A DNA stretch of 64,000 nt, taken from assembly GCF_014652695.1 (NCBI RefSeq), contig NZ_BMZH01000001.1:1-64000 (forward strand), in the 5' to 3' direction. The notes under the pieces are model-generated. The model saw only the letters and a list, made by a program, of their open reading frames with translations, was not told the origin of the DNA and made no database searches. Position 1 is the first letter of the stretch, and each line of letters starts with the position of its first letter. Shown piece by piece: positions 1 to 64,000 of the stretch. Origin of the DNA: Algimonas arctica (lineage in GTDB: Bacteria; Pseudomonadota; Alphaproteobacteria; Caulobacterales; Maricaulaceae). A program made the translations under genes and the position numbers.

Positions 1-101
1 AGCTGATCGTCCCAATCGCGATGGAAGAGAAGCTCCGCTTCGCCATCCGCGAAGGTGGCCGCACAGTCGGCGCCGGCGTGGTGTCAAAAATCACGGAGTA
101 G
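1..101 (+). CDS. tuf: Elongation factor Tu, C-terminal end (partial)
   Basis: Only the last 32 codons are inside the window, ending with TAG at 99-101. The readable peptide includes [16 protein letters not shown] followed by [13 protein letters not shown], the near-invariant C-terminus of bacterial EF-Tu domain III. EF-Tu delivers aminoacyl-tRNA to the ribosome as a GTP complex. The order tuf, tRNA-Trp, secE, nusG is the usual bacterial arrangement, which supports the call. The reading frame is set by the third base of the window; the gene starts upstream of it. Confidence 0.95.
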
Positions 102-119
102 GCCCGCAATAACTAGTGT

Positions 120-195
120 AGGGGTATAGCTCAGTTGGTAGAGCATCGGATTCCAAATCCGAGTGTCGAGGGTTCGAGTCCTTCTGCCCCTGCCA
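120..195 (+). tRNA. trnW: tRNA-Trp (anticodon CCA)
   Basis: A 76-nt cloverleaf can be drawn. The acceptor stem AGGGGTA pairs with TGCCCCT with one G-T pair, followed by discriminator G and an encoded CCA at 193-195. The anticodon stem TCGGA/TCCGA encloses the loop TTCCAAA, so the anticodon is CCA. The T arm carries GGTTCGAGTCC. Its place between tuf and secE is a common location for tRNA-Trp in Proteobacteria. Confidence 0.97.
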
Positions 196-294
196 CTTTC
201 TAACACGATCCGGAGCCGCTAGGGGTCCGGACCCAGGTGTCGCGGAGGTCGATTCGGCCTTCGCGTTTCGCCGTTTAAATAAGGGAACGCCCTA

Positions 295-546
295 ATGGCG
301 AAAGGCAAGTCAGCCACTCCGTCCAAGAAGGACGCCAAAGTGCCACCGAAAGTGTCACCGGCGACTTATTTGGCGCAAGTTCAGCAAGAGGGCCGCAAGG
401 TTGTCTGGCCGAGCTGGAAAGAAACTCGCCAGACGACCATCCTTGTGATGATCATGGTTGTCATTATGGGTCTCTTTTTCTTTGCGGTGGATTTCCTGAT
501 CGGCATTGTCGTGCCGTGGGTCTTGAATTTCGGGAGCGTCTCTTAA
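295..546 (+). CDS. secE: Preprotein translocase subunit SecE
   Basis: This 83-residue protein is the small essential subunit of the SecYEG channel in the inner membrane, where it clamps SecY. The N-terminal 25 residues are basic and Lys-rich. They are followed by the SecE core motif with GRKVVWPSWKET at about residues 33-44 and one hydrophobic segment at about 48-78. The single-TM length is the usual short form found outside enterobacteria. The stop codon overlaps the start of nusG in a TAATG junction at 544-548, so the two are translationally coupled. Confidence 0.96.
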   Translation: MAKGKSATPSKKDAKVPPKVSPATYLAQVQQEGRKVVWPSWKETRQTTILVMIMVVIMGLFFFAVDFLIGIVVPWVLNFGSVS

Positions 547-1088
547 TGGCTGCACAGTGGTATATCGTTCAGGCCTACTCGAACTTCGAGAAACGCGTGA
601 AAGAAACGCTCGAGCGCGACGCCGAGGAAAAAGGCTTGTCTCATTTGTTTGAGGAAGTTTTGGTTCCAACGGAAACCGTGATCGAAGTGCGCCGCGGCCG
701 TAAGGTTGAAAGCGAGCGCAAATTCTTTCCGGGTTATGTTCTGGTCAAGGTTGATCTGACCGATGAGGTCTATCACCTGATCGCGAATTCGCCGAAGGTC
801 ACAGGATTTCTTGGGGCGTCGAGCACGTCTAAAAAGCCTCGCCCTGTTCCGGATAAGGAAGTAGCACGGATCATCGGATCGCAGGAAGAGGGCGCCGTAG
901 CGGCCCGTCCGACGATCAGTTTCGAGATTGGTGAAATGATTAAAGTTGTCGATGGCCCGTTCCAGAGCTTCTCTGGCTCGGTCGAAAGTGTCGACGAAGA
1001 GGCCGCGCGCCTCAAGGTTCTTATTAATATCTTCGGGCAAGGTACGCCCGTTGAACTCGACTATTCGCAGGTTGAAAAAGAGAGCTAG
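546..1088 (+). CDS. nusG: Transcription termination/antitermination factor NusG
   Basis: The 180-residue protein binds RNA polymerase and modulates pausing, Rho termination and coupling to the ribosome. The N-terminal NGN domain starts AAQWYIVQAYSNFEKRV and contains FPGYVLVKV at about residues 62-70. The C-terminal KOW domain contains VVDGPFQSFSGSV at about 133-145. The ATG at 546 is chosen because it overlaps the secE stop and begins exactly at the conserved NusG N-terminus; a start further upstream would add residues not found in the family. Downstream lies a 120-bp leader before rplK. Confidence 0.96.
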   Translation: MAAQWYIVQAYSNFEKRVKETLERDAEEKGLSHLFEEVLVPTETVIEVRRGRKVESERKFFPGYVLVKVDLTDEVYHLIANSPKVTGFLGASSTSKKPRPVPDKEVARIIGSQEEGAVAARPTISFEIGEMIKVVDGPFQSFSGSVESVDEEAARLKVLINIFGQGTPVELDYSQVEKES

Positions 1089-1208
1089 CGCTCACGACCT
1101 GCAAATACTGACTGTGGGAGGGGCGGCTAAGTCCAGTCGATCCCAGCACCACGGTCTCCACACGCGCGACGGCAATCCTGCTCAGCGCAACCGCCATAGG
1201 AGTGGAAA

Positions 1209-1637
1209 ATGGCAAAGAAGATTAGCGGCTACATCAAGCTGACAATCCCCGCGGCTTCCGCGAACCCATCTCCGCCGCTCGGCCCTGCATTGGGTCAACG
1301 CGGCGTCAATATCATGGAATTCGCCAAGGCGTTTAACGCTAAGACCGAAGGCCTGGAAAAAGGCGTTCCAACGCCGACGATCATCACAGTTTACGGCGAT
1401 AAGTCGTTCTCTTTCGTGACGAAAACGGCGCCTGCCAGTTACTATCTGAAGAAAGCGGCGGGCAAAAAGTCCGGCGGTAAGCTTCCGGGTAGTGAGATTG
1501 GCGGGACTGTTACGCGCGCCCAGTGTCGCGAAATTGCAGAAGCCAAAATGGTTGATCTGTCCGCAAACGATCTGGATCAAGCCACCAAGATCATCGAGGG
1601 CTCTGCCCGGTCGATGGGTTACGAGGTGACGGAGTAG
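1209..1637 (+). CDS. rplK: 50S ribosomal protein L11
   Basis: The 142-residue protein binds the GTPase-associated region of 23S rRNA and takes part in factor binding and the stringent response. The N-terminal [20 protein letters not shown] and the C-terminal RNA-binding domain with [15 protein letters not shown] and SARSMGYEV are typical. A GGAGTGG ribosome-binding sequence precedes the ATG. rplA follows after 3 bp, forming the L11 operon. In other bacteria L1 binds the L11 leader and represses both; the 120-bp leader here is where such a site would lie, but I did not resolve it. Confidence 0.97.
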
Positions 1638-1640
1638 ATC

Positions 1641-2333
1641 ATGACACATGCAAGCAAACGTATGAAAGCGGCTATGGCCACTTTCGATCGCGAAACGAAT
1701 TACAGCATCAAAGAGGCTGTTGAATTGGTTAAAGCCAATGCCAAAGCTAAATTTGACGAGACGATTGAAGTCGCGTTGAATCTCGGTGTTGATCCACGTC
1801 ACGCTGACCAAATGGTCCGTGGTGTTGCAAACCTGCCAAATGGCACAGGCCGCACCGTGCGCGTCGCTGTGTTCGCACGTGACGCCAAGGCTGATGAAGC
1901 CCGCGAAGCGGGTGCTGACATTGTTGGTGCGGAAGACTTGGCTGAAATGATTCAAAATGGCGATATGCCTTTTGATCGCGTTATCGCCACGCCTGACATG
2001 ATGCCGCTTGTCGGTCGTCTGGGTAAAGTCCTCGGCCCGAAAGGCATGATGCCAAACCCGAAAGTCGGGACTGTCACGCCAGACGTTGCCAAAGCTGTTC
2101 GCGATTCCAAAGGTGGAGCGGTCGAGTATCGCGCCGAGAAAACCGGGATTGTTCACGCCGGCGTTGGCAAAGCCAGCTTCGATGCGGATAAGCTAGAAGA
2201 AAATGTCAATTTTCTTCTCTCGAAAATCCAACGTGAGCGTCCATCTGGCGCGAAAGGCACGTTTATCAAACGCGTCACGCTCAGCTCAACAATGGGCCCT
2301 GGCGTCAAGATCAATGCAGCCGATATTGGCTAA
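1641..2333 (+). CDS. rplA: 50S ribosomal protein L1
   Basis: The 230-residue protein forms the L1 stalk of the large subunit and moves deacylated tRNA; in many bacteria it also represses its own operon. The sequence has the family signature around [18 protein letters not shown] at about residues 122-139, followed by GTVTPDV, and ends with an ordinary C-terminus ([15 protein letters not shown]). The ATG at 1641 lies 3 bp after the rplK stop. The length matches the usual 225-235 residues. A strong hairpin follows immediately, before rplJ. Confidence 0.97.
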
Positions 2334-2341
2334 TTAGGAAT

Positions 2342-2365
2342 TTCGGCGAGGTTTTCCTCGCCGAA
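2342..2365 (+). promoter_or_regulatory. Hairpin in the rplA-rplJ leader region
   Basis: TTCGGCGAGG and CCTCGCCGAA form a perfect 10-bp stem around a TTTT loop just after rplA. No T-run follows, so it looks more like an attenuator or processing hairpin than a full terminator. The 248-bp gap that follows (2334-2581) holds no gene. By analogy with the L10 leader of other bacteria it probably contains the autoregulatory binding site for the L10(L12) complex; I did not draw that structure. Confidence 0.55.
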
Positions 2366-2581
2366 TAGACTGTCCGAGACCGCCGGTGATCCCATTTGGG
2401 GTCATAATTCCAGCGCAGACAGAGCGACAACTATTCTAAGTGGGGTTTCCCCGCGCCGAGTGGGTTCGAGCTTTGGGACAGAGAAGCGCTGGTTGCTTCG
2501 TCGCTCCCTGAGTGATGTTGCAACGGGCACCCCAGAGGGGTTTGGCAATGATGCTAAGCCTCGCAACAACGGAGACCGCAA

Positions 2582-3097
2582 ATGGATCGCACTCAAAAAG
2601 CGGCTGCTGTCGAAGAGCTGAAAAGCATCTTCGCGGAAGCCGGATCCGTGGTTATGGCTGAATTTTCAGGCATGACTGTTGCGGAAATGACGGACCTGCG
2701 TGCTAAGCTCAGAGAGCAAGGCGCAACGATCCGCGTTGTAAAGAACCGCCTGGCGACGATCGCCATGAAAGACCAGCCTTTTGAAGGCGCCGGTACAATG
2801 TTCAAAGGTCCTGTGGCAATTGCCTGGGCTGAAGACATGATCAGCGCTCCGAAAGTCACTGTTGAGTTTGCTAAGAACTCGAAAGCTTTCAAGATCATCG
2901 GCGGGTTCATGGGCGAAGAGATTTTCGATTCTTCTGGAATCGATGCTTTGTCCAAACTGCCGTCCCGCGAGGAGTTGATTTCGATGGCCGCACAGCGTCT
3001 GCTGAGCCAAGCTACGAACATCACTTCCGCCCTCATGTCACCCGGTCGGAGCCTGTCAGGCGCGATCGCGACAATCGAGGAAAAGGCAGCAGCGTAA
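2582..3097 (+). CDS. rplJ: 50S ribosomal protein L10
   Basis: The 171-residue protein anchors the L7/L12 dimers to the ribosome stalk base. The N-terminus MDRTQKAAAVEELKSIFAEA and the RNA-binding segment with TIRVVKNRLA are typical of L10. The C-terminal helix (about residues 135-170), which binds L12 dimers, is present. The ATG follows GGAGACCGCAA. The gene is followed by rplL after 87 bp, the standard pair. Confidence 0.96.
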   Translation: MDRTQKAAAVEELKSIFAEAGSVVMAEFSGMTVAEMTDLRAKLREQGATIRVVKNRLATIAMKDQPFEGAGTMFKGPVAIAWAEDMISAPKVTVEFAKNSKAFKIIGGFMGEEIFDSSGIDALSKLPSREELISMAAQRLLSQATNITSALMSPGRSLSGAIATIEEKAAA

Positions 3098-3184
3098 CTC
3101 TTTACGACAACATTCTCGCAAAACTCGAACCAACCCGCCCTTACGGAACTTTCTGTCGGGGCAATAAACTCAAGGAACTACATC

Positions 3185-3553
3185 ATGGCTGATGTTAAAA
3201 AACTTGCTGAAGAGCTCGTCAAGCTGACGATCTTGGAAGCCAAAGAGCTGAACGACATCCTTAAAGATGAGTACGGCATCGAACCAGCAGCTGCGGCTGT
3301 TATGGCTGGCCCAGCAGGCGCTGCGGCGGCTGAAGAAGAAAAGACTGATTTCGACGTCGTTATGACATCGTTCGGTGGCAACAAGATTTCCGTGATTAAG
3401 GAAGTCCGCGCCATCACAGGTCTTGGCCTCAAAGAAGCCAAAGAACTTGTCGAATCTGCTCCTAAAGCCGTCAAAGAAGGCGTGCCTGAAGCTGAAGCAA
3501 ACGACATTAAAGAGAAGCTGGAAGCTGCCGGCGCAACGGTCGAACTCAAGTAG
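3185..3553 (+). CDS. rplL: 50S ribosomal protein L7/L12
   Basis: The 122-residue stalk protein recruits translation GTPases. It has the three usual parts: an N-terminal dimerisation helix pair (about residues 1-32), an Ala-rich hinge ([18 protein letters not shown] at about 35-52), and the compact C-terminal domain with [15 protein letters not shown] and ending GATVELK. An AAGGAAC Shine-Dalgarno sequence precedes the ATG. A stable hairpin follows at 3572-3600 before rpoB. Confidence 0.97.
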
Positions 3554-3571
3554 TTCAACCTATGCTCTTTT

Positions 3572-3600
3572 GTTCGCGGGTCCGTTTCGGACTCGCGAAC
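3572..3600 (+). promoter_or_regulatory. rplL-rpoB intergenic hairpin (attenuator-like)
   Basis: GTTCGCGGGTCCG pairs with CGGACTCGCGAAC over 13 positions (one G-T pair) around a TTT loop, with no long T-run afterwards. Hairpins between rplL and rpoB act as partial terminators or RNase III sites in Escherichia coli and lower rpoB expression relative to rplL. The position and shape agree with such a role, which is an inference here. Confidence 0.6.
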
Positions 3601-3741
3601 ACCTCCGATGGTCTGGGGAGGTAAAACACCCGTCCACACTGGCGTCCGGTCGCCAGTCTAATCCGAACCGGACTAATTTTGACCGGCGTTTTGGGGCTGC
3701 AGCCCAAAATGTCTGGCCGCGACTGACGAAGGGTGTCTTTG

Positions 3742-6700
3742 ATGTCACTGACCTTTACCGGCAAGAAACGTATTCGTAAAAGCTTCGGGCGTATTCCCGA
3801 AGCCGCCTCTATGCCTAATTTGATTGAGGTGCAGAAAAGCTCCTACGATCACTTCCTCCAGAAAGATATCGACGCGGGCGACCGCGCGAAGGATCAGGGG
3901 ATTAACGGCGTTTTCAACTCTGTCTTCCCCGTGCGCGACTTTTCTGACCGCGCCGTTCTGGAGTATGTCTCATTCGTCTTCGAACCGCCAAAGTTCGACG
4001 AAGAAGAATGCCAGCAACGCGACATCACTTTTGCGGCTCCGCTGAAAGTGAAAATGCGTCTCGTCGTATTTGATATCGACGATGATACAGGCGCGCGTTC
4101 TGTCAAGGACATCAAAGAGCAAGACGTCTATATGGGCGATATCCCGCTCATGACCGACAAAGGGACGTTCATCGTGAACGGCACCGAGCGCGTGATCGTG
4201 TCGCAAATGCACCGTTCACCGGGTGTGTTCTTTGACCATGACAAAGGTAAATCCCACAGCTCAGGGAAGTTCCTATTCTCGGCACGGATCATTCCATACC
4301 GTGGCTCTTGGCTCGACTTTGAATTCGATCACAAAGATATTCTGTTTGCGCGGATTGACCGTCGCCGGAAACTTCCTGCCACGACCGTGCTTTATGCACT
4401 GGGCATGACGCGCGAAGAAATTCTCGAAGAATATTACGAAGCTGTCGAATTTAAACGCGACGCGAAAAAGGGCGGTTGGACCCGTGCCTTTGATCCAGAA
4501 GAATATCGCGGAGCGAAGCTCCAGCGTGATCTGGTTGACGCGGCGACAGGTGAAGTTGTGGCTCCATTGGGCCGCAAGCTGACCAAACGCGGTGCGAAGA
4601 AACTCGCGGATGATGGCGTGAAACACGTGCTGATTTCTGACTTTGAAATGTCCGAGCGCTTCGTCGCCGAAGACATTGTGAATATGAAGACGGGTCAAAT
4701 CTACGCGGAAGCGGGTGATGAGTTGTCCGAAGACGCGATGGAGCAGATCAATGAAGCCGGTGTTGGCGAATTGTCTGTCCTGAACATCGATCACATCAAT
4801 GTCGGTCCTTATATCCGCAACACATTGGCCGCCGATAAGAACGATAGCCGCGAAGGTGCGCTGGTTGATATTTATCGCGTCATGCGTCCGGGTGAGCCAC
4901 CTACGGCAGAAGCCGCAGAAGATCTGTTTAACTCGCTTTTCTTTGATCAGGAACGCTATGACCTTTCGGCTGTTGGCCGGGTCAAAATGAACTTGCGCAT
5001 GGAACTCGATGCCGAACCTGAAATGCGTGTTTTGCGCAAAGAAGATATCTTGGCTGTCGTCGATACGCTTGTGAAGCTCAAAGACGGCTTCGGTTCGATT
5101 GATGATATTGATAACCTCGGCAATCGCCGGGTTCGCTCTGTCGGTGAGTTGATGCAGAACCAATACCGTATTGGTCTTCTGCGTATGGAACGTGCGATTA
5201 AAGAACGGATGCAGTCGGTCGATATTGAGACCGTTATGCCGCATGATTTGATTAATGCGAAACCGGCCGCCGCTGTGGTGCGTGAATTCTTCGGCTCTTC
5301 GCAGTTGTCACAATTTATGGACCAAACGAACCCGTTGTCAGAGATTACGCATAAGCGTCGTCTCTCAGCGCTTGGCCCCGGTGGTTTGACCCGTGAACGC
5401 GCTGGCTTTGAAGTCCGTGATGTTCACCCGACCCACTATGGTCGGATTTGTCCAATTGAAACACCAGAAGGCCCGAACATCGGCCTGATCAACTCATTGG
5501 CGACCCATGCGCGTGTCAACGAATATGGCTTTATCGAAAGTCCGTATCGTGTGGTGAAAGACGGCAAGTTACAGGATAAAGTCCAGTATCTGTCGGCGAT
5601 GGAAGAGGCTCGCTATATTGTTGCGCAGGCCAATGCCAAAGTCTCCGAAGACGGCGAGTTGATGGATGAATTCACGACCTGCCGCGCGAATGGCGAAGTC
5701 ATTCAAGCGTCACGGGATGAAATCGATTTCATCGACGTGTCTCCGAAACAGCTCGTGTCTGTTGCGGCGGCGTTGATCCCATTCTTGGAAAATGACGATG
5801 CGAACCGGGCCTTGATGGGTTCGAACATGATGCGTCAGGCCGTGCCATTGCTGAAGGCGGAAGCGCCCTTGGTCGGGACCGGCATGGAAGGGATTGTGGC
5901 TGTTGATTCAGGTGCGACCGTGACAGCCAAGCGCGACGGTATCGTCGAGCAGGTTGACGCGAAACGCATTGTTGTTCGTGCCGATAAGGAAAAGGATTTA
6001 TCCAAGTCCGGCGTCGACATCTACAACTTGCTGAAATTCCAGCGCTCAAACCAGTCGACCTGCATCAACCAACGTCCGTTGGTCAAAGTGGGTGATGAGG
6101 TCAAAGTCGGCGATATTATTGCTGATGGCCCCTCAACAGAGCTCGGTGAATTGGCACTTGGTAAGAACGTGCTTGTCGCGTTTATGCCGTGGAATGGCTA
6201 CAATTTCGAAGACTCGATCTTGATCTCAGAACGTATCGTGCGCGACGATGTCTATACATCGCTTCACATCGAGGAATTCTCGGTCATGGCGCGTGATACG
6301 AAGCTCGGCCCTGAAGATATTACCCGCGATATTCCAAACGTCGGCGAAGAAAGCCTACGCAACTTGGACGAAGCCGGGATCGTCGCCGTTGGCGCCGAAG
6401 TTCATGCCGGCGATATCCTCGTCGGTAAGGTCACACCAAAAGGCGAAAGCCCGATGACTCCAGAAGAAAAACTTCTGCGTGCCATCTTTGGTGAAAAAGC
6501 GTCTGACGTTCGCGATACATCGCTGAAGCTCCCACCGGGTGCGTCTGGGACTGTCGTGGAAGTCCGTGTCTTTAACCGTCAAGGCGTCGAAAAAGACGAG
6601 CGCGCGATGCAAATCGAGCGTGAGGAAATCGAAAGCCTTGGGAAAGACCGTGATGATGAGCTGACCATTTTGGAACGCTCTGTTTACGCGTCGGTTCGTA

Positions 6701-7824
6701 CGGTTCTCATGGGTAAGAGCGCTGTCTCTGGTCCGCGTGGGTTCAAAAAAGGTCCGATCACCGATGAGACGCTGGACGAAGTTCCGCGTTCTGATTGGTG
6801 GCGCATCGGTCTGGACGACGAAAAGGCCATTGGTGAGCTGGAAGCTCTGAAGTCGCAGTATGACACATCGAAAGCGCGTCTTGATGCGCGCTTTGATGAC
6901 AAGGTCGACAAGCTGCAACGTGGCGATGATCTGCCTCCGGGTGTGATGAAGATGGTCAAAGTCTTTGTTGCCGTGAAGCGTAAGCTTCAGCCGGGTGATA
7001 AAATGGCCGGTCGTCACGGTAACAAGGGTGTCATCTCCAAGATCAATCCGATCGAAGACATGCCGTTCCTGCCAAACGGTCAAGCTGTTGACATCGTGTT
7101 GAACCCGCTCGGCGTTCCATCGCGGATGAACGTGGGTCAAATTCTGGAAACGCACCTTGGTTGGGCATGTGCCGGTATTGGCGACATGATCAACGAGGCG
7201 TTGGAAGTGTATAAAGAGGACGGTAATGTTACCGCGCTTCGTGAAGCAGTCCAACACGGCTACGGCGATGACATCACCCTGCCACGTAAGAATGATGAAC
7301 TTATTGAGCTTGCGGGCAACGTCATACGCGGTGTTCCTATCGCAACGCCTGTCTTTGACGGTGCGCGCGAGCCGGATATCGTCACGATGCTTGAAAAAGC
7401 GGGTCTGCACAGTTCCGGTCAGGTCACATTGCATGATGGTCGGACGGGTGATCAGTTCACACGTCAGGTCACAGTCGGCTACAAGTACCTGCTCAAACTG
7501 CATCACTTGGTGGATGACAAAATCCACGCGCGGAGCATTGGACCATACTCGCTCGTCACACAGCAGCCGCTGGGTGGTAAAGCACAGTTCGGTGGCCAGC
7601 GCTTTGGTGAGATGGAAGTCTGGGCCCTGGAAGCTTACGGCGCCGCTTACACCTTGCAGGAAATGCTGACCGTCAAGTCGGATGATGTCGCGGGTCGGAC
7701 GAAAGTCTATGAGTCGATCGTTCGCGGTGATGACAGTTTCGAGGCCGGTATTCCGGAGAGCTTTAACGTTCTCGTCAAGGAAATTCGCTCACTCGGTCTG
7801 AACATCGAGCTGACAAACGGCTAA
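3742..7824 (+). CDS. rpoB: RNA polymerase subunit beta
   Basis: The 1360-residue beta subunit forms half of the active-site cleft and the rifampicin pocket. The rifampicin region reads [18 protein letters not shown], then [20 protein letters not shown], with no known resistance substitution visible. Further signatures are [41 protein letters not shown] and the C-terminal [21 protein letters not shown] chose the ATG at 3742 rather than the in-frame GTG at 3733 because GAAGGG lies 8 bp before the ATG and [16 protein letters not shown] is the conserved N-terminus. rpoC follows. Confidence 0.97.
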
Positions 7825-7835
7825 TTAGTATTGCT

Positions 7836-7862
7836 GCGCGCGAAGCCACAGGCTTCGCGCGC
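7836..7862 (+). promoter_or_regulatory. rpoB-rpoC intergenic hairpin
   Basis: GCGCGCGAAGCC and GGCTTCGCGCGC make a perfect 12-bp GC-rich stem with an ACA loop. It is followed by GCGCACTTTATTTC, a weak T-tract. It could be a leaky terminator or an mRNA-processing site; complete termination is unlikely because rpoC has no other evident promoter in the 108-bp gap. Confidence 0.55.
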
Positions 7863-7932
7863 GCACTTTATTTCTAGTGGCTCGCCACTGTCCCGGACGC
7901 GGGATGGCTAAGCCCAAAACAAAGGACGTCCC

Positions 7933-10900
7933 ATGAACCAAGAGGTCATGAACATCTTCAATCCGGCACAAGAAGGTCCATCCTTCGACCGGATCCGTAT
8001 TTCCCTGGCGTCCCCTGAGAAGATTCTCAGCTGGTCATTTGGTGAAATCAAGAAGCCAGAAACCATTAACTACCGGACTTTCAAACCAGAGAAAGACGGC
8101 CTGTTCTGTGCGCGTATCTTTGGTCCTGTCAAAGATTACGAATGTCTCTGCGGCAAATATAAGCGCATGAAATATAAAGGCGTCGTTTGCGAGAAATGTG
8201 GCGTTGAAGTCACTGTCACCCGCGTGCGTCGTGAACGCATGGGTCACATCGAACTGGCTGCGCCTGTTGCGCACATCTGGTTCTTGAAATCTCTGCCATC
8301 GCGCATTTCGACCATGCTCAACATGACGCTCAAAGAAGTGGAGCGCGTGCTCTATTTTGAAAGCTATGTCGTCACCGAGCCGGGCCTGACATCTTTGGAC
8401 GAGCGTCAAATCTTGTCCGAAGACGAATATCTCGACGCCCAAGCCGAATTTGGCGAAGATAGCTTTACCGCCGGTATCGGCGCAGAAGCTGTGCGCGAAA
8501 TGCTGGGTGATCTGGACCTTGATGCCGAAATCGAACGCACGCGTTTTGATATGACGGAAACGGGTTCTGAGTTGAAACTCAAGAAACTGTCCAAGCGCCT
8601 TAAATTGCTCGAGAGCTTCAAGAAATCTGGCAACCGTCCGGAATGGATGGTTCTCACCATCGTTCCCGTCATCCCGCCAGAGCTGCGCCCGCTTGTGCCT
8701 TTGGATGGCGGCCGTTTTGCGACGTCGGATCTGAATGATCTTTATCGCCGGGTCATCAACCGCAACAATCGCCTGAAACGCCTCATCGAGCTTCGCGCAC
8801 CGGACATCATCATCCGCAACGAAAAGCGGATGTTGCAAGAATCTGTCGATGCTCTGTTTGACAATGGCCGTCGGGGCCGGACCATCACAGGCGCGAATAA
8901 GCGTCCGTTGAAATCCATGTCCGACATGCTCAAGGGTAAACAGGGTCGCTTCCGTCAAAACTTGCTCGGTAAGCGCGTTGACTATTCCGGTCGTTCCGTG
9001 ATCGTGGTTGGACCAGAGCTGAAACTGCACGAATGTGGTCTGCCAAAGAAAATGGCGCTGGAGCTATTCAAGCCGTTTATCTACTCGCGTCTCGACGCCA
9101 AGGGTCTGTCTGGCACTGTCAAACAGTCCAAGAAATTGGTTGAGAAGGAACGTCCTGAAATTTGGGATATTCTTGACGAAGTCATTCGCGAACACCCAGT
9201 TCTGTTGAACCGGGCCCCAACTTTGCACCGTTTGGGCATCCAAGCGTTTGAACCGAAACTGACCGAAGGGAAGGCGATCCGTCTTCACCCGCTCGTCTGT
9301 GCTGCGTTCAACGCCGACTTTGATGGCGACCAAATGGCCGTTCACGTCCCGTTGTCGATTGAAGCACAGCTGGAAGCGCGCGTCCTGATGATGTCGACTA
9401 ACAACATCCTGTCGCCAGCCAATGGTAAACCGATCATCGTGCCGTCGCAGGATATCGTTTTGGGCCTCTACTACATGTCCCTGATGCGTGACGGCGAAAC
9501 CGGTGAAGGCATGATGTTTGCCGATGTCGCCGAAGTCGAAGCCGCATTGGACAATAAGGTCGTGACCTTGCACGCCAAAGTGAAGGGCCGTTTCCCGGTC
9601 ACTCACGAAGACGGCACCACTACAATGGAAGTCGCAGAAACCACGCCGGGTCGTTTGAAACTCGGTGAATTCCTGCCACGTCATCACAACATTCCGTTCT
9701 CCGTCATCAACAAAGAGCTGACGAAAAAGGAAATTGGTAAGCTGATCGACATCGTCTACCGCCACGGCGGCCAGAAGGCGACGGTGATCTTTGCCGATAA
9801 GATGATGGGTCTTGGTTTTGCGGAAGCGGCTAAAGCGGGTATCTCGTTCGGTAAGGATGACATGATCATCCCTGAGACGAAATATACGCTGGTCGCGGAA
9901 ACGCATGAATTGGTTCAAGACTTCGAACAGCAATATGCGGACGGCCTGATCACTAAGGGTGAAAAGTACAACAAGGTTGTCGACGCTTGGTCCAAATGTA
10001 CGGACAAAGTGGCGGATGCGATGATGGACGAGGCTGCTAAGCCCCGGAAAATCATCAACTCGATCTTTATGATGGCCGAGTCTGGCGCTCGCGGTTCTAA
10101 GAACCAGATGAAACAGCTTGCTGGGATGCGGGGCCTGATGGCCAAGCCGTCCGGTGAGATCATCGAGACGCCGATTACGGCGAACTTTAAAGAAGGCCTC
10201 ACCGTGATGGACTACTTTAACTCCACCCACGGGGCCCGGAAGGGTCTTGCGGATACGGCGTTGAAGACAGCCAACTCGGGTTATCTGACCCGTCGTCTCG
10301 TTGATGTGGCACAAGACTGTATCGTCACAGAACAGGATTGCGGCACTGAAGCGGGTATCGAGATCAAACCGGTTGTCGATGGCGGTGACGTTGTTGTCTC
10401 GCTTGGCGAACGTATCTTGGGCCGTGTCCTGTCGGAAGACATGCACGATCCACGTACCGGCGATCTCATGTTCCCCGCCAATACATATATTGACGAAGAC
10501 AAGATGCTGATCGTGGACGAAGGCGGCGCTGCCGATATTCGTGTGCGTTCGCCTCTGACGTGCGAAACGATTACGGGCATTTGCGCGACCTGTTACGGTC
10601 GTGATCTCGCGCGCGGGACCAAGGTCAATATGGGCGAAGCCGTCGGCGTTATTGCGGCGCAGTCCATTGGCGAACCGGGTACGCAGCTTACGATGCGGAC
10701 GTTCCACATCGGCGGGACAGCCTCTGTTGCGGATAAATCCGTGATCGAAGCGGTCAATGAAGGCCGGATCAAATATGACGAAAAAGACGTCATCGAGACC
10801 GACAATGGCTTCATTGTCAATGTCCGCAAACTTGAGTTCGAAGTCGTGAATACCGACGGTAAAACGCTCGAAATCCACAAGGTTGATTTCGGGTCGCGGA

Positions 10901-12105
10901 TGCCGCTGGATAACGGCGCGATGGTCAATATCGGTACGAAACTCGCCGATTGGGACCCGTACACCATGCCAATCCTCTCTGAGGTTGCCGGGACTGTGCG
11001 CTTGCTCGATCTGGTTGAAGGGGTCTCCGCCAAGGAAGAAACCGACGAAGATACGGGTATTTCGTCCAAGGTCATTATCGATTGGCGCGCCAGCTCCAAA
11101 TCGGGTGACATTCAGCCTGCTGCGGTGATCGAAGATGAGAACGGCGAACCTGTCGAGCTCATTGAAAACCGGATTGCGCGCTACATGCTCGCAGTCGGGG
11201 CGATCCTGTCGGTTAATGATGGTGATACGGTCAAGCCGGGTACGGTTTTGGCGCGTATTCCTAAAGGGTCTGCGACACAGCGCGACATTACCGGTGGTTT
11301 GCCACGGGTTGCCGAGTTGTTCGAGGCCCGTCGTCCAAAGGATGATGCGATTATCGCCCAGATGGATGGTAAGATTGAATTTACGCGCGACTATAAGAAC
11401 AAGCGTAAAATCTCGATCCTGCCGGAAACAGAAGACGGCGAGAGCATCAGCTTCCTCGTGCCAAAAGGCAAACACATGCTCGTCTCTGATGGCGACATGG
11501 TCAAACGTGGCGATTACATCGTTGATGGTAATCCGGCCCCGCATGACATCCTTCAAGTGATGGGTGTTGAGGCGTTGGCGGAATATCTCGTTGACGAAGT
11601 ACAAGGCGTCTACCGCCTGCAGGGTGTGCCGATTAACGACAAACACATCGAAGTGATTGTCCGGCAAATGCTGCAGAAAGTTGAAGTCACCGATCCGGGC
11701 GACACGTCCATGATCCGCGCCGAACAACTGGATAAGGTTGAGTTTAACGAGCGGAATGCAGAGCTTCTGGCGGGCAATAAGAAGGCGCGTCCGGCTACGG
11801 CTGAACCCGTTCTTCTCGGGATCACCAAAGCCTCGCTTCAAACGCGCAGCTTTATCTCGGCGGCTTCCTTCCAAGAAACGACACGCGTCCTCACGGAAGC
11901 GTCGGTTCAAGGTAAGGAAGACATGCTCGAAGGTCTGAAAGAGAACGTCATCGTGGGTCGTTTGATCCCAGCGGGTACCGGCAGCAATCTGCGTCGCTAC
12001 CAGAAACTGGCGAACACACGCGACACCAAGTTGCTTGCAGAACGTGCGGCAGCGGCTCCAATGGAAGCCTTCCCATCGGAACTCGACGGCGACGCCGCCG
12101 AATAG
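7933..12105 (+). CDS. rpoC: RNA polymerase subunit beta prime
   Basis: The 1390-residue catalytic subunit carries the absolutely conserved metal-binding motif [12 protein letters not shown] at about residue 460. The N-terminal zinc site is visible as [20 protein letters not shown] (about 70-90). The trigger loop/bridge region includes [16 protein letters not shown], and the second zinc cluster includes [19 protein letters not shown]. The length is as expected for alphaproteobacteria. It ends the ribosomal/RNA polymerase cluster and is followed by a strong terminator. Confidence 0.98.
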
Positions 12106-12128
12106 ACGACGCGACATTAGATTTAGGA

Positions 12129-12156
12129 AGGCCGCTCCTCGGAGCGGCCTTTTTTT
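12129..12156 (+). terminator. Rho-independent terminator after rpoC
   Basis: AGGCCGCTCC and GGAGCGGCCT form a 10-bp stem around a two-base apex (effectively CCTCGG closing), followed directly by seven T residues. It closes the secE-rpoC transcription unit. Confidence 0.93.
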
Positions 12157-12172
12157 ATGGGTCTGTTGGTGT

Positions 12173-12206
12173 TTGCGTGAATGTAACTCAGCCCTATAAT
12201 GGCGCT
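12173..12206 (+). promoter_or_regulatory. Candidate promoter with leaderless start
   Basis: TTGCGT (12173-12178), a 16-bp spacer and a perfect TATAAT (12195-12200) lie between the rpoC terminator and the next gene. The expected transcription start, about 7 bp after the -10 box, falls on the A of the ATG at 12207. No Shine-Dalgarno sequence can fit in that space, so a leaderless mRNA is suggested. Confidence 0.5.
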
Positions 12207-13562
12207 ATGAAACTTAAATTTATTGCCCTTATGTCGCTGTGTCTCATCTTTGTTGTGGGCCTCGTGGCCTATCTCGCGAACCCTTATTTAAAGTCCGCAA
12301 CCAGTTACAAAGCCAAAGCGTTTTGCTCAGAATATTTCGTCGCAAGGCGCACGCAGAATGATATTTTGGCCAATGATTTCTTGCGTGTTCACCCCATTGT
12401 ATCTCGCGCAAAGGTCAGTGTGGGGCAACGGAGTATAAGTGGTCACGGCGTCGTAAAGGGACATGTGTTTGGGATCATGGGTCGCGTTACAGCGGTTTAC
12501 CGACCCGGCTACGGTTGTGTGCTCGACATTGGCGGACCTCCGGTTGGTTATCGACTGGATCGACGTCGCTTTAAGTCGACCCGCTGGCCCGTCGCGACCG
12601 ATGGTAATATCCAAGCCTTGACCGAAGCTTTCCGGTCCGACGCAGAGCGGGACAACCCAGCCGATATTCGCGCAGTCGTGGTCGTTCAAGACGGTGTCAT
12701 TGTGGCCGAGGATTATGCCGATGGTTTCGCCCGAAATGTGCCGATGCAAAGCTGGTCGATGGCCAAATCCGTGACGCAAGCGATGACAGCCATTGCGATT
12801 GATCAGGGATTGCTCGCATTGACAGACAGCGCACTCATGCCGGACTGGACGGGCGACGACCCACGCGCCGCCATCACTGTTGCCGATCTTTTGCATATGA
12901 CGGATGGCCTCGATTTCGTCGAGGATTACGGTGATCCAACATCAGATGTGACGCGGATGTTATTCGGAAGTCGCAATATGGGGTTGGCAGCGTCGAAAGC
13001 ACCGCTCGCGCATACCCCTGGAACGCATTGGGCCTATTCCAGTGGCACAACGAATATTCTTTCGGCCGTGCTGCGACGCGCGATTGAGGCCTCGGGACAG
13101 GATTATCATTATTGGGTCTATGAGCATCTGTTCAACCCGATTGGAATGCGGTCTCCCGTTTTTGAAACGGATGCCTGTGGGACATTCATTGGTTCCAGCT
13201 ATCTCTATGTCAGTCCACATGACTGGGCGCGGTTGGGTCAATTATATCTCGATGATGGGATCTGGGACGGGCAACGCGTTTTGCCGGAGGGGACGGTAGC
13301 CTATGCCACGACACCGTCTTTACCCGACTCTGCCCCGTTTTACGGTGCGCAGTGGTGGCTCAATAAGCCCATGCCGGATGGTTGGCAGCGCTTGCCAGGC
13401 CTACCGGACAGTGCCTTTTTTATGGGCGGACACGACGGACAAATGGTCATCGTTATTCCGTCCAAAAATGCGGTTATCGTCCGTCTCGGAATGACCCGTC
13501 CGCCAGTCGACAATGATGTTGATGTGATGCCGGGCCTCGCGGCGATTGTGGACGCTTTGTAG
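12207..13562 (+). CDS. Serine hydrolase, class C beta-lactamase/EstB-like family
   Basis: The 451-residue protein starts with a basic N-terminus and one hydrophobic segment (about residues 4-24), so it is membrane-anchored or exported to the periplasm. It has the serine beta-lactamase-like (PF00144) active-site motifs: SMAK with nucleophile Ser184 and Lys187, YSS at Tyr277, and GGHDG around His409 in place of the KTG triad. Members include esterases, D-amino-acid amidases and 6-aminohexanoate-dimer hydrolases, and the substrate cannot be told from sequence. I start at ATG 12207 because it begins the hydrophobic segment; an in-frame GTG at 12177 overlaps the putative -35 box. Confidence 0.8.
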   Translation: MKLKFIALMSLCLIFVVGLVAYLANPYLKSATSYKAKAFCSEYFVARRTQNDILANDFLRVHPIVSRAKVSVGQRSISGHGVVKGHVFGIMGRVTAVYRPGYGCVLDIGGPPVGYRLDRRRFKSTRWPVATDGNIQALTEAFRSDAERDNPADIRAVVVVQDGVIVAEDYADGFARNVPMQSWSMAKSVTQAMTAIAIDQGLLALTDSALMPDWTGDDPRAAITVADLLHMTDGLDFVEDYGDPTSDVTRMLFGSRNMGLAASKAPLAHTPGTHWAYSSGTTNILSAVLRRAIEASGQDYHYWVYEHLFNPIGMRSPVFETDACGTFIGSSYLYVSPHDWARLGQLYLDDGIWDGQRVLPEGTVAYATTPSLPDSAPFYGAQWWLNKPMPDGWQRLPGLPDSAFFMGGHDGQMVIVIPSKNAVIVRLGMTRPPVDNDVDVMPGLAAIVDAL

Positions 13563-13659
13563 CGCGCATATGCGCACACCATGGCTCCTATTTTGATAGT
13601 CTAAATCTCGTACAAGCGTCGCATGTTTGTGCTATTCCTCTCGTTCACAAGGACGTCTC

Positions 13660-14400
13660 ATGACCTATGATCTCTCAAATAAGACCGCAATTGTTACCGG
13701 AGGATCACGGGGGATAGGTGCCGCGATTGCGACGCGGCTCGCGGCTGATGGTGCACATGTCGTGTTGACCTACAATAGCAGCGAAGGCCCGGCCCAAGCG
13801 GTCGTATCCGCCATCAAAGCGAATGGAGGGTCCGCTGTGGCTGTGAAGGCCGACGCATCTGATCCATCTTCCGTGGCCGCCTACATCGATAAAGCCGCTG
13901 AAAAAGGGGGGATAGATATCCTTGTCCATAATGCCGGGATCGCGCGCATGGCACCGATATCCGAAGCGGGTTTGGACATGTTTAGGGAGGTCTATAAAAC
14001 GAATGTGGACGGCGTTTATGCGGGTACACATGCGGCCATTCCTCACTTGAATGATGGGGCGTCCATCATTGTCATTAGTAGTATCAATTCTCATACGTTC
14101 CCGATTCCCGGGTTTGCCATTTACGGATCATCCAAAGCCGCGGTGACGGGTCTCGTAAAAGGGTGGGCGCGCGATCTGGGTCATCGGAATATCCGCGTTA
14201 ATGCGATTCAGCCGGGTCCGATCGACACAGATATGAACCCAGCGGATGGCGGCCATGCTGAGGGCATGCGGCGAATGACGGCGCTGAGGCGTTACGGGAA
14301 AAGCACAGAAGTCGCGGCGTTAGCCGCCTTTTTGGCGTCCGATGAATCCAGTTTCATTACCGGGACGGGGATCGATATCGACGGCGGTATGACGATATAG
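13660..14400 (+). CDS. SDR family oxidoreductase (FabG-like)
   Basis: A 246-residue classical short-chain dehydrogenase/reductase. It has the nucleotide-binding TGGSRGIG at residues 13-20, NNAG-like HNAGIA near residue 90, and the catalytic YxxxK at Tyr155-Lys159, with SS about 13 residues earlier. The C-terminal FITGTGIDIDGGMTI is the family ending. The ATG at 13660 follows AAGGACG and starts at the conserved strand; an extension to 13627 would add 11 unconserved residues. Such enzymes reduce ketones or 3-oxoacyl thioesters with NAD(P)H; the substrate is unknown. The HMG-CoA lyase-like gene follows after 36 bp. Confidence 0.88.
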   Translation: MTYDLSNKTAIVTGGSRGIGAAIATRLAADGAHVVLTYNSSEGPAQAVVSAIKANGGSAVAVKADASDPSSVAAYIDKAAEKGGIDILVHNAGIARMAPISEAGLDMFREVYKTNVDGVYAGTHAAIPHLNDGASIIVISSINSHTFPIPGFAIYGSSKAAVTGLVKGWARDLGHRNIRVNAIQPGPIDTDMNPADGGHAEGMRRMTALRRYGKSTEVAALAAFLASDESSFITGTGIDIDGGMTI

Positions 14401-14436
14401 ATCCTTGATCCACTTAAAACGTTGAAGGCGTAAACC

Positions 14437-15342
14437 ATGGCATCCATCGAAATTCTTGACGTCACCGCTCGCGATGGCCTCCAGAACGAGGCTCGTCTGT
14501 TCTCAACAGACGAAAAGCTTTCCTTGATAAACCGTGCGATAGTGGCGGGCGCAAAACGGATCGAAGTAGCGAGTTTCGCCCATCCCAAATACGTCCCGCA
14601 AATGGCGGACGCTGAAGCGGTCATTGCGGGTCTGCCAATCGAGACGGACGTGACCTATATTGGTCTGGTCATGAATGAGCGCGGCGTGGACCGGGCGCTC
14701 AAGACGTCTGTGCATGAGCTGGGCCTTGTGGCTGCCGCGAGCGATACTTTCGCGACGAAAAACCAAAACCAGACCCGCGACAGTTCCGTTGCGATGGCCT
14801 GCGCGATGGCGGCGAAGACGCGGCAAGCGGGCCGGGCGGTCAATGTGACGATCGCCACAGCCTTCGGCTGTCCGTTCGAGGGTGAAATTTCGGAAGAAGT
14901 CGTGCTGGATATGGTGCACCGTTTGTTCGACGCGGGGCTCACAGAAGTCGCTTTGGCGGACACCATCGGCGTCGCCAACCCGTGGCAGGTCAGTGCAATA
15001 TTTGAACGTGTGGCGAGGGAACTGCCGCAGCTTTCCATGCGCGCGCATTTCCACAATACGCGCAATACTGGCCTCGCCAATGTCCATGCGGCCATTCAAG
15101 CGGGTGTCAAAACCATCGATGTATCAATTGGCGGTATAGGCGGCTGCCCCTTTGCGCCGAAAGCGACAGGCAATGTGCCTGCAGAAGATGTCATTTACAT
15201 GCTGGACCGCGCTGGCTTTCAGACGGGATATGATCTGAATGCTGTCATCAAGACCGCGCATTGGTTGTCCGATGTCATGGAAAAACCACTGCCGGGTATG
15301 GTCAGCCGCGCTGGCGGTTTTCCGGTTCCTGTTGCTGTCTAG
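14437..15342 (+). CDS. mvaB: Hydroxymethylglutaryl-CoA lyase family protein
   Basis: The 301-residue TIM-barrel enzyme would cleave HMG-CoA to acetyl-CoA and acetoacetate, the last step of leucine degradation. Motifs are DVTARDGLQNE at residues 7-17 (metal and acid/base residues), a HFHNTRNTGLAN metal-binding segment, and the signature GGIGGCPFAPKATGN with the catalytic Cys. All these match the DRE-TIM metallolyase family and specifically HMG-CoA lyase. No other leucine catabolism gene is adjacent. A related aldolase on another 3-hydroxyacyl-CoA cannot be excluded. Confidence 0.85.
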   Translation: MASIEILDVTARDGLQNEARLFSTDEKLSLINRAIVAGAKRIEVASFAHPKYVPQMADAEAVIAGLPIETDVTYIGLVMNERGVDRALKTSVHELGLVAAASDTFATKNQNQTRDSSVAMACAMAAKTRQAGRAVNVTIATAFGCPFEGEISEEVVLDMVHRLFDAGLTEVALADTIGVANPWQVSAIFERVARELPQLSMRAHFHNTRNTGLANVHAAIQAGVKTIDVSIGGIGGCPFAPKATGNVPAEDVIYMLDRAGFQTGYDLNAVIKTAHWLSDVMEKPLPGMVSRAGGFPVPVAV

Positions 15343-15400
15343 GCCGTCTGACCTGTCCGGTAGACTCGCGCCCGCCCAAATTTCGTTCTAGGTTTAATTT

Positions 15401-17212
15401 GTGCGGTTCGGTGAAGCTTTCCTCGAAGAACTAAAATCCCGTGTCCGGCCTTCGGACGTGGTGGGTAAACATGTGAAATTGCGTCGTCAGGGGCGAGAGT
15501 TCGCAGGCCTGTCGCCCTTCACCAATGAAAAAACGCCGTCTTTTTTCGTTAATGATGAGAAGGGCTTCTACCATTGTTTCTCGTCCGGCAAACACGGCGA
15601 CTCGATTAGCTTTCTGATGGAAGTCACCGGCCTTAGCTTTCCCGAAGCGGTCGAGCAGCTGGCGCAGATGGCGGGGATGGAACTGCCGCGACAAGACCCA
15701 CGCGCCGAAGAACGCGCCAAGGAACGAAAAGCCGCGATCAGTTGGATGGAGCGCGCACAAGATCATTTTGAGAAGACACTCTACCGTGCTCCGGGTGAGG
15801 CGGCTCGCAACTATTTGAAAGCGCGCGGGCTCAGCAAAACAGCCGCGCAATATTTCGGGATGGGGTTTGCCGAAGACAGTTTTTCATCCCTGAAAGATAA
15901 TCTGATCCGAGAAGGGGCGGATGAACGACAGCTCATTGACGCGGGATTGTTGGTCGATCCGGATGATAAGAGCCGGGGCAGTTGGGATCGGTTTCGCAAT
16001 CGCATCATGTTCCCGATCCACGATAATCGTGGACGGCTCGTCGCGTTTGGCGGCCGGGCGATGGAAAAAGACGCCAAAGCGAAATATTTAAACTCACCGG
16101 AAACGCGGCTCTTTTCCAAAGGGCAGCTCTTATACAACTATCACCGCGCGCGAGCCGCGCTCGCCGATCCAAAAAATGGGGCGAGGGGCCTTATCGTGGT
16201 CGAAGGTTATATGGACGTTATCGCCTTATCGCGCGCAGGGTTCCGCCATGCCGTGGCCCCCTTGGGCACCGCGCTGACAGAAGAACAATTGGCGCTGATT
16301 TGGCGGGCCGGGCCGGATGGGTTCCTCTGTTTTGACGGTGATAAAGCGGGTCTTCGTGCGGCTTATCGCTCGATTGAACGGGCGTTGCCGCTGCTAAAAC
16401 CGGGCCAGAGCTTACGGTTTGTGATCATGCCTGACGGGCAAGATCCGGACGATCTCATCCAAGCCAAAGGTGCGCCCGCCTTTTCTGCGCTGCTGGAACG
16501 CAGTGTACCCTTGGTGGATATGTTGTGGCGGCGCGAAATCGAGAAAGAGGTGCTCAATACGCCGGAAGCGAAAGCCGGATTGAAATCCCGCCTTTATGAT
16601 GCGCTCCGAGAGATCAAAGATCCGACCGTGCGTGAACTCTATGAAGCCAGCCTACTGGGGCGGTTCGATAAGCAATTTGGCCGAGTCTGGACACCGAATC
16701 GGTCAAAGTCGCGTGAGAAAAAGGCGGATAAAAAGGTCGTTGCGGCCGGGGCGGCTAAATTGGCGAGTAATATGCGGCAAGCACAGACGTTGATTGGCGG
16801 CATAATTTTGTTTCCAAATCTGCTCGAAGACGTCGATGAGACGCTGTTCGGCCTTGATTTCACCGATCCGGCGCATGTCGCAGCACAAAGATCGATTCTG
16901 CGCTACTGGAGGCAGACGAAAGCTGTTGATATCGCGGGGTTGCATGCCCATATGTCGGTAGATGGATTAGAGGAGGAGTTACGCACCATTCTGTCTCGGC
17001 GGTCGCTAATCACGGCAGCTCTGGGTGGTGCAGATGCGGAAAACGGCGATCGCGCGGCTATCTGGATAGAAGAAGCCGGCACCTTTATGGAACACGCCCG
17101 AACAGACGCAGGCTCCCCCGAAGCTCGGTCACGAATGGCCGAGACAATCCGCAAGGACAATGCTGAGGCGATGCATCGCCTTATGCGGGCACAGAGTCGT
17201 GCCCGCGAGTAA
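15401..17212 (+). CDS. dnaG: DNA primase DnaG
   Basis: The 603-residue primase synthesises RNA primers at the replication fork. It starts with GTG. The N-terminal zinc-binding domain is degenerate: where Escherichia coli has Cys, His, Cys, Cys ligands, this protein has Ser38, Thr41, Cys59 and Ser62 (LSPFTNEKTPSF, then YHCFSSGKHGD), leaving only one ligand. The TOPRIM core is intact, with the acidic VVEGYMDVIAL at about residues 266-276 and FDGDKAG. The C-terminal third is the helicase-interacting domain. rpoD follows 101 bp downstream, as in the macromolecular synthesis operon, although rpsU is absent. Confidence 0.95.
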   Translation: MRFGEAFLEELKSRVRPSDVVGKHVKLRRQGREFAGLSPFTNEKTPSFFVNDEKGFYHCFSSGKHGDSISFLMEVTGLSFPEAVEQLAQMAGMELPRQDPRAEERAKERKAAISWMERAQDHFEKTLYRAPGEAARNYLKARGLSKTAAQYFGMGFAEDSFSSLKDNLIREGADERQLIDAGLLVDPDDKSRGSWDRFRNRIMFPIHDNRGRLVAFGGRAMEKDAKAKYLNSPETRLFSKGQLLYNYHRARAALADPKNGARGLIVVEGYMDVIALSRAGFRHAVAPLGTALTEEQLALIWRAGPDGFLCFDGDKAGLRAAYRSIERALPLLKPGQSLRFVIMPDGQDPDDLIQAKGAPAFSALLERSVPLVDMLWRREIEKEVLNTPEAKAGLKSRLYDALREIKDPTVRELYEASLLGRFDKQFGRVWTPNRSKSREKKADKKVVAAGAAKLASNMRQAQTLIGGIILFPNLLEDVDETLFGLDFTDPAHVAAQRSILRYWRQTKAVDIAGLHAHMSVDGLEEELRTILSRRSLITAALGGADAENGDRAAIWIEEAGTFMEHARTDAGSPEARSRMAETIRKDNAEAMHRLMRAQSRARE

Positions 17213-17313
17213 CCAGTATAAGGCCCTGATGTCCGTCGTTCGGATATGAGGGCTCTTTCAGTTTGTGCGGACCTGACAGTCACACGTCGGGTACCCAAAG
17301 GAGACGGACACCA

Positions 17314-19317
17314 ATGGCTGAGGCCGATTCCAAAACAGAGTTGAGTGTGCAGACGAAAAGCCGTCTTGATTTCAATAATATTGACGTCAAACGGATGATT
17401 ACCAAGGCCAAGAAATCGGGTCTTCTGACAACCGAGGAGCTGAATTCGCACCTCGATATCAATGGTATTTCTGCGGAAGAAATCGAAGTTGTCCTCGCGA
17501 CTCTTTCTGAAATGGGCATTTCTGTCCATGAGGAAAAGGACGAGGAAACCCTCGGTCCCAAGACCCTCGCGCGTAATCAAACGACGGCCGTTAAGGGCGG
17601 GAATTCTAAGGAAGAACTCGACCGCACTGATGACCCTGTGCGCATGTATTTGCGCGAAATGGGCGTGGTTGAATTGCTATCACGCGAAGGCGAAATCGCC
17701 ATCGCTAAGCGGATCGAAGCCGGCCGCAACACGATGATCAAAGGTCTGTGCGAAAGCGCGCTGACCTTTGAAGCGATGATGATCTGGCGCGAAGAATTGG
17801 CCGAAGGCGCGATTTTACTGCGCGACATCATCGATCTGGATGGCACCTATAACCGCTCTATCGGTAATGTGCAGGAAGACCGGTCTCACTTGGCCGTGCG
17901 CCGTGAGAAGATTGAAAAAGGCGAGCTGGAAAAAGAAGAAGGCGATCTGCCGAGCTTGGCCGAAGAGCGCAAGCTCAAGCTGCCAGAGCGCAATTACGCC
18001 CCGGGCGAAAAGCCAATTGAAGACGATACAGACGATGAAGAGGATAAGACCAACCTCTCCATGGCCATGATGGAAGCCGCTCTGCGTGAGCAGATCATGG
18101 AGAAGTTGGACCGTATTTCGGAAGACTTTGCCCGATTCCAAAAGCTGCAGCAGATGATTATTGCGGCGCGCCTCAAAGGTAAAAAGCTCCGGACGCCGCA
18201 GCGCGATGAGTATGAAGAAATTTCAGACCGGATCGTTGAAGAGATCAAAGGTCTGCAACTCAATAATGCTCGGATCGAAGCGTTGGTCGAACAGCTCTTC
18301 CACATCAATAAGCGGTTCATCAGCCTTGAAGGCAAATTGATGCGCTTGGCCGACGGCAATGGCGTCCCCCGCCAAGAGTTCCTCGCGGCTTATCTGGGTT
18401 CAGAATTGAACCCGAATTGGCTCAATGACATGCGCGGCCAGTCAACAGCCTGGGACCGCTTCATTGATCGCGAAGCGATTACGATTGAGAAAATCCGCAC
18501 TGAAATCGCTGAAATGGCGAAAGAAACCGGGGTTCCGGTCGATGAATTCCGCCGTATTGTGCAGACCGTCCAGAAAGGCCAACGCGAAGCGCGTCAAGCC
18601 AAGAAGGAAATGGTCGAAGCCAACTTGCGTCTCGTGATTTCAATTGCCAAGAAATACACCAATCGCGGCTTGCAATTCCTCGACCTTATTCAAGAGGGCA
18701 ATATCGGCCTGATGAAAGCAGTCGATAAGTTTGAATATCGTCGCGGTTATAAATTCTCGACCTATGCGACTTGGTGGATCCGGCAGGCGATTACGCGCTC
18801 AATCGCGGATCAGGCCCGAACGATCCGAATTCCGGTCCATATGATCGAGACGATCAACAAAATCGTCCGCACCAGCCGTCAAATTTTGCACGAAATCGGT
18901 CGCGAACCGACGCCCGAAGAATTGGCGGCGAAGCTCTCCATGCCTTTGGACAAAGTCCGTAAGGTAATGAAGATCGCGAAAGAGCCGATCTCTTTGGAGA
19001 CGCCTATCGGTGACGAAGAAGACAGCCAGCTTGGTGACTTTATCGAGGATAGCAATGCGATCCTGCCAATCGACAGCGCAATCCAATCGAACCTGCGCGA
19101 AACCACGACCCGCGTGCTCGCCTCACTCACCCCGCGTGAAGAACGTGTCCTACGGATGCGGTTCGGGATTGGCATGAACACCGACCACACACTCGAAGAA
19201 GTCGGTCAGCAGTTCAGCGTGACGCGCGAACGGATCCGCCAGATTGAAGCGAAAGCGCTACGGAAGCTCAAGCATCCAAGCCGGAGCCGCAAATTGCGGA
19301 GTTTCTTGGATCAGTAA
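17314..19317 (+). CDS. rpoD: RNA polymerase primary sigma factor (sigma-70/sigma-73)
   Basis: The 667-residue housekeeping sigma factor. Region 1.1 lies at the N-terminus, region 1.2 is [21 protein letters not shown], and an acidic non-conserved insert follows (about residues 190-260). Region 2 includes [20 protein letters not shown] and [17 protein letters not shown]. Region 4.2 contains the helix-turn-helix [20 protein letters not shown]. The start ATG at 17314 is preceded by AAAGGAGA; the open frame extends upstream, but without a ribosome-binding site. It lies downstream of dnaG, and a terminator follows the stop. Confidence 0.97.
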
Positions 19318-19334
19318 GTCGCTGACAATAATCA

Positions 19335-19361
19335 AAAGGGTCGCTTTGGCGGCCCTTTTCT
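19335..19361 (+). terminator. Terminator after rpoD
   Basis: AAAGGGTCGC pairs with GCGGCCCTTT over 10 positions (one G-T pair) around a TTTG loop, followed by TCTTT. The T-tract is short, so termination may be partial. The hairpin overlaps the probable beginning of the next small gene. Confidence 0.7.
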
Positions 19362-19840
19362 TTGCGGTGCTTGATGTTGTTTACTTTGGCTTGAAACAAT
19401 GGGGGTTTATTGGGCGGCAGTTTGGTGATGGTTTGAATACGCAGAAAACTATCGGATTTATGAAGCTTGGTGATGAAGCTATAATTCAGGTCGCTCCTTC
19501 ACGGCGAGGGATCACGCGTTATTCAATCCGTCGGGAGGACGAGGGTGACAAAAATCGACCAAATTTTGCTTATGTACTCGTCTCGCGCGAAAGCCTGTGC
19601 GGGCAGGAGAGGACGATCAATAAGCCAAGCTATATGAGGTCCCAAGAAAATATAGTTTTCTTAGATGACCCTCGCGCAAGCCGTAAACTTATCAGACCGT
19701 CTCTTTGGCAACGTCGCAAACCTGTATGTATATACGTGAAACTGGACACATATGCGGGTGTCCAACCTTTGCCTCTGAAGTTCGTTATACGAGTCCACAA
19801 CACACGCCCCTGTTGGGGTATTGAGTGTCTTCTGGACTAA
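19346..19840 (+). CDS. Hypothetical protein with N-terminal membrane segment
   Basis: I do not recognise this family. The open frame continues from inside rpoD to 19840; the credible part begins near the hydrophobic segment ALAALFFAVLDVVYFGL. No ATG with a ribosome-binding site precedes it. TTG at 19346 is my best guess, GTG at about 19367 and ATG at 19460 are alternatives, and the first lies inside the rpoD terminator hairpin. The rest (about 140 residues) is basic, mostly beta-like and contains four or five Cys residues, so it may be a small secreted or membrane-anchored protein. Coding status is uncertain. Confidence 0.4.
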   Translation: MAALFFAVLDVVYFGLKQWGFIGRQFGDGLNTQKTIGFMKLGDEAIIQVAPSRRGITRYSIRREDEGDKNRPNFAYVLVSRESLCGQERTINKPSYMRSQENIVFLDDPRASRKLIRPSLWQRRKPVCIYVKLDTYAGVQPLPLKFVIRVHNTRPCWGIECLLD

Positions 19841-19858
19841 TTCTTTAAGGATCGTCCA

Positions 19859-20665
19859 ATGGGTGTTTCAGACGACTGTAGTACATTTCAAAACTTGCCC
19901 AATCTGTGGCGTACATCGCTTCCAAACCCCGACTCATCTTCCCACAAATATCAACGCGGATATTGTGTCGTTTTCGCAGCCCCAGCGCTGACAGGGGCAA
20001 CGCGGATGGCGGCGACGGCGGCGCTGCGTATTGGGGCCGGGCTCGTGACCGTTCAGGCCGCGCAGCGCGGCGATATCTACCGCATGACTTTGCCACCTGA
20101 AATCATGGTGCAGGATGACGGCGAACCTGTGCCTGATAAAGCGACGGTTTTGCTTGGCGGGCCGGGCGGAATATCGCCTCATCACAAGCGTGACCTGCTG
20201 CGACGTTCGGACTTGCCACGGGTCATTGATAGCGGCGCCTTGCCGGACAGGCCTGCGCTTTTGAATGGCACGGTGAAAACGGTGCTGACGCCACATGAGG
20301 GTGAATTCGAAACCCTCTTTGGGCCAATTGGCGATGACCGGAGGCAGGCCGCGCTTCAGACGGCCCAGCGCGCGCAATCCATTGTCGTGTTGAAAGGTCC
20401 GGTGACATTAATCGCCCATCCCGATGGACGGCTGATCGTCAATGACCGTCCAGACGCCAATCTCGCCACGGCTGGTACAGGCGATGTCCTCGCGGGTATG
20501 ATCGCGGGGTTGATCGCCCAAGGCATGGATGTGTTTTACGCGGCTGCCGCGGCTGTTTGGATGCATTCCGAAGCGGCTCGCCGGATCGGACATGGTCTTA
20601 TAGCCTCTGATATTATCAAGGCGCTTCCCAATGTGCTAAAAACCGCCGCCGATCCTGACAGCTAA
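19859..20665 (+). CDS. nnrD: ADP/ATP-dependent NAD(P)H-hydrate dehydratase (NnrD domain only)
   Basis: The 268-residue protein repairs hydrated NAD(P)H (NADHX, NADPHX). It has the ribokinase-like YjeF C-terminal domain: KYQRGYCVVFAA at about residue 30, RIGAGLVTV, TPHEGEFETLFG, VVLKGPVTLIA and the signature NLATAGTGDVLAGMIAGLIAQG. In most bacteria this domain is fused behind an NnrE epimerase domain of about 200 residues. Here the protein starts in the linker, with ATG 19859 and an AAGGA ribosome-binding site, so the epimerase must lie elsewhere or be missing. Its stop overlaps the convergent xth gene by 4 bp. Confidence 0.88.
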   Translation: MGVSDDCSTFQNLPNLWRTSLPNPDSSSHKYQRGYCVVFAAPALTGATRMAATAALRIGAGLVTVQAAQRGDIYRMTLPPEIMVQDDGEPVPDKATVLLGGPGGISPHHKRDLLRRSDLPRVIDSGALPDRPALLNGTVKTVLTPHEGEFETLFGPIGDDRRQAALQTAQRAQSIVVLKGPVTLIAHPDGRLIVNDRPDANLATAGTGDVLAGMIAGLIAQGMDVFYAAAAAVWMHSEAARRIGHGLIASDIIKALPNVLKTAADPDS

Positions 20666-21456
20666 AGTTCAAACCGCCCAATAATCGGCACATGGTCGCT
20701 TGGCCGCTCCCCTTCGCGGACAAACTTATCAATTGTGACGTCCACCAGTCGGTCCATGGCTTGGCCGCTGCAGAGCAGATGGTCGATGCGGATGCCGAGG
20801 TTGTTTTGCCACGCGCCGCCTTGGTAATCCCAGAATGAATATTGCCCGTCGCGCCCGTCGAGGGTCTCAAACGCGTCATAAAAGCCGAGGTTTTTGATGG
20901 CGTGAAAGGCGGCCAGCGTTTCAGGGCGATAAAGCGCGTCGCCCCACCAGCCTTCCGGGTCGTGGCAATCGCCCGCACGCGGGATGACATTATAATCGCC
21001 CGCTAAGATGAGCGGTTCTTCGAATTTCAACAGCGTTTTGGCATGGTCTTTGAGGCGCGCCATCCAATCGAGTTTATAGCGATATTTTTCGCTATCGGCG
21101 TCCTCGCCAACCGGGTTGCCGTTGGGGAGGTAGATACATCCGACCCGCACGACGCCGCCTTTGGCCGGCAGGACAACCTCAATATACCGCGCTTGTTCAT
21201 CGTTCTCGTCGCCGGGCAGTCCGATGCGGACCTCGTCCGGTGTCACGCGGCTCAGGATCGCGACGCCATTATAGCTCTTCTGGCCATGGACGCTGCAATG
21301 ATAGCCGAGCGCCTCGATTTCCATGCGCGGAAAACCGTCATCGACGGTCTTGATCTCTTGCAAGCACAATACATCCGGCTGCGCGCGCTTGAGCCATTCC
21401 GTGAGGTTTGGCATACGGGCTTTGACTGAATTGATATTCCAAGAGGCTATTTTCAT
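20662..21456 (-). CDS. xth: Exodeoxyribonuclease III
   Basis: The 264-residue Mg-dependent AP endonuclease/3'-exonuclease acts in base excision repair. Motifs of the exonuclease-endonuclease-phosphatase fold are MKIASWNINSV at the start, CLQEIKT with the metal-binding Glu, YNGVAI, LAGDYNVIP with catalytic Asp and Asn, and the C-terminal PSDHVPI with the catalytic His. I start at ATG 21456 (MKIASWN); an in-frame upstream TTG at 21492 would add 12 residues. The gene converges with nnrD. Confidence 0.93.
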   Translation of the reverse strand: MKIASWNINSVKARMPNLTEWLKRAQPDVLCLQEIKTVDDGFPRMEIEALGYHCSVHGQKSYNGVAILSRVTPDEVRIGLPGDENDEQARYIEVVLPAKGGVVRVGCIYLPNGNPVGEDADSEKYRYKLDWMARLKDHAKTLLKFEEPLILAGDYNVIPRAGDCHDPEGWWGDALYRPETLAAFHAIKNLGFYDAFETLDGRDGQYSFWDYQGGAWQNNLGIRIDHLLCSGQAMDRLVDVTIDKFVREGERPSDHVPIIGRFEL

Positions 21457-21552
21457 GGGTCTGCGAGTCGTGACTTTGGGGGTCTCTGTCAAGCTCTGTG
21501 GCGCGTTGAGAGTCCTCGGGCAGTGCGGACCTTATGGGCTTATCCCCCTAAA

Positions 21553-21592
21553 ACGCAAAAACCGCCGCAGCCCGAAGGCGACGGCGGTTCTT
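21553..21592 (-). terminator. Terminator after the porin-like gene
   Basis: On the minus strand AACCGCCG and CGGCGGTT form the outer stem, an inner GCC/GGC stem surrounds a TTCG tetraloop, and TTTTGCGTTTT follows. It lies 24 bp beyond the stop of the gene ending at 21616. Confidence 0.88.
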
Positions 21593-21615
21593 TAGGACCC
21601 GATTCTTTGGTGGAT

Positions 21616-23325
21616 TTAGAACCGGACCTTAAAGCCTGCATTGAGGGCGTGCGCTTGAGTTTGATCGTTTGAGATCTGTTGCGGCGCGACGAAGGGGATA
21701 AAACCTTTGTTATAGACATACTCAACACCGACATCGAGGAAGTCGCTAATCGGATACTCGACGCTGACAGCATGTTGTTGGTTCTTCTCAAAGCTGGTCG
21801 GTTGTCCAAACATGCCGACATTGCCTGTGTCATCACTGATATTACCCCAAGACCCGGACGCGGCGATCGCCATTTGACGGCCATTAACGTAAGGTTTGAC
21901 GCGAACCTGTGCGACGAGGGTCGAGAGGTTTTCATCAAAGTTGATATTGTTGATATCGGTCGTCGAACCGGCGGGGTCGATCAGATATTGCGGCAGAGGC
22001 GTGCCATCAACCGCTTGTGGAATGGCTGCGGCCCACGGTTCGAGGGTGGTCGTATATTCAACCATCGCGTCAAGGAACGGGCTGTTATACTCGGCAAAGC
22101 CGTTCACGAGGCTGTTGCGATAGCTGATAAAGTTCGCCGGCGGTGTGCCTGTGGCGCGACCTTGGAATGTATGCGCCGTAAAATTATCGCGATAAATTGT
22201 ATCGTGAAGGTAACCGCCGCCCACCGTAAATGCGCTAGAATTACCGAGCAGGAATTCCTTCTCGGCTGAGGCCGCGTAGTTTGCGATATTATTATTTTCA
22301 TCGGCAAAGGCGACGCGAAGTTGACGGCCTCCAGAAAACGCTGATGCACTCAATTTGAAGCCATTATTATAGAAACCTAGCTCGGCGACGGGTTGGTCGG
22401 AGACAGCCCAGAAGTAGTGATGACCTTCATTTTGCGTGAAGGCATTATAGCTATCGAAATTCCCGAAATCGATCGTCTTGCGACCAAAGGCGGCGTAGAA
22501 AGGCGAGCGCTGTAGATTACCGAAAACGACAAAGGCCTTGCGCAACTGGAACTCGTCTTGTTCGCCCGGGTATTCAGTTTCAGAATATTCAGGTTGCAAA
22601 TGGAGCGTCGTCCAATCGCCAAAGGTGCTGGTAAAGGTCAACGCGGCATTATTGATCGCAAAGACACCGGCTTCTTGATCGGTGCCATTAGAAAAGAATG
22701 GGAAGCGTGATAGGATCGGGAACTGACCTGGCGCGTCGGTCTTCTGATACATGAAAGACCCTTGCAGGTGGCCGCCGAGATAGAGCGAATTAGGCTGCAG
22801 AACACCAGACGCCCGATTTGATAGGAGCGTCAGGGTCTTACCGGTCGTGTTTTCTTGGAAGTCGAGCATATCGCGGGTGTTTTGAACTGAGGTACGGACA
22901 TTAACGCCGCCGATGCTCGTATTGCGGTCGCGCATGAAGGCTTGCGATGCGGCTGGTGAATAAGAGACAGCGTTTGGATTACTGTAACCGCGCAGGCCGA
23001 AGTTAACCGGGCGGGCTTGAGGGTAAGACGGCTGGCTATAAGTGGGTTGGCCATAACCGGGTTGGGGATAGGATGGCTGACCATAAGCGGGTTGGGCATA
23101 TTGGACATTGGACGTGACATACTGGCCGGAATCAACGAGCTGATATTGACTGATGAGACGTTCATGCTGCCAACTTTGCGGAGGCAGATATTGGCCATGA
23201 CTATGGCCTGACGACTGGAACATGCCGCGCAGCCCGTTGCTCGCGCCATGATTGGCCAGAACCGGAAGGCTCACGGCGCCGATTGCTGCACATGCGAGCA
23301 GGCTGATTTTAAGTTTGGTCATCAT
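21616..23325 (-). CDS. Outer-membrane porin-like protein with Tyr/Gln/Pro repeats
   Basis: The 569-residue protein has a cleavable signal peptide (basic start, hydrophobic core, cleavage near LPVLA-NHG at about residue 25). Next come a Ser/His-rich stretch and low-complexity repeats of the form [YS]-x-QP-[SGT]-Y at about residues 75-105. The remaining roughly 430 residues alternate hydrophobic and polar as in an outer-membrane beta-barrel and end in Phe (AGFKVRF), the usual barrel-assembly signal. It loosely recalls LbtU-type siderophore porins, but I cannot confirm the family. It lies 33 bp after the response-regulator gene and is probably cotranscribed with it. Confidence 0.7.
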   Translation of the reverse strand: MMTKLKISLLACAAIGAVSLPVLANHGASNGLRGMFQSSGHSHGQYLPPQSWQHERLISQYQLVDSGQYVTSNVQYAQPAYGQPSYPQPGYGQPTYSQPSYPQARPVNFGLRGYSNPNAVSYSPAASQAFMRDRNTSIGGVNVRTSVQNTRDMLDFQENTTGKTLTLLSNRASGVLQPNSLYLGGHLQGSFMYQKTDAPGQFPILSRFPFFSNGTDQEAGVFAINNAALTFTSTFGDWTTLHLQPEYSETEYPGEQDEFQLRKAFVVFGNLQRSPFYAAFGRKTIDFGNFDSYNAFTQNEGHHYFWAVSDQPVAELGFYNNGFKLSASAFSGGRQLRVAFADENNNIANYAASAEKEFLLGNSSAFTVGGGYLHDTIYRDNFTAHTFQGRATGTPPANFISYRNSLVNGFAEYNSPFLDAMVEYTTTLEPWAAAIPQAVDGTPLPQYLIDPAGSTTDINNINFDENLSTLVAQVRVKPYVNGRQMAIAASGSWGNISDDTGNVGMFGQPTSFEKNQQHAVSVEYPISDFLDVGVEYVYNKGFIPFVAPQQISNDQTQAHALNAGFKVRF

Positions 23326-23358
23326 GTCCTCACCAATGAATTTAGATGGTGGCCAATC

Positions 23359-24819
23359 CTAGGCCGACCGGACGTGGTCGACATCGAGCGCATGCTCGCG
23401 GACCTTCCGGTAGAGTGTGGAGCGCCCAATTCCGAGACGGCGGGCAACCTCCGACATGTGTCCATGATAGGTTTCTATTGCGAAAGCGATAAGATCGCGT
23501 TCAATATCTTCTAAAGTTCTGAGATGGCCTTCACGGTCCAAGACCGAGACTGCGCCTGTATCTTCACTTTCATTGGCCGGGACGAGGCTTTCGAGCGCAT
23601 CGCGGTCGCCGTCCTCGACGATTTGCGACATTAACGGCATTAAGCCTGATATTTGCGGGAAATCACTGGGGCGGAGGTGGTTTCCGTCCGATAAGATCAT
23701 GGCTCGGAAAATCATATTTTCCAGCTGTCGGACATTGCCCTTCCACTCATGTGTCGCGAGCATTTTCAGGGTTTCAGACGTCGCACCGGACACATTCATT
23801 TTTTCTTGTGCATTAAAGCGCGCAATAAAATGTTCTGTCAGGGCCGGAATGTCTTCAGAGCGCTCGCGCAAAGGCGGAACCGCGATAGGGAAGACATTCA
23901 GGCGGTAATAAAGGTCTTCGCGGAAGCTTCCATTGGCGACGCATTCCGCCAAGTCGAGATTGGTCGCGCTGACAATACGCACGTCGACAGAGACAGGGCG
24001 TTTGGAACCAATCGGATCAACTTCGCCTTCTTGCAGAACGCGGAGCAATTTAACTTGCATGTCGAGCGGCAATTCACCGATTTCGTCGAGGAATAATGTG
24101 CCCGTGTGGGCTTCTTGGAATTTACCCAAATGCTTAGCATTCGCGCCGGTAAAACTACCCTTTTCGTGACCGAAAAGGATGCTTTCGACCAATGTTTCCG
24201 GGATCGCGCCGCAATTGACGGAGATAAACGGTTTGTCGGCGCGGTCACTCGCGCCTTGAATGGCGCGGGCAATCACTTCTTTACCAACACCGGACTCGCC
24301 CGTTATTAAGATCGGGATGGTCGCTTTCGCGCCGCGTTCCCCCATCGCCACAACGGGACGCATCACGGCACTACTGCCGATCAGGTCATCAAAGGTCAGC
24401 CCCCCTGTCGATTGCTTCTTGAGGCGCGTGACTTCGCGCGACAGTGTTTTCATTTCCAGCGCATTGCGGATAGAAACGACAATGCGTTCAGGGGCGGCAG
24501 GTTTGACAACAAAGTCCCGTGCGCCAGTTTTCATAGCGGTCACAACCGCTTCGATTGACCCTTTGGCCGTCAACACAATGACGGGCATTTCCGGGCGTTT
24601 TTTGGCAAAAGCCGTCAGGACTTCCATCCCATCCGTGCCCGGCATGATGAGATCAAGCAAGACGACGTCCACATTCGCGCTATCGCTGCCAAGGACCATT
24701 TCAATGGCCGTATCGCCGTTACCGGCCTGCAAAACGGAAAAACCGCTCTTCTCCACAACGGCCTGTAATAGGCGGCGCTGTGTTGGGTCATCGTCGACGA
24801 TAAGGACGGTCTTGGACAT
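23359..24819 (-). CDS. Sigma-54-dependent response regulator (NtrC family)
   Basis: The 486-residue regulator has three parts. The receiver domain starts KTVLIVDDDPTQRR, with the phosphoacceptor Asp in VVLLDLIMPG at about residue 57. The AAA+ domain has Walker A GESGVGKE at about 171-178, the sigma-54 contact loop GSFTGA, LFLDEIGELP, and RLNVFPIAVPPLRER. A Fis-type helix-turn-helix, SEVARRLGIGRSTLYRKV, lies near the C-terminus. No histidine kinase gene is next to it, so it is an orphan. The downstream porin-like gene is the nearest possible target or partner. I saw no convincing -24/-12 promoter in the 33-bp gap. Confidence 0.92.
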   Translation of the reverse strand: MSKTVLIVDDDPTQRRLLQAVVEKSGFSVLQAGNGDTAIEMVLGSDSANVDVVLLDLIMPGTDGMEVLTAFAKKRPEMPVIVLTAKGSIEAVVTAMKTGARDFVVKPAAPERIVVSIRNALEMKTLSREVTRLKKQSTGGLTFDDLIGSSAVMRPVVAMGERGAKATIPILITGESGVGKEVIARAIQGASDRADKPFISVNCGAIPETLVESILFGHEKGSFTGANAKHLGKFQEAHTGTLFLDEIGELPLDMQVKLLRVLQEGEVDPIGSKRPVSVDVRIVSATNLDLAECVANGSFREDLYYRLNVFPIAVPPLRERSEDIPALTEHFIARFNAQEKMNVSGATSETLKMLATHEWKGNVRQLENMIFRAMILSDGNHLRPSDFPQISGLMPLMSQIVEDGDRDALESLVPANESEDTGAVSVLDREGHLRTLEDIERDLIAFAIETYHGHMSEVARRLGIGRSTLYRKVREHALDVDHVRSA

Positions 24820-25054
24820 GGAACTCCCACTTCTTCACTTGGCTAGCGCTCTCTAATCGGGCGCTTTCGCATTTCGACATGTGTGCCAAAAAGGGATGAA
24901 GGTGAGGTCAGTAAACAGGGTAAAGGTTTGGTGAAGAGAAAAATAGGCCGCGTTTCTACGATTGAACACGCGCAACAGCTTTGGTAGTTGGATATAAAGA
25001 AACGCTTCGGTTGCCTGTTGACAGGCGGCCCCATGATCAGAGGACATAGCCGAC

Positions 25055-25348
25055 ATGGCCGATACAAATTATACGCGTGGCGAGATGGAAATCACCGACC
25101 ACGAGGGCACATTTTCAGGATTTATGGGTGTCTCTAAGTATGGGGCGGTCACGATTATTGTTTTGCTTATGTTCCCAATTCTGACGTTTGCCGCCAATGT
25201 AGCTTGGCCAACATCCCTCTTGATCAGCATCATTTTGGGTGTGATTCTTGGCGTGGCTCTGAAATTTAAAGCACAATGGTTTGCAGGTTTGATCGGGTTT
25301 TCCGTTTTCTTGGGCGTCGTGATCGGTCTTCTGCTGCTGTTGTTCTAA
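25055..25348 (+). CDS. aa3-type cytochrome c oxidase subunit IV-like membrane protein
   Basis: The 97-residue protein has the signature DHEGTFSGFMGVSKYGAVTI, typical of the small subunit IV of alphaproteobacterial aa3 oxidases (COX_aa3 family). Three hydrophobic segments follow at about residues 30-47, 50-66 and 74-97, so this copy is longer than the usual one-helix subunit. The ATG at 25055 follows a weak GCCGAC context. In several alphaproteobacteria this small gene sits directly before pntAA, as here, although the functional reason is not obvious. The 170-bp gap downstream may hold the pnt promoter. Confidence 0.75.
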   Translation: MADTNYTRGEMEITDHEGTFSGFMGVSKYGAVTIIVLLMFPILTFAANVAWPTSLLISIILGVILGVALKFKAQWFAGLIGFSVFLGVVIGLLLLLF

Positions 25349-25518
25349 GGGAATATTGCCGGCTGAACGGGTCATGCGCCCATTTGTGCAATAGGTTTCC
25401 TCGCATAATCGACAGCACGAAATTATTTTTCTTTTCGGTCGCTTTCAATTGCGGTGAGCGCAAAGATTTGCTTTAGGCTGCAAATGAGTCGTCACATGAC
25501 GTCGCAAAGGGGATCTGT

Positions 25519-26649
25519 GTGCAAATTGCGGTCTTAAAAGATACGTCCGATTCGGATGCCCGCGTTGCGGCCACGCCGGATACGGTCAAAACCTATGTTG
25601 ATGCGGGCCATACGGTCACGGTCGTCAAAGGGGCGGGGCAGGCAGCCATGTTCGCCGATGCGCTTTACACGGATGTGGGGGCCAAACTGGCTGCGTCAAA
25701 CACAGCCGCCGTCAAAACCGCTGATATCGTTTTGTCCGTCACGGGCGGTACCGCGAAATTGCTCGCGAGCATGAAAAGCGGTGCAGCGATCACGGGCCTG
25801 CTGTCGCCCACTGACAATCCCAAATATATTGACGCGGCCGCCAGCGCTGGCGTGACGGCGTTCGCACTGGAATGGATCCCGCGTATCAGTCGCGCGCAGA
25901 GCATGGACGTGCTGTCGAGCCAATCCAACCTGTCCGGCTACCGCTCTGTTGTGGAAGGCGCAGGAATTTATGGACGCGCGCTGCCGATGATGATGACAGC
26001 GGCGGGCACAATTGCTCCGGCGAAGATTTTTATCATGGGTGTCGGTGTTGCGGGCCTTCAAGCGATCGCCACGGCGCGTCGCCTTGGCGCTGTGACGACA
26101 GCGACAGATGTGCGTCCGGCGACTAAGGAACAAGTCGCCTCGCTCGGGGCTAAATTCATCGCGGTCGAAAACGAAGAATTCAAAGCGGCGGAAACCGCAG
26201 GCGGCTACGCCAAACAAATGAGCGCAGAGTATCAAGCGCTGCAAGCTGAATTGACCGCCACTCATATTGCCAAGCAAGACATCGTCATCACGACGGCGCT
26301 CATTCCCGGACGGGACGCGCCGATCCTCGTGACCAAAGCGATGCTCGACACCATGCGCCCCGGCTCCGTCCTCGTGGATCTGGCCGTGGAACGCGGCGGC
26401 AATGTCGAAGGCGCAAAACCCGGTGAGATTGTGACCACTAAGAATGGCGTTCACATCGTCGGCTATCTTAACTGGCCGTCGCGGATGGCATCGGACGCGT
26501 CGAACATGTTCGCGCGCAATATCAAAGCCTTCCTTCCACTGGTCACAGCCGAAGACGGCAGTTTCGCGCCGAATTGGGACGATGAAGTTATTCAAGGCGC
26601 GGCACTCACGCGCGACGGCGAAATCGTCAATTCGCGTTTGAAAGGGTAG
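25519..26649 (+). CDS. pntAA: NAD(P) transhydrogenase subunit alpha part 1
   Basis: The 376-residue soluble NAD(H)-binding domain I of proton-translocating transhydrogenase. It begins with GTG. It has the alanine dehydrogenase/PNT N-domain (MQIAVLKDTSDSDARVAATPDTVK) and the NAD-binding C-domain with GVGVAGLQAIATARRLGA at about residues 174-191. The loop ARDAPILVTKAML and VDLAVERGGNVE are family-typical. The alpha chain is split into pntAA and pntAB, which is common in alphaproteobacteria. pntAB follows after 5 bp. Confidence 0.95.
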   Translation: MQIAVLKDTSDSDARVAATPDTVKTYVDAGHTVTVVKGAGQAAMFADALYTDVGAKLAASNTAAVKTADIVLSVTGGTAKLLASMKSGAAITGLLSPTDNPKYIDAAASAGVTAFALEWIPRISRAQSMDVLSSQSNLSGYRSVVEGAGIYGRALPMMMTAAGTIAPAKIFIMGVGVAGLQAIATARRLGAVTTATDVRPATKEQVASLGAKFIAVENEEFKAAETAGGYAKQMSAEYQALQAELTATHIAKQDIVITTALIPGRDAPILVTKAMLDTMRPGSVLVDLAVERGGNVEGAKPGEIVTTKNGVHIVGYLNWPSRMASDASNMFARNIKAFLPLVTAEDGSFAPNWDDEVIQGAALTRDGEIVNSRLKG

Positions 26650-26654
26650 GGACT

Positions 26655-26984
26655 ATGTCAGCTATGATCATAATGGCAGGCGGTGTCGCCGTTAGCCCAC
26701 TTGTCTTCCAACTCGCAATTTTCGTGTTGGCGATATTCGTTGGCTATTACGTCGTCTGGTCCGTGACACCGGCGTTGCACACGCCATTGATGGCCGTGAC
26801 CAACGCGATTTCATCCGTCATCATCGTCGGCGCGCTGGTGGCTGTGGCCGCTGGCACGCAAGGCGGCTCATCGATCTCGACCTGGGCGGGCTTTGCCGCT
26901 GTGTCTCTTTGTGCCGTGAACATCTTTGGCGGCTTCCTCGTCACCCAGCGCATGCTGGCGATGTATAAAAAGCGGGAGCGTTAG
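26655..26984 (+). CDS. pntAB: NAD(P) transhydrogenase subunit alpha part 2
   Basis: The 109-residue membrane part of the alpha subunit has three to four hydrophobic helices and the conserved segment HTPLMAVTNAISSVIIVGAL. It contributes to the proton channel together with PntB. The stop lies immediately before the pntB ATG (TTAGAATG), so translation is coupled. Confidence 0.94.
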   Translation: MSAMIIMAGGVAVSPLVFQLAIFVLAIFVGYYVVWSVTPALHTPLMAVTNAISSVIIVGALVAVAAGTQGGSSISTWAGFAAVSLCAVNIFGGFLVTQRMLAMYKKRER

Positions 26985-26985
26985 A

Positions 26986-28410
26986 ATGTCTTTGTCTTCT
27001 TTTGCGCTTTCCGCAAATCTCGCCGCTGTCCTCTATACGGTCTCGGCGGTTCTCTTCATTCTCGCATTGCGCGGACTCAGCTCACCCGAAACATCCCGGC
27101 GCGGCAATACATATGGCATGATCGGGATCGCGATTGCGATTTTCACGACCATCTTGGTCGCCGGTTTTGGCGGCACGGGCCTTCTTCTGATCGGCGGGGG
27201 AATGGCCCTCGGCGGCATTGTTGGCGCGATTATCGCCAAGAAAATCCCGATGACGGACATGCCGCAACTGATCGCGGCCTTTCACTCGCTCGTCGGTCTG
27301 GCTGCCGTGCTGGTGGCGCTGGCGGCTTTCTTTAGTCCGGACAGCTTTGGCATCTTGAATGCGGACGGCTTGATGAAGGGCGGCTCGCTGCTCGAACTGT
27401 CCCTCGGCGCCGGCATCGGTGCGATTACCTTCTCCGGCTCGCTGATCGCTTTTGCCAAACTCAACGGCAATATGTCGGGCTCCCCGATCCTCTTGCCCGC
27501 ACGTCACGTCATCAACATCTTGTTGGGCGTGGCCTTTTTCTTCCTCGTCGGGTTGATGATGAGCACGGGCGGGACCGAGCCGTGGATGATGTGGGCGGTG
27601 ATCGCCGTGACGCTGGTCCTTGGCTTTACCCTGATTATCCCCATCGGCGGCGCGGATATGCCTGTCGTTGTGTCGATGCTGAATAGCTATTCCGGTTGGG
27701 CGGCTGCCGCGCTGGGCTTCACGCTCGGTAATCTTGCGCTCATCATCACGGGGGCGCTGGTTGGCTCATCGGGCGCGATCCTGTCCTACATCATGTGCAA
27801 AGCCATGAACCGGAGCTTCATCTCGGTCATTCTTGGCGGGTTTGGCGGCGATGCGGCCAGCGCGGCAGACGGCGACAAAGAACAACGTCCGGTCAAGCGC
27901 GGCTCTGCCGAAGACGCGGCTTTCATCATGAAGAACGCGTCTAAGGTTATCATTGTGCCGGGCTACGGCCTCGCCGTCGCGCAAGCGCAACACGCCATTC
28001 GCGAAATGGTCGATAAGTTGAAAGAAGAAGGCGTTGACGTGTCCTACGCCATTCACCCCGTAGCGGGCCGGATGCCGGGGCACATGAACGTGCTGCTGGC
28101 CGAAGCCAATGTGCCCTATGACGAAGTGTTCGAATTGGAGGACATCAACTCCGAGTTTTCCAACACCGACGTTGCCTTCGTTATCGGCGCCAACGATGTC
28201 ACTAACCCCGCCGCCAAAACCGATCCAACATCACCCATCGCGGGCATGCCGATCTTGGACGTCGATAAAGCGGCCACCGTGCTGTTCGTGAAACGGTCAC
28301 TATCGCCGGGCTACGCCGGGATCGACAATGACTTGTTCTACCGTGACAACACGATGATGTTGCTGTCCGATGCCAAGAAAATGGTCGAGGAGATCATCAA
28401 GGCACTGTAA
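26986..28410 (+). CDS. pntB: NAD(P) transhydrogenase subunit beta
   Basis: The 474-residue subunit has about eight to nine transmembrane helices, then the NADP(H)-binding domain III. Markers are HSLVGLAAVLVALAA in the membrane part and VIIVPGYGLAVAQAQHAIRE (about residues 321-340), HPVAGRMPGHMNVLLAEA, VIGANDVTNPAA and KRSLSPGYAGIDN in domain III. The complex uses the proton gradient to reduce NADP with NADH. The ATG at 26986 is the first with the conserved SFALSANLAAVLYTVS N-terminus. The unit ends in a strong terminator. Confidence 0.96.
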   Translation: MSLSSFALSANLAAVLYTVSAVLFILALRGLSSPETSRRGNTYGMIGIAIAIFTTILVAGFGGTGLLLIGGGMALGGIVGAIIAKKIPMTDMPQLIAAFHSLVGLAAVLVALAAFFSPDSFGILNADGLMKGGSLLELSLGAGIGAITFSGSLIAFAKLNGNMSGSPILLPARHVINILLGVAFFFLVGLMMSTGGTEPWMMWAVIAVTLVLGFTLIIPIGGADMPVVVSMLNSYSGWAAAALGFTLGNLALIITGALVGSSGAILSYIMCKAMNRSFISVILGGFGGDAASAADGDKEQRPVKRGSAEDAAFIMKNASKVIIVPGYGLAVAQAQHAIREMVDKLKEEGVDVSYAIHPVAGRMPGHMNVLLAEANVPYDEVFELEDINSEFSNTDVAFVIGANDVTNPAAKTDPTSPIAGMPILDVDKAATVLFVKRSLSPGYAGIDNDLFYRDNTMMLLSDAKKMVEEIIKAL

Positions 28411-28432
28411 GGGATCAGACATAGAAATTAAG

Positions 28433-28464
28433 AAGGCCTCTCATCGAAATGAGAGGCCTTTTTT
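28433..28464 (+). terminator. Terminator after pntB
   Basis: AAGGCCTCTCAT and ATGAGAGGCCTT form a perfect 12-bp stem with a CGAA tetraloop, followed by TTTT. The A residues upstream also give a short T-tract on the minus strand, so it may serve the convergent nitroreductase gene as well. Confidence 0.93.
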
Positions 28465-28494
28465 GTTGCCCGCAGGTTTGCGGCTCTAGACGGT

Positions 28495-29187
28495 TTAAAC
28501 TTCCGTCAGGATTTCATTTAAAGGCAGGCGTGATTTTGGCGCTGCAGCATTATAGTCGTTTGCCTCAGAGTGGTAACCCAAACAAACGATGAAAAGGCTG
28601 CTGAACCCTTTGTCACGCAGGCCGAATTCTTTGTCGAGCGTCGGAATGTCGATGCCCTCCATCGGGGTGCTGTCGATACCGAGCGCCGCTGCACCGAGCA
28701 TGAATTGGCCACCGTTTAAGTAAACTTGCTTGTCCATCCAATGCTGGACGTCTTTGTAATCTTGTTTGTGCAGGTTGACGAACATCGTCCGACCGCCGTG
28801 CATTTGCGGTTTGAAAGTGTCCTTATCGGCATCAAATCGACCATCCTTGTCTTCCTGTTCAAGAACATGAAGGAGGTAGTCCTCGTCGATTGAAAGCCGG
28901 CTTGCAAATACAACGACATGTGACGCATCGCGAATGGATTTGCTGTTGAACGGATATTTTTCGTCGGTGGCTTTGGCGATCCGGTTTTTACCCTCTTCGG
29001 ACGAGGCCAGAATAAAGTGCCACGGTTGGGCATTCGTGCTTGAGGGACTGAAGCGCAAAAGGGATTTGAGGCTCTCAATATGCTCAGCTGAAATCTTTCG
29101 GCTGGGATCATAAGCTTTCGTCGTGTGGCGCCACTGAGCGACCTCTGCCGGGTTTGCGGGATCAGGCTGCGTACGTTTTTGGGACAT
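28495..29187 (-). CDS. Oxygen-insensitive nitroreductase (NfsB-like)
   Basis: A 230-residue FMN-dependent NAD(P)H nitroreductase/dihydropteridine reductase-like enzyme of the cytosol. The FMN-binding start is WRHTTKAYDPSRKI, then FSPSSTNAQPWHF, with the C-terminal half of the fold at GGQFMLGAAALGIDSTPMEG. The length fits NfsB (about 217). Such enzymes reduce nitroaromatics, quinones and flavins. It is divergent from an HxlR-family regulator, a common arrangement for electrophile-responsive reductases. Confidence 0.88.
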   Translation of the reverse strand: MSQKRTQPDPANPAEVAQWRHTTKAYDPSRKISAEHIESLKSLLRFSPSSTNAQPWHFILASSEEGKNRIAKATDEKYPFNSKSIRDASHVVVFASRLSIDEDYLLHVLEQEDKDGRFDADKDTFKPQMHGGRTMFVNLHKQDYKDVQHWMDKQVYLNGGQFMLGAAALGIDSTPMEGIDIPTLDKEFGLRDKGFSSLFIVCLGYHSEANDYNAAAPKSRLPLNEILTEV

Positions 29188-29275
29188 TATGTGACAGGCT
29201 TTCTGCGTCTTGGTTGAAACTGTGAATCCGAATTTACACAGCTCATATATGCTCTACCTAATTATTATCTAGTAC

Positions 29276-29288
29276 GCACTTATTGTGC
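29276..29288. promoter_or_regulatory. Inverted repeat between nitroreductase and hxlR genes
   Basis: GCAC-TTATT-GTGC is a short perfect inverted repeat in the 126-bp divergent gap, 25 bp before the HxlR-family ATG. It is in the right place for an HxlR-type operator controlling both genes. The arms are only 4 bp, so this is a candidate and not a firm site. Confidence 0.35.
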
Positions 29289-29313
29289 TTATACATACGC
29301 ATTGGATACCACT

Positions 29314-29697
29314 ATGTCCGACATGGTCTCATCGAACTCGTCAGCACGATCCCGACGTCATACGGCCTACGATTGTTCAGGCGGCTGCCCGGTCGAAGCG
29401 ACTTTGGAGGTGATCGGGGGAAAGTGGAAAGGGATGATTTTGTTTCATCTCTTGGAAAGCCCACACAGATTTTCAGCGTTAAGCCGTGCCGTTGGCGGAA
29501 TTACGCAACGAACGCTGACGAAGCAGCTGCGAGAATTAGAGGCGGACGGGATTGTTTCACGCAAAGTCTTTCCCGTAGTCCCGCCTAAAGTCGAGTATAG
29601 CCTGACGGAATATGGAGAAACGATCCGGCCCATCATTATGGCTTTGAAAACGTGGGGTGAGGGTCATCTGGGTTCACAGACCGACCAACAATCATAA
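29314..29697 (+). CDS. HxlR/MarR-like winged-helix transcriptional regulator
   Basis: The 127-residue DNA-binding protein matches the HxlR family: [20 protein letters not shown], then [31 protein letters not shown] (recognition helix) and [13 protein letters not shown] (wing). The N-terminal Cys in DCSGGCP is where redox-sensing members such as YodB carry their sensor Cys; there are two Cys here. ATG 29314 is chosen over an in-frame TTG at 29302. The likely target is the divergent nitroreductase. Confidence 0.88.
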
Positions 29698-29715
29698 AGC
29701 CTCCCTCCAGCATAT

Positions 29716-31011
29716 TTACCGAAGCGACGTCATGTGCCCGCGTTTGACGACCATCTGGAGCGTATCGAGCGCTTTGAGGTCTTCCGTCGGGTCGTCTGTG
29801 TAGAACAGGATGTTGGCAAAATAGCCCGGCGCGACATGTCCCACGCGGCCCTTCGCGTTCACAACCTCAGCGCCCGTTTCAGTGGCAGATGTCCAGACGT
29901 CGTCTAAATCAAGACCGACAGTTTCGTGTAAATACCGCATCTCCAGATGGATTGCGCTGGGTCCAGCGTCTGTCACGAAGTCCGTTCCTGTCGAGATGCG
30001 GACGCCATGTTCAACCGCGAGCCGGGTCATATCAGCACTCAAGGCGCCGCTGCAAAGCGACGGCTTAGGGGATTGATCCTCCAGCCAATCGTAAATCATT
30101 GACGTCGCATCAAGAATGGTGCCGTGCTGTTTCATCGCCGCAAACGTATCAATCAAGGCCTCCGGAAGAGGCTGTGTCTCGTCACGATCAGGCATAGGGT
30201 CGCGGGAGCCATAAGTGACTGGCATTGTGGGTTGAAAGACGTGGGCGAGACTGCAGGCATGAGACATAGTCGTGACCCCGGCGCCCGCAACTTGTTCAGG
30301 GCCGGCGGGATAGACAGCCGTGTGCGCCCATGTCGGTATGTCTTGTCGTTTGGCTTCTGCCGCAATGGATTCGACCTGCTCGGTCGTTAAATCAGCATAA
30401 ATTTTGATGCCCATCGCGCCGCTACCACGGGCGAGTGTGACACTCTCTTTGATATCGGATTGGGCATCGATACGGCGCATCCACGGGACGTCACCGGGTG
30501 TCAAACCCGCCGTGACGGACTGCACACGCGGGTCTGCCATGAAAGTCGGTCCGGCGAAGACGGCTGAATAGACAATATCCGGAGATTCTATTTCATTCTG
30601 ATAGGCCCGCCGCGATAGTTCAGCCGCGGCCCGGAGGTCATCCGCCATGGATCGCCCCGTGGTCACGCCACTTCTGAGCATGTCGCGAAGACGTTTCTCG
30701 GCGAGCGCTGTGTCGGGCGGTGTTGCGACATGGATGTGGGTGTCGATGATCCCGGGCAGGGCATACAGTCCCGTTACGTCAACGCGGGCCGCGTTCTCTG
30801 GAACGGAGGGCGTATCAATCAGTGAGAGAATGACACCGTCTTGGACGAGAATGGTTATGTCTTGTCGGTCACTGTGTGTCTTATCAAGCGAGACAAGCGT
30901 GGCCCCGGTGAACGCTATTAAATTGGGGTCTATAAGGGTCGTGTCGGGGCTAGTCGCGCAGCCGACAAGTCCGATGGACAGAGCCGAAAACAGATAAGAA
31001 CGAAGTCGCAT
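29716..31011 (-). CDS. Amidohydrolase family lipoprotein
   Basis: The 431-residue protein starts with a lipoprotein signal peptide whose lipobox LVGC places the lipidated Cys at residue 18, so it is probably attached to a membrane in the periplasm. The rest is a metal-dependent amidohydrolase: DTHIHVA gives the HxH metal pair, and imidazolonepropionase/prolidase-like segments follow (GAMGIKIYADLTTEQV, WAHTAVYPAG, GTDFVTDAG). The closing VGHVAPGYFANILFYTDDP is typical of the family. The substrate is unknown, possibly a dipeptide or cyclic amide. No clear operon partner is present. Confidence 0.85.
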   Translation of the reverse strand: MRLRSYLFSALSIGLVGCATSPDTTLIDPNLIAFTGATLVSLDKTHSDRQDITILVQDGVILSLIDTPSVPENAARVDVTGLYALPGIIDTHIHVATPPDTALAEKRLRDMLRSGVTTGRSMADDLRAAAELSRRAYQNEIESPDIVYSAVFAGPTFMADPRVQSVTAGLTPGDVPWMRRIDAQSDIKESVTLARGSGAMGIKIYADLTTEQVESIAAEAKRQDIPTWAHTAVYPAGPEQVAGAGVTTMSHACSLAHVFQPTMPVTYGSRDPMPDRDETQPLPEALIDTFAAMKQHGTILDATSMIYDWLEDQSPKPSLCSGALSADMTRLAVEHGVRISTGTDFVTDAGPSAIHLEMRYLHETVGLDLDDVWTSATETGAEVVNAKGRVGHVAPGYFANILFYTDDPTEDLKALDTLQMVVKRGHMTSLR

Positions 31012-31184
31012 AAATATGGTCCTGATGATCTATTAATGAATCTAACAGCTTTGGCGACGCTAACAATATGATCTTTGAAATAGGCCTCTACCGTCGATGC
31101 CCTCATTCCACACGCCCAACTCTCTAACCGCGTGTCGCGTGCCGTTGGTCTTGACTTTCCCCTGTTACCCGATGACCCTTGTCT

Positions 31185-32165
31185 ATGACATCTATGCGCG
31201 CCGTAACCATCCAAGCTGACAAATCGTTGCTGATCCAAGACAGGGCAAGACCCGATGCTGGGGATGGCGAGATTCTCATTCGGGTTGAGGCGGCCGGGGT
31301 CAACCGCGCGGATCTGCTGCAACGGGCTGGGTTTTATCCGGCCCCGCCGGGCGCTTCCGAGATTTTGGGTCTCGAGGTCGTCGGTCATGTTGAGGCCGTC
31401 GGGCCGGGAACAACACGTTTTAAAATCGGTGACCGCGTTTGTGCCCTGCTGCCCGGCGGGGGTTACGCAGACTTCGCTGTCGCTGATGAAGGGTCGGTTC
31501 TGCCTGTGCCCGATTCCCTGTCCGCTGCGGAGGCGTGCTGTTTTCCTGAAGCCGTATTTACGGTTTGGGCCAATGTGTTTGATCGGGCGCGATTGCATCC
31601 GGGCGAAGTGTTTCTCTGCCACGGTGGGACCAGCGGCATTGGCGTGATCGCGGTGCAAATGGCGCGCTTACTGGGCGCTGAGAGCGTTTTTGCGACGGCA
31701 GGAACGGACGAGAAATGCGCTCTTGCCGTAACGCTCGGCGTGGACCGGGCGATAAATTACAAGTCAGAGGATTTCGTCACTGTGATGGGCGAGGCGGGCG
31801 GCGCCGACGTCATTCTGGATATGGTTGGCGGCGATTACGTGGCCCGCAATATCCAAGCCTGCCGCCCCGATGGACGCATCATCAACATTGCCTATATGAA
31901 TGGGTTTAAGACCGAGGTCGATTTCCGGCCTGTCCTGATCAAACGCTTGTCTTTGATGGCGACAACGTTACGTGCGCGACCCATCGCCGAGAAACGCCGA
32001 CTGCGGGATGCGCTCGAAGCCAAAGTCTGGCCATTTATTATGGACGGGACACTCCGCCCTGTGCTCGACAGCAGCTTTGCGCTGTCCAATGTCGAAGCTG
32101 CCCATGCCCGCATGCAATCAGGTCAGCACTCCGGTAAGATCGTCTTGTTGATGGGCGAGGGTTAG
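31185..32165 (+). CDS. NAD(P)H:quinone oxidoreductase (zeta-crystallin type MDR)
   Basis: The 326-residue zinc-free medium-chain reductase matches the PIG3/TIGR02824 group: VNRADLLQRAGFYPAPPGAS near residue 40, GLEVVGHVEAVGP, and the nucleotide-binding GGTSGIGVIAVQMARLLGA at about 146-164. The C-terminal HARMQSGQHSGKIVL closes it. It transfers electrons from NADPH to quinones or enones in the cytosol. Two ATG codons at 31185 and 31194 are possible starts. A terminator-like hairpin at 32233 lies beyond the stop. Confidence 0.88.
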   Translation: MTSMRAVTIQADKSLLIQDRARPDAGDGEILIRVEAAGVNRADLLQRAGFYPAPPGASEILGLEVVGHVEAVGPGTTRFKIGDRVCALLPGGGYADFAVADEGSVLPVPDSLSAAEACCFPEAVFTVWANVFDRARLHPGEVFLCHGGTSGIGVIAVQMARLLGAESVFATAGTDEKCALAVTLGVDRAINYKSEDFVTVMGEAGGADVILDMVGGDYVARNIQACRPDGRIINIAYMNGFKTEVDFRPVLIKRLSLMATTLRARPIAEKRRLRDALEAKVWPFIMDGTLRPVLDSSFALSNVEAAHARMQSGQHSGKIVLLMGEG

Positions 32166-32223
32166 ATAGGGCTTCAATTGTTATAATCATTGCCGGTCGT
32201 TTGATTGCAGTCGGATGGCCCTA

Positions 32224-32254
32224 AACAAAAAAACCCCTCACCGAAGTGAGGGGT
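32224..32254 (-). terminator. Bidirectional-looking terminator
   Basis: ACCCCTCAC and GTGAGGGGT form a 9-bp stem around a CGAA tetraloop. On the minus strand it is followed by seven T residues (the AAAAAAA before the stem), closing the gene that ends at 32279. On the plus strand TCATATTTTTG follows, so it may also end the quinone reductase transcript. Confidence 0.88.
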
Positions 32255-32278
32255 CATATTTTTGTACGCGGTGTCGGA

Positions 32279-32800
32279 TTATCGGTAATCCCGTTCAACC
32301 CGGCGGGCGTCATAGGTCTCGCCATCAATCGGCATTGACCCCCAACCCGCTTCGAATTCCAACTTTACCGTATAGCGCGTTTCCTCTCGATCATCGAAAT
32401 CAATCGAGACGCTCGTCCTGCGCTCTGTGCGATATTCAGTGCGGCACGTTAACAAGCCGCAGGACTTATAGGGTACCCGCTCATAGCCGGCCTCGAACCC
32501 GCTTTCATTATCAGTTCGGCGCGTGTCACTGTCGATTTCACTTTCGACAATACGAAACCAGTCATAATCCTTTTTCCGAGTCTTACGGGCCGCTTCGTAA
32601 AGCGCCTCGTCATAGACTTCGCTACGAGATTCGTCACGTTTGCCTCGGACTTTCACGTCGAATGTTCGGTCCGCGGTTCGGCGTGTAATCGGGGCTTCAA
32701 TGGACGCGCCCGCTTTTACGGTCACGTCTGTCGCCATAGACAACGCTGGAATGGATGTGCCGGCAGCTAGAATAGCCATCGTTAAAAGTGTCGTACGCAT
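32279..32800 (-). CDS. Secreted protein of unknown function
   Basis: The 173-residue protein has a clear signal peptide (MRTTLLTMAILAAGTSIPALS, cut near residue 21-23). The mature part is highly charged, rich in Arg/Asp/Glu, with the motif YEAARKTRKKDYDWFRIVES and two Cys in CGLLTC. The DYDWF segment loosely recalls small Caulobacter-type lipoproteins of the CC0125/CC1285 group, which I cannot confirm. The ATG at 32800 is chosen because AGGAGG lies 7 bp upstream; an in-frame start at 32824 lacks this. It is likely a periplasmic stress or envelope protein, by inference only. Confidence 0.65.
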   Translation of the reverse strand: MRTTLLTMAILAAGTSIPALSMATDVTVKAGASIEAPITRRTADRTFDVKVRGKRDESRSEVYDEALYEAARKTRKKDYDWFRIVESEIDSDTRRTDNESGFEAGYERVPYKSCGLLTCRTEYRTERRTSVSIDFDDREETRYTVKLEFEAGWGSMPIDGETYDARRVERDYR

Positions 32801-32860
32801 GATATTTCCTCCTATGCTGTCCAATAAACGGGTCAGCCGGAGAAAGGTTCATTTTGTACC

Positions 32861-32904
32861 AAGGCCATTTCAAGGCCATTTTAGGGCAGATTTAGGGCAG
32901 GTTT
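32861..32904. repeat. Four 11-bp tandem repeats
   Basis: Four adjacent 11-bp units can be read: AAGGCCATTTC, AAGGCCATTTT, AGGGCAGATTT and AGGGCAGGTTT. They are imperfect copies forming two similar pairs. They lie between the secreted-protein gene start and the GST stop, overlapping the last two bases of the GST stop region, so they are in the promoter region of the minus-strand gene. Confidence 0.6.
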
Positions 32905-33541
32905 AAACTGCGGGTTGTTGCGCCGGGGCCATGCCTTGCCGCGCAAGCGCCAATAATACGCCCGCGTCTTGTTCCATCTTGTGTTGATGGGCCTCTAGGT
33001 TTGGATAGTTTTCCAGCTGCAACGGCGTCCGCTCAATCCAACGCATAATAATATAGAGATAGGCATCAGCGTGAGAGCGCGCCCCGAGCAACCACGGGCC
33101 GTCGCTTTCCGCGATCCAATCGTTCAGCCGAAGGAAATATTCATTGAGCCGATCATAGGTCATGTGCCGAACGGTTTTCTCTGTCTGGGGTGTATCAGCA
33201 AACAAACTGGGTCTGAAATGACCCTTGAAGGCCGCGTGGACTTCGGATGACAGAAAGCTGAGCGCTTCGGCCTCTTTACGGCCAGCGGGTTTATCACGCG
33301 CATAGGCGGCGTCGCCAACATGGGTCGCGCGAATATAGCCGAGGATCGCGGTCGCTTCGGTCAGCACATCGCCATCATCAAACACCAAGGCTGGAACTTG
33401 GCCGCGCGGATTAATCGCGAGATAATCTTCCCCTTTATGCGCACCGCGTTCAAGGTTGACGATTTCGATGAGCGCATCGGCCCAGGCAATGGCGATATTG
33501 GGGGCCAGCGCGCAAGTGCCGGACATTGTGTAGAGTTTCAT
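32903..33541 (-). CDS. Glutathione S-transferase
   Basis: A 212-residue cytosolic GST. The thioredoxin-like N-terminal domain starts MKLYTMSGTCALAPNIA, with the glutathione-contacting Ser/Thr-Cys region at residues 7-10, cis-Pro in NPRGQVPALV and the EATAI segment. The all-helical C-terminal domain starts at about residue 85 and includes PWLLGARSHADAYLYII. The pattern is nearest to beta-class bacterial GSTs. I use the ATG at 33541; an upstream in-frame start adds 26 unconserved residues. It is divergent from an EamA transporter gene. Confidence 0.87.
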   Translation of the reverse strand: MKLYTMSGTCALAPNIAIAWADALIEIVNLERGAHKGEDYLAINPRGQVPALVFDDGDVLTEATAILGYIRATHVGDAAYARDKPAGRKEAEALSFLSSEVHAAFKGHFRPSLFADTPQTEKTVRHMTYDRLNEYFLRLNDWIAESDGPWLLGARSHADAYLYIIMRWIERTPLQLENYPNLEAHQHKMEQDAGVLLALARQGMAPAQQPAV

Positions 33542-33645
33542 CGCTTGGGTCTCCGGAAGAGCGGTATTGGGACGTGAAGGCGGTGATGTCGGTCCGATCA
33601 CGTATAGCTGAACTGACATGACTTGTTTTTACGTTAGGGGCGAGC

Positions 33646-34509
33646 ATGATTTACTCCCAATCAAACTGGCGGAACACTGTTTTTCTGACAGGCTTAGCGT
33701 TGCTGGCGTTTGCCGGGAACTCGGTATTGACCCGATTGGCTCTTGTTGACGGTGCGATTGGAGTCGGTCTGTTTACGACGCTGCGGATTTTCGCGGGCGC
33801 TGCCGTGTTGCTGGTCTTAGTGGGTGCCCGGACAGCCATACGGGCCGGGAGCTGGTCTGGCGCGCTGTCTTTACTGGGATATGCGGGCCTATTTTCTGTC
33901 GCCTATCTCAATCTTTCAACCGGGATGGGGGCATTGATCCTGTTCGCCAGTGTGCAAATCACCATGATTGGCTGGGGTCTTCTGCGCGGTGAACGGTTAG
34001 GGAGTGTCCAAATTTTCGGGGTTTTGCTGGCGGCGGGGGGATTGGTCTGGTTGTTGCTGCCCGGTTTGGAACGCCCCCATCCTGTGGCCGCCGCCATCAT
34101 GATAGGTTCAGGGGTCTGTTGGGGTATTTACTCTCTCTTGGGTCGCGGCGCAGGCAACGCAACCCATGTCACGGCGGGGAACTTTCTGCGTGCAGCAGCT
34201 CTGATCGTACCGATTGTTATTCTATGGAGGGTGATAGCGCCCTCAGAAGCGGTCTCTGTGCAAGGCGTCGGATTGGCTGTGACCTCAGGCGCGATCACAT
34301 CCGGTCTAGGCTACGCCATTTGGTATCGCGCGTTAAAACACCTGTCCGCAACGCGCGCAGGCGTAGTCCAACTCCTCGTTCCGCCGCTCGCCGCGCTGGG
34401 CGGGATCATCTTGCTCAGCGAACCGCTCACAGTTCGTTTTTTAGGGGCGAGCGCGATCATCCTGATAGGGATCGCGCTCGCTATTTTTAAGCGTGTGACG
34501 TCGGATTAG
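33646..34509 (+). CDS. DMT superfamily transporter (EamA family)
   Basis: The 287-residue inner-membrane protein has about ten hydrophobic helices in two EamA repeats. The second repeat has the usual AIWYRALKHLSATRAGVVQLLVP followed by PPLAALGGIILLSEPLT, the EamA signature with the Glu-Pro pair. These transporters export amino acids or small metabolites; the substrate is unknown. Its stop overlaps the end of the convergent pirin gene by 4 bp. Confidence 0.85.
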   Translation: MIYSQSNWRNTVFLTGLALLAFAGNSVLTRLALVDGAIGVGLFTTLRIFAGAAVLLVLVGARTAIRAGSWSGALSLLGYAGLFSVAYLNLSTGMGALILFASVQITMIGWGLLRGERLGSVQIFGVLLAAGGLVWLLLPGLERPHPVAAAIMIGSGVCWGIYSLLGRGAGNATHVTAGNFLRAAALIVPIVILWRVIAPSEAVSVQGVGLAVTSGAITSGLGYAIWYRALKHLSATRAGVVQLLVPPLAALGGIILLSEPLTVRFLGASAIILIGIALAIFKRVTSD

Positions 34510-35252
34510 CTAAACTCGAAATAGAGGAATTCAGCATCATCGCCGTTCCGCAATTCGAGCCGTCCGCTCTCGCGAATGGCCAAACCATCGCCGCGCCGCA
34601 ACGCTTCGCCATTCACGGTGACAGACCCGCGCGCGACTTGGATCCAGCCGCGTGTGCCGTCCCCCATCTCGTGATCGATGCGCTGATCCCCGTTAAGGGT
34701 GGCCGCATAAATATCCGCATCGGCGCGGATCGACATGGACCCGTCCCGCCCTGTGGGCGATAGAAACAAGGCCAGCTTGCCGTCTTTGGCTTCAGGGCTA
34801 ATGTCGAGCGTGTCGTAGCGCGGCTCTGCGCCTTCCACATTCGGGAGGAGCCAGACTTGCAATAGTTGCATCGGCTCCGTTTGTGACGGGTTGGACTCAC
34901 TATGCCGTACGCCGGACCCGGCGCTCATATATTGAACGCCGCCCGCCATAACGGTTGAGCCATTGCCCATACTATCGCGGTGCTGCAGCCCGCCTTTGAG
35001 GATGTAGGAGAAAATCTCTGCGTCCTTATGCGGATGTGTCGGGAAAGCGCCGCCACCGTCAATCCAGTCATCATTGATCACGCGCAGACTTTCAAACGCC
35101 ATATGATCGGGATCGTAATAGCTGCCAAATGAGAAGCTATGCGCCGCGCGCAGCCAACCATGATCGGCTTTGCCGCGCGCTTCCTCTGGCCGGAGAACGA
35201 GGCCTGAAGCGAGGTTTTTTGATTTTGTTTTCGTGTCTAAAGTCATCGTCAT
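34506..35252 (-). CDS. Pirin family protein
   Basis: A 248-residue bicupin. Metal-binding His residues are visible in FPTHPHKDAEIFSYILKG (about residues 62-79) and SGVRHSE; the substrate-facing region is DHMAFESLRVINDDWI. Some pirins are quercetin 2,3-dioxygenases. The C-terminal cupin is more divergent, ending GLAIRESGRLELRNGDDAEFL. The ATG at 35252 follows AAAGGAT. The gene lies 16 bp after the azoreductase gene on the same strand, and pirin plus azoreductase next to a LysR regulator is a recurrent proteobacterial arrangement. Confidence 0.9.
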   Translation of the reverse strand: MTMTLDTKTKSKNLASGLVLRPEEARGKADHGWLRAAHSFSFGSYYDPDHMAFESLRVINDDWIDGGGAFPTHPHKDAEIFSYILKGGLQHRDSMGNGSTVMAGGVQYMSAGSGVRHSESNPSQTEPMQLLQVWLLPNVEGAEPRYDTLDISPEAKDGKLALFLSPTGRDGSMSIRADADIYAATLNGDQRIDHEMGDGTRGWIQVARGSVTVNGEALRRGDGLAIRESGRLELRNGDDAEFLYFEFS

Positions 35253-35268
35253 ATCCTTTCTTGAGAAT

Positions 35269-35865
35269 TTAAGCCGCGAGTGTGCGGATCTGTTGCTTCG
35301 TCTGTTCGACCTTGTCCGGACCATTGGCCATCAATTGATCCGCAGCAATGATTTGGACATCTGTGATACCGAGAAAGCCGAGAAAATGGCGCAGATAGGG
35401 TGTCGCAAAATCGATGTCACTGCCGACCTGAGTGCCACCAGAGGCCACTAAGATGACGGCGCGTTTACCGCTCAACAAGCCTTCAGGGCCATTTTCCGTA
35501 TAGTGGAATGTGCGTCCCGCGCGCGCAACTTGATCGACCCAGAGCTTTAGCGACGCCGGAATACCGAAATTATAGATCGGGGTGCTGATCACAATCAACT
35601 CACTCCCCTCCAACTCTTCAACGAGTTGGTCAGACCTCGCCAGCGCAGCGCGGTGATCCGCTGTGCGGTTCGGTTCTGGCGTAAACGTCGCGCCGATCCA
35701 ATCCTGTTGTATCACGGGAAGCGCGTGACTAACGTCGCGGGTTTGCACCCGAACAGGGCGAGTTTCGGCGACGCTGTCAATATAGAGATCGGCGAGACTG
35801 CGGCTAACCGATCCGTCGCGACGAGCGGAGGAATCGATCCGTAGAATGTTTAGCGGGTTTGGCAT
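35269..35865 (-). CDS. azoR: FMN-dependent NADH-azoreductase
   Basis: A 198-residue flavodoxin-like quinone/azo reductase. It starts NILRIDSSARRDGSVSRSLA (FMN phosphate loop), with STPIYNFGIPASLKLWVDQVARAG at about residues 93-116 and the C-terminal YLRHFLGFLGITDVQII; all are AzoR signatures. AzoR probably protects against electrophilic quinones by two-electron reduction. It is transcribed with the pirin gene and divergently from a LysR regulator. Confidence 0.92.
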   Translation of the reverse strand: MPNPLNILRIDSSARRDGSVSRSLADLYIDSVAETRPVRVQTRDVSHALPVIQQDWIGATFTPEPNRTADHRAALARSDQLVEELEGSELIVISTPIYNFGIPASLKLWVDQVARAGRTFHYTENGPEGLLSGKRAVILVASGGTQVGSDIDFATPYLRHFLGFLGITDVQIIAADQLMANGPDKVEQTKQQIRTLAA

Positions 35866-35942
35866 GAGAGGCTCCTATTTCTGTTGATCCTCATCTATGT
35901 GTTGTCATGATCATTGGTAAGCTGGCTTGATTGCAAGTCACT

Positions 35943-35959
35943 GTTGCGATAATCGCAAC
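35943..35959. promoter_or_regulatory. 17-bp perfect palindrome upstream of the LysR gene
   Basis: GTTGCGATAATCGCAAC reads the same on both strands around a central base and ends 2 bp before the LysR ATG at 35962. It overlaps the place where a ribosome-binding site would be, and none is seen. It is a strong candidate LysR operator for self-control and for the divergent azoR. Confidence 0.65.
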
Positions 35960-35961
35960 GA

Positions 35962-36873
35962 ATGGATCGTTTTGCCGAAGCTGAAATCTTTGTTCACACA
36001 GTTGAGGCCGGAACCATCACAGGGGCAGCCAAAGCGCTGTCTTTAAACAAATCTGTCGTATCGCGGCGGATTAAGGCGTTGGAGCAACGCCTAGGCGCAA
36101 CCTTGCTCAACCGCTCGACCCGGACTTTGTCACTGACCGATGCGGGGCGTAGTTATTACCAGCGCGCACAGGGGCTGCTGCGGGCGTGGCGCGATATGGA
36201 GGATGAGGCGAGCGGGGCGGAATGCGCGCTGGCAGGGCCGATCCGTATCGCCGCGCCGTTATCGTTCGGCTTGTCACAACTTGGCCCAGCTCTGATCGAC
36301 TTTCAGAAGGATCATTCAGATATCCGGCTCGACGTTGATTTTTCCGACCGCAAGATCGATTTGATCGCTGATGGGTTTGATATGGCCGTACGGATTGGGC
36401 GGCTGGACGATAGCGCGATGATTGCGCGCAAATTGGGCGATGTGCGGATGGTGTGTGCTGTGTCTCCACAATGGCTCGCTGAACATGGACCGATCGAGAC
36501 AATTCACGACTTACGTGACGCGCCGGAGCTTCGCTACGGCCTAAAATTGGGCAAAGGCTGGGCCTATCGTGAGCGGTCCGGCAAACGGGGAACGGTGCAG
36601 CTTGAACCCCTCATGCGCGCGAGTAATGGCGATTTTCTGCGCGATGCGGCAATCGCGGGCTTGGGTGTTGTGATCGAACCGGACTTTATCCTGTGCGATG
36701 CGGTTCGGGCCGGGCGGCTCGTAGCGATCTTGCCGGAGTATGTGTTTGATGCGCCGAGCGTTTATGCGGTTTGGCCACCAACCCGTCATATGCCGCGACG
36801 GGTTAGAACCTTAGTCGAGGCCTTGCGCACCCGCTTTGGCGGTGTCGCCCCATGGTCATTAGAGGGGGCGTAA
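35962..36873 (+). CDS. LysR family transcriptional regulator
   Basis: The 303-residue protein has the LysR helix-turn-helix at the N-terminus (FVHTVEAGTITGAAKALSLN, then SVVSRRIKALEQRLGATLLNRSTRTLSLT). An effector-binding domain of the type that controls azoR/quinone-reductase genes follows (PIRIAAPLSFGLSQLGPAL, DFSDRKIDLIADGFDMAVRIG). The ATG at 35962 directly follows a 17-bp palindrome. The expected targets are azoR and pirin on the other strand. Confidence 0.92.
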   Translation: MDRFAEAEIFVHTVEAGTITGAAKALSLNKSVVSRRIKALEQRLGATLLNRSTRTLSLTDAGRSYYQRAQGLLRAWRDMEDEASGAECALAGPIRIAAPLSFGLSQLGPALIDFQKDHSDIRLDVDFSDRKIDLIADGFDMAVRIGRLDDSAMIARKLGDVRMVCAVSPQWLAEHGPIETIHDLRDAPELRYGLKLGKGWAYRERSGKRGTVQLEPLMRASNGDFLRDAAIAGLGVVIEPDFILCDAVRAGRLVAILPEYVFDAPSVYAVWPPTRHMPRRVRTLVEALRTRFGGVAPWSLEGA

Positions 36874-36880
36874 AGCCCGT

Positions 36881-37654
36881 TCAGCTAAAGTCCGGGCTCC
36901 GCTTGTTTAGAAAGGCGCGAAAACCCTCGCCGAAGTCGCGACTGCTGAAGCCCGCTAAAAATTGCGCGCGTGTTTCGTCTGTCTCGTTGCGCTGACCATT
37001 TTGATAGGCGGTGATCATGGATTTGGTCACGCGAAGGGATTCAGGCGACAGACGGGTGAGGCCTTCCGCGTAGTCCTTCACTGCGTCGTCCAGCGCGTCG
37101 ACGCCAAAAGTGCGATGGACTAGCCCCATTTTTTTCGCGGGCTTGGCTTTGATGATCCGCGCGGAGAACAAAATGTCTTTGGCATTGGCGACGCCGACGG
37201 CGTCAATCAAGCGGGCAATATCTGAGAACGGATAGACCAATCCTAATTACGCGGGCGTGATCGCGAAGCGCGCAGTCGCGTCGGCTAAGCGTATGTCGCA
37301 GCACAGGGCGAGGCCACAGCCGCCGCCGACACAGGCCCCTCGGATGGCCGCAATCGTTGGCATTGGAAATGCGGCAAGCGCATCAAAAGCCGTCTGGATA
37401 TCGGCGCTGATTTGAGCCGCGGATTCGGGCGTCGAGTAGAGCGTTTCGAATTCGGAAATATCGGCCCCGGCGGCAAAGTGATCGCCGTCTCCTTGCACGA
37501 TTAACGCGGTCGGATTCTCTGCTTCCAACGCGCTGAGAACGACGGGAAGTGCGGCCCACATTTCAGCGTTCAGCGCGTTGCGCCGCGCCGGTTGGGAAAG
37601 GGTCAAACGCGCGATGCCATCGTCTGAAATGTCTGTTTTGATATGGTCTGTCAT
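36881..37654 (-). pseudogene. Enoyl-CoA hydratase/isomerase interrupted by an in-frame stop
   Basis: Read without interruption, this would be a 257-codon crotonase-family protein. The 5' part has the oxyanion-hole motifs HFAAGADISEF and GACVGGGCGLALCCDIRLA, and the 3' part has the C-terminal helices ending FRAFLNKRSPDFS. At 37249-37247 a TAA interrupts RFAITPA-stop-LGLVYPFSD. Family members normally read ITPAKLGLVYP there, so one AAA-to-TAA change explains the break, and both halves remain in the same frame with no other damage. It is therefore a recent nonsense mutation or a sequencing error. The start ATG at 37654 is the most family-like; an ATG at 37753 is also in frame. Confidence 0.85.
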
Positions 37655-38173
37655 TCTGTGTGTCTGGCTTCCGAGTGGAGGTGAGGATGAGTGAACACGG
37701 GCTTGTCCTCCGCATAAAGGGTCTTCCCGAAAGAAGCGATGAAAACCGTTCATGGCGTTGTGCGCTCGTCTTTCGGGCGCGGGCTAGGGTCACATATCTC
37801 TTCTATAAGGGCTTATTAGAATATCACTTAAACTTATAACGCATTATAAGAAACTTATAACTCTATATTTATCAACCTATTGTGTCGCTAAGTTCATGTA
37901 ATAATTTCACAGCGTTTTGTGTCTAATGTTTTCTGGCACCTCGCCTTCATCACGGGCTCACCGGCGATGATACGGGGCGTAGACGCGTGGACGCGCCGTC
38001 AAACCGGGGGTAACGACGACAAAAATCGCCCACTAATTTTCTTTTGATCGCACACATCCTTGGGACGATTTCCGACTGACTTTGGGTGGCCGACGCGCTA
38101 GCCATGCGCTCTACTCTGAAGTCGCAGAACACATGTGACGTCGGGATGAGCGTAATCTGGGGAGGATGAGCGC
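37655..38173. promoter_or_regulatory. AT-rich divergent intergenic region with repeated TTATAA half-sites
   Basis: This 519-bp gap between the hydratase remnant and the symporter has no convincing gene. Its centre (about 37800-37900) is much more AT-rich than the surroundings. It contains CTTATAA (37833-37839), TTATAAG (37844-37850) and CTTATAA again (37854-37860). The first two form a perfect inverted repeat around CGCA, and the three half-sites are spaced 10-11 bp apart, on one face of the helix. A regulator-binding site or a promoter with easily melted DNA is the simplest reading. Confidence 0.5.
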
Positions 38174-39574
38174 ATGGCGGACAATTCCATTATTATCGCG
38201 ACGTTGGTTGCCTATAAAATCGTGCTGTTAGGCATCGGATTTTGGGCCAGTCGGCGTGTCGATAGCGAAGGCGATTTTTTCCTTGCAGGACAAAGCTTGG
38301 GGCCTTGGACGGCGGGGTTATCTTATGCCGCGTCTACCTCAAGCGCATGGGTGTTGCTCGGCTTTACCGGCATGGTGTTCACCCAAGGCTTGGTTGCGCT
38401 TTGGCTCGTGCCGGGGATCTTCGGGGGTTACCTGATGACATGGCTGGTTATGGGGCCACGCCTGAACGCGGAGACGCGCGAACGCGGGCATATCACTGTG
38501 GTCGACTTCCTTGTTGCGGATGCCGGGAAATGGGCGCGGATCATCGGCGTGGTTGCTGCGGCGCTGATCCTTTTTTGTTTCGTCTTTTACATCGCGGCGC
38601 AATTCCAAGCCGCGGGGAATGCGCTGACCGAAGTCTTCGGGATGAGCGCAACGGAAGCGATCTTGCTCGGGGCCACTGTGATTTTGGTTTACTGCCTCAT
38701 GGGCGGTTTTCTGGCGGCGTCAATTACGGACGCGCTGCAAGCGGGCGTTATGGTCCTCGCTTGTATCATTGTACCGATTGCAGCTTTGAATGCAGCAGGT
38801 GGCATCGGCAATGTAATCGACGCGCTGCACACGACTGTGCCACCGTCCTATCTCAGTTTTACCGGGCAAGCGGCGGGCATGGCCGGAATTGGCGCGGCAA
38901 TGGGATTGCTGGGAACGGGGCTGGGCGCTTTAGGGCAACCACAACTGCTCAACCGGATCATGGCGGTTCGAAGTCAGGCCGAACGTCGCCGCGGGGCGGC
39001 GATAACCGTCGGCTGGGGCGTGCTGATTTACAGCGGACTCGTCGTTTTGGCGCTGTCAGGTCGCGCAATGGCGTTGGATACCGGCGGCGAGAGCCTGTTT
39101 TTCGCGGCGGCGAGTGCTTACTTGCCTGCAGCGCTCGCGGGGATTGTCATTGCCGCCGTTTTGTCTGCCGTGATGAGTACAGTCGATAGTCTTCTTCTCG
39201 CGGCGGCCTCAGCTGTCAGCCACGATAGCGGGTTAACTTGGCGCGATCCTAAACAGGCGCTCCTGATGGGGCGTTTGGCGATGGTTGGCGTGGCCGTGAT
39301 TGCGGTCGTGATCACGCTTTTCGCACCCACAGACATTTTCACGCGCGTGTTGTTCAGTTGGGTCGCGCTTGGGGCCGCGTTTGGCCCTGCGATCCTTACT
39401 CGGTGCCTCGGGTGGCGGGTGAAAGGCGGGGCGGTCCTCATGGCCGTGATCGCAGGCTTCGGGATTGCCGTCACGGCCTATAATATTCCCGGTCCCGGCG
39501 CTGAAATCATGGAAAAATGGGGCAGTTGGGCCGTCGGTTTTATCATTCTTGCCCTCGGGCGGCAAAAGACCTGA
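38174..39574 (+). CDS. Sodium:solute symporter (SSS/PutP family)
   Basis: The 466-residue inner-membrane protein has about 12-13 hydrophobic helices. Sodium symporter markers are FFLAGQSLGPWTAGLSYAAS near residues 36-55, LYCLMGGF-like VYCLMGGFLAASITDALQAG, and GLGALGQPQLLNRIMAVRS at about 251-269. The latter resembles the proline symporter PutP motif, so an amino acid such as proline is a reasonable substrate guess. The ATG at 38174 lies after GGGGAGGATGAGC, a good ribosome-binding sequence. Confidence 0.86.
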   Translation: MADNSIIIATLVAYKIVLLGIGFWASRRVDSEGDFFLAGQSLGPWTAGLSYAASTSSAWVLLGFTGMVFTQGLVALWLVPGIFGGYLMTWLVMGPRLNAETRERGHITVVDFLVADAGKWARIIGVVAAALILFCFVFYIAAQFQAAGNALTEVFGMSATEAILLGATVILVYCLMGGFLAASITDALQAGVMVLACIIVPIAALNAAGGIGNVIDALHTTVPPSYLSFTGQAAGMAGIGAAMGLLGTGLGALGQPQLLNRIMAVRSQAERRRGAAITVGWGVLIYSGLVVLALSGRAMALDTGGESLFFAAASAYLPAALAGIVIAAVLSAVMSTVDSLLLAAASAVSHDSGLTWRDPKQALLMGRLAMVGVAVIAVVITLFAPTDIFTRVLFSWVALGAAFGPAILTRCLGWRVKGGAVLMAVIAGFGIAVTAYNIPGPGAEIMEKWGSWAVGFIILALGRQKT

Positions 39575-39708
39575 CGCTTTGCTGGGCCCCGGAACAGCTT
39601 TTCTGTCTGACGCAGGTTGGATTTACTGCAGTTTGAACGTTGGCGTAAAGGTCTTGCAGAGATTTCGCCATTATGGGGGATAGGGCTAACGTTTAGAAAG
39701 CCGAAAGC

Positions 39709-40542
39709 ATGACCCTGAAAATTATACGACATTGCCTGCTCGCAGCGACTGTTTTGCTCGTGGCTTCGCCCGTCATGGCTCAGACCGACACCGCGTACTC
39801 AGACATTTCCAAGCGCGACATGCGTGAATTCCGGCGCTTGATGCCGGGTATCTACACGAATGAAGAGCAGGTAAATTTTCAAGAGAGCTTGGGCGTCGCT
39901 AAAGAAGACCAGGTGATGCGCATGGACGTGGTCGTTACACGAACAGGTGAGAGCTTTACGAGCGTGATTACATGGGCCGACGGACGGACGCTCGAGGCCC
40001 GGCATGAACATAGTATTGTGAATGGTAAAATACAGGCCAATGCGATCCGCAATGGACGTATGGAATGCGCGCGCACTGTTACCCGGACGTTCGAAACTTT
40101 CACAGCTGTCGGATGTGACGGACCATTTATCCTGTCACCGAAGGGAATTAGCCTCACGAGTGGTGATAAGACCTATATTTTACTGCGATCCCGTCCGTTT
40201 ACATGTTGGGTCAGCCCTCGCAAAACTGACGGAAGTTACGCCTTTTACAATAACCTCGTCCTCCATGATCAGGGCGGACGGGTCTGGATTGATGCGACAG
40301 CGGATCATCCCCGTGTCGGGTTGAAGCTCCGCAATGTGACTTGGCCGACGGGTGTGAACCGTGACTCGATGGCGCTCTATACTTATCAAGGTCAAGATGA
40401 AGTCTATTCACCGGGCTATGCTTGGGGAGACCCGAAATCAGAGCGCCTCGCCATCAATACCAGATGGATCCAAGCGTCTTGCACACAGGGTAACTCGCTT
40501 ATTACGCCCACTCTCAACCTTACGCCGGGTCGTTCCGACTAG
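39709..40542 (+). CDS. Secreted protein, possibly CpcT/CpeT-like
   Basis: The 277-residue protein has a signal peptide (basic MTLKIIRH, hydrophobic LLAATVLLVA, cleavage at VMA-QTD near residue 24). The mature start DMREFRRLMPGIYTNEEQV resembles the opening of CpcT/CpeT-fold proteins, which form a calycin-like barrel. Outside cyanobacteria their function is unknown. Cys residues in MECARTV, VGCDGPF, FTCWVSP and QASCTQ could form disulfides in the periplasm. The identification is tentative. Confidence 0.6.
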   Translation: MTLKIIRHCLLAATVLLVASPVMAQTDTAYSDISKRDMREFRRLMPGIYTNEEQVNFQESLGVAKEDQVMRMDVVVTRTGESFTSVITWADGRTLEARHEHSIVNGKIQANAIRNGRMECARTVTRTFETFTAVGCDGPFILSPKGISLTSGDKTYILLRSRPFTCWVSPRKTDGSYAFYNNLVLHDQGGRVWIDATADHPRVGLKLRNVTWPTGVNRDSMALYTYQGQDEVYSPGYAWGDPKSERLAINTRWIQASCTQGNSLITPTLNLTPGRSD

Positions 40543-40578
40543 CCCCTCAGGCGTTCACAAGGCGGCGTGACGAAAAGC

Positions 40579-41433
40579 TTATTGCGCGTCCATGCCGATA
40601 TCAAAGTTTGGCGCGGAATGGGTCAGTGCGCCGACGCTAATCACATCCACGCCTGTTTCGGCGATTCCGCGAACAGTGTGCAAATTAACGCCGCCTGAGG
40701 CTTCGACTATGACACGCGCGTCGCCTATGATGCGCTTGGCCTCACGCAATTTTTCGGGGTCCATATTATCGAGCAGGACGACATTGGGGTGATAGGGCAG
40801 AACTAGCTTTAGTTGCTCCAGAGTGTCCACTTCGACGCTGACCATCGTCATATGATCGCGATGTTCCATCACGGTGGTCAGGGCTTTGTAAATGCCGCCC
40901 GCCAGCGCGATATGATTATCCTTGATCATGATGGCCGCCGCAAGGCTTTCACGGTGCGCAAATCCACCGCCAGCCAGCACAGCGCGCTTTTCCAGCGCCC
41001 GGAGCCCCGGTGTTGTCTTGCGCGTTGCGGCAATCCGCGCGCCTGTGCCCTCGACAGCTTTAACATAGAGCGCGGTGAGCGTTGCGACACCACTCATCCG
41101 GCCAAGGAAGTTGAGCGCGACGCGTTCCGCAGATAGAAGCGAACGGGTGTTGCCGTTGACTCGCGCAATGATGGTGCCGGCTTTGACAGCCCCGCCGTCA
41201 CCGACTTCAATGACAAACTTCACGGACGGATCGACGAGCGCATAAGTCAGCTCTGCCGCTTGCATTCCAGCAATCACGCCAACTTCGCGGGCCCGCATGA
41301 CGAGCGAACCCGTCGCGGCTTCCGGCACGAGCAGGTTCGCCGAGAGATCGCCGGACACGCCGAAATCTTCTTCGAGAGCACGCCGAACAACGGGTTCAAT
41401 AATAATGCGGGGGAGAGGCGGGAGTGTTGACAT
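40579..41433 (-). CDS. nadC: Nicotinate-nucleotide pyrophosphorylase (carboxylating)
   Basis: The 284-residue quinolinate phosphoribosyltransferase makes nicotinate mononucleotide in de novo NAD synthesis. Key segments are EEDFGVSGDLSANLL at the N-terminus, LNFLGRMSGVATLTA, ATRKTTPGLRALEKRAVLAGGG (about residues 136-157) and IMIKDNHIALAGG, with EVDTLEQL and VLLDNMDPEKL in the C-terminal barrel. nadA and nadB are not adjacent. A TetR gene ends 9 bp upstream on the same strand, so the two may be cotranscribed. Confidence 0.95.
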   Translation of the reverse strand: MSTLPPLPRIIIEPVVRRALEEDFGVSGDLSANLLVPEAATGSLVMRAREVGVIAGMQAAELTYALVDPSVKFVIEVGDGGAVKAGTIIARVNGNTRSLLSAERVALNFLGRMSGVATLTALYVKAVEGTGARIAATRKTTPGLRALEKRAVLAGGGFAHRESLAAAIMIKDNHIALAGGIYKALTTVMEHRDHMTMVSVEVDTLEQLKLVLPYHPNVVLLDNMDPEKLREAKRIIGDARVIVEASGGVNLHTVRGIAETGVDVISVGALTHSAPNFDIGMDAQ

Positions 41434-41442
41434 GGGTGCGCT

Positions 41443-41949
41443 CTAGCCGGACGGAAAGGATACGTCGAGGCCGCAGCCTGTGAGGACACCCCAGCCTTCA
41501 ACCGCGGCCAGTAATTCTATGGCACGGTCAGGCTCAGTTAAGCGTGCGGCCAGCCAATCGTGAAAGTCGGTTGCGAGTGTATTAGCGATCTTTTGTGCCA
41601 TTGCGTCCCCCCGTATGGCCTGCGCGGTTAGCTCCAGCAAAACGGCAATTGATGGATTAAAGACCCCGGTTTTCATGACGCTGCCAATCATTGGCATCAA
41701 TTGATTGGCGGGGAGTGGCGCAGCCGGTAACATCGCGTCCATGGTCTCTTTATCCCGGCGGGCAAGCTCGTTGAGCGCGGCTTCCATGACGCCTGCTTTC
41801 GAGCCATAATGGTAAACTAGCATCCGGTCAGATGTCCCGGCCGCTTTCGCCATTGGTCGCAGGCTTGACCGCGCGACACCGTGTGACAGCACATAATCGG
41901 CCAACGGGCCCGTGTATTTGGCCGCATTTTGTGTGTTTTTATCTGTCAC
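41443..41949 (-). CDS. TetR family transcriptional regulator
   Basis: The 168-residue protein starts with GTG. Residues 12-55 form the TetR DNA-binding domain (LADYVLSHGVARSSLRPMAKAAGTSDRMLVYHYGSKAGVMEAAL, three helices with the HYGSK turn). The helical remainder is the ligand-binding and dimer domain, with EGWGVLTGCGLD near the end. It is divergent from a small membrane-protein gene, with two perfect palindromes in the 60-bp gap, and so very probably represses that gene and itself. Confidence 0.88.
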   Translation of the reverse strand: MTDKNTQNAAKYTGPLADYVLSHGVARSSLRPMAKAAGTSDRMLVYHYGSKAGVMEAALNELARRDKETMDAMLPAAPLPANQLMPMIGSVMKTGVFNPSIAVLLELTAQAIRGDAMAQKIANTLATDFHDWLAARLTEPDRAIELLAAVEGWGVLTGCGLDVSFPSG

Positions 41950-41978
41950 TTGACGGGGGTTGTAGCGACCGCTACATA
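41950..41978 (+). promoter_or_regulatory. Promoter of the small membrane-protein gene
   Basis: TTGACG (41950-41955), a 17-bp spacer and TACATA (41973-41978) make a good sigma-70 promoter directed to the gene at 42010. The first TetR operator covers the spacer and part of the -10 box, which fits repression by blocking RNA polymerase. Confidence 0.6.
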
Positions 41979-41994
41979 TGTAGCAACTGCTACA
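41961..41994. promoter_or_regulatory. Two tandem TetR operators
   Basis: TGTAGCG-AC-CGCTACA (41961-41976) and TGTAGCA-AC-TGCTACA (41979-41994) are each perfect 7-2-7 inverted repeats. They share the half-site TGTAGCR and have centres 18 bp apart. They lie between a TetR gene and a divergent gene and overlap the promoter, so they are very likely the binding sites of that regulator. Confidence 0.82.
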
Positions 41995-42009
41995 CTACAG
42001 GAACGTCTC

Positions 42010-42399
42010 ATGGATAAGCGCGGCACATTTCTCATTATTGGCATCATTTTCTGGATCGTTGCGGCGGGCCTAATGCATTATCTCGGACCGATCTTCTTAG
42101 ATGGGGCTTTATTGCACATATTATTTTGGATCGCGAATTTCGCTTTTGCGGCTGTCTCCATCATTTTAATTGCAAAAGCTACAGGGCGGACCAAGCATGA
42201 CATGCTTGTTCCAGTCACGATCATGGCCATGCCTGCGATGATCATGGACGGTCTATCGATAACGGCTGACGCGCAAGGTCTGACCCATATTTACGCGAAT
42301 ACGCCGCTTTTAGCCGCCTATTCTGGCGGGTTCTTGCTCTTTGCTTTTTGGAGTTTCTTCTTCTTCGCGCTGGTTTGGCATCGTGACGCAAAAGTTTGA
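42010..42399 (+). CDS. Small four-helix membrane protein under TetR control
   Basis: The 129-residue protein has four hydrophobic segments (about residues 7-25, 32-54, 68-88 and 97-122). The last loops carry few charges, and the C-terminus is HRDAKV. It resembles small DUF5367-type membrane proteins, which are often found beside TetR regulators; the function is unknown. The ATG at 42010 is chosen because it begins at the positively charged MDKRG before the first helix; the open frame further upstream runs through the operators. Confidence 0.7.
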   Translation: MDKRGTFLIIGIIFWIVAAGLMHYLGPIFLDGALLHILFWIANFAFAAVSIILIAKATGRTKHDMLVPVTIMAMPAMIMDGLSITADAQGLTHIYANTPLLAAYSGGFLLFAFWSFFFFALVWHRDAKV

Positions 42400-43116
42400 C
42401 CCAAGTCCCGGGTTGGGGGCGATAAAATGGATCCTCGGATAACGTCTTCGTAAACCCCATGTTCATGACATTCAACATAACCCCATCCCCGCCTACCCCT
42501 TTTCGTGGTCTGTTAGCCTCACCCGCTTCGGACACGAGAGAGGCATTGCTCTCAGGCTTGCGGGGGTTTGGTAGGCTGGACGGTATGCGAGTTAATGCGG
42601 CGCATGCGGTTCCATTCGACGGAACGATCGATGACGACTATCGGATGAGAAACGAGCTTGACGACGCCAAACGATCCAGTGGATCGTTTGGCTAGGAACT
42701 GAACCGCATCGCGGTTCGGCCCCGAATGTCAGGTGCGCCTTCGGTAGATCGGGCGGCAGGCAGTTGCGGGGTCGAAAGCCTCGGAAGGGTCTAACCGTCA
42801 CTCGCGTGAGCTCATAGCGGGCCGCGAGGGCACGGCGTTTTGATCGGATGCGTCTGTCAGGCGCGCGGGCTTTGCTCGTTGTAAATGGTTCTAACTCTAC
42901 CTTCCCCATCAGCGGGGAAGGCCCGCGCTCGTGTCACGTCACGAAACGCTTGAATGCCGGCGCCTTGATGCGCGGTGGGACGTGATCTCATGTCAATTTA
43001 TCGAATGGGGTCTAGGCTTGAAAAAAGTCCCTTTACGTCACATATGCGGCGGGAAATAAGCGCCCGGAAGTCTGGCGCTCCTTACACCGTAAAAACACAG
43101 AGACGGAACAGCTCTC
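42400..43116. other. 717-bp non-coding region with several perfect hairpins
   Basis: I find no convincing gene here. Visible structures are GCCTACC (42495) with GGTAGGC (about 42570) enclosing smaller stems; GCCAAACGATCC-AGT-GGATCGTTTGGC (42666-42692), a perfect 12-bp hairpin; GAACCGC-ATC-GCGGTTC (42701-42717); and CCTTCCCC-N6-GGGGAAGG (42900-42921), nested inside GCGCGGGC/GCCCGCGC (42863-42928). The density suggests a structured RNA, a dispersed palindromic repeat or a decayed element. The last 100 bp before 43117 probably hold the ettA promoter. Confidence 0.5.
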
Positions 43117-44775
43117 ATGGCTCGCCAATTCGCTTATCATATGCAGGGTTTGACGAAGAAATTCGGCAATAAGACTATCCTCGATAATGTTCACCTGTCC
43201 TTCTACCCGGACGCCAAAATCGGCCTCGTCGGGGTCAACGGTGCGGGTAAATCAACGCTGATGAAAATTATGGCCGGCGTCGACACGGAAGTGACCGGCG
43301 AACATTGGGCGGCTGAAGGCGTCAAAGTGGGCTATCTGTCGCAAGAACCGAAACTTGATCCGGATAAAGACGTCTGGGGCAATGTCATCGCGGAATGCGA
43401 AGATAAACGGATTTTCGACGCCTATAATGCTGTCGCCATGAAAATGGCTGAGGATTATACCGACGAGTTGATGGAAGAAATGACGGTCCTGCAAGAGCAG
43501 GTTGATGCGCGGGATGCGTGGGATATTGACAGTAAAATCGAAATGGCGATGCAGGCGCTCCGTTGCCCGCCTAAAGAAGCTGATGTTACGCCGTTGTCCG
43601 GTGGGGAACGTCGCCGGGTCGCGATTTGCAAACTTTTGCTCGCTAAACCTGATCTGTTGTTGATGGATGAACCGACCAACCACTTGGATGCGGAGACCGT
43701 CGCGTGGTTGGAGAACTATCTGGTCAATTATAAAGGCGCGATCATTCTGATTACGCACGATCGCTATTTCCTCGACCATATCACCAATTGGACGCTCGAA
43801 GTGGATCGTGGCCGGACGTTCCCGCATGAAGGGAACTACTCGTCTTGGCTGGCGTCGAAAGCTGACCGGATGGATCAAGAAGGCCGCGAAGGCGACAGCA
43901 AGACCAAAGCGTTGAAACGTGAATTAGAATGGATCCGGTCTAACCCGAAAGCCCGTCAGACGAAATCTAAAGCGCGGATCAGCGCATATGAAAATCTGCG
44001 TGATGAGGCCGATAGAGAAGTCGTCAGCCACGCTGAAATCCGTATCCCAATGGGCGAACGGCTCGGTAATATTGTTGTTGAAGCAAATAATGTCTCCAAA
44101 GGCTTTGGCGATAAACTGCTGATTAAAGACCTGTCCTTCAAACTGCCGCGCGGTGGCATTGTTGGCGTGATCGGTCCGAACGGCGCGGGTAAAACCACAT
44201 TGTTCAAGATGATTACAGGTGATGAGACGCCCGACGAAGGCAGTTTCAAAGTCGGCGAAACGGTCGAACTTGGATATGTCGATCAGAACCGGGATGCGCT
44301 CGATAATAGTAAAAACGTTTGGGAAGCAATTTCTGACGGGCTCGACATTCTACAACTCGGAAAACGCGAAGTTCCAAGCCGGGCCTATGTCGGTGCATTT
44401 AACTTTAAGGGCACGGATCAGTCGAAGAATGTTGGGCAATTGTCCGGCGGTGAACGCAACCGGGTGAACTTGGCGAAAATGCTGACGCGTCCGGCCAACT
44501 TACTTTTGCTCGATGAACCAACCAATGATTTGGACCGTGAAACACTCGCGTCACTTGAAGTTGCGCTCGAAAAATTCCCCGGATGTGCCGTGGTGATTTC
44601 GCACGATCGTTTCTTCCTTGACCGTGTTGCCACCCATATCCTCGCCTATGAAGGCGATAGTCATGTGGAATGGTTTGAAGGCAATTTCGCGGACTATATT
44701 GAAGACAAAAAGCGCCGTTTGGGTGACGATGCGGATATTCCGAAGAAGCTGAAATTTGTTAAATTTGACCGCTGA
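43117..44775 (+). CDS. ettA: Energy-dependent translational throttle protein EttA (ABC-F)
   Basis: The 552-residue ABC-F protein has two ATPase domains and no membrane part. Domain 1 has Walker A GVNGAGKST, signature LSGGERRRVA and LLLMDEPTNHLD. The inter-domain linker with the charged arm lies at about residues 240-320. Domain 2 has GPNGAGKTT, LSGGERNRVN and LLLLDEPTNDLD. EttA binds the ribosomal E site and gates elongation according to the ADP/ATP ratio. The length matches the Escherichia coli protein (555). A hairpin with CCTTTT in its 3' arm follows. Confidence 0.95.
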   Translation: MARQFAYHMQGLTKKFGNKTILDNVHLSFYPDAKIGLVGVNGAGKSTLMKIMAGVDTEVTGEHWAAEGVKVGYLSQEPKLDPDKDVWGNVIAECEDKRIFDAYNAVAMKMAEDYTDELMEEMTVLQEQVDARDAWDIDSKIEMAMQALRCPPKEADVTPLSGGERRRVAICKLLLAKPDLLLMDEPTNHLDAETVAWLENYLVNYKGAIILITHDRYFLDHITNWTLEVDRGRTFPHEGNYSSWLASKADRMDQEGREGDSKTKALKRELEWIRSNPKARQTKSKARISAYENLRDEADREVVSHAEIRIPMGERLGNIVVEANNVSKGFGDKLLIKDLSFKLPRGGIVGVIGPNGAGKTTLFKMITGDETPDEGSFKVGETVELGYVDQNRDALDNSKNVWEAISDGLDILQLGKREVPSRAYVGAFNFKGTDQSKNVGQLSGGERNRVNLAKMLTRPANLLLLDEPTNDLDRETLASLEVALEKFPGCAVVISHDRFFLDRVATHILAYEGDSHVEWFEGNFADYIEDKKRRLGDDADIPKKLKFVKFDR

Positions 44776-44793
44776 TTCAAGCGCGTCGTAAAC

Positions 44794-44819
44794 CGAAAAG
44801 GTCCGGGAGGACCTTTTCG
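44794..44819 (+). terminator. Probable terminator after ettA
   Basis: CGAAAAGGTCC and GGACCTTTTCG form an 11-bp stem with a GGGA loop. The T residues lie inside the stem and no T-run follows, so it is an imperfect intrinsic terminator. Confidence 0.55.
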
Positions 44820-44860
44820 AAACGCGTTTAAATTAGGAGTGTCAGCGTAAAACGCTGACA
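44820..44860. promoter_or_regulatory. Two palindromes upstream of the GH9 gene
   Basis: AAACGCGTTT (44820-44829) is a CG-centred palindrome like the cores of LacI-family operators. TGTCAGCGT-AAA-ACGCTGACA (44840-44860) is a perfect 9-3-9 inverted repeat starting 75 bp before the GH9 start. Both could bind a sugar-responsive regulator; no such gene is adjacent. Confidence 0.5.
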
Positions 44861-44914
44861 AATCACCGGATCACACACAGAGACCTTTAAGTCTCGTAAA
44901 ACAGTTTTTGGTAG

Positions 44915-46816
44915 ATGAAGCGCATTATGCGCCTCATCCTATCGATCATTATCTGTTTGTCGTTCGCGGTGACGGCCCGGGCCACCGATCCGGCGCCGTT
45001 TATTGTCGTGGATCAATTTGGCTATGTGCCAAACCTTGAAAAACGCGCCGTCATTCGTGACCCGCAAATCGGCTTTGATGCGAGCCGGTCTTTCCAACCA
45101 AGCGGCCTCTACGCCGTCATTGATGTGCGAACGGGCGATCCCGTCTATCGCGGCCGTCCTGTTGCATGGAAGCAGGGCAAAGTAGACGAGGCGTCTGGCG
45201 ATCGGGTTTGGTGGTTTGATTTTTCTGCGCTGACGACCCCGGGAACTTACGTTGTCCGGGATTTGGACAGCCGCGTTGAGAGTGATCCCTTTGAGATTTC
45301 GCGAACCGTTTATCGTCCGGTTCTGCGCGATGCGTTCAAGGTGTTTTACTATCAACGGGCCGGGTTTGAAAAACGCGCACCCTATGCGGCGCAGGGCTAT
45401 GAAGATGCGGCGTCACATCTCGGGAAGGGCCAAGATAGCCAAGCGCAACGATATGATTCTAAAGGAAAAATGGACGCCGCGCGCGATCTTCACGGCGGCT
45501 GGTACGATGCGGGCGATTACAATCAATATACCAGCTGGACCGCCAATTATGTGTCGAGCTTGCTGGCGTCCTATATCCAAAATCCGGTTGTTTGGACCGA
45601 TGATATGGGCATTCCTGAGAGTGGGAACGGGATTCCCGACGTGCTGGATGAAGTGAAGTGGGGCTTGGATTGGCTAGCCCGAATGCAAAATACTGATGGG
45701 TCCATGTTGTCGATATTGGCGCGAGCGGAAGCCTCGCCGCCGTCCCAGGCAAAAGGGCCGTCACTCTATGGTCTGGAGAACACATCGGCCACCATAACAG
45801 CGGCGGGTGCTTTTGCGATGGCCGCCGAAATATTTCGAACGCAGCCGCGTTTGATTGAAATTGCGGATAGTTATCAAGCGCGATCTCTGCGCGCTTGGGC
45901 GTGGGCTGACGACAACCCGAGTGAGATGTTTTACAACAATGATGACGACCAAGGGACATTGGGCCTTGGCGCTGGACAGCAAGAAGTCGATGCGGATCGG
46001 CTAGATAAGAAAAGGCTCATCGCCGCGGCGCAAATTTTCGCGGCGACCGGGGAAGAGCGGTTTTGCAAAACGGCTGAGCGACTCTACCGCCGGGTTGGGG
46101 GAATCAAATCTGACACAGCGAATGGGTTTGAAGGCGACCTCGGATTTACGATGCTACGGTTTGCGGCGACCCAAGGCGTGCCTAAACGCCTGTCCCAACG
46201 TATCCGACAAGATTATTCGAGCGCCATGTTAGAATGGAATGGATGGGGGGCTGTGAATGATGATGCGGACCCGTATGGCGCTTATGTGGATGGCTATTGG
46301 TGGGGAAGTAACGGCACGAAAGCGCGCCGCGGTGCGGTCTTCACACAGGCTGTCGTTGGCGGCATTGATCCCGCATCACACGGGCGCGCCGTGAACGCAG
46401 CGTCGCATTACCTCCACTATCTTCACGGCGTGAACCCGATGGGTCTCGTCTATTTATCGAATATGAAAGAGGCTGGCGCAGAGCGGTCTGTGTCGACAAT
46501 CTACCATGCGTGGTTCAAGGATGGATCGCGCGATTTCGATAGCACAAAAACGTCGCGTTACGGGCCAGCCCCTGGATTTTTAGTGGGCGGGCCGAATCCC
46601 GGTTATGCGCGGGATGAATGCTGCGCTAAAGGGTGCGGCGGGTTTGGTGACAAAGTTTGCCGTCGGCCAGATAGTGTTCCTCCCGTGGGGCAGCCTGCCG
46701 CGAAGTCATATGGCGAATTTAATGACGGCTGGCCGTTAAATAGCTGGTCTGTGACCGAAAACTCGCTCGGCTATCAGGCTGATTACCTCCGACTGCTCAG
46801 CAAATTCGTGCAATAA
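44915..46816 (+). CDS. Secreted glycoside hydrolase family 9 endoglucanase
   Basis: The 633-residue enzyme has a signal peptide (cleavage near TARA-TDP, residue 23), an N-terminal immunoglobulin-like CelD_N domain (about residues 27-110) and a GH9 (alpha/alpha)6 barrel. The conserved GGWYDAGDYNQY carries the catalytic base region (Asp198, Asp201). HYLHYLHGVNPMGLVYLSN is the family His-containing motif, and the acid Glu615 lies in SWSVTENSLGYQ near the C-terminus. It would cleave beta-1,4-glucan in the periplasm or outside the cell. It stands alone, preceded by two palindromes. The Cys-rich DECCAKGCGGFGDKVC is unusual and may form disulfides or bind metal. Confidence 0.9.
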   Translation: MKRIMRLILSIIICLSFAVTARATDPAPFIVVDQFGYVPNLEKRAVIRDPQIGFDASRSFQPSGLYAVIDVRTGDPVYRGRPVAWKQGKVDEASGDRVWWFDFSALTTPGTYVVRDLDSRVESDPFEISRTVYRPVLRDAFKVFYYQRAGFEKRAPYAAQGYEDAASHLGKGQDSQAQRYDSKGKMDAARDLHGGWYDAGDYNQYTSWTANYVSSLLASYIQNPVVWTDDMGIPESGNGIPDVLDEVKWGLDWLARMQNTDGSMLSILARAEASPPSQAKGPSLYGLENTSATITAAGAFAMAAEIFRTQPRLIEIADSYQARSLRAWAWADDNPSEMFYNNDDDQGTLGLGAGQQEVDADRLDKKRLIAAAQIFAATGEERFCKTAERLYRRVGGIKSDTANGFEGDLGFTMLRFAATQGVPKRLSQRIRQDYSSAMLEWNGWGAVNDDADPYGAYVDGYWWGSNGTKARRGAVFTQAVVGGIDPASHGRAVNAASHYLHYLHGVNPMGLVYLSNMKEAGAERSVSTIYHAWFKDGSRDFDSTKTSRYGPAPGFLVGGPNPGYARDECCAKGCGGFGDKVCRRPDSVPPVGQPAAKSYGEFNDGWPLNSWSVTENSLGYQADYLRLLSKFVQ

Positions 46817-46820
46817 GTCA

Positions 46821-46842
46821 CATATAAAGAAAATTTTATATG
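46821..46842. promoter_or_regulatory. Palindromic operator before the ArsR-methyltransferase/metF operon
   Basis: CATATAAA-N6-TTTATATG is a perfect inverted repeat 31 bp before the GTG at 46874. AT-rich palindromes of this kind are typical of ArsR-family operators. The first gene of the operon encodes an ArsR-type DNA-binding domain, so autoregulation is likely. Confidence 0.65.
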
Positions 46843-46873
46843 CTGCACGCTTTGCCTGTGATAGGTTAGTCGA

Positions 46874-47839
46874 GTGGAAACAATTGCTCGCATATTAAAA
46901 TTGCTCGGTCATCCAGATCGCTTGAGAATTCTGGCGCTCCTGCAGCATGAAGAACTGACAGTCTCAGAGCTGGTGTCTGTGCTGAAGCTGTCACAGCCAC
47001 GCGTCACGCAATATATAAAGTCGCTTGAGGACGCAGGCGTCGTGGACAGACTGCGCGAAGGCTCGTGGGTGTTTTCCCGGCTTTGCGTAAACGGCGGTAT
47101 TTCGATGGCGATTGTCATGGGTGTGCTTGAAAAGTTGCCGGTTGATGACCCTGTCATGGCGGCAGACCGTGATCGGCTGAACCAAGTTCGGGCCGTGCGG
47201 GCCAACCAAGCCAATCAGTTCTTTGCCGATGTGGCCAATAATTTGGGCCGGTTGAGCCACGAGTTTTTGCCGCAAGCCAAAGTCGAAGCCGCCATTCTGG
47301 CGCAACTGGATACGCGCCAATTTTCCTTGATGGTCGATTTGGGCACAGGGTCTGGGCGGATGCTCGCGCTCTTATCCGATTGGGTCAAAAACGGAATCGG
47401 CATAGATCTGTCGCCCGACATGCTTCGCGTGGCTCGCTATACTTTATCTGATGAGCGGTTTGCGCATTTGTCGGTGCAGCAATCGGATTTGGCGCGAACG
47501 CCGTTGGGTGACGGGGTCGCGGATTTGGTCACTCTGCATCAGGTTTTGCACCATTTGGACCGACCCAGCGACGCGCTTTCAGAGGCCTCACGCCTGCTGG
47601 CTCCCAATGGAACACTCCTCGTGGTTGATTTTGCAGAACATGATCGCGAAGACTTTCGTGACCAATTTTCCCACCGCCGCCTCGGGTTTTCTCCGGAAGA
47701 AATGTCGGACCTTTTGAGCGCGCATCGGTTTGTAGATGTTCGTTATGAGACGATTGCTGGCGCAGACGATACTTACCCTGATCTCTTGATTTGGCGGGCG
47801 ACACGCGCGCCAAAACGAACGCTGGAAACGATAACATGA
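46874..47839 (+). CDS. ArsR-type regulator fused to a class I methyltransferase domain
   Basis: The 321-residue protein has an N-terminal ArsR winged helix (about residues 1-85: ILKLLGHPDRLRILALLQ, LSQPRVTQYIKSLEDAGVV). A SAM-dependent methyltransferase fold follows from about 140, with motif I VDLGTGSGRMLALL, GIDLSPDMLRVA and LVTLHQVLHHLDRP. The start is GTG. Its stop overlaps metF in an ATGA junction, so it belongs to methionine metabolism. It may sense SAM or S-adenosylhomocysteine through the methyltransferase domain, similar in idea to SahR-type ArsR regulators, or act as an enzyme; both are inference. Confidence 0.85.
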   Translation: METIARILKLLGHPDRLRILALLQHEELTVSELVSVLKLSQPRVTQYIKSLEDAGVVDRLREGSWVFSRLCVNGGISMAIVMGVLEKLPVDDPVMAADRDRLNQVRAVRANQANQFFADVANNLGRLSHEFLPQAKVEAAILAQLDTRQFSLMVDLGTGSGRMLALLSDWVKNGIGIDLSPDMLRVARYTLSDERFAHLSVQQSDLARTPLGDGVADLVTLHQVLHHLDRPSDALSEASRLLAPNGTLLVVDFAEHDREDFRDQFSHRRLGFSPEEMSDLLSAHRFVDVRYETIAGADDTYPDLLIWRATRAPKRTLETIT

Positions 47840-48816
47840 CCCGGTCTGTCCCCCAACGCGACCCCAATGCCCCCGTCGGGGCTATCGCACGTACCTCGTC
47901 CGATCGTTCTGTCACGAAGAATAGTTCTGATGTTTGCGTGAGCTTTGAATTTTTTCCACCAAAGACAGTGAAGGCTGAAACGCGCCTTTGGACCGCGATA
48001 GAAACACTTGAACCTCTAGGACCCGACTTTGTTTCCGTGACCTATGGGGCAGGCGGATCGACCCGCGAACGGACGCACCGCACGGTCGAGCGTATGGCCA
48101 AGGAAACCCGCATGAACCCGGCAGCCCATCTGACGTGTGTCGAAGCGACTCGCGATGAAATTGACATTATCGCCAAGGACTACTGGGCCGCAGGCGTGCG
48201 CCATATTGTGGCGCTGCGGGGTGATCCGACCTCTGGTATTGGTGATAAATATCAACCTCATCCCGATGGCTATGCTTACGCATCGGATCTGGTGGAAGGG
48301 TTGAAACGGATTGCCGATTTCGAAGTCACAGTCTCGGCCTATCCCGAACTGCATCCAGAGAGTGGCGATTGGCGCTCAGAGATTGATAATCTAAAACGCA
48401 AAATTGATGCCGGAGCGACGCGGGCCATCACACAATTTTTCTTCTCTCCCGACATTTTTTGGCGCTTCCAAGACCGGGTTCTGGATGCGGGTATTGATAT
48501 CCCGATCGTACCGGGCCTGATGTTGCAGCCAAACGTAAAAGGATTACAAAAAATGTCTGAGCTTTGCGGCGTGGCGGTGCCGGATTGGTATGTCGAATTG
48601 TTCGAAGGTCTCGATAATGAACCGACGACGCGCGACATGCTGACGGCGACTTTGATTTCTGAGCTGGCGGCCGAATTACATGATCGGGGCGTGCGCCATT
48701 ATCACCTCTACACACTCAACCGGGCGGAAATTGCGAATGCCGTGTCGCGCGTGCTAGGATTGCATAGACGGCAATCGATTGGCGATCAAAGCGTTGGACC
48801 TAGTTTACGCGCATGA
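47836..48816 (+). CDS. metF: Methylenetetrahydrofolate reductase
   Basis: The 326-residue flavoprotein reduces 5,10-methylene-THF to 5-methyl-THF, the methyl donor for methionine synthase. Markers are SFEFFPPKTVKAETRLW (about residues 36-52), FVSVTYGAGGSTRERT, HLTCVEATRDEI and GVRHIVALRGDP. The C-terminal NRAEIANAVSRVLG is also typical. The 35-residue N-terminal extension before SFEFFPP is longer than in Escherichia coli. The start is set by the ATGA overlap with the upstream gene. metH is not in the window. Confidence 0.95.
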   Translation: MTRSVPQRDPNAPVGAIARTSSDRSVTKNSSDVCVSFEFFPPKTVKAETRLWTAIETLEPLGPDFVSVTYGAGGSTRERTHRTVERMAKETRMNPAAHLTCVEATRDEIDIIAKDYWAAGVRHIVALRGDPTSGIGDKYQPHPDGYAYASDLVEGLKRIADFEVTVSAYPELHPESGDWRSEIDNLKRKIDAGATRAITQFFFSPDIFWRFQDRVLDAGIDIPIVPGLMLQPNVKGLQKMSELCGVAVPDWYVELFEGLDNEPTTRDMLTATLISELAAELHDRGVRHYHLYTLNRAEIANAVSRVLGLHRRQSIGDQSVGPSLRA

Positions 48817-49505
48817 TTTGGACTCGAATTTTCACGGCGGCGGCGCAGCTTTTTGGGCCGCAGAGCCAAAATGATGGGCGTGGCACCTCTGGCACGGTCG
48901 AAGACGCGCCTGTGGTTGCCGCTTTGATTGCGCTTGGGGCCAAGATGGCGAAAGCGGACGGGGAAGTCCGGACCGAAGATATTGCCGCGTTTGAGCAAGT
49001 CTTTCGCCCTGAACCGGAATCGCAAGCCATGGTCGAACGGTTTTTCCGTCTCGCGCGGCAGACGACATTAGGATTTGAGCGCTATGCGAAACTTATCGCA
49101 AAACATTTTCGCGCGCGCCCAGCGGCGCTTGAAGATGTGATTGATGGTCTATTTCATATTGCGCTAGCAGACGGAGTTTTGACAGCCGAAGAAAATGATT
49201 ATCTAGCCAGAGTTGCCGACATCTTCGGGTTCTCAGAATCTGAGTTTTCCCGCCTCAGAGCCAACCATGTCGGCCGAGGAGCGGATGATCCTTATTTGAT
49301 CCTTGGTATTGATGAGACGGTCACAGATGAAGGTCTGCGTAAGGCCTATCGACGGGCGGCGGCGGCCAACCATCCTGACCGGATCATCGCGCGAGGCTTA
49401 CCGCCAGAAATGACGGCGCTGGCCACGCATAAAATGGCGATGATCAATCGCGCTTATGCGCATATTCAAGCGACACGGAAAAAAGAGCGGGCAATATTGC
49501 TATAA
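48813..49505 (+). CDS. TerB-J domain protein (DjlA-like, without membrane anchor)
   Basis: A 230-residue protein. The first part (about residues 30-145) is a TerB/DjlA-type helical domain (VVAALIALGAKMAKADGEV, then HIALADGVLTAEENDYLARVA). A C-terminal J domain with the diagnostic HPD tripeptide in AAAANHPDRII (about 197-207) recruits DnaK. Escherichia coli DjlA has an N-terminal transmembrane helix; here only a short amphipathic start (MIWTRIFTAAAQLFG) is present. The ATG overlaps the metF stop by 4 bp. Confidence 0.88.
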   Translation: MIWTRIFTAAAQLFGPQSQNDGRGTSGTVEDAPVVAALIALGAKMAKADGEVRTEDIAAFEQVFRPEPESQAMVERFFRLARQTTLGFERYAKLIAKHFRARPAALEDVIDGLFHIALADGVLTAEENDYLARVADIFGFSESEFSRLRANHVGRGADDPYLILGIDETVTDEGLRKAYRRAAAANHPDRIIARGLPPEMTALATHKMAMINRAYAHIQATRKKERAILL

Positions 49506-49609
49506 AGCATGCCTTTCTCAGCCCATCTGACTGAGATGTGACCATATCGCAATGCGAGTGCTCTTGACCTGAGCGCTATTTCTTCCGATTTAGGAGGTCT
49601 AGGAGACGA

Positions 49610-49969
49610 ATGATGACAGGAACTCAGCATCTTCATGGTCCGGGAACGGGCCTGTTTGGACAGATCGGACGTTGGCTCACTCTTGCCGCCGTGACAGTTG
49701 TGGCTGCTTTCATGCTATTTTTCTCTGCGGCCTTTGCTTTAATCCTGATCAGTGCCATCGCCATTTTGGTTTTGATCGCGGTCGCAATCTTCTGGATCAG
49801 AGCCAAATTGACCGGTCGACCGTTTGGTCCACGCGCACAGATGGATGCCCGCATGGCGGACATTCGTCGGCAGATGGGCGCAGATATGCAATCTGCTCCG
49901 CAAACGAAATCCGATGGTCCGGTAATTGATGCGCACCAAACACCCGAAGGCTGGACGGTCGAACGCTAA
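49610..49969 (+). CDS. Small membrane protein of unknown function
   Basis: The 119-residue protein has two close hydrophobic segments (about residues 22-42 and 43-63), then a basic RAKLTGRPFGPRAQMDARM stretch and a soluble tail ending GWTVER. AGGAGG and AGGAGA precede the two adjacent ATG codons at 49610 and 49613. I do not recognise a named family. It is followed after 18 bp by a transporter gene on the same strand. Confidence 0.65.
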   Translation: MMTGTQHLHGPGTGLFGQIGRWLTLAAVTVVAAFMLFFSAAFALILISAIAILVLIAVAIFWIRAKLTGRPFGPRAQMDARMADIRRQMGADMQSAPQTKSDGPVIDAHQTPEGWTVER

Positions 49970-49987
49970 ACCCTTACGCGCCCGCAC

Positions 49988-50863
49988 ATGACGGGGCGCG
50001 ATTTCATAATTATGATGCTTTGCTGCCTCGGTTGGGGCGGCAATTTTGTCCTGAGTTCATGGATTGTGGGGGCTAACCCGGTCCCGCCCTTTATGCTGGC
50101 CTTATTTCGCGCCGTGTTTGTGCTGCTCTTTATGGGCGTGTTTTTGCTTCGACCTTTGCCCAAAAAATTCGGACGTCTTCTATTAGTGAGCCTCTGCGTC
50201 GGTCCGATTCATCTCGGACTTCTCTATACCGGCCTACAAACCGCACCTGCATCTGCGAGTTCGATCATCAGCCAAGCGCTGATCCCAATATCGTCAATCT
50301 TGTCTGTGCTCTTTCTCAAAGAGAGGATCGGTTGGATTCGCTCAACCGCAATTGTCGTGTCGTTATTGGGCGTCATGATCATGGTCTATGAACCCGGCGC
50401 GCTGGCGATGGACCGCGGACTTGTGCTCTTACTTTTGTCTTATGTCGCGCTGGCCACCGGATCTGTTTTAATGCGAACCATTCCCGACGTGGATTGGCGC
50501 CAGTATGTGGCCTGGACGGCGGTGTTGGTGTTTGTGCTGTCGCTCTTCACGACGGCGGTGTTTGAGACGGGCCACGCGGTCGCTTGGGAACAAGCGGGTT
50601 GGAAATTGATTGTTGTGGCGCTTTATGCGGCGCTCTTCGTATCAACTTTCGCGCATGGCCAATATTTCCGCCTGCTTCAGACCTATGAAGTGAGCCAAGT
50701 CATTCCCCTAACATTGATCACCACGCTGTGGGCCTGTCTGCTCGGTGTGTTGGTCTTGAATGAAACGCTCTACCCGCGCTACATCGTGGGGGCGATGCTG
50801 ATCCTGCCTTGCGTCTGGATCATTGCGCGGCGAGGGGCCGTGCCGCCCGTGCAGGAGGACTGA
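49988..50863 (+). CDS. DMT superfamily transporter (EamA family)
   Basis: A 291-residue inner-membrane protein with about ten helices in two EamA repeats. Characteristic segments are LGWGGNFVLSSWIVGANPVPP (first helix and loop, about residues 13-33), LISSI-like SIISQALIPISSILSVLFLKERIG, and EVSQVIPLTLITTLWACLLGVLVLNETL in the second repeat. Amino acid or metabolite export is the family role. The next gene starts 3 bp after the stop. Confidence 0.85.
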   Translation: MTGRDFIIMMLCCLGWGGNFVLSSWIVGANPVPPFMLALFRAVFVLLFMGVFLLRPLPKKFGRLLLVSLCVGPIHLGLLYTGLQTAPASASSIISQALIPISSILSVLFLKERIGWIRSTAIVVSLLGVMIMVYEPGALAMDRGLVLLLLSYVALATGSVLMRTIPDVDWRQYVAWTAVLVFVLSLFTTAVFETGHAVAWEQAGWKLIVVALYAALFVSTFAHGQYFRLLQTYEVSQVIPLTLITTLWACLLGVLVLNETLYPRYIVGAMLILPCVWIIARRGAVPPVQED

Positions 50864-50865
50864 CG

Positions 50866-51294
50866 ATGGCCAATAAAACTGTCCCGGAAGGGCTCAAAGT
50901 TGAGGATTATATCGCGGCCATAGACAGTCCTGAGCGGCGCGCAGATTGCGAATGGCTGCTGAAAACACTGAGCGAAGTGACGGGCATGGCCCCCAAATTG
51001 TGGGGTGGAACGTTGAAGAGTGCTATCGTCGGTTTTGGTGACTATCATTATAAATATGAAAGCGGTCGAGAAGGTGACTCCATGCGCATCGGCTTTGCGA
51101 ACCGCGCGCAAGCTCTCACAATCAATATTATGCCGGGTTACCAGGATTTTGACGAGGAATTATCCCGTCTTGGAAAGCATAAGATGGGCAAATCTTGTCT
51201 CTACATTAAGCGGCTCTCGGATGTGGACACGGATGTTTTGACCGAAATGCTCCAAAAAGGGTTCGCGATTATGGCGGAAAAATACCCCGAATGA
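50866..51294 (+). CDS. DUF1801 domain protein
   Basis: The 142-residue soluble protein has the DUF1801/YdhG-like fold: VEDYIAAIDSPERRADCEWLLKTLSE, GMAPKLWGGTLKSAIVGFGDYHY and the C-terminal GKSCLYIKRLSDVDTDVLTEML. Function is not established for the family. The ATG at 50866 directly follows the transporter stop, and its own stop overlaps the next start by 4 bp, so the three genes form one unit. Confidence 0.8.
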   Translation: MANKTVPEGLKVEDYIAAIDSPERRADCEWLLKTLSEVTGMAPKLWGGTLKSAIVGFGDYHYKYESGREGDSMRIGFANRAQALTINIMPGYQDFDEELSRLGKHKMGKSCLYIKRLSDVDTDVLTEMLQKGFAIMAEKYPE

Positions 51295-52016
51295 GCCCGC
51301 TTATTATTGAAACGCCATCGCCAAACTATAACGACAGAAAACTGCCAATTTCGATGCTCGTTTTGCACTATACGGGCATGGAAAACGGCACGGCGGCGCT
51401 TGATCGAATGCGTGACCCCGATGCGCAAGTCAGCGCGCATTATATGATTGAAGAGGACGGGCGGGTTTTTCGATTGGTCCCGGAAGCAAACAGGGCGTGG
51501 CACGCAGGTGTCTCGGACTGGAATGGGATCAAAGACGTTAATTCCGCCAGTATCGGAATTGAAATCGTCAATGGCGGCCATGAATTTGGATTGCCCGATT
51601 TTCCTGACGTGCAAATCAACGCCTTGATCCCCCTGTGTAAGCGGATCGTGACGGCTCATAATATCGCGCAGCAAAACATCGTCGGTCATTCTGATATTGC
51701 GCCAGAGCGAAAAGAAGACCCGGGGGAGATGTTTCCGTGGACGGGTCTGGCCGCCGCTGGAATTGGCCTATGGCCGGGTGAGGCGAACGGGGATCGGCGC
51801 GTCTTATTCGAACGGGGCGACCGTGATCGCGGCATTAGCTTGATCCAACGGGGGTTGGCTGGGCTGGGCTATGGTGTTGCGTTGGACGGAGTCATGACGG
51901 ACCGAACGGTCGCCGTCATCCGTGCCTTTCAGCGGCGCTATCGGGCCGATAAAATTGACGGGATCGTCGATATGGAAACGTTAGACCTTGTAAGTCGCTT
52001 AGCGCGATTGGTCTGA
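51291..52016 (+). CDS. N-acetylmuramoyl-L-alanine amidase (AmpD-like) with peptidoglycan-binding domain
   Basis: The 241-residue protein has an Amidase_2 domain (zinc ligands in VLHYTGM near residue 26 and GHSDIAPERKEDPG near 137-150; SIGIEIVNGG in the core). A C-terminal PG_binding_1 helix bundle follows (ISLIQRGLAGLGYGVALDG, VIRAFQRRYRADKIDGIVD). It has no signal peptide, so like AmpD it probably cuts anhydro-muropeptides in the cytosol during peptidoglycan recycling. The overlap with the upstream DUF1801 stop fixes the start. Confidence 0.9.
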   Translation: MSPLIIETPSPNYNDRKLPISMLVLHYTGMENGTAALDRMRDPDAQVSAHYMIEEDGRVFRLVPEANRAWHAGVSDWNGIKDVNSASIGIEIVNGGHEFGLPDFPDVQINALIPLCKRIVTAHNIAQQNIVGHSDIAPERKEDPGEMFPWTGLAAAGIGLWPGEANGDRRVLFERGDRDRGISLIQRGLAGLGYGVALDGVMTDRTVAVIRAFQRRYRADKIDGIVDMETLDLVSRLARLV

Positions 52017-52223
52017 GCGAACTCGCGCGAGAGTCCACACACGGATATAGCTCGCGAGGCCCTGTTCGGGCGCTTCGAGCAGTCGTTTATCATCTAACTG
52101 TCGGATCAAACCGGACATGGACAGGGATTCAGTCTTGGCGGCACGGTCTAGTTCGTCCCAAAACTCAGACTCCAGCGCGACTGACGTCGCATGTCCGTGG
52201 ATGGAAACAGAGCGCTTTTTCAT
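51999..52223 (-). CDS. Ribbon-helix-helix domain protein
   Basis: The 74-residue protein has an RHH core near the N-terminus (KKRSVSIHGHATSVALESEFWDELDRAAKTESLSMSGLIRQLDDKR read in parts), matching the RHH_4 family of alphaproteobacteria. It probably binds DNA as a dimer, but targets are unknown. Its 3' end overlaps the amidase gene by 18 bp on the other strand. It is the last member of the sspB-fumC-DUF4169 run, and this neighbourhood is commonly conserved in alphaproteobacteria. Confidence 0.82.
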   Translation of the reverse strand: MKKRSVSIHGHATSVALESEFWDELDRAAKTESLSMSGLIRQLDDKRLLEAPEQGLASYIRVWTLARVRSDQSR

Positions 52224-52393
52224 GCGACATCAAATGGAGGGTGACTGCTCTGGCGCAGCGTATTGCTCGGACGGGTGAGCGCAATAAATCCGGCTTTCAA
52301 GGGCCGATTGGGCCGCAAGTTGGAACGGTTTATCTCACTGATCATCACGGGTTGGCGTGACTGAAAACGCATTCTGGTCAGACCTCAGGGTAG

Positions 52394-52570
52394 CTAACTT
52401 TTGTCCAGTATATGATTATTCAACGCTTTTGTCTGCCTATCACGGGTTGTTTTCGCAACATTACGCTGCGCCAAACTCAATCCATGGGCGACGCGATTGG
52501 CGTCGGCCTGTTTCGTGGCGTCCATTTTGGCTTTGCGTTTACGGGCTTGTTTGAGGTTGTGGACGCTCAC
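52394..52570 (-). CDS. DUF4169 family small basic protein
   Basis: A 58-residue protein beginning GTG at 52570-52568 and overlapping the fumC stop in a GTGA junction. The product starts [20 protein letters not shown], continues [20 protein letters not shown] and ends with DKS. This is the DUF4169 pattern: N-L-[KR]-Q-A-R-K near the start, then A-x-x-N-R. It is Lys/Arg-rich and predicted to be one long helix. Its position between fumC and the ribbon-helix-helix gene supports the call. Function unknown. Confidence 0.85.
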
Positions 52571-53958
52571 CGCGGAGAAATCATCAATTCTGGCCGCACA
52601 ACCCTGTCAAATTCGTCTTCGGTGACAAACCCGAGGCCGACCGCTTCCTCACGAAGGGTCGTCCCGTTTTTATGCGCTGTCTTTGCGACGGTGGTGGCAT
52701 TGTCATAACCAATGGTCGGGGCGAGCGCCGTGACGAGCATGAGGGAGCGGCTCAAAAGTTCGGCAATCCGGTCTTCATTGGCCGTGATACCGACAACACA
52801 GCGGTCCGAGAAACTGCGGGAGGCTTCGGCCAACAGCGTGATGGATTGCAGCATATTATAGACCATTACAGGCTTGTAGACGTTCAATTCGAAATGGCCT
52901 TGGCTGCCCGCGATTGTGATGGTCGTGTTATTGCCCATGACTTGGGTGCAGACCATCGTGATGGCTTCGCACTGGGTCGGATTGACTTTACCCGGCATAA
53001 TCGAGCTGCCCGGTTCATTCGCTGGCAAGCTGATCTCACCGAGACCTGAGCGCGGCCCGGACGCGAGAAAGCGAATGTCATTGGCGATCTTGAGCAGGGA
53101 CACCGCGACCGTATTTAACGCGCCGTGGGCTGAGACAAAGGCATCATGCGCCGCAAGCGCTTCGAATTTATTATCGGCGGTGCGAAATGGCAGACCAGTA
53201 TAGCTGGCCACTTCAGCGGCGAAGTCTTCTGCAAACCCGGGTTTCGCATTCAGTCCCGTGCCGACGGCTGTGCCGCCCTGCGCCAGTGGGTAAAGCTCTT
53301 CTAGTCCCCGTTTTACACGCTCTATACCGAGGTCGAGTTGCGCCACATAGCCTGAGAATTCTTGTCCTAACGTGACGGGTGTCGCGTCTTGCGTATGGGT
53401 TCGGCCGATTTTGATGATGGACTTAAAGGCTTCCGCCTTATCATTGAGCGCGTTCCGCAAGACTTGCAATTCGGGCAGTAATTTATGCGCGATCTGTTCC
53501 GCCGCACTAATGTGCATGGCTGTCGGGAATGTGTCGTTGGAAGATTGGCTGCGATTGACGTGGTCATTGGGGTGAACAGGTGATTTTGAGCCAATTTCGC
53601 CGCCCAAAATTTCAATGGCTTTATTCGAGACGACTTCGTTCGAATTCATATTGGATTGTGTGCCGGAGCCGGTTTGCCAAATAGAGAGCGGGAAATTGTC
53701 GTCTAACTTGCCCTCAGCCACGTCGGACGCCGCCTGCACGATGGCATCCTTTAGGTGGGACTCCAGATTATCAGCCTTATAATTGGCAATCGCGGCGGAA
53801 CGTTTGATGATTCCGAGCGCCCGGATCAGCGCGGGCGGCATGGTTTCAATTCCAATCGGAAAGTTGATCAGCGAGCGCGCCGTTTGCGCCCCATAATATT
53901 TATCAGACGGAACGTTGAGTTCGCCAAAGGAGTCAGATTCGGTGCGAAATTTTGTCAT
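52567..53958 (-). CDS. fumC: Fumarate hydratase class II
   Basis: A 463-residue iron-independent fumarase of the TCA cycle. Motifs are [24 protein letters not shown] at the N-terminus (read in parts), [54 protein letters not shown], and the aspartase/fumarase signature [16 protein letters not shown] at about residue 316. The length matches the Escherichia coli FumC (467). It is transcribed in the direction sspB, small membrane gene, fumC, DUF4169, RHH. Confidence 0.96.
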
Positions 53959-54004
53959 GAGCTGCCGTTAGCAGGCGCGCGGCGAAGGGGCTAGTCTCTG
54001 GACG

Positions 54005-54280
54005 TTATTCACGAATGCTCATGATAAAGAAAATGACAAGGGTGATGAACGTCAGTCCGAATATAGCAATCATGATTGCGGTAATATTCAGACTAGACAC
54101 CCAAACCGGGCTTGCGTCTGATTGCTTAATCTCAGCCAAAATTAGCGTTGAAAAAAGATAGCCTGCGAGAACCCATAGAAATGCGGTATAAATTATTTTC
54201 CCAAAGGTCGTGAAGGGAACGAAATCCAACTGGTACCGCAGTCCACGGAATGAGGATTTGAGGAAAAAGTGCTTGTTCAA
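54005..54280 (-). CDS. Small two-helix membrane protein
   Basis: I do not recognise this family. The open frame reaches back into sspB, but the credible part starts at TTG 54280, 1 bp after the sspB stop, and gives 91 residues starting [M]NKHFFLKSSFRGLRYQLDF. Two hydrophobic segments follow (about residues 25-45 and 55-88, ending FFIMSIRE). It sits between sspB and fumC on the same strand and is probably cotranscribed. The lack of an ATG makes the start uncertain. Confidence 0.5.
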   Translation of the reverse strand: MNKHFFLKSSFRGLRYQLDFVPFTTFGKIIYTAFLWVLAGYLFSTLILAEIKQSDASPVWVSSLNITAIMIAIFGLTFITLVIFFIMSIRE

Positions 54281-54281
54281 G

Positions 54282-54887
54282 CTACTTCTTTCGGAAGCTG
54301 TCCAAACTGACGACTTTCGGCGTATCGCCTTCAGTGGCGGCGTCATCAGAATTCGTGTCATCAGTCGTATCGTCATCAGCATTATCGGCTGATTTTTTAC
54401 CGAACTTTGGCGCCGCTTTAGCAGGAGCGCCTAGCGTTGATGATATGGGCTTGCTCAAACCTGTGGTCGCGGGTGATGCTAATGATGTGACAGGCGAAAT
54501 GTCCAAGACTGGACCGCCCTCCATCTCGGCAGGAGTTTCAAAGGCCAATGAAAAGCCCACGCTCGGATCATGAAAACGCGTGATCGCGTGATAGGGCACA
54601 CGAAGGTATTTCGGGATGCCCCCGAACTTCAATGTGACTTCGAAATCATCGGCATTCGCGGCGAGATCCCAATATTGGTGTTCTAAGACGATGGTGATTT
54701 CTTCCGGGTATCGCTCCGCCAGAGAATCATCAATTTCTGCGCCCGGATACCGGGTCAGGAATGTGATATAAAAATGGTGCGCACCGGGCAGGCCATCTTC
54801 CCGAATGACACGACGAATCGCGTCTCGGACAATCCCGCGTAGCGCAAGGCTCCGCATTTGCTCGTAATTCATCAGGTCTTGACTCAT
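54282..54887 (-). CDS. sspB: ClpXP adaptor SspB, alpha type
   Basis: The 201-residue protein is the alphaproteobacterial SspB, which tethers ssrA-tagged proteins to ClpXP. The substrate-binding domain spans about residues 10-125 (HHFYITFLTRYPGAEIDDSL, PEEITIVLEHQYWDL, VTLKFGGIPKYLRVPYHAIT, FHDPSVGFSLAF). An acidic, low-complexity linker follows, and a short C-terminal ClpX-binding tail, VVSLDSFRKK. The tmRNA gene that encodes the tag lies under 3 kb away on the same strand. The 5' end overlaps an open frame of the divergent P450 region. Confidence 0.93.
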   Translation of the reverse strand: MSQDLMNYEQMRSLALRGIVRDAIRRVIREDGLPGAHHFYITFLTRYPGAEIDDSLAERYPEEITIVLEHQYWDLAANADDFEVTLKFGGIPKYLRVPYHAITRFHDPSVGFSLAFETPAEMEGGPVLDISPVTSLASPATTGLSKPISSTLGAPAKAAPKFGKKSADNADDDTTDDTNSDDAATEGDTPKVVSLDSFRKK

Positions 54888-55016
54888 AGGCCTATCTTAG
54901 AGCGGCGAGATAGCGGGTCAACCGCATACCTTCACGCAAAGTTTCGCAGAGGCAAGCCTGCGGGGGTCGACAAAGGCCGCAAGACAGGCGCGTTTTTCGG
55001 GCCTAAGACATTGAGG

Positions 55017-56366
55017 ATGAGCCACCCGTCTCCCGACACATTGTTTCAGCCCCCCCACGCCAAACCGCTGACGGGGAAAGAGGGGTTCATAGAAGCCACG
55101 TGGAAATTCATTCGTAACCCGGTCGAAGGGTTCGGACCGCTGGCCTATCGCCAGCCGATCGTTACCGCGAAAACACTGGGTCAAACATTACACGTCATTT
55201 CAGACCCGGAAGGCATGAATGATGTGCTCGTTCGTCATGCTGACAAGTTCACGAAGACAGCGATTGATGCCCGTATCCTTGGTCCCGCGACGAAAGAAGG
55301 GCTACTGTCAGTGCATGGCGAACAATGGAAACGACAGCGCAAATCTGTCGCCCCGATTTTCCGCAAGCGACATATGGAAGACCTCGCACCGCTGATTGCT
55401 GATGTCATTGAGCAATTTAAGGCACGTATCGACCAACGACCAAATCTAGACTTATCAGCGGCGATGGCCGATTTGACATTTGATGTGTTGGCGAAGGCTT
55501 TGCTGGGCGACCCAAAAGGGTTGGACCGGGACCGGTTGAAAACGGCGACACGTGCGGTGGTTACGGGGGCGGGAACATTACGGCCTGATGATTTGCTACC
55601 ATGGCCGCGATGGGTACCGCGCCCGATGACGCCGCGTGGATCGGCTGCGTTAAAAAGGTTAAAACGTGCGGCCGATGATTTGATCATTGAGCGCACGCAG
55701 CACCCCGCCGATGACCTCGTGGGGTTATTGATTGGCGCGGAGAATCTCAGTCAAAGGGAGCGGCGTGATAACCTCATTGGGTTCTTTATTGCTGGACACG
55801 AAACGACGGCACTGACCCTGACATGGGCGCTTTATTTGCTAGGGCGTCATCGCCCGACACTCGACCGTATCCGCGCAGAGGTCATCGCGGTGTGCGGGGA
55901 CAAGCCTATGACCTATGATCAGCTCGATCACCTCACTTTCACGCGGGCCGTGATTGATGAGACGATGCGGCTTTATCCTCCGGCTCCGCTGCTTAATCGT
56001 GAACCCCAAGTCGAGGTCGAGGTGTTGGGGCGGATTCTTAAACCCGGCGATGCAGTTTTGTTGAATAATTACGTGATGCACCGGACGGAACGGCTGTGGG
56101 ACAATCCCTTACTCTTCGATCCGGACCGATTTCTGCGCGATCCGTCGCTGCGGGCCAAAGGTGCGCCGTACATGCCGTTTGGCGCGGGGCCGCGCATCTG
56201 TGTCGGGGCGGCTTTTGCCATAATGGAAGCGGTCATGGTTTTAGGAACGCTGGCGCGGGATTATGATATTATCGTCGCTGACGATGTCTATCCGCGACCT
56301 TTAATGACGGTCACGCTTCGCCCCGAAGGCGGTGTTCCGGCTAGCTTAGTCCGAACTGACGTCTAA
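55017..56366 (+). CDS. Cytochrome P450
   Basis: A 449-residue soluble bacterial P450. The I-helix oxygen-binding motif is FFIAGHETTALTL, the ExxR motif is DETMRLYPPAP, the PERF-like segment is FDPDRFL, and the heme loop FGAGPRICVGAAFA puts the thiolate ligand at Cys395. It probably takes electrons from a ferredoxin, and no redox partner gene is adjacent. The pattern resembles fatty-acid or alkane-type P450s more than camphor-type ones, but the substrate is unknown. ATG 55017 follows TTGAGG and starts just before conserved sequence; an upstream extension would overlap sspB. Confidence 0.92.
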   Translation: MSHPSPDTLFQPPHAKPLTGKEGFIEATWKFIRNPVEGFGPLAYRQPIVTAKTLGQTLHVISDPEGMNDVLVRHADKFTKTAIDARILGPATKEGLLSVHGEQWKRQRKSVAPIFRKRHMEDLAPLIADVIEQFKARIDQRPNLDLSAAMADLTFDVLAKALLGDPKGLDRDRLKTATRAVVTGAGTLRPDDLLPWPRWVPRPMTPRGSAALKRLKRAADDLIIERTQHPADDLVGLLIGAENLSQRERRDNLIGFFIAGHETTALTLTWALYLLGRHRPTLDRIRAEVIAVCGDKPMTYDQLDHLTFTRAVIDETMRLYPPAPLLNREPQVEVEVLGRILKPGDAVLLNNYVMHRTERLWDNPLLFDPDRFLRDPSLRAKGAPYMPFGAGPRICVGAAFAIMEAVMVLGTLARDYDIIVADDVYPRPLMTVTLRPEGGVPASLVRTDV

Positions 56367-56378
56367 GGTTTATGGTGC

Positions 56379-57371
56379 CTAAAACTTATTGTCCAAGAGC
56401 GGCTCGAATGTTGCGCCTGCAAATATCTTGACCCCTAAGGCTTCGATTTCTTTGAGCGGCAGGCGATCATCTTCGTCCATGCCGGGACCCGGCGTGCGAA
56501 TGAAGACACCTCTGATCCGGCCGGGATGGCGCAGGACCGCATCGCGATAAATAGCAGGGTCATGCTGGCCACTATCGCCAATGAGGTAGAATGGAAGATC
56601 GGGGTTGGCGGCTAAAACAGTGTCGATAGCCTCAGCCTTATGCAGGCTGGGCTCCTCTGTGATCATCTTGGTCGGGTCGATGCCAAAGTCTCGCAGGAAT
56701 TTTGGCCCCCTAACAACGCCATTTGCCATGAAGACGGCATCGAGGAAGCCATGTAGGTTCCAAGGGGATGAACTGACATAAAACACGGGGTTTTTCCGCC
56801 CCGACATTGATCCCGCCATCATTTTCAACAGTGTCGTCGCATCAGGATAAATATAACGACTACCGACAGACCCGGTCACACTGGTCCATAGATTTTTACG
56901 CGTTGACCACGCTCTGGTCTGCATGATCGTGTCGTCAATATCAGAAATTACCCCATATTCCGCTGTCTCTGATGTAATCAGAACGGGGTGGTGAACGATA
57001 TCGCCTGTACGGTCCGCTTTAACAACGGCCTTGGTCCAGCCGGGAAGGGGCGATTTGCGCGGCAATTCCAAGCGATAATAGCCTTCTTCGTCTGAAATCG
57101 CTGTCGTGTTGCCAATGCTAATTTTTTCGCCTCGGACTTCCTTGGTCATGAATAAAGCCGCCATCGCGGCGAGGTCATTGACGATTGAAGGCGTGTCGTT
57201 GGATGCACGCGATGTGTCGGCCTCTAAAGCCCGACCGCGAATGATGATTTTATCTGGAGTGGTGTAGCCAGAGTAAGGCAGCAGTCGCAGATTTTCGGGG
57301 GGAGCATTTTTCTGAATTGTGTCGAGAATAGTTTCAGCCCGAACGGCGATTGAATGCATAAATGGTTTCAT
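56379..57371 (-). CDS. App1-like phosphatidate phosphatase domain protein (DUF2183)
   Basis: The 330-residue protein ends in the DUF2183 (App1/LNS2-like) HAD-fold domain. The nucleophile loop is VISDIDDTIMQT (DxDxT type) at about residues 139-150, followed by FYVSSSPWNLHGFLDA, KMITEEPSLHKAEAI and FYLIGDSGQHDPAIY. The N-terminal part contains an Ig-like or beta-rich segment with EEGYYRLELP. In yeast App1 dephosphorylates phosphatidate. No signal peptide is visible. It is transcribed in the same direction as the tmRNA gene upstream. Confidence 0.85.
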   Translation of the reverse strand: MKPFMHSIAVRAETILDTIQKNAPPENLRLLPYSGYTTPDKIIIRGRALEADTSRASNDTPSIVNDLAAMAALFMTKEVRGEKISIGNTTAISDEEGYYRLELPRKSPLPGWTKAVVKADRTGDIVHHPVLITSETAEYGVISDIDDTIMQTRAWSTRKNLWTSVTGSVGSRYIYPDATTLLKMMAGSMSGRKNPVFYVSSSPWNLHGFLDAVFMANGVVRGPKFLRDFGIDPTKMITEEPSLHKAEAIDTVLAANPDLPFYLIGDSGQHDPAIYRDAVLRHPGRIRGVFIRTPGPGMDEDDRLPLKEIEALGVKIFAGATFEPLLDNKF

Positions 57372-57544
57372 TAGAGTCTATATGCACGTCGCCTTCATAT
57401 CGTTCCACAATAAACACAGAGGAACCTGAGTTTCTTTTGGGTTGCAGCCCGAATGATAGGTGAAACCTATGAGGGGTAGATTGATAAACACGGTTTAGAT
57501 GGCATGCCGCAGACGGTTGGGGGCAATGCGCGTCATATCAGTCA

Positions 57545-57880
57545 GAGGGAAAAGTGGTGGGTTTCTGTTGCCAGCTACCCACCGGAGCCCGCCTAGGGGT
57601 CTGAAACCCTAGGAGTTTAGTTCGGAATCATCCGGACTGCTTACGCAGCCAAGGCGAAATCCTCAGTATAATTGTCATTTGCAATTACTGTTTATGGACT
57701 TTTAACGGAGTCCACACGAACGAAAGCTTACGTCTTTAGGCGTTTGTCGATGCTATTTCGGCCCCATCAGAAGCCCACCAAATTAATGTTGGGTTTGTGG
57801 TGGAGCCGCCGGGTACTGCCCCCGGGTCCAATCCGCTTATTACACGCGCGTTTATCGTCATATCTGGCAAGCCAGCTCTT
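57545..57880 (-). ncRNA. ssrA: tmRNA, circularly permuted two-piece (alphaproteobacterial) form
   Basis: On the minus strand the acceptor part comes first. Its T arm is CCGGG-GGCAGTA-CCCGG, and CGGCTCC-ACCA ends with CCA at 57800-57798. After a 32-base spacer the coding part begins GGGGCCG (57765), which pairs with CGGCTCC to rebuild the acceptor stem (one G-T pair), followed by AAATAGCATCGACA. A hairpin GGACT/AGTCC (57713-57696) precedes the tag frame, which runs from resume codon GCA at 57682 to TAA ending at 57641 and encodes ANDNYTEDFALAA. Downstream hairpins CCTAGGG/CCCCTAGG and GGTGGGT/ACCCACC close it. A TATATA/TATAGT box at 57888-57881 may be its -10. Outer ends are approximate. Confidence 0.93.
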
Positions 57881-57919
57881 ACTATATAGTGCATCCGCGT
57901 CGAAAGTTCCAGTCCCAAA

Positions 57920-57947
57920 CGAAAAAGCCGCCCCGAAGGACGGCTTT
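57920..57947 (-). terminator. Terminator after the DUF1508 gene
   Basis: On the minus strand AAAGCCGTCC and GGGCGGCTTT form a 10-bp stem (one T-G pair) around a TTCG loop, followed by TTCGTTT. It lies 22 bp beyond the stop of the gene at 57970 and just before the tmRNA promoter region, so it separates the two units. Confidence 0.88.
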
Positions 57948-57969
57948 AAACGCATAAATCTATGACGGA

Positions 57970-58296
57970 TTAACCGGACCAGCCCATACGTTTGGCATTG
58001 GCTTCGCAGCTCGCCTTGGCTTTGTAGCCTTCCGTGCTGCGGCCCACAGGTTCGCCATTGGAGGCGGTCCGACGCCAGCGATGCTCACCGGCTTTATCTT
58101 CGTAGAATTCCCACTTATCGGCCCCACCGAGATTATTGGGATTGCCGTTATAACCGTGACGTTCGGCATTGGCGGTGCAGCTGGCTTTCGCTTTATAGCC
58201 TTCAGTTGCGGCGCCAATGATGTTGCCATTGGAGGCGGTGCAACGCCAGCGATGTTCGCCAGCTTTATCTTCGTAAAATTCCCATGTGTCGGCCAT
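57970..58296 (-). CDS. YegP-like protein with two DUF1508 repeats
   Basis: The 108-residue protein is two near-identical copies of the DUF1508 (UPF0339) unit. The first is KAGEHRWRCTASNGNIIGAATEGYKAKASC read in parts, and the second is KAGEHRWRRTASNGEPVGRSTEGYKAKASC read in parts. Each begins WEFYEDKAGEHRWR, and they are joined by a Gly/Asn linker. The double form matches Escherichia coli YegP. The unit is a small antiparallel sheet of unknown function. The gene ends in a clear terminator. Confidence 0.9.
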   Translation of the reverse strand: MADTWEFYEDKAGEHRWRCTASNGNIIGAATEGYKAKASCTANAERHGYNGNPNNLGGADKWEFYEDKAGEHRWRRTASNGEPVGRSTEGYKAKASCEANAKRMGWSG

Positions 58297-58425
58297 CGTG
58301 GTCTCCCCGATCTTTGTTTTCGATGCGCATGGTTAATAAGCGCAAGGCGGTTTTGGCAAGAGACAATCGTGCACAGGCTTGTTTTGGGCGTTGAAACGAG
58401 GCGGCTTGGCGGTCATAGAAAACTC

Positions 58426-59511
58426 ATGAGTCAGGCCCTGAAATATCTTCGTAAGCTTGTCGCGTTCGACACGCGCAATGGTAGCGGTAATGAGGTGGCT
58501 TGCGTGGAGTGGTTGGCAGAGGCGTTAAAGGCGCATGCGCCGGATCGCTTGATCGTTGAAACGGTCGGACGGTCGCGCGAAAAATCAGATAGCGCTTTCG
58601 TACTTGCCAGCTGGGGCCAGCCGAAGACCGTCTTGAATGTCCATATCGATACGGTGCCGAGCGGCGAAGGGTGGTCGGCTGATCCATTGACATTGGTGGA
58701 ACGGGATGGACGGGCTTATGGTCTCGGCACGGCTGACATTAAAGGCGCTGCGGCCGCGATCCTCGCTGGATTGGATGAGGTGACGCCTCGGGACGTCGCG
58801 ATCCTCTTTTCGGGCGACGAGGAGCATGGCTCCGAAGTCATGCCTGCCGTCATCGAACGGGGTTATCTTTCAGGGATTGAACGCGCCGTCGTCTGCGAAC
58901 CGACATCCTGCCGTGTCGGACGGGCGCATCGCGGAATACTTGCGTTTAGCGCAACTTTTCGTGGGCCCGGCGGGCACTCGAGCCTGTCTGATACGATCGA
59001 AGCTCCTTTGCTTAAAGCGGCACGGTTCGCTGTCGCCCTCGGAGATTATAAGGAAGACAATATCGCCTTTGGCGTCGATCCCTTCAAAGGGCTGTGTGTC
59101 AATATTGGGGAATTGAAATCTGATGGCGCTTATAATGTAATTCCGACGACCGCGACCGCTTGGGTCTCCATGCGGCCTCCTCCCGGGGATGACGTGCGTG
59201 CGCGCGAGGGAGATTTAATCGCCATGGCACTTGCAGCGGCGTCTGATGTTCACACTGACACGATCGTGGCTTTCGCGCCCTTCGCCAGCCTGGATATCGC
59301 AGCTTTCATGCCTGTGTTCGGGACAGAGGAGATCGTCGATCTTCCTTATTGGACGGAAGCGTCAATGATGAGCGGCGCAGGGCTTAACGCCATCGTTTAT
59401 GGTCCGGGCAATCTGGAACAGGCACATCGATCAAATGAATATGTCGAAATCGATCAACTCCATTCGGCGCAGGCGCGTTATGCTGCTGTCTTAGCAGGGG
59501 GGCTCTCATGA
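58426..59511 (+). CDS. argE: M20 family deacylase, acetylornithine/N-acetylcitrulline deacetylase-like
   Basis: A 361-residue zinc peptidase-fold enzyme. Metal and catalytic motifs are VLNVHIDTVPSGEGW (zinc His and catalytic Asp), GLGTADIKGAAAAIL (bridging Asp) and LFSGDEEHGSE (general-base Glu pair). GPGGHSSLSD opens the dimerisation domain, and QAHRSNEYVEI gives the last zinc His. The combination VCEPTSCRVGRAHRGIL and the next gene, an N-acetylglutamate synthase, point to an ArgE or acetylcitrulline deacetylase. ATG 58426 is used because the open frame upstream only mirrors the DUF1508 gene. The stop overlaps the next start (ATGA). Confidence 0.8.
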   Translation: MSQALKYLRKLVAFDTRNGSGNEVACVEWLAEALKAHAPDRLIVETVGRSREKSDSAFVLASWGQPKTVLNVHIDTVPSGEGWSADPLTLVERDGRAYGLGTADIKGAAAAILAGLDEVTPRDVAILFSGDEEHGSEVMPAVIERGYLSGIERAVVCEPTSCRVGRAHRGILAFSATFRGPGGHSSLSDTIEAPLLKAARFAVALGDYKEDNIAFGVDPFKGLCVNIGELKSDGAYNVIPTTATAWVSMRPPPGDDVRAREGDLIAMALAAASDVHTDTIVAFAPFASLDIAAFMPVFGTEEIVDLPYWTEASMMSGAGLNAIVYGPGNLEQAHRSNEYVEIDQLHSAQARYAAVLAGGLS

Positions 59512-60647
59512 GCAGTGTACGTCAGACGGTTCTGTCGTCGCTCTCCGCCGTGGGCGCGACACAAGAGGCGAGCTTTTACGCTGAGTTGTTCGCCAAAGAT
59601 GATCCGGAACGCTTCGCGTTGATCCTGCTTGATCCGCGGGTGCTAAATAATCCCTTGCTCGAATCGCTCACGTCGAATTTGCAAATCCTCTCCAATTTAG
59701 GTTTGGCGCCAACGCTCCTGATCGGCGCGTTGGAAGATAATCGGACAGCGATTAAATTTCAGGGACAACGGCTGGCCCGCGATCTGGATAGTTCGGGCGT
59801 GAAATCAGCGAAGTTGGACACCAAAACCTACGGGCTTATCGGTGAAATTCGCCGTCGTGCGCAATCCGGGATTATTCCAATTTTGGAAATGACTGAACGT
59901 CGCGGGCAGGGCGGCATGACAAAGCTGATCAATGATCTGCGGCCTAATAAAATTGTCTCCTTGCAACCCTCTGGAGGATTGAGCCTCAAGGGTGTCCGCC
60001 GTCGTAATCTGCGCTTGGCTGAAATCGAGGGATTCTTGAATCAAGCGACGGTTACACCGGGTCAGCAATCCTTTCTGCGGATGGTTCAAAGCATTGAACA
60101 GGATGCGAATGAAGGGCGTCGTAGTTATGTATTGGCTTCGCCGCTTAATTTACTGAGTGAGCTGTTCACGACCAAGGGATCTGGGACACTGATCCGTCGG
60201 GGCGCCGCCGTGGTGCGTCACGAAACACTGGCCGAGGTCGATTTGCTTGGCTTAACGGCCGCCATTGACCGGGCCTTTGATAAGCCCCTGCGGACTGAGT
60301 TTTGGTCAGAACCGATCAAAGCCGCTTTTTTAGAGCCTGATTTTCGAGCCGGTGCGATTTTTACGGAACTGGCAGGTCACGCGTTTTTGTCAAAATTTTG
60401 GGTCGTGCCTGAAGCGCAAGGCGAGGGCTTATCCCGCGATGTCTGGGAGAAAGCGTGTGAGGACATCCCGAAATTCTTTTGGCGCTCGCGCCGACATAAT
60501 CCGTTTAATGATTGGTATATTACAGCCTGTGACGGGATGCAGGTGAGTGGCGACTGGCGTGTGTTCTGGAAAGGGCTTGAGGGGAATGCTATTCCCAACG
60601 CGATAAGCGCGGCAACCACGGCCCCTGACGATTTTAGACCGGACTGA
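59508..60647 (+). CDS. N-acetylglutamate synthase (amino-acid-kinase plus NAT domain) with degenerate kinase part
   Basis: A 379-residue member of the Xanthomonas/Maricaulis NAGS/NAGK family (DUF619). The C-terminal acetyltransferase domain (about residues 235-370) is intact: FWVVPEAQGEGLSRDVWEKA is the acetyl-CoA motif and FWRSRRHNPFNDWYITACDG the substrate side. The amino-acid-kinase-like N-terminal domain keeps LFTTKGSGTLIRRGAAV, but the usual Lys-Gly-Gly start is replaced by ALILLDPRVL and the HGGG loop by LIGALEDN. Kinase activity is therefore unlikely, and the domain may be structural or an arginine sensor. It sits between the M20 and M14 genes with a 4-bp overlap and a 2-bp gap. Confidence 0.82.
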   Translation: MSSVRQTVLSSLSAVGATQEASFYAELFAKDDPERFALILLDPRVLNNPLLESLTSNLQILSNLGLAPTLLIGALEDNRTAIKFQGQRLARDLDSSGVKSAKLDTKTYGLIGEIRRRAQSGIIPILEMTERRGQGGMTKLINDLRPNKIVSLQPSGGLSLKGVRRRNLRLAEIEGFLNQATVTPGQQSFLRMVQSIEQDANEGRRSYVLASPLNLLSELFTTKGSGTLIRRGAAVVRHETLAEVDLLGLTAAIDRAFDKPLRTEFWSEPIKAAFLEPDFRAGAIFTELAGHAFLSKFWVVPEAQGEGLSRDVWEKACEDIPKFFWRSRRHNPFNDWYITACDGMQVSGDWRVFWKGLEGNAIPNAISAATTAPDDFRPD

Positions 60648-60649
60648 AT

Positions 60650-61771
60650 ATGACACTTTCAATCAATGACACTTTTGACTCGGGTAATATCGAGGTTGTC
60701 GACGCGTCTGATCCTCAGAATATTCGCCTTCGCATCAAGCAAGATCATCAAAGCGATTTTTATCAGTGGTTTCACTTCCGGGTTGCCGGCGCGAAGGATG
60801 TGCCTTTGCGCCTCGTGATCGAAAATGCGGGTGCGTCCGCCTATCCGAAAGGATGGGAAAATTACAAAGCCTGTATGAGCGAAGATCGCGATGACTGGCT
60901 GCGTGTGCCGACGACGTTTACCAATGGTGAGCTGGTCATTGAGCATACGCCAACACTTGATTCTGTACATTATGCCTACTTTACGCCTTACACGATGGAG
61001 CGTCACCGGGACCTTATCGCTGACGCTGTGTCCTACGAGGGCGTCTCGCTACGTGTGTTGGGTCAGACGCTCGACGGACGCGATATGGATTGCCTCTCGA
61101 TGGGCACGGGCGACAAATCGATCTGGGTTATTGCGCGCCAACATCCCGGCGAGAGCATGGCGGAGTGGTGGATGGAGGGCTTCCTCGCCCGCATGACAGA
61201 CTCCGAAGACCCGCTTGTGATCGACATGCTCAAGAAAGCGACCTTCCATATTGTTCCAAACATGAACCCAGACGGCTCTTTTCGCGGTCACTTGCGCACC
61301 AATGCGTGTGGCGCGAATTTGAACCGCGAGTGGGACACACCGTCGATGGCACGCAGCCCCGAAGTCAAATTGGTCCGCGATGCGATGGACGTGAATAAGC
61401 CTGTGCTTTGCTTTGATGTCCACGGCGACGAAGATCTGCCGTATAACTTTATCGCGGGCGCCGAGGGCAATGATAATTATACGCAAAAACAAGCGGATGA
61501 TCTTGCGGCCTTCCTCACGGCTTATAAAGCGGCCAGCTCAGATTTTCAGACTGAGGTTGGCTATCCGCTGACCGCACCGGGAAAAGCCAATATCACCGTC
61601 TGCACCAATGCGGTCGCGTCCCGTTACGATTGCCTGGCGATGACGCTCGAAATGCCGTTCAAAGACAATGCCAATGCGCCGGATGCGGCGCGCGGATGGA
61701 GTGGCGACCGCGCGGCTCAACTCGGCAATGATACGCTCGAGGCGATGGCGGCGGTGATTGACCAACTCTGA
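60650..61771 (+). CDS. M14 family zinc carboxypeptidase (cytosolic carboxypeptidase-like)
   Basis: The 373-residue protein has the N-terminal beta-sandwich found before the catalytic domain in cytosolic carboxypeptidases (DFYQWFHFRVAGAKDVPLRL at about residues 36-55, YAYFTPYTMERH). The M14 site follows: RQHPGESMAEWWMEG gives zinc His and Glu, NMNPDGSFRGHLRTNACGANLNREW gives the substrate-binding residues read in parts, and CFDVHGDEDL gives the third zinc His. No signal peptide. Bacterial members hydrolyse C-terminal residues of small peptides; substrates are poorly known. It is the third gene of an operon with the deacylase and N-acetylglutamate synthase. Confidence 0.88.
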   Translation: MTLSINDTFDSGNIEVVDASDPQNIRLRIKQDHQSDFYQWFHFRVAGAKDVPLRLVIENAGASAYPKGWENYKACMSEDRDDWLRVPTTFTNGELVIEHTPTLDSVHYAYFTPYTMERHRDLIADAVSYEGVSLRVLGQTLDGRDMDCLSMGTGDKSIWVIARQHPGESMAEWWMEGFLARMTDSEDPLVIDMLKKATFHIVPNMNPDGSFRGHLRTNACGANLNREWDTPSMARSPEVKLVRDAMDVNKPVLCFDVHGDEDLPYNFIAGAEGNDNYTQKQADDLAAFLTAYKAASSDFQTEVGYPLTAPGKANITVCTNAVASRYDCLAMTLEMPFKDNANAPDAARGWSGDRAAQLGNDTLEAMAAVIDQL

Positions 61772-61772
61772 T

Positions 61773-61799
61773 AAAAAGCCCCGGCGCGAACGCCGGGGC
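61773..61799 (-). terminator. Terminator between the M14 gene and serA
   Basis: GCCCCGGCG and CGCCGGGGC form a perfect 9-bp stem with a CGAA/TTCG tetraloop. On the minus strand it is followed by TTTTT, closing serA. On the plus strand the following sequence GGTAGGGGTTTT is weaker but may also act on the M14 transcript. Confidence 0.9.
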
Positions 61800-61809
61800 G
61801 GTAGGGGTT

Positions 61810-63384
61810 TTAAAGCGTAACGCGATCGACGATTTTGACCTGATCAATGGCTTGGATAGCGGCGACAGTTGCGTCGCTGACCATGCCATCGACACTGATG
61901 AGGCAAACGGCTTCGCCGCCTTCTTTTTTCCGACCCAAAGAGAAGGTCGCGATATTTGTCTTGGCTTCGCCCAAAACGCGGCCGACTTCGCCGATGAAGC
62001 CCGGCTTATCGTCATTGCGGACATAGATCATCGACGGGCTGAACGCTGCGTCCATCGGGACGCCAAATAGCCTCACAATGCGCGGTTCACCGCGATAGAT
62101 CGTGCCGACAATCGCAAACTTACGGACAGCCGTTTCGACAGTGATCCGTATCAAGCTGTCGGCTCGTTCCGCTTCGTTCACATAGCTCTCAGTCAGTTCG
62201 ATGCCGCGTTCTTTGGCGAGAACAGGCGCGCTCACCATGTTGACATCTGGCATGGCGGCCTTGAGCATCCCGGCAAGTGCCGCAGCGCTCAAGGGGTTGG
62301 TATTGAGCTGCGTAATCCCGCCTTTATACGTGATCTGGATGCTTTTGGCCGGTTCGTGGAGCAATTGTCCCATCATCGTGCCAAGCTTGTCAGCCAGGTC
62401 GACCCAGGGCTTGAGTCGAGGGGCTTCTTCGGCGGTAATCGATGGTGTGTTGATGGCGTTGCTAATCGCGCCGGTCAGCAAGTAATCCGCCATTTGTTCC
62501 GCGACTTGCACGGCGACATTTTCCTGCGCTTCATTGGTCGACGCGCCGAGATGCGGGGTCGCGATGAAGCCCGGCGTGCCAAACAAGGCATGCTCTTTGG
62601 CGGGTTCAATGGAGAATACGTCAAGCGCAGCCGCACTCACATGGCCGGCGTCTAACGCATCTTTCAATGCTTCTTCATCGACCAGACCGCCGCGCGCGCA
62701 ATTGACCAAAATGAGGCCTTTACGCGTCATGCCGAGCCGTTCGCGATTGACGATGTTCTTGGTACTTTCGACCAAGGGCGTGTGCAACGTGATGGCATCA
62801 GCGCGCTGGAATAATGTGTCCAGTTCGACTTTTTCGACACCAATTTTACGCGCGCGCTCTTCGGTCAAATAGGGGTCGAACGCGATCACTTTCATTTTCA
62901 AGCCAAGTGCCCGCTCTGCGACGAGCGCACCGATATTGCCGCAGCCAATGACGCCGAGCGTTTTATTAAATAGCTCCGTGCCTTTGTAATCCGATTTCGG
63001 CCATTCGCCATTCTGTGTGCGTTCTGACGCTTTCGGGATTTGGCGCGCAGCCGCAAAGAGCATCGCAATGGCGTGTTCAGCCGTCGTGATGGCATTGCCA
63101 AACGGGGTGTTCATGACAACGACACCGCGGTCCGTGGCCGATTTAATGTCGACATTATCGACACCAATCCCGGCCCGTCCGATGACTTTAAGGTTGGTCG
63201 CTTGGCCAATAATTTCGGCGTCAGGACGGGTGGAGGATCGAACCGCGAGGCCGTCATACTCACCAATGATTTTCATCAATTCGTCTTTGCTCAGACCTGT
63301 GATGACATCGACATCAACACCGCGCGCTTTGAAAACTTCGACGGCGCGATTGGACATTTTGTCCGCAATGAGAACTTTTGGCAT
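61810..63384 (-). CDS. serA: D-3-phosphoglycerate dehydrogenase
   Basis: The 524-residue long-form PGDH makes the first step of serine synthesis. The NAD-binding domain has LGVIGCGNIGALVAERALG (about residues 145-163) and VNCARGGLVDEEALKDAL; the catalytic His lies in FIATPHLGAST. The C-terminal half holds the intervening allosteric substrate-binding domain and an ACT domain (ending VAAIQAIDQVKIVDRVTL), through which serine may inhibit. It follows serC after 1 bp on the same strand, so both steps are made together. Confidence 0.96.
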   Translation of the reverse strand: MPKVLIADKMSNRAVEVFKARGVDVDVITGLSKDELMKIIGEYDGLAVRSSTRPDAEIIGQATNLKVIGRAGIGVDNVDIKSATDRGVVVMNTPFGNAITTAEHAIAMLFAAARQIPKASERTQNGEWPKSDYKGTELFNKTLGVIGCGNIGALVAERALGLKMKVIAFDPYLTEERARKIGVEKVELDTLFQRADAITLHTPLVESTKNIVNRERLGMTRKGLILVNCARGGLVDEEALKDALDAGHVSAAALDVFSIEPAKEHALFGTPGFIATPHLGASTNEAQENVAVQVAEQMADYLLTGAISNAINTPSITAEEAPRLKPWVDLADKLGTMMGQLLHEPAKSIQITYKGGITQLNTNPLSAAALAGMLKAAMPDVNMVSAPVLAKERGIELTESYVNEAERADSLIRITVETAVRKFAIVGTIYRGEPRIVRLFGVPMDAAFSPSMIYVRNDDKPGFIGEVGRVLGEAKTNIATFSLGRKKEGGEAVCLISVDGMVSDATVAAIQAIDQVKIVDRVTL

Positions 63385-63385
63385 C

Positions 63386-64000
63386 TTACAGCTCCGCGAT
63401 CAGAGTATCAAAGGCCCAATCGAGCCACGGCAAGACGGCGACAACATCGCCGTGCTCACACAATCCAGACACCCAGAGGCGGAAGCCGGGAGGGGCCGTA
63501 CGGTAAGCGCCAAAATCGAGCGCGACATTTTCATCGGCCAGCAAATTGACGATGGATTTGGCGAAGGCGGCTTGGTCGTTGAGCGGGAGCGCGGCAATAC
63601 GCGGGTCCACGATTTTGAGGCAAACACCCGTATTGGAGCGTTTCTCGTCATCTTCGCACAAATTGGCAATCCAATCTCGCGTGTCGACCCAATCCCAAAT
63701 TGTTTGAGCGTTAGCATCGGCCCGGTCTTGCATGCCTTTCAGGCCGCCATTAGCTTTAACCCATTTGAGCGCGTCGAGATGATCTTCGGCACAGAGCAGG
63801 GACGGCGTGTTGATTGTCTCGCCTTTGAAAATGCCCTCAATCAATTTGCCGCCTTTCGTGAGACGGAAGATTTTCGGCAGCGGCCACGGTGGGTTGTAGG
63901 ACTCCAGCCGTTTTACGGCATGGGGCGACAGGATAATCATGCCATGCGCGGCTTCTCCGCCCATGACTTTCTGCCAAGAATAGGTGACAACATCGAGCTT
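63386..64000 (-). CDS. serC: Phosphoserine aminotransferase (partial, cut by window end)
   Basis: The C-terminal 204 codons are visible; the 5' part is beyond 64000. The first readable residues [20 protein letters not shown] contain the PLP-binding Lys in SWQK. The remaining sequence matches the alphaproteobacterial/archaeal-type SerC ([35 protein letters not shown]). The enzyme turns 3-phosphohydroxypyruvate, the product of the adjacent SerA, into phosphoserine. serA follows 1 bp downstream, forming an operon. Confidence 0.93.

Follow-up and report, generated by a model that had tools for sequence, protein, structure and literature searches.

The window analysed here is a stretch of 64,000 nucleotides from Algimonas arctica, a member of a genus placed by the NCBI taxonomy in the Alphaproteobacteria, Maricaulales, Robiginitomaculaceae. 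Its minus strand carries a permuted gene for tmRNA (ssrA), which spans 57553-57915 according to the alpha_tmRNA model of Rfam (RF01849). The match, obtained by the covariance search of the minus strand that the initial annotation had proposed as a check, is highly significant; it covers positions 1-355 of the 355 in the model and scores 251.4 bits against a curated cut-off of 50, with E-values of 1.7e-73 when a 1.5-kb stretch is searched and 7.2e-72 when the whole window is searched, and is far beyond chance. Further support for a permuted two-piece tmRNA, as had been claimed, includes a match to RF04321, a newer general model of permuted tmRNA (57859-57641, 139.2 bits), and the assignment by ARAGORN of the interval 57892-57550 to the permuted class (tmRNA*), with the same tag, ANDNYTEDFALAA. 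The locus had thus been placed correctly, although not its ends: in place of 57880 and 57545, the 5' end lies at 57915 by the model or 57892 by ARAGORN, and the 3' end at 57553 or 57550, respectively.

Read along the minus strand, the acceptor piece is encoded first (57798-57880); it ends in CGGCTCC (57808-57802) followed by ACCA (57801-57798). There follows an intervening spacer of 32 nt (57797-57766), the removal of which is predicted, and then the coding piece (57765-57553, with a putative 3' end), which opens with GGGGCCG (57765-57759), the 5' half of the acceptor stem, and contains the tag frame (57641-57682). These letters are as the initial annotation gave them; its statement that the two strands rebuild a 7-bp stem in permuted order also holds, but only for strands in the sense of the stem, both halves being on the minus strand of the DNA. 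All seven positions pair, six of them as Watson-Crick pairs and the third as G·U (G 57763 with T 57804). In tmRNA, a G·U at this position is reported to be completely conserved and to be used by alanyl-tRNA synthetase (PMC3985003). The two chains of the Caulobacter tmRNA are listed as 213 residues (chain A) and 83 residues (chain B) (PMC1168896). The coding piece, if it ends where the model ends, has the same 213 nt; a length of 83 nt, measured from the CCA end, would place the start of the acceptor piece at 57880, which was the limit set by the initial annotation and is, for this 5' end, a guess.

The same architecture is found in the ssrA genes of the genus and family, for which 137 genomes were searched. 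RF01849 matches (E <= 0.001) were obtained in 122 of these, 121 of them over the cut-off, leaving 15 without; amongst genomes of good quality, the figure is 91 of 95. The comparison rests on 128 loci, including that of A. arctica itself (L001), with a few genomes contributing two loci; L049, which is on the same contig as L033, and loci that had not been fetched for tmRNA were left out. A pattern for the acceptor stem and ACCA matched 124 of the 128. The stem is CGGCTCC/GGGGCCG in 114 cases, CGACTCC/GGGGTCG in six and CAGCTCC/GGGGCTG in four, these being compensated changes in which the G·U is kept. The third 5' position is G in all 124 matched loci, and this G alone is informative about conservation of the G·U because the pattern required CTCC. 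Of the unmatched loci, L003 has the stem CGACTCC/GGGGTCG and differs further on, where the pattern is strict; L131-L133 are second or weak matches (96.5, 31 and 23.1 bits). Second tmRNA matches also deserve mention in two drafts, namely G053, in which L044 and L052 are both full-length and have different tags, and G119, in which the second match is the divergent L131; contamination of the drafts would be a simple explanation. Thirteen loci are without an ARAGORN tmRNA despite an Rfam match and a complete, readable LAA tag (L028, L030, L062, L071, L072, L076, L083, L086, L088, L089, L090, L107 and L123). A search of plasmid records in distant mode gave 13 records, one of which covered at least 80% of the query, with identities mostly of 60-80%; the matches were in Paracoccus, Sinorhizobium, Methylobacterium, Pseudorhodobacter, Shinella and Acetobacter.

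Spacers in the 124 loci are 23-62 nt long with a median of 32 nt, exactly the length in A. arctica, and the idea that the spacer here is unusual was rejected on these grounds. All 124 fold at -3 kcal/mol or lower (as raw folding energies), that of A. arctica at -6.5 kcal/mol. A short spacer that folds might simply be retained, with the permuted tmRNA working as one piece. However, it would then interrupt the 7-bp stem ending in ACCA, while the 3' end of tmRNA must be free for charging; the variation in spacer length also speaks against retention. The Caulobacter relative, moreover, is reported to work as a two-piece tmRNA (PMC3985003). A one-piece RNA is, in our judgement, extremely improbable.

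The pairing of simple stems was also assessed in an alignment of 106 rows (104 distinct), which remained from 129 sequences once 23 that did not match the selecting pattern had been dropped; that pattern fixed CTCCACCA. Over the 104 rows, the acceptor stem is paired in 100% of 728 cells, with a change from G-C to A-T at one pair. Within helix 2, P2a (TTG/CAA) is paired in 100% of 312 cells, P2b in 92.7% of 409 and helix P2c in 99.4% of 520; for the 5' hairpin, the 3' CCTAGGG stem and the 3'-end stem, the values are 96.5% of 399, 92.9% of 691 and 97.9% of 533 cells, respectively, and all six show changes on both sides. The pairs of the T arm fall within the range of 93-100% and are invariant, hence without changes. 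When the same helices are slid by one or two columns as a control, 4-66% of cells are paired, a comparison in which the counted structure is favoured because the window and the Rfam alignment were the sources from which it was drawn. Both the acceptor stem and helix 2 are present, with support from covariation. The CGG/ACG part of helix 2 is paired in only 67% of 312 cells (0-52% when slid), its third position being G-A in A. arctica and in 103 of the 104 rows. Three short hairpins folded alone gave z-scores of -2.27, -0.91 and -0.60; the last two values mean that two of the three are no better than shuffled sequences. A simple scan for a sigma-70-like promoter found none just upstream of ssrA; its one promoter-like match lies inside the gene, and chance alone would give 0.6. 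Neither the weak CGG/ACG pairing, nor the hairpin z-scores, nor the null result for a promoter weakens the identification as tmRNA. A terminator-like hairpin (57924-57947, minus strand) is situated behind the DUF1508 gene, and its end precedes the tmRNA match by 9 bases, which leaves little room for a separate promoter.

The whole assembly (3,247,683 bases in 49 contigs, 99.98% complete) contains a single RF01849 match; amongst 14 control genomes, only Caulobacter vibrioides has one. The model for standard one-piece tmRNA (RF00023) has no match over its cut-off of 47 in the A. arctica genome, the best of nine matches scoring 34.8 bits, and one that is below the threshold (27.1 bits) is the mRNA-like part of the gene at 57553-57915. 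A better tmRNA candidate elsewhere in the genome, which had been named as an outcome that would count against the initial annotation, was therefore not found by either model, and a pseudogene or second copy was rejected for the same reason. The minus-strand interval 57915-57553 is almost certainly the sole ssrA of this genome, a gene for the ribosome-rescue RNA in its circularly permuted, two-piece alphaproteobacterial form. Since tmRNA genes are described as frequent integration sites of genomic islands (PMC11915505), the locus could instead be a decayed or displaced copy, for example a fragment from island integration, and the functional gene would then lie at another site. This we consider scarcely credible: the match to the model is full-length, the stem is intact, the tag frame is open, and neither model leaves another candidate in a nearly complete assembly. 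In addition, the neighbours in the window recur beside ssrA in relatives, amongst 51 loci compared over short flanks (M20-like in 22, SspB in 22, P450-like in 14, APP1 in four and DUF1508 in two). A fumarase-like gene that comes after sspB in the window was found in eight of the 51. We assigned the names fumarase, P450 and M20 from our own reading of the proteins, whereas SspB, APP1, DUF1508 and SmpB were assigned by family search. SmpB is encoded in the genome by an open frame of 161 aa (PF01668, 183.5 bits).

The tag frame of this sole ssrA runs from GCA at 57682 to the stop codon TAA at 57641 and gives ANDNYTEDFALAA, with an Ala-Ala end; both the letters and the coordinates had been given correctly in the initial annotation. 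A complete tag can be read in 122 of the 128 family loci, that of A. arctica included. There are 36 kinds of tag, ending in LAA in 119 loci, IAA in two and MAA in one; positions 5-6 are occupied by 15 different residue pairs, amongst which Tyr-Thr occurs in five loci. The exact tag ANDNYTEDFALAA is found in A. arctica only (one of the 122 loci), and ANDNYSEDFALAA (six loci) and ANDNYTEEFALAA (four loci) are one residue away from it. Tyr-Thr and LAA had been contrasted with Phe-Ala and Val-Ala-Ala, which we take to be the corresponding residues in Caulobacter. The residues noted for A. arctica are indeed present, but the hint of novelty falls away, both features being common in the family; LAA rather than VAA is the family norm, as 119 of the 122 tags end in this way, and we rejected the notion that the LAA end is unusual. 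Judged from the sequences, A. arctica differs from Caulobacter in a way that looks like normal variation. In Caulobacter, the tag is annotated with a resume codon at 82-GCG-84 and a stop at 121-123, that is, 13 codons (PMC1168896). The SsrA tag of Agrobacterium tumefaciens, ANDNNAKEYALAA (PMC12493166), is like ANDNYTEDFALAA in its 13 residues, ANDN start and ALAA end, and differs from it in the middle residues. Two loci of one genus (L084 and L118, in G126 and G129) have GAT at the resume position, where an alanine codon is found elsewhere, so that the tags would read DNDNFAHETALAA and DNDNFAQETALAA; in both, the frame given by ARAGORN starts three codons further upstream.

The gene for SspB, the adaptor for tagged proteins, lies downstream of ssrA on the same strand, at 54282-54887 (PF04386, 132.1 bits), with 2.7 kb between the two genes. 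In the family, 118 genomes have both ssrA (over the cut-off) and sspB. The two genes are on one contig in 88 of them and on different contigs of draft assemblies in the other 30. In 86 of the 88 one-contig genomes, sspB follows downstream of ssrA on the same strand, at most 12.3 kb away (within 5 kb in 83 of these and within 500 bases in 30, with a median of 1.5 kb), and in the remaining two (G005 and G098) the genes are far apart. Distances were taken from the end of the RF01849 match to the start of the PF04386 match; the weak match in G087 and the second, weaker matches in G109, G114 and G115 were left out of the count. Amongst the papers listed in literature searches, none states the neighbourhood of ssrA and sspB in its title or abstract opening. 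It is possible that the linkage has been published before; a 2007 paper on alphaproteobacterial SspB may bear on it. It is conceivable, though unlikely, that keeping the two genes as neighbours on one strand allows the tag and its adaptor to change together, in which case positions 5-6 (Tyr-Thr here) would be co-evolving with the binding groove of SspB. The linkage that enters into this proposal was counted directly.

How the gene is likely to work can be set out by analogy with its family. The gene itself, the order of its pieces, their pairings, the tag frame and the genes for SmpB and SspB can all be read from the DNA; transcription, processing, charging, tagging and degradation are steps that we infer. 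A single transcript would contain the acceptor piece, then the 32-nt spacer, then the coding piece. Spacer removal, with the resulting two-piece RNA held by base pairing, is described for permuted tmRNA (PMC3985003, PMC11915505). Here, removal would fall to the enzymes of tRNA processing, probably RNase P, which would generate the 5' end at 57765, and tRNase Z, for the 3' trimming that leaves CCA at 57798. Base pairing in the acceptor stem and in helix 2 would keep the two RNAs associated, and the molecule would be charged with alanine by way of the G·U third pair. Bound to SmpB, it would enter stalled ribosomes, where translation would switch to the tmRNA frame at GCA 57682, add ANDNYTEDFALAA and end at TAA 57641; the tagged protein would then pass to ClpXP with the help of SspB.

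Compared with the two-piece tmRNA of Caulobacter crescentus (RF01849), the A. arctica RNA has in common the permuted order, an acceptor stem containing a G·U, the ACCA end and the spacer, as well as the inter-piece helix 2, a 13-codon tag and fitting piece lengths (PMC1168896), and differs by ordinary sequence drift. The permuted tmRNA is listed as one of three major gene forms, and a 2025 database contains 11,946 unique sequences of this type (PMC11915505). The A. arctica ssrA is at most another example of this known form; it is an ordinary gene for the standard RNA of ribosome rescue, with the rearranged two-piece layout long known in alphaproteobacteria. The main value of the present analysis is correct annotation, namely the span and the tag of the ribosome-rescue RNA of A. 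arctica. For the family, the table of 36 kinds of tag in 122 loci, taken with the linkage of ssrA and sspB, could serve in testing for joint evolution of the tags and their adaptor.
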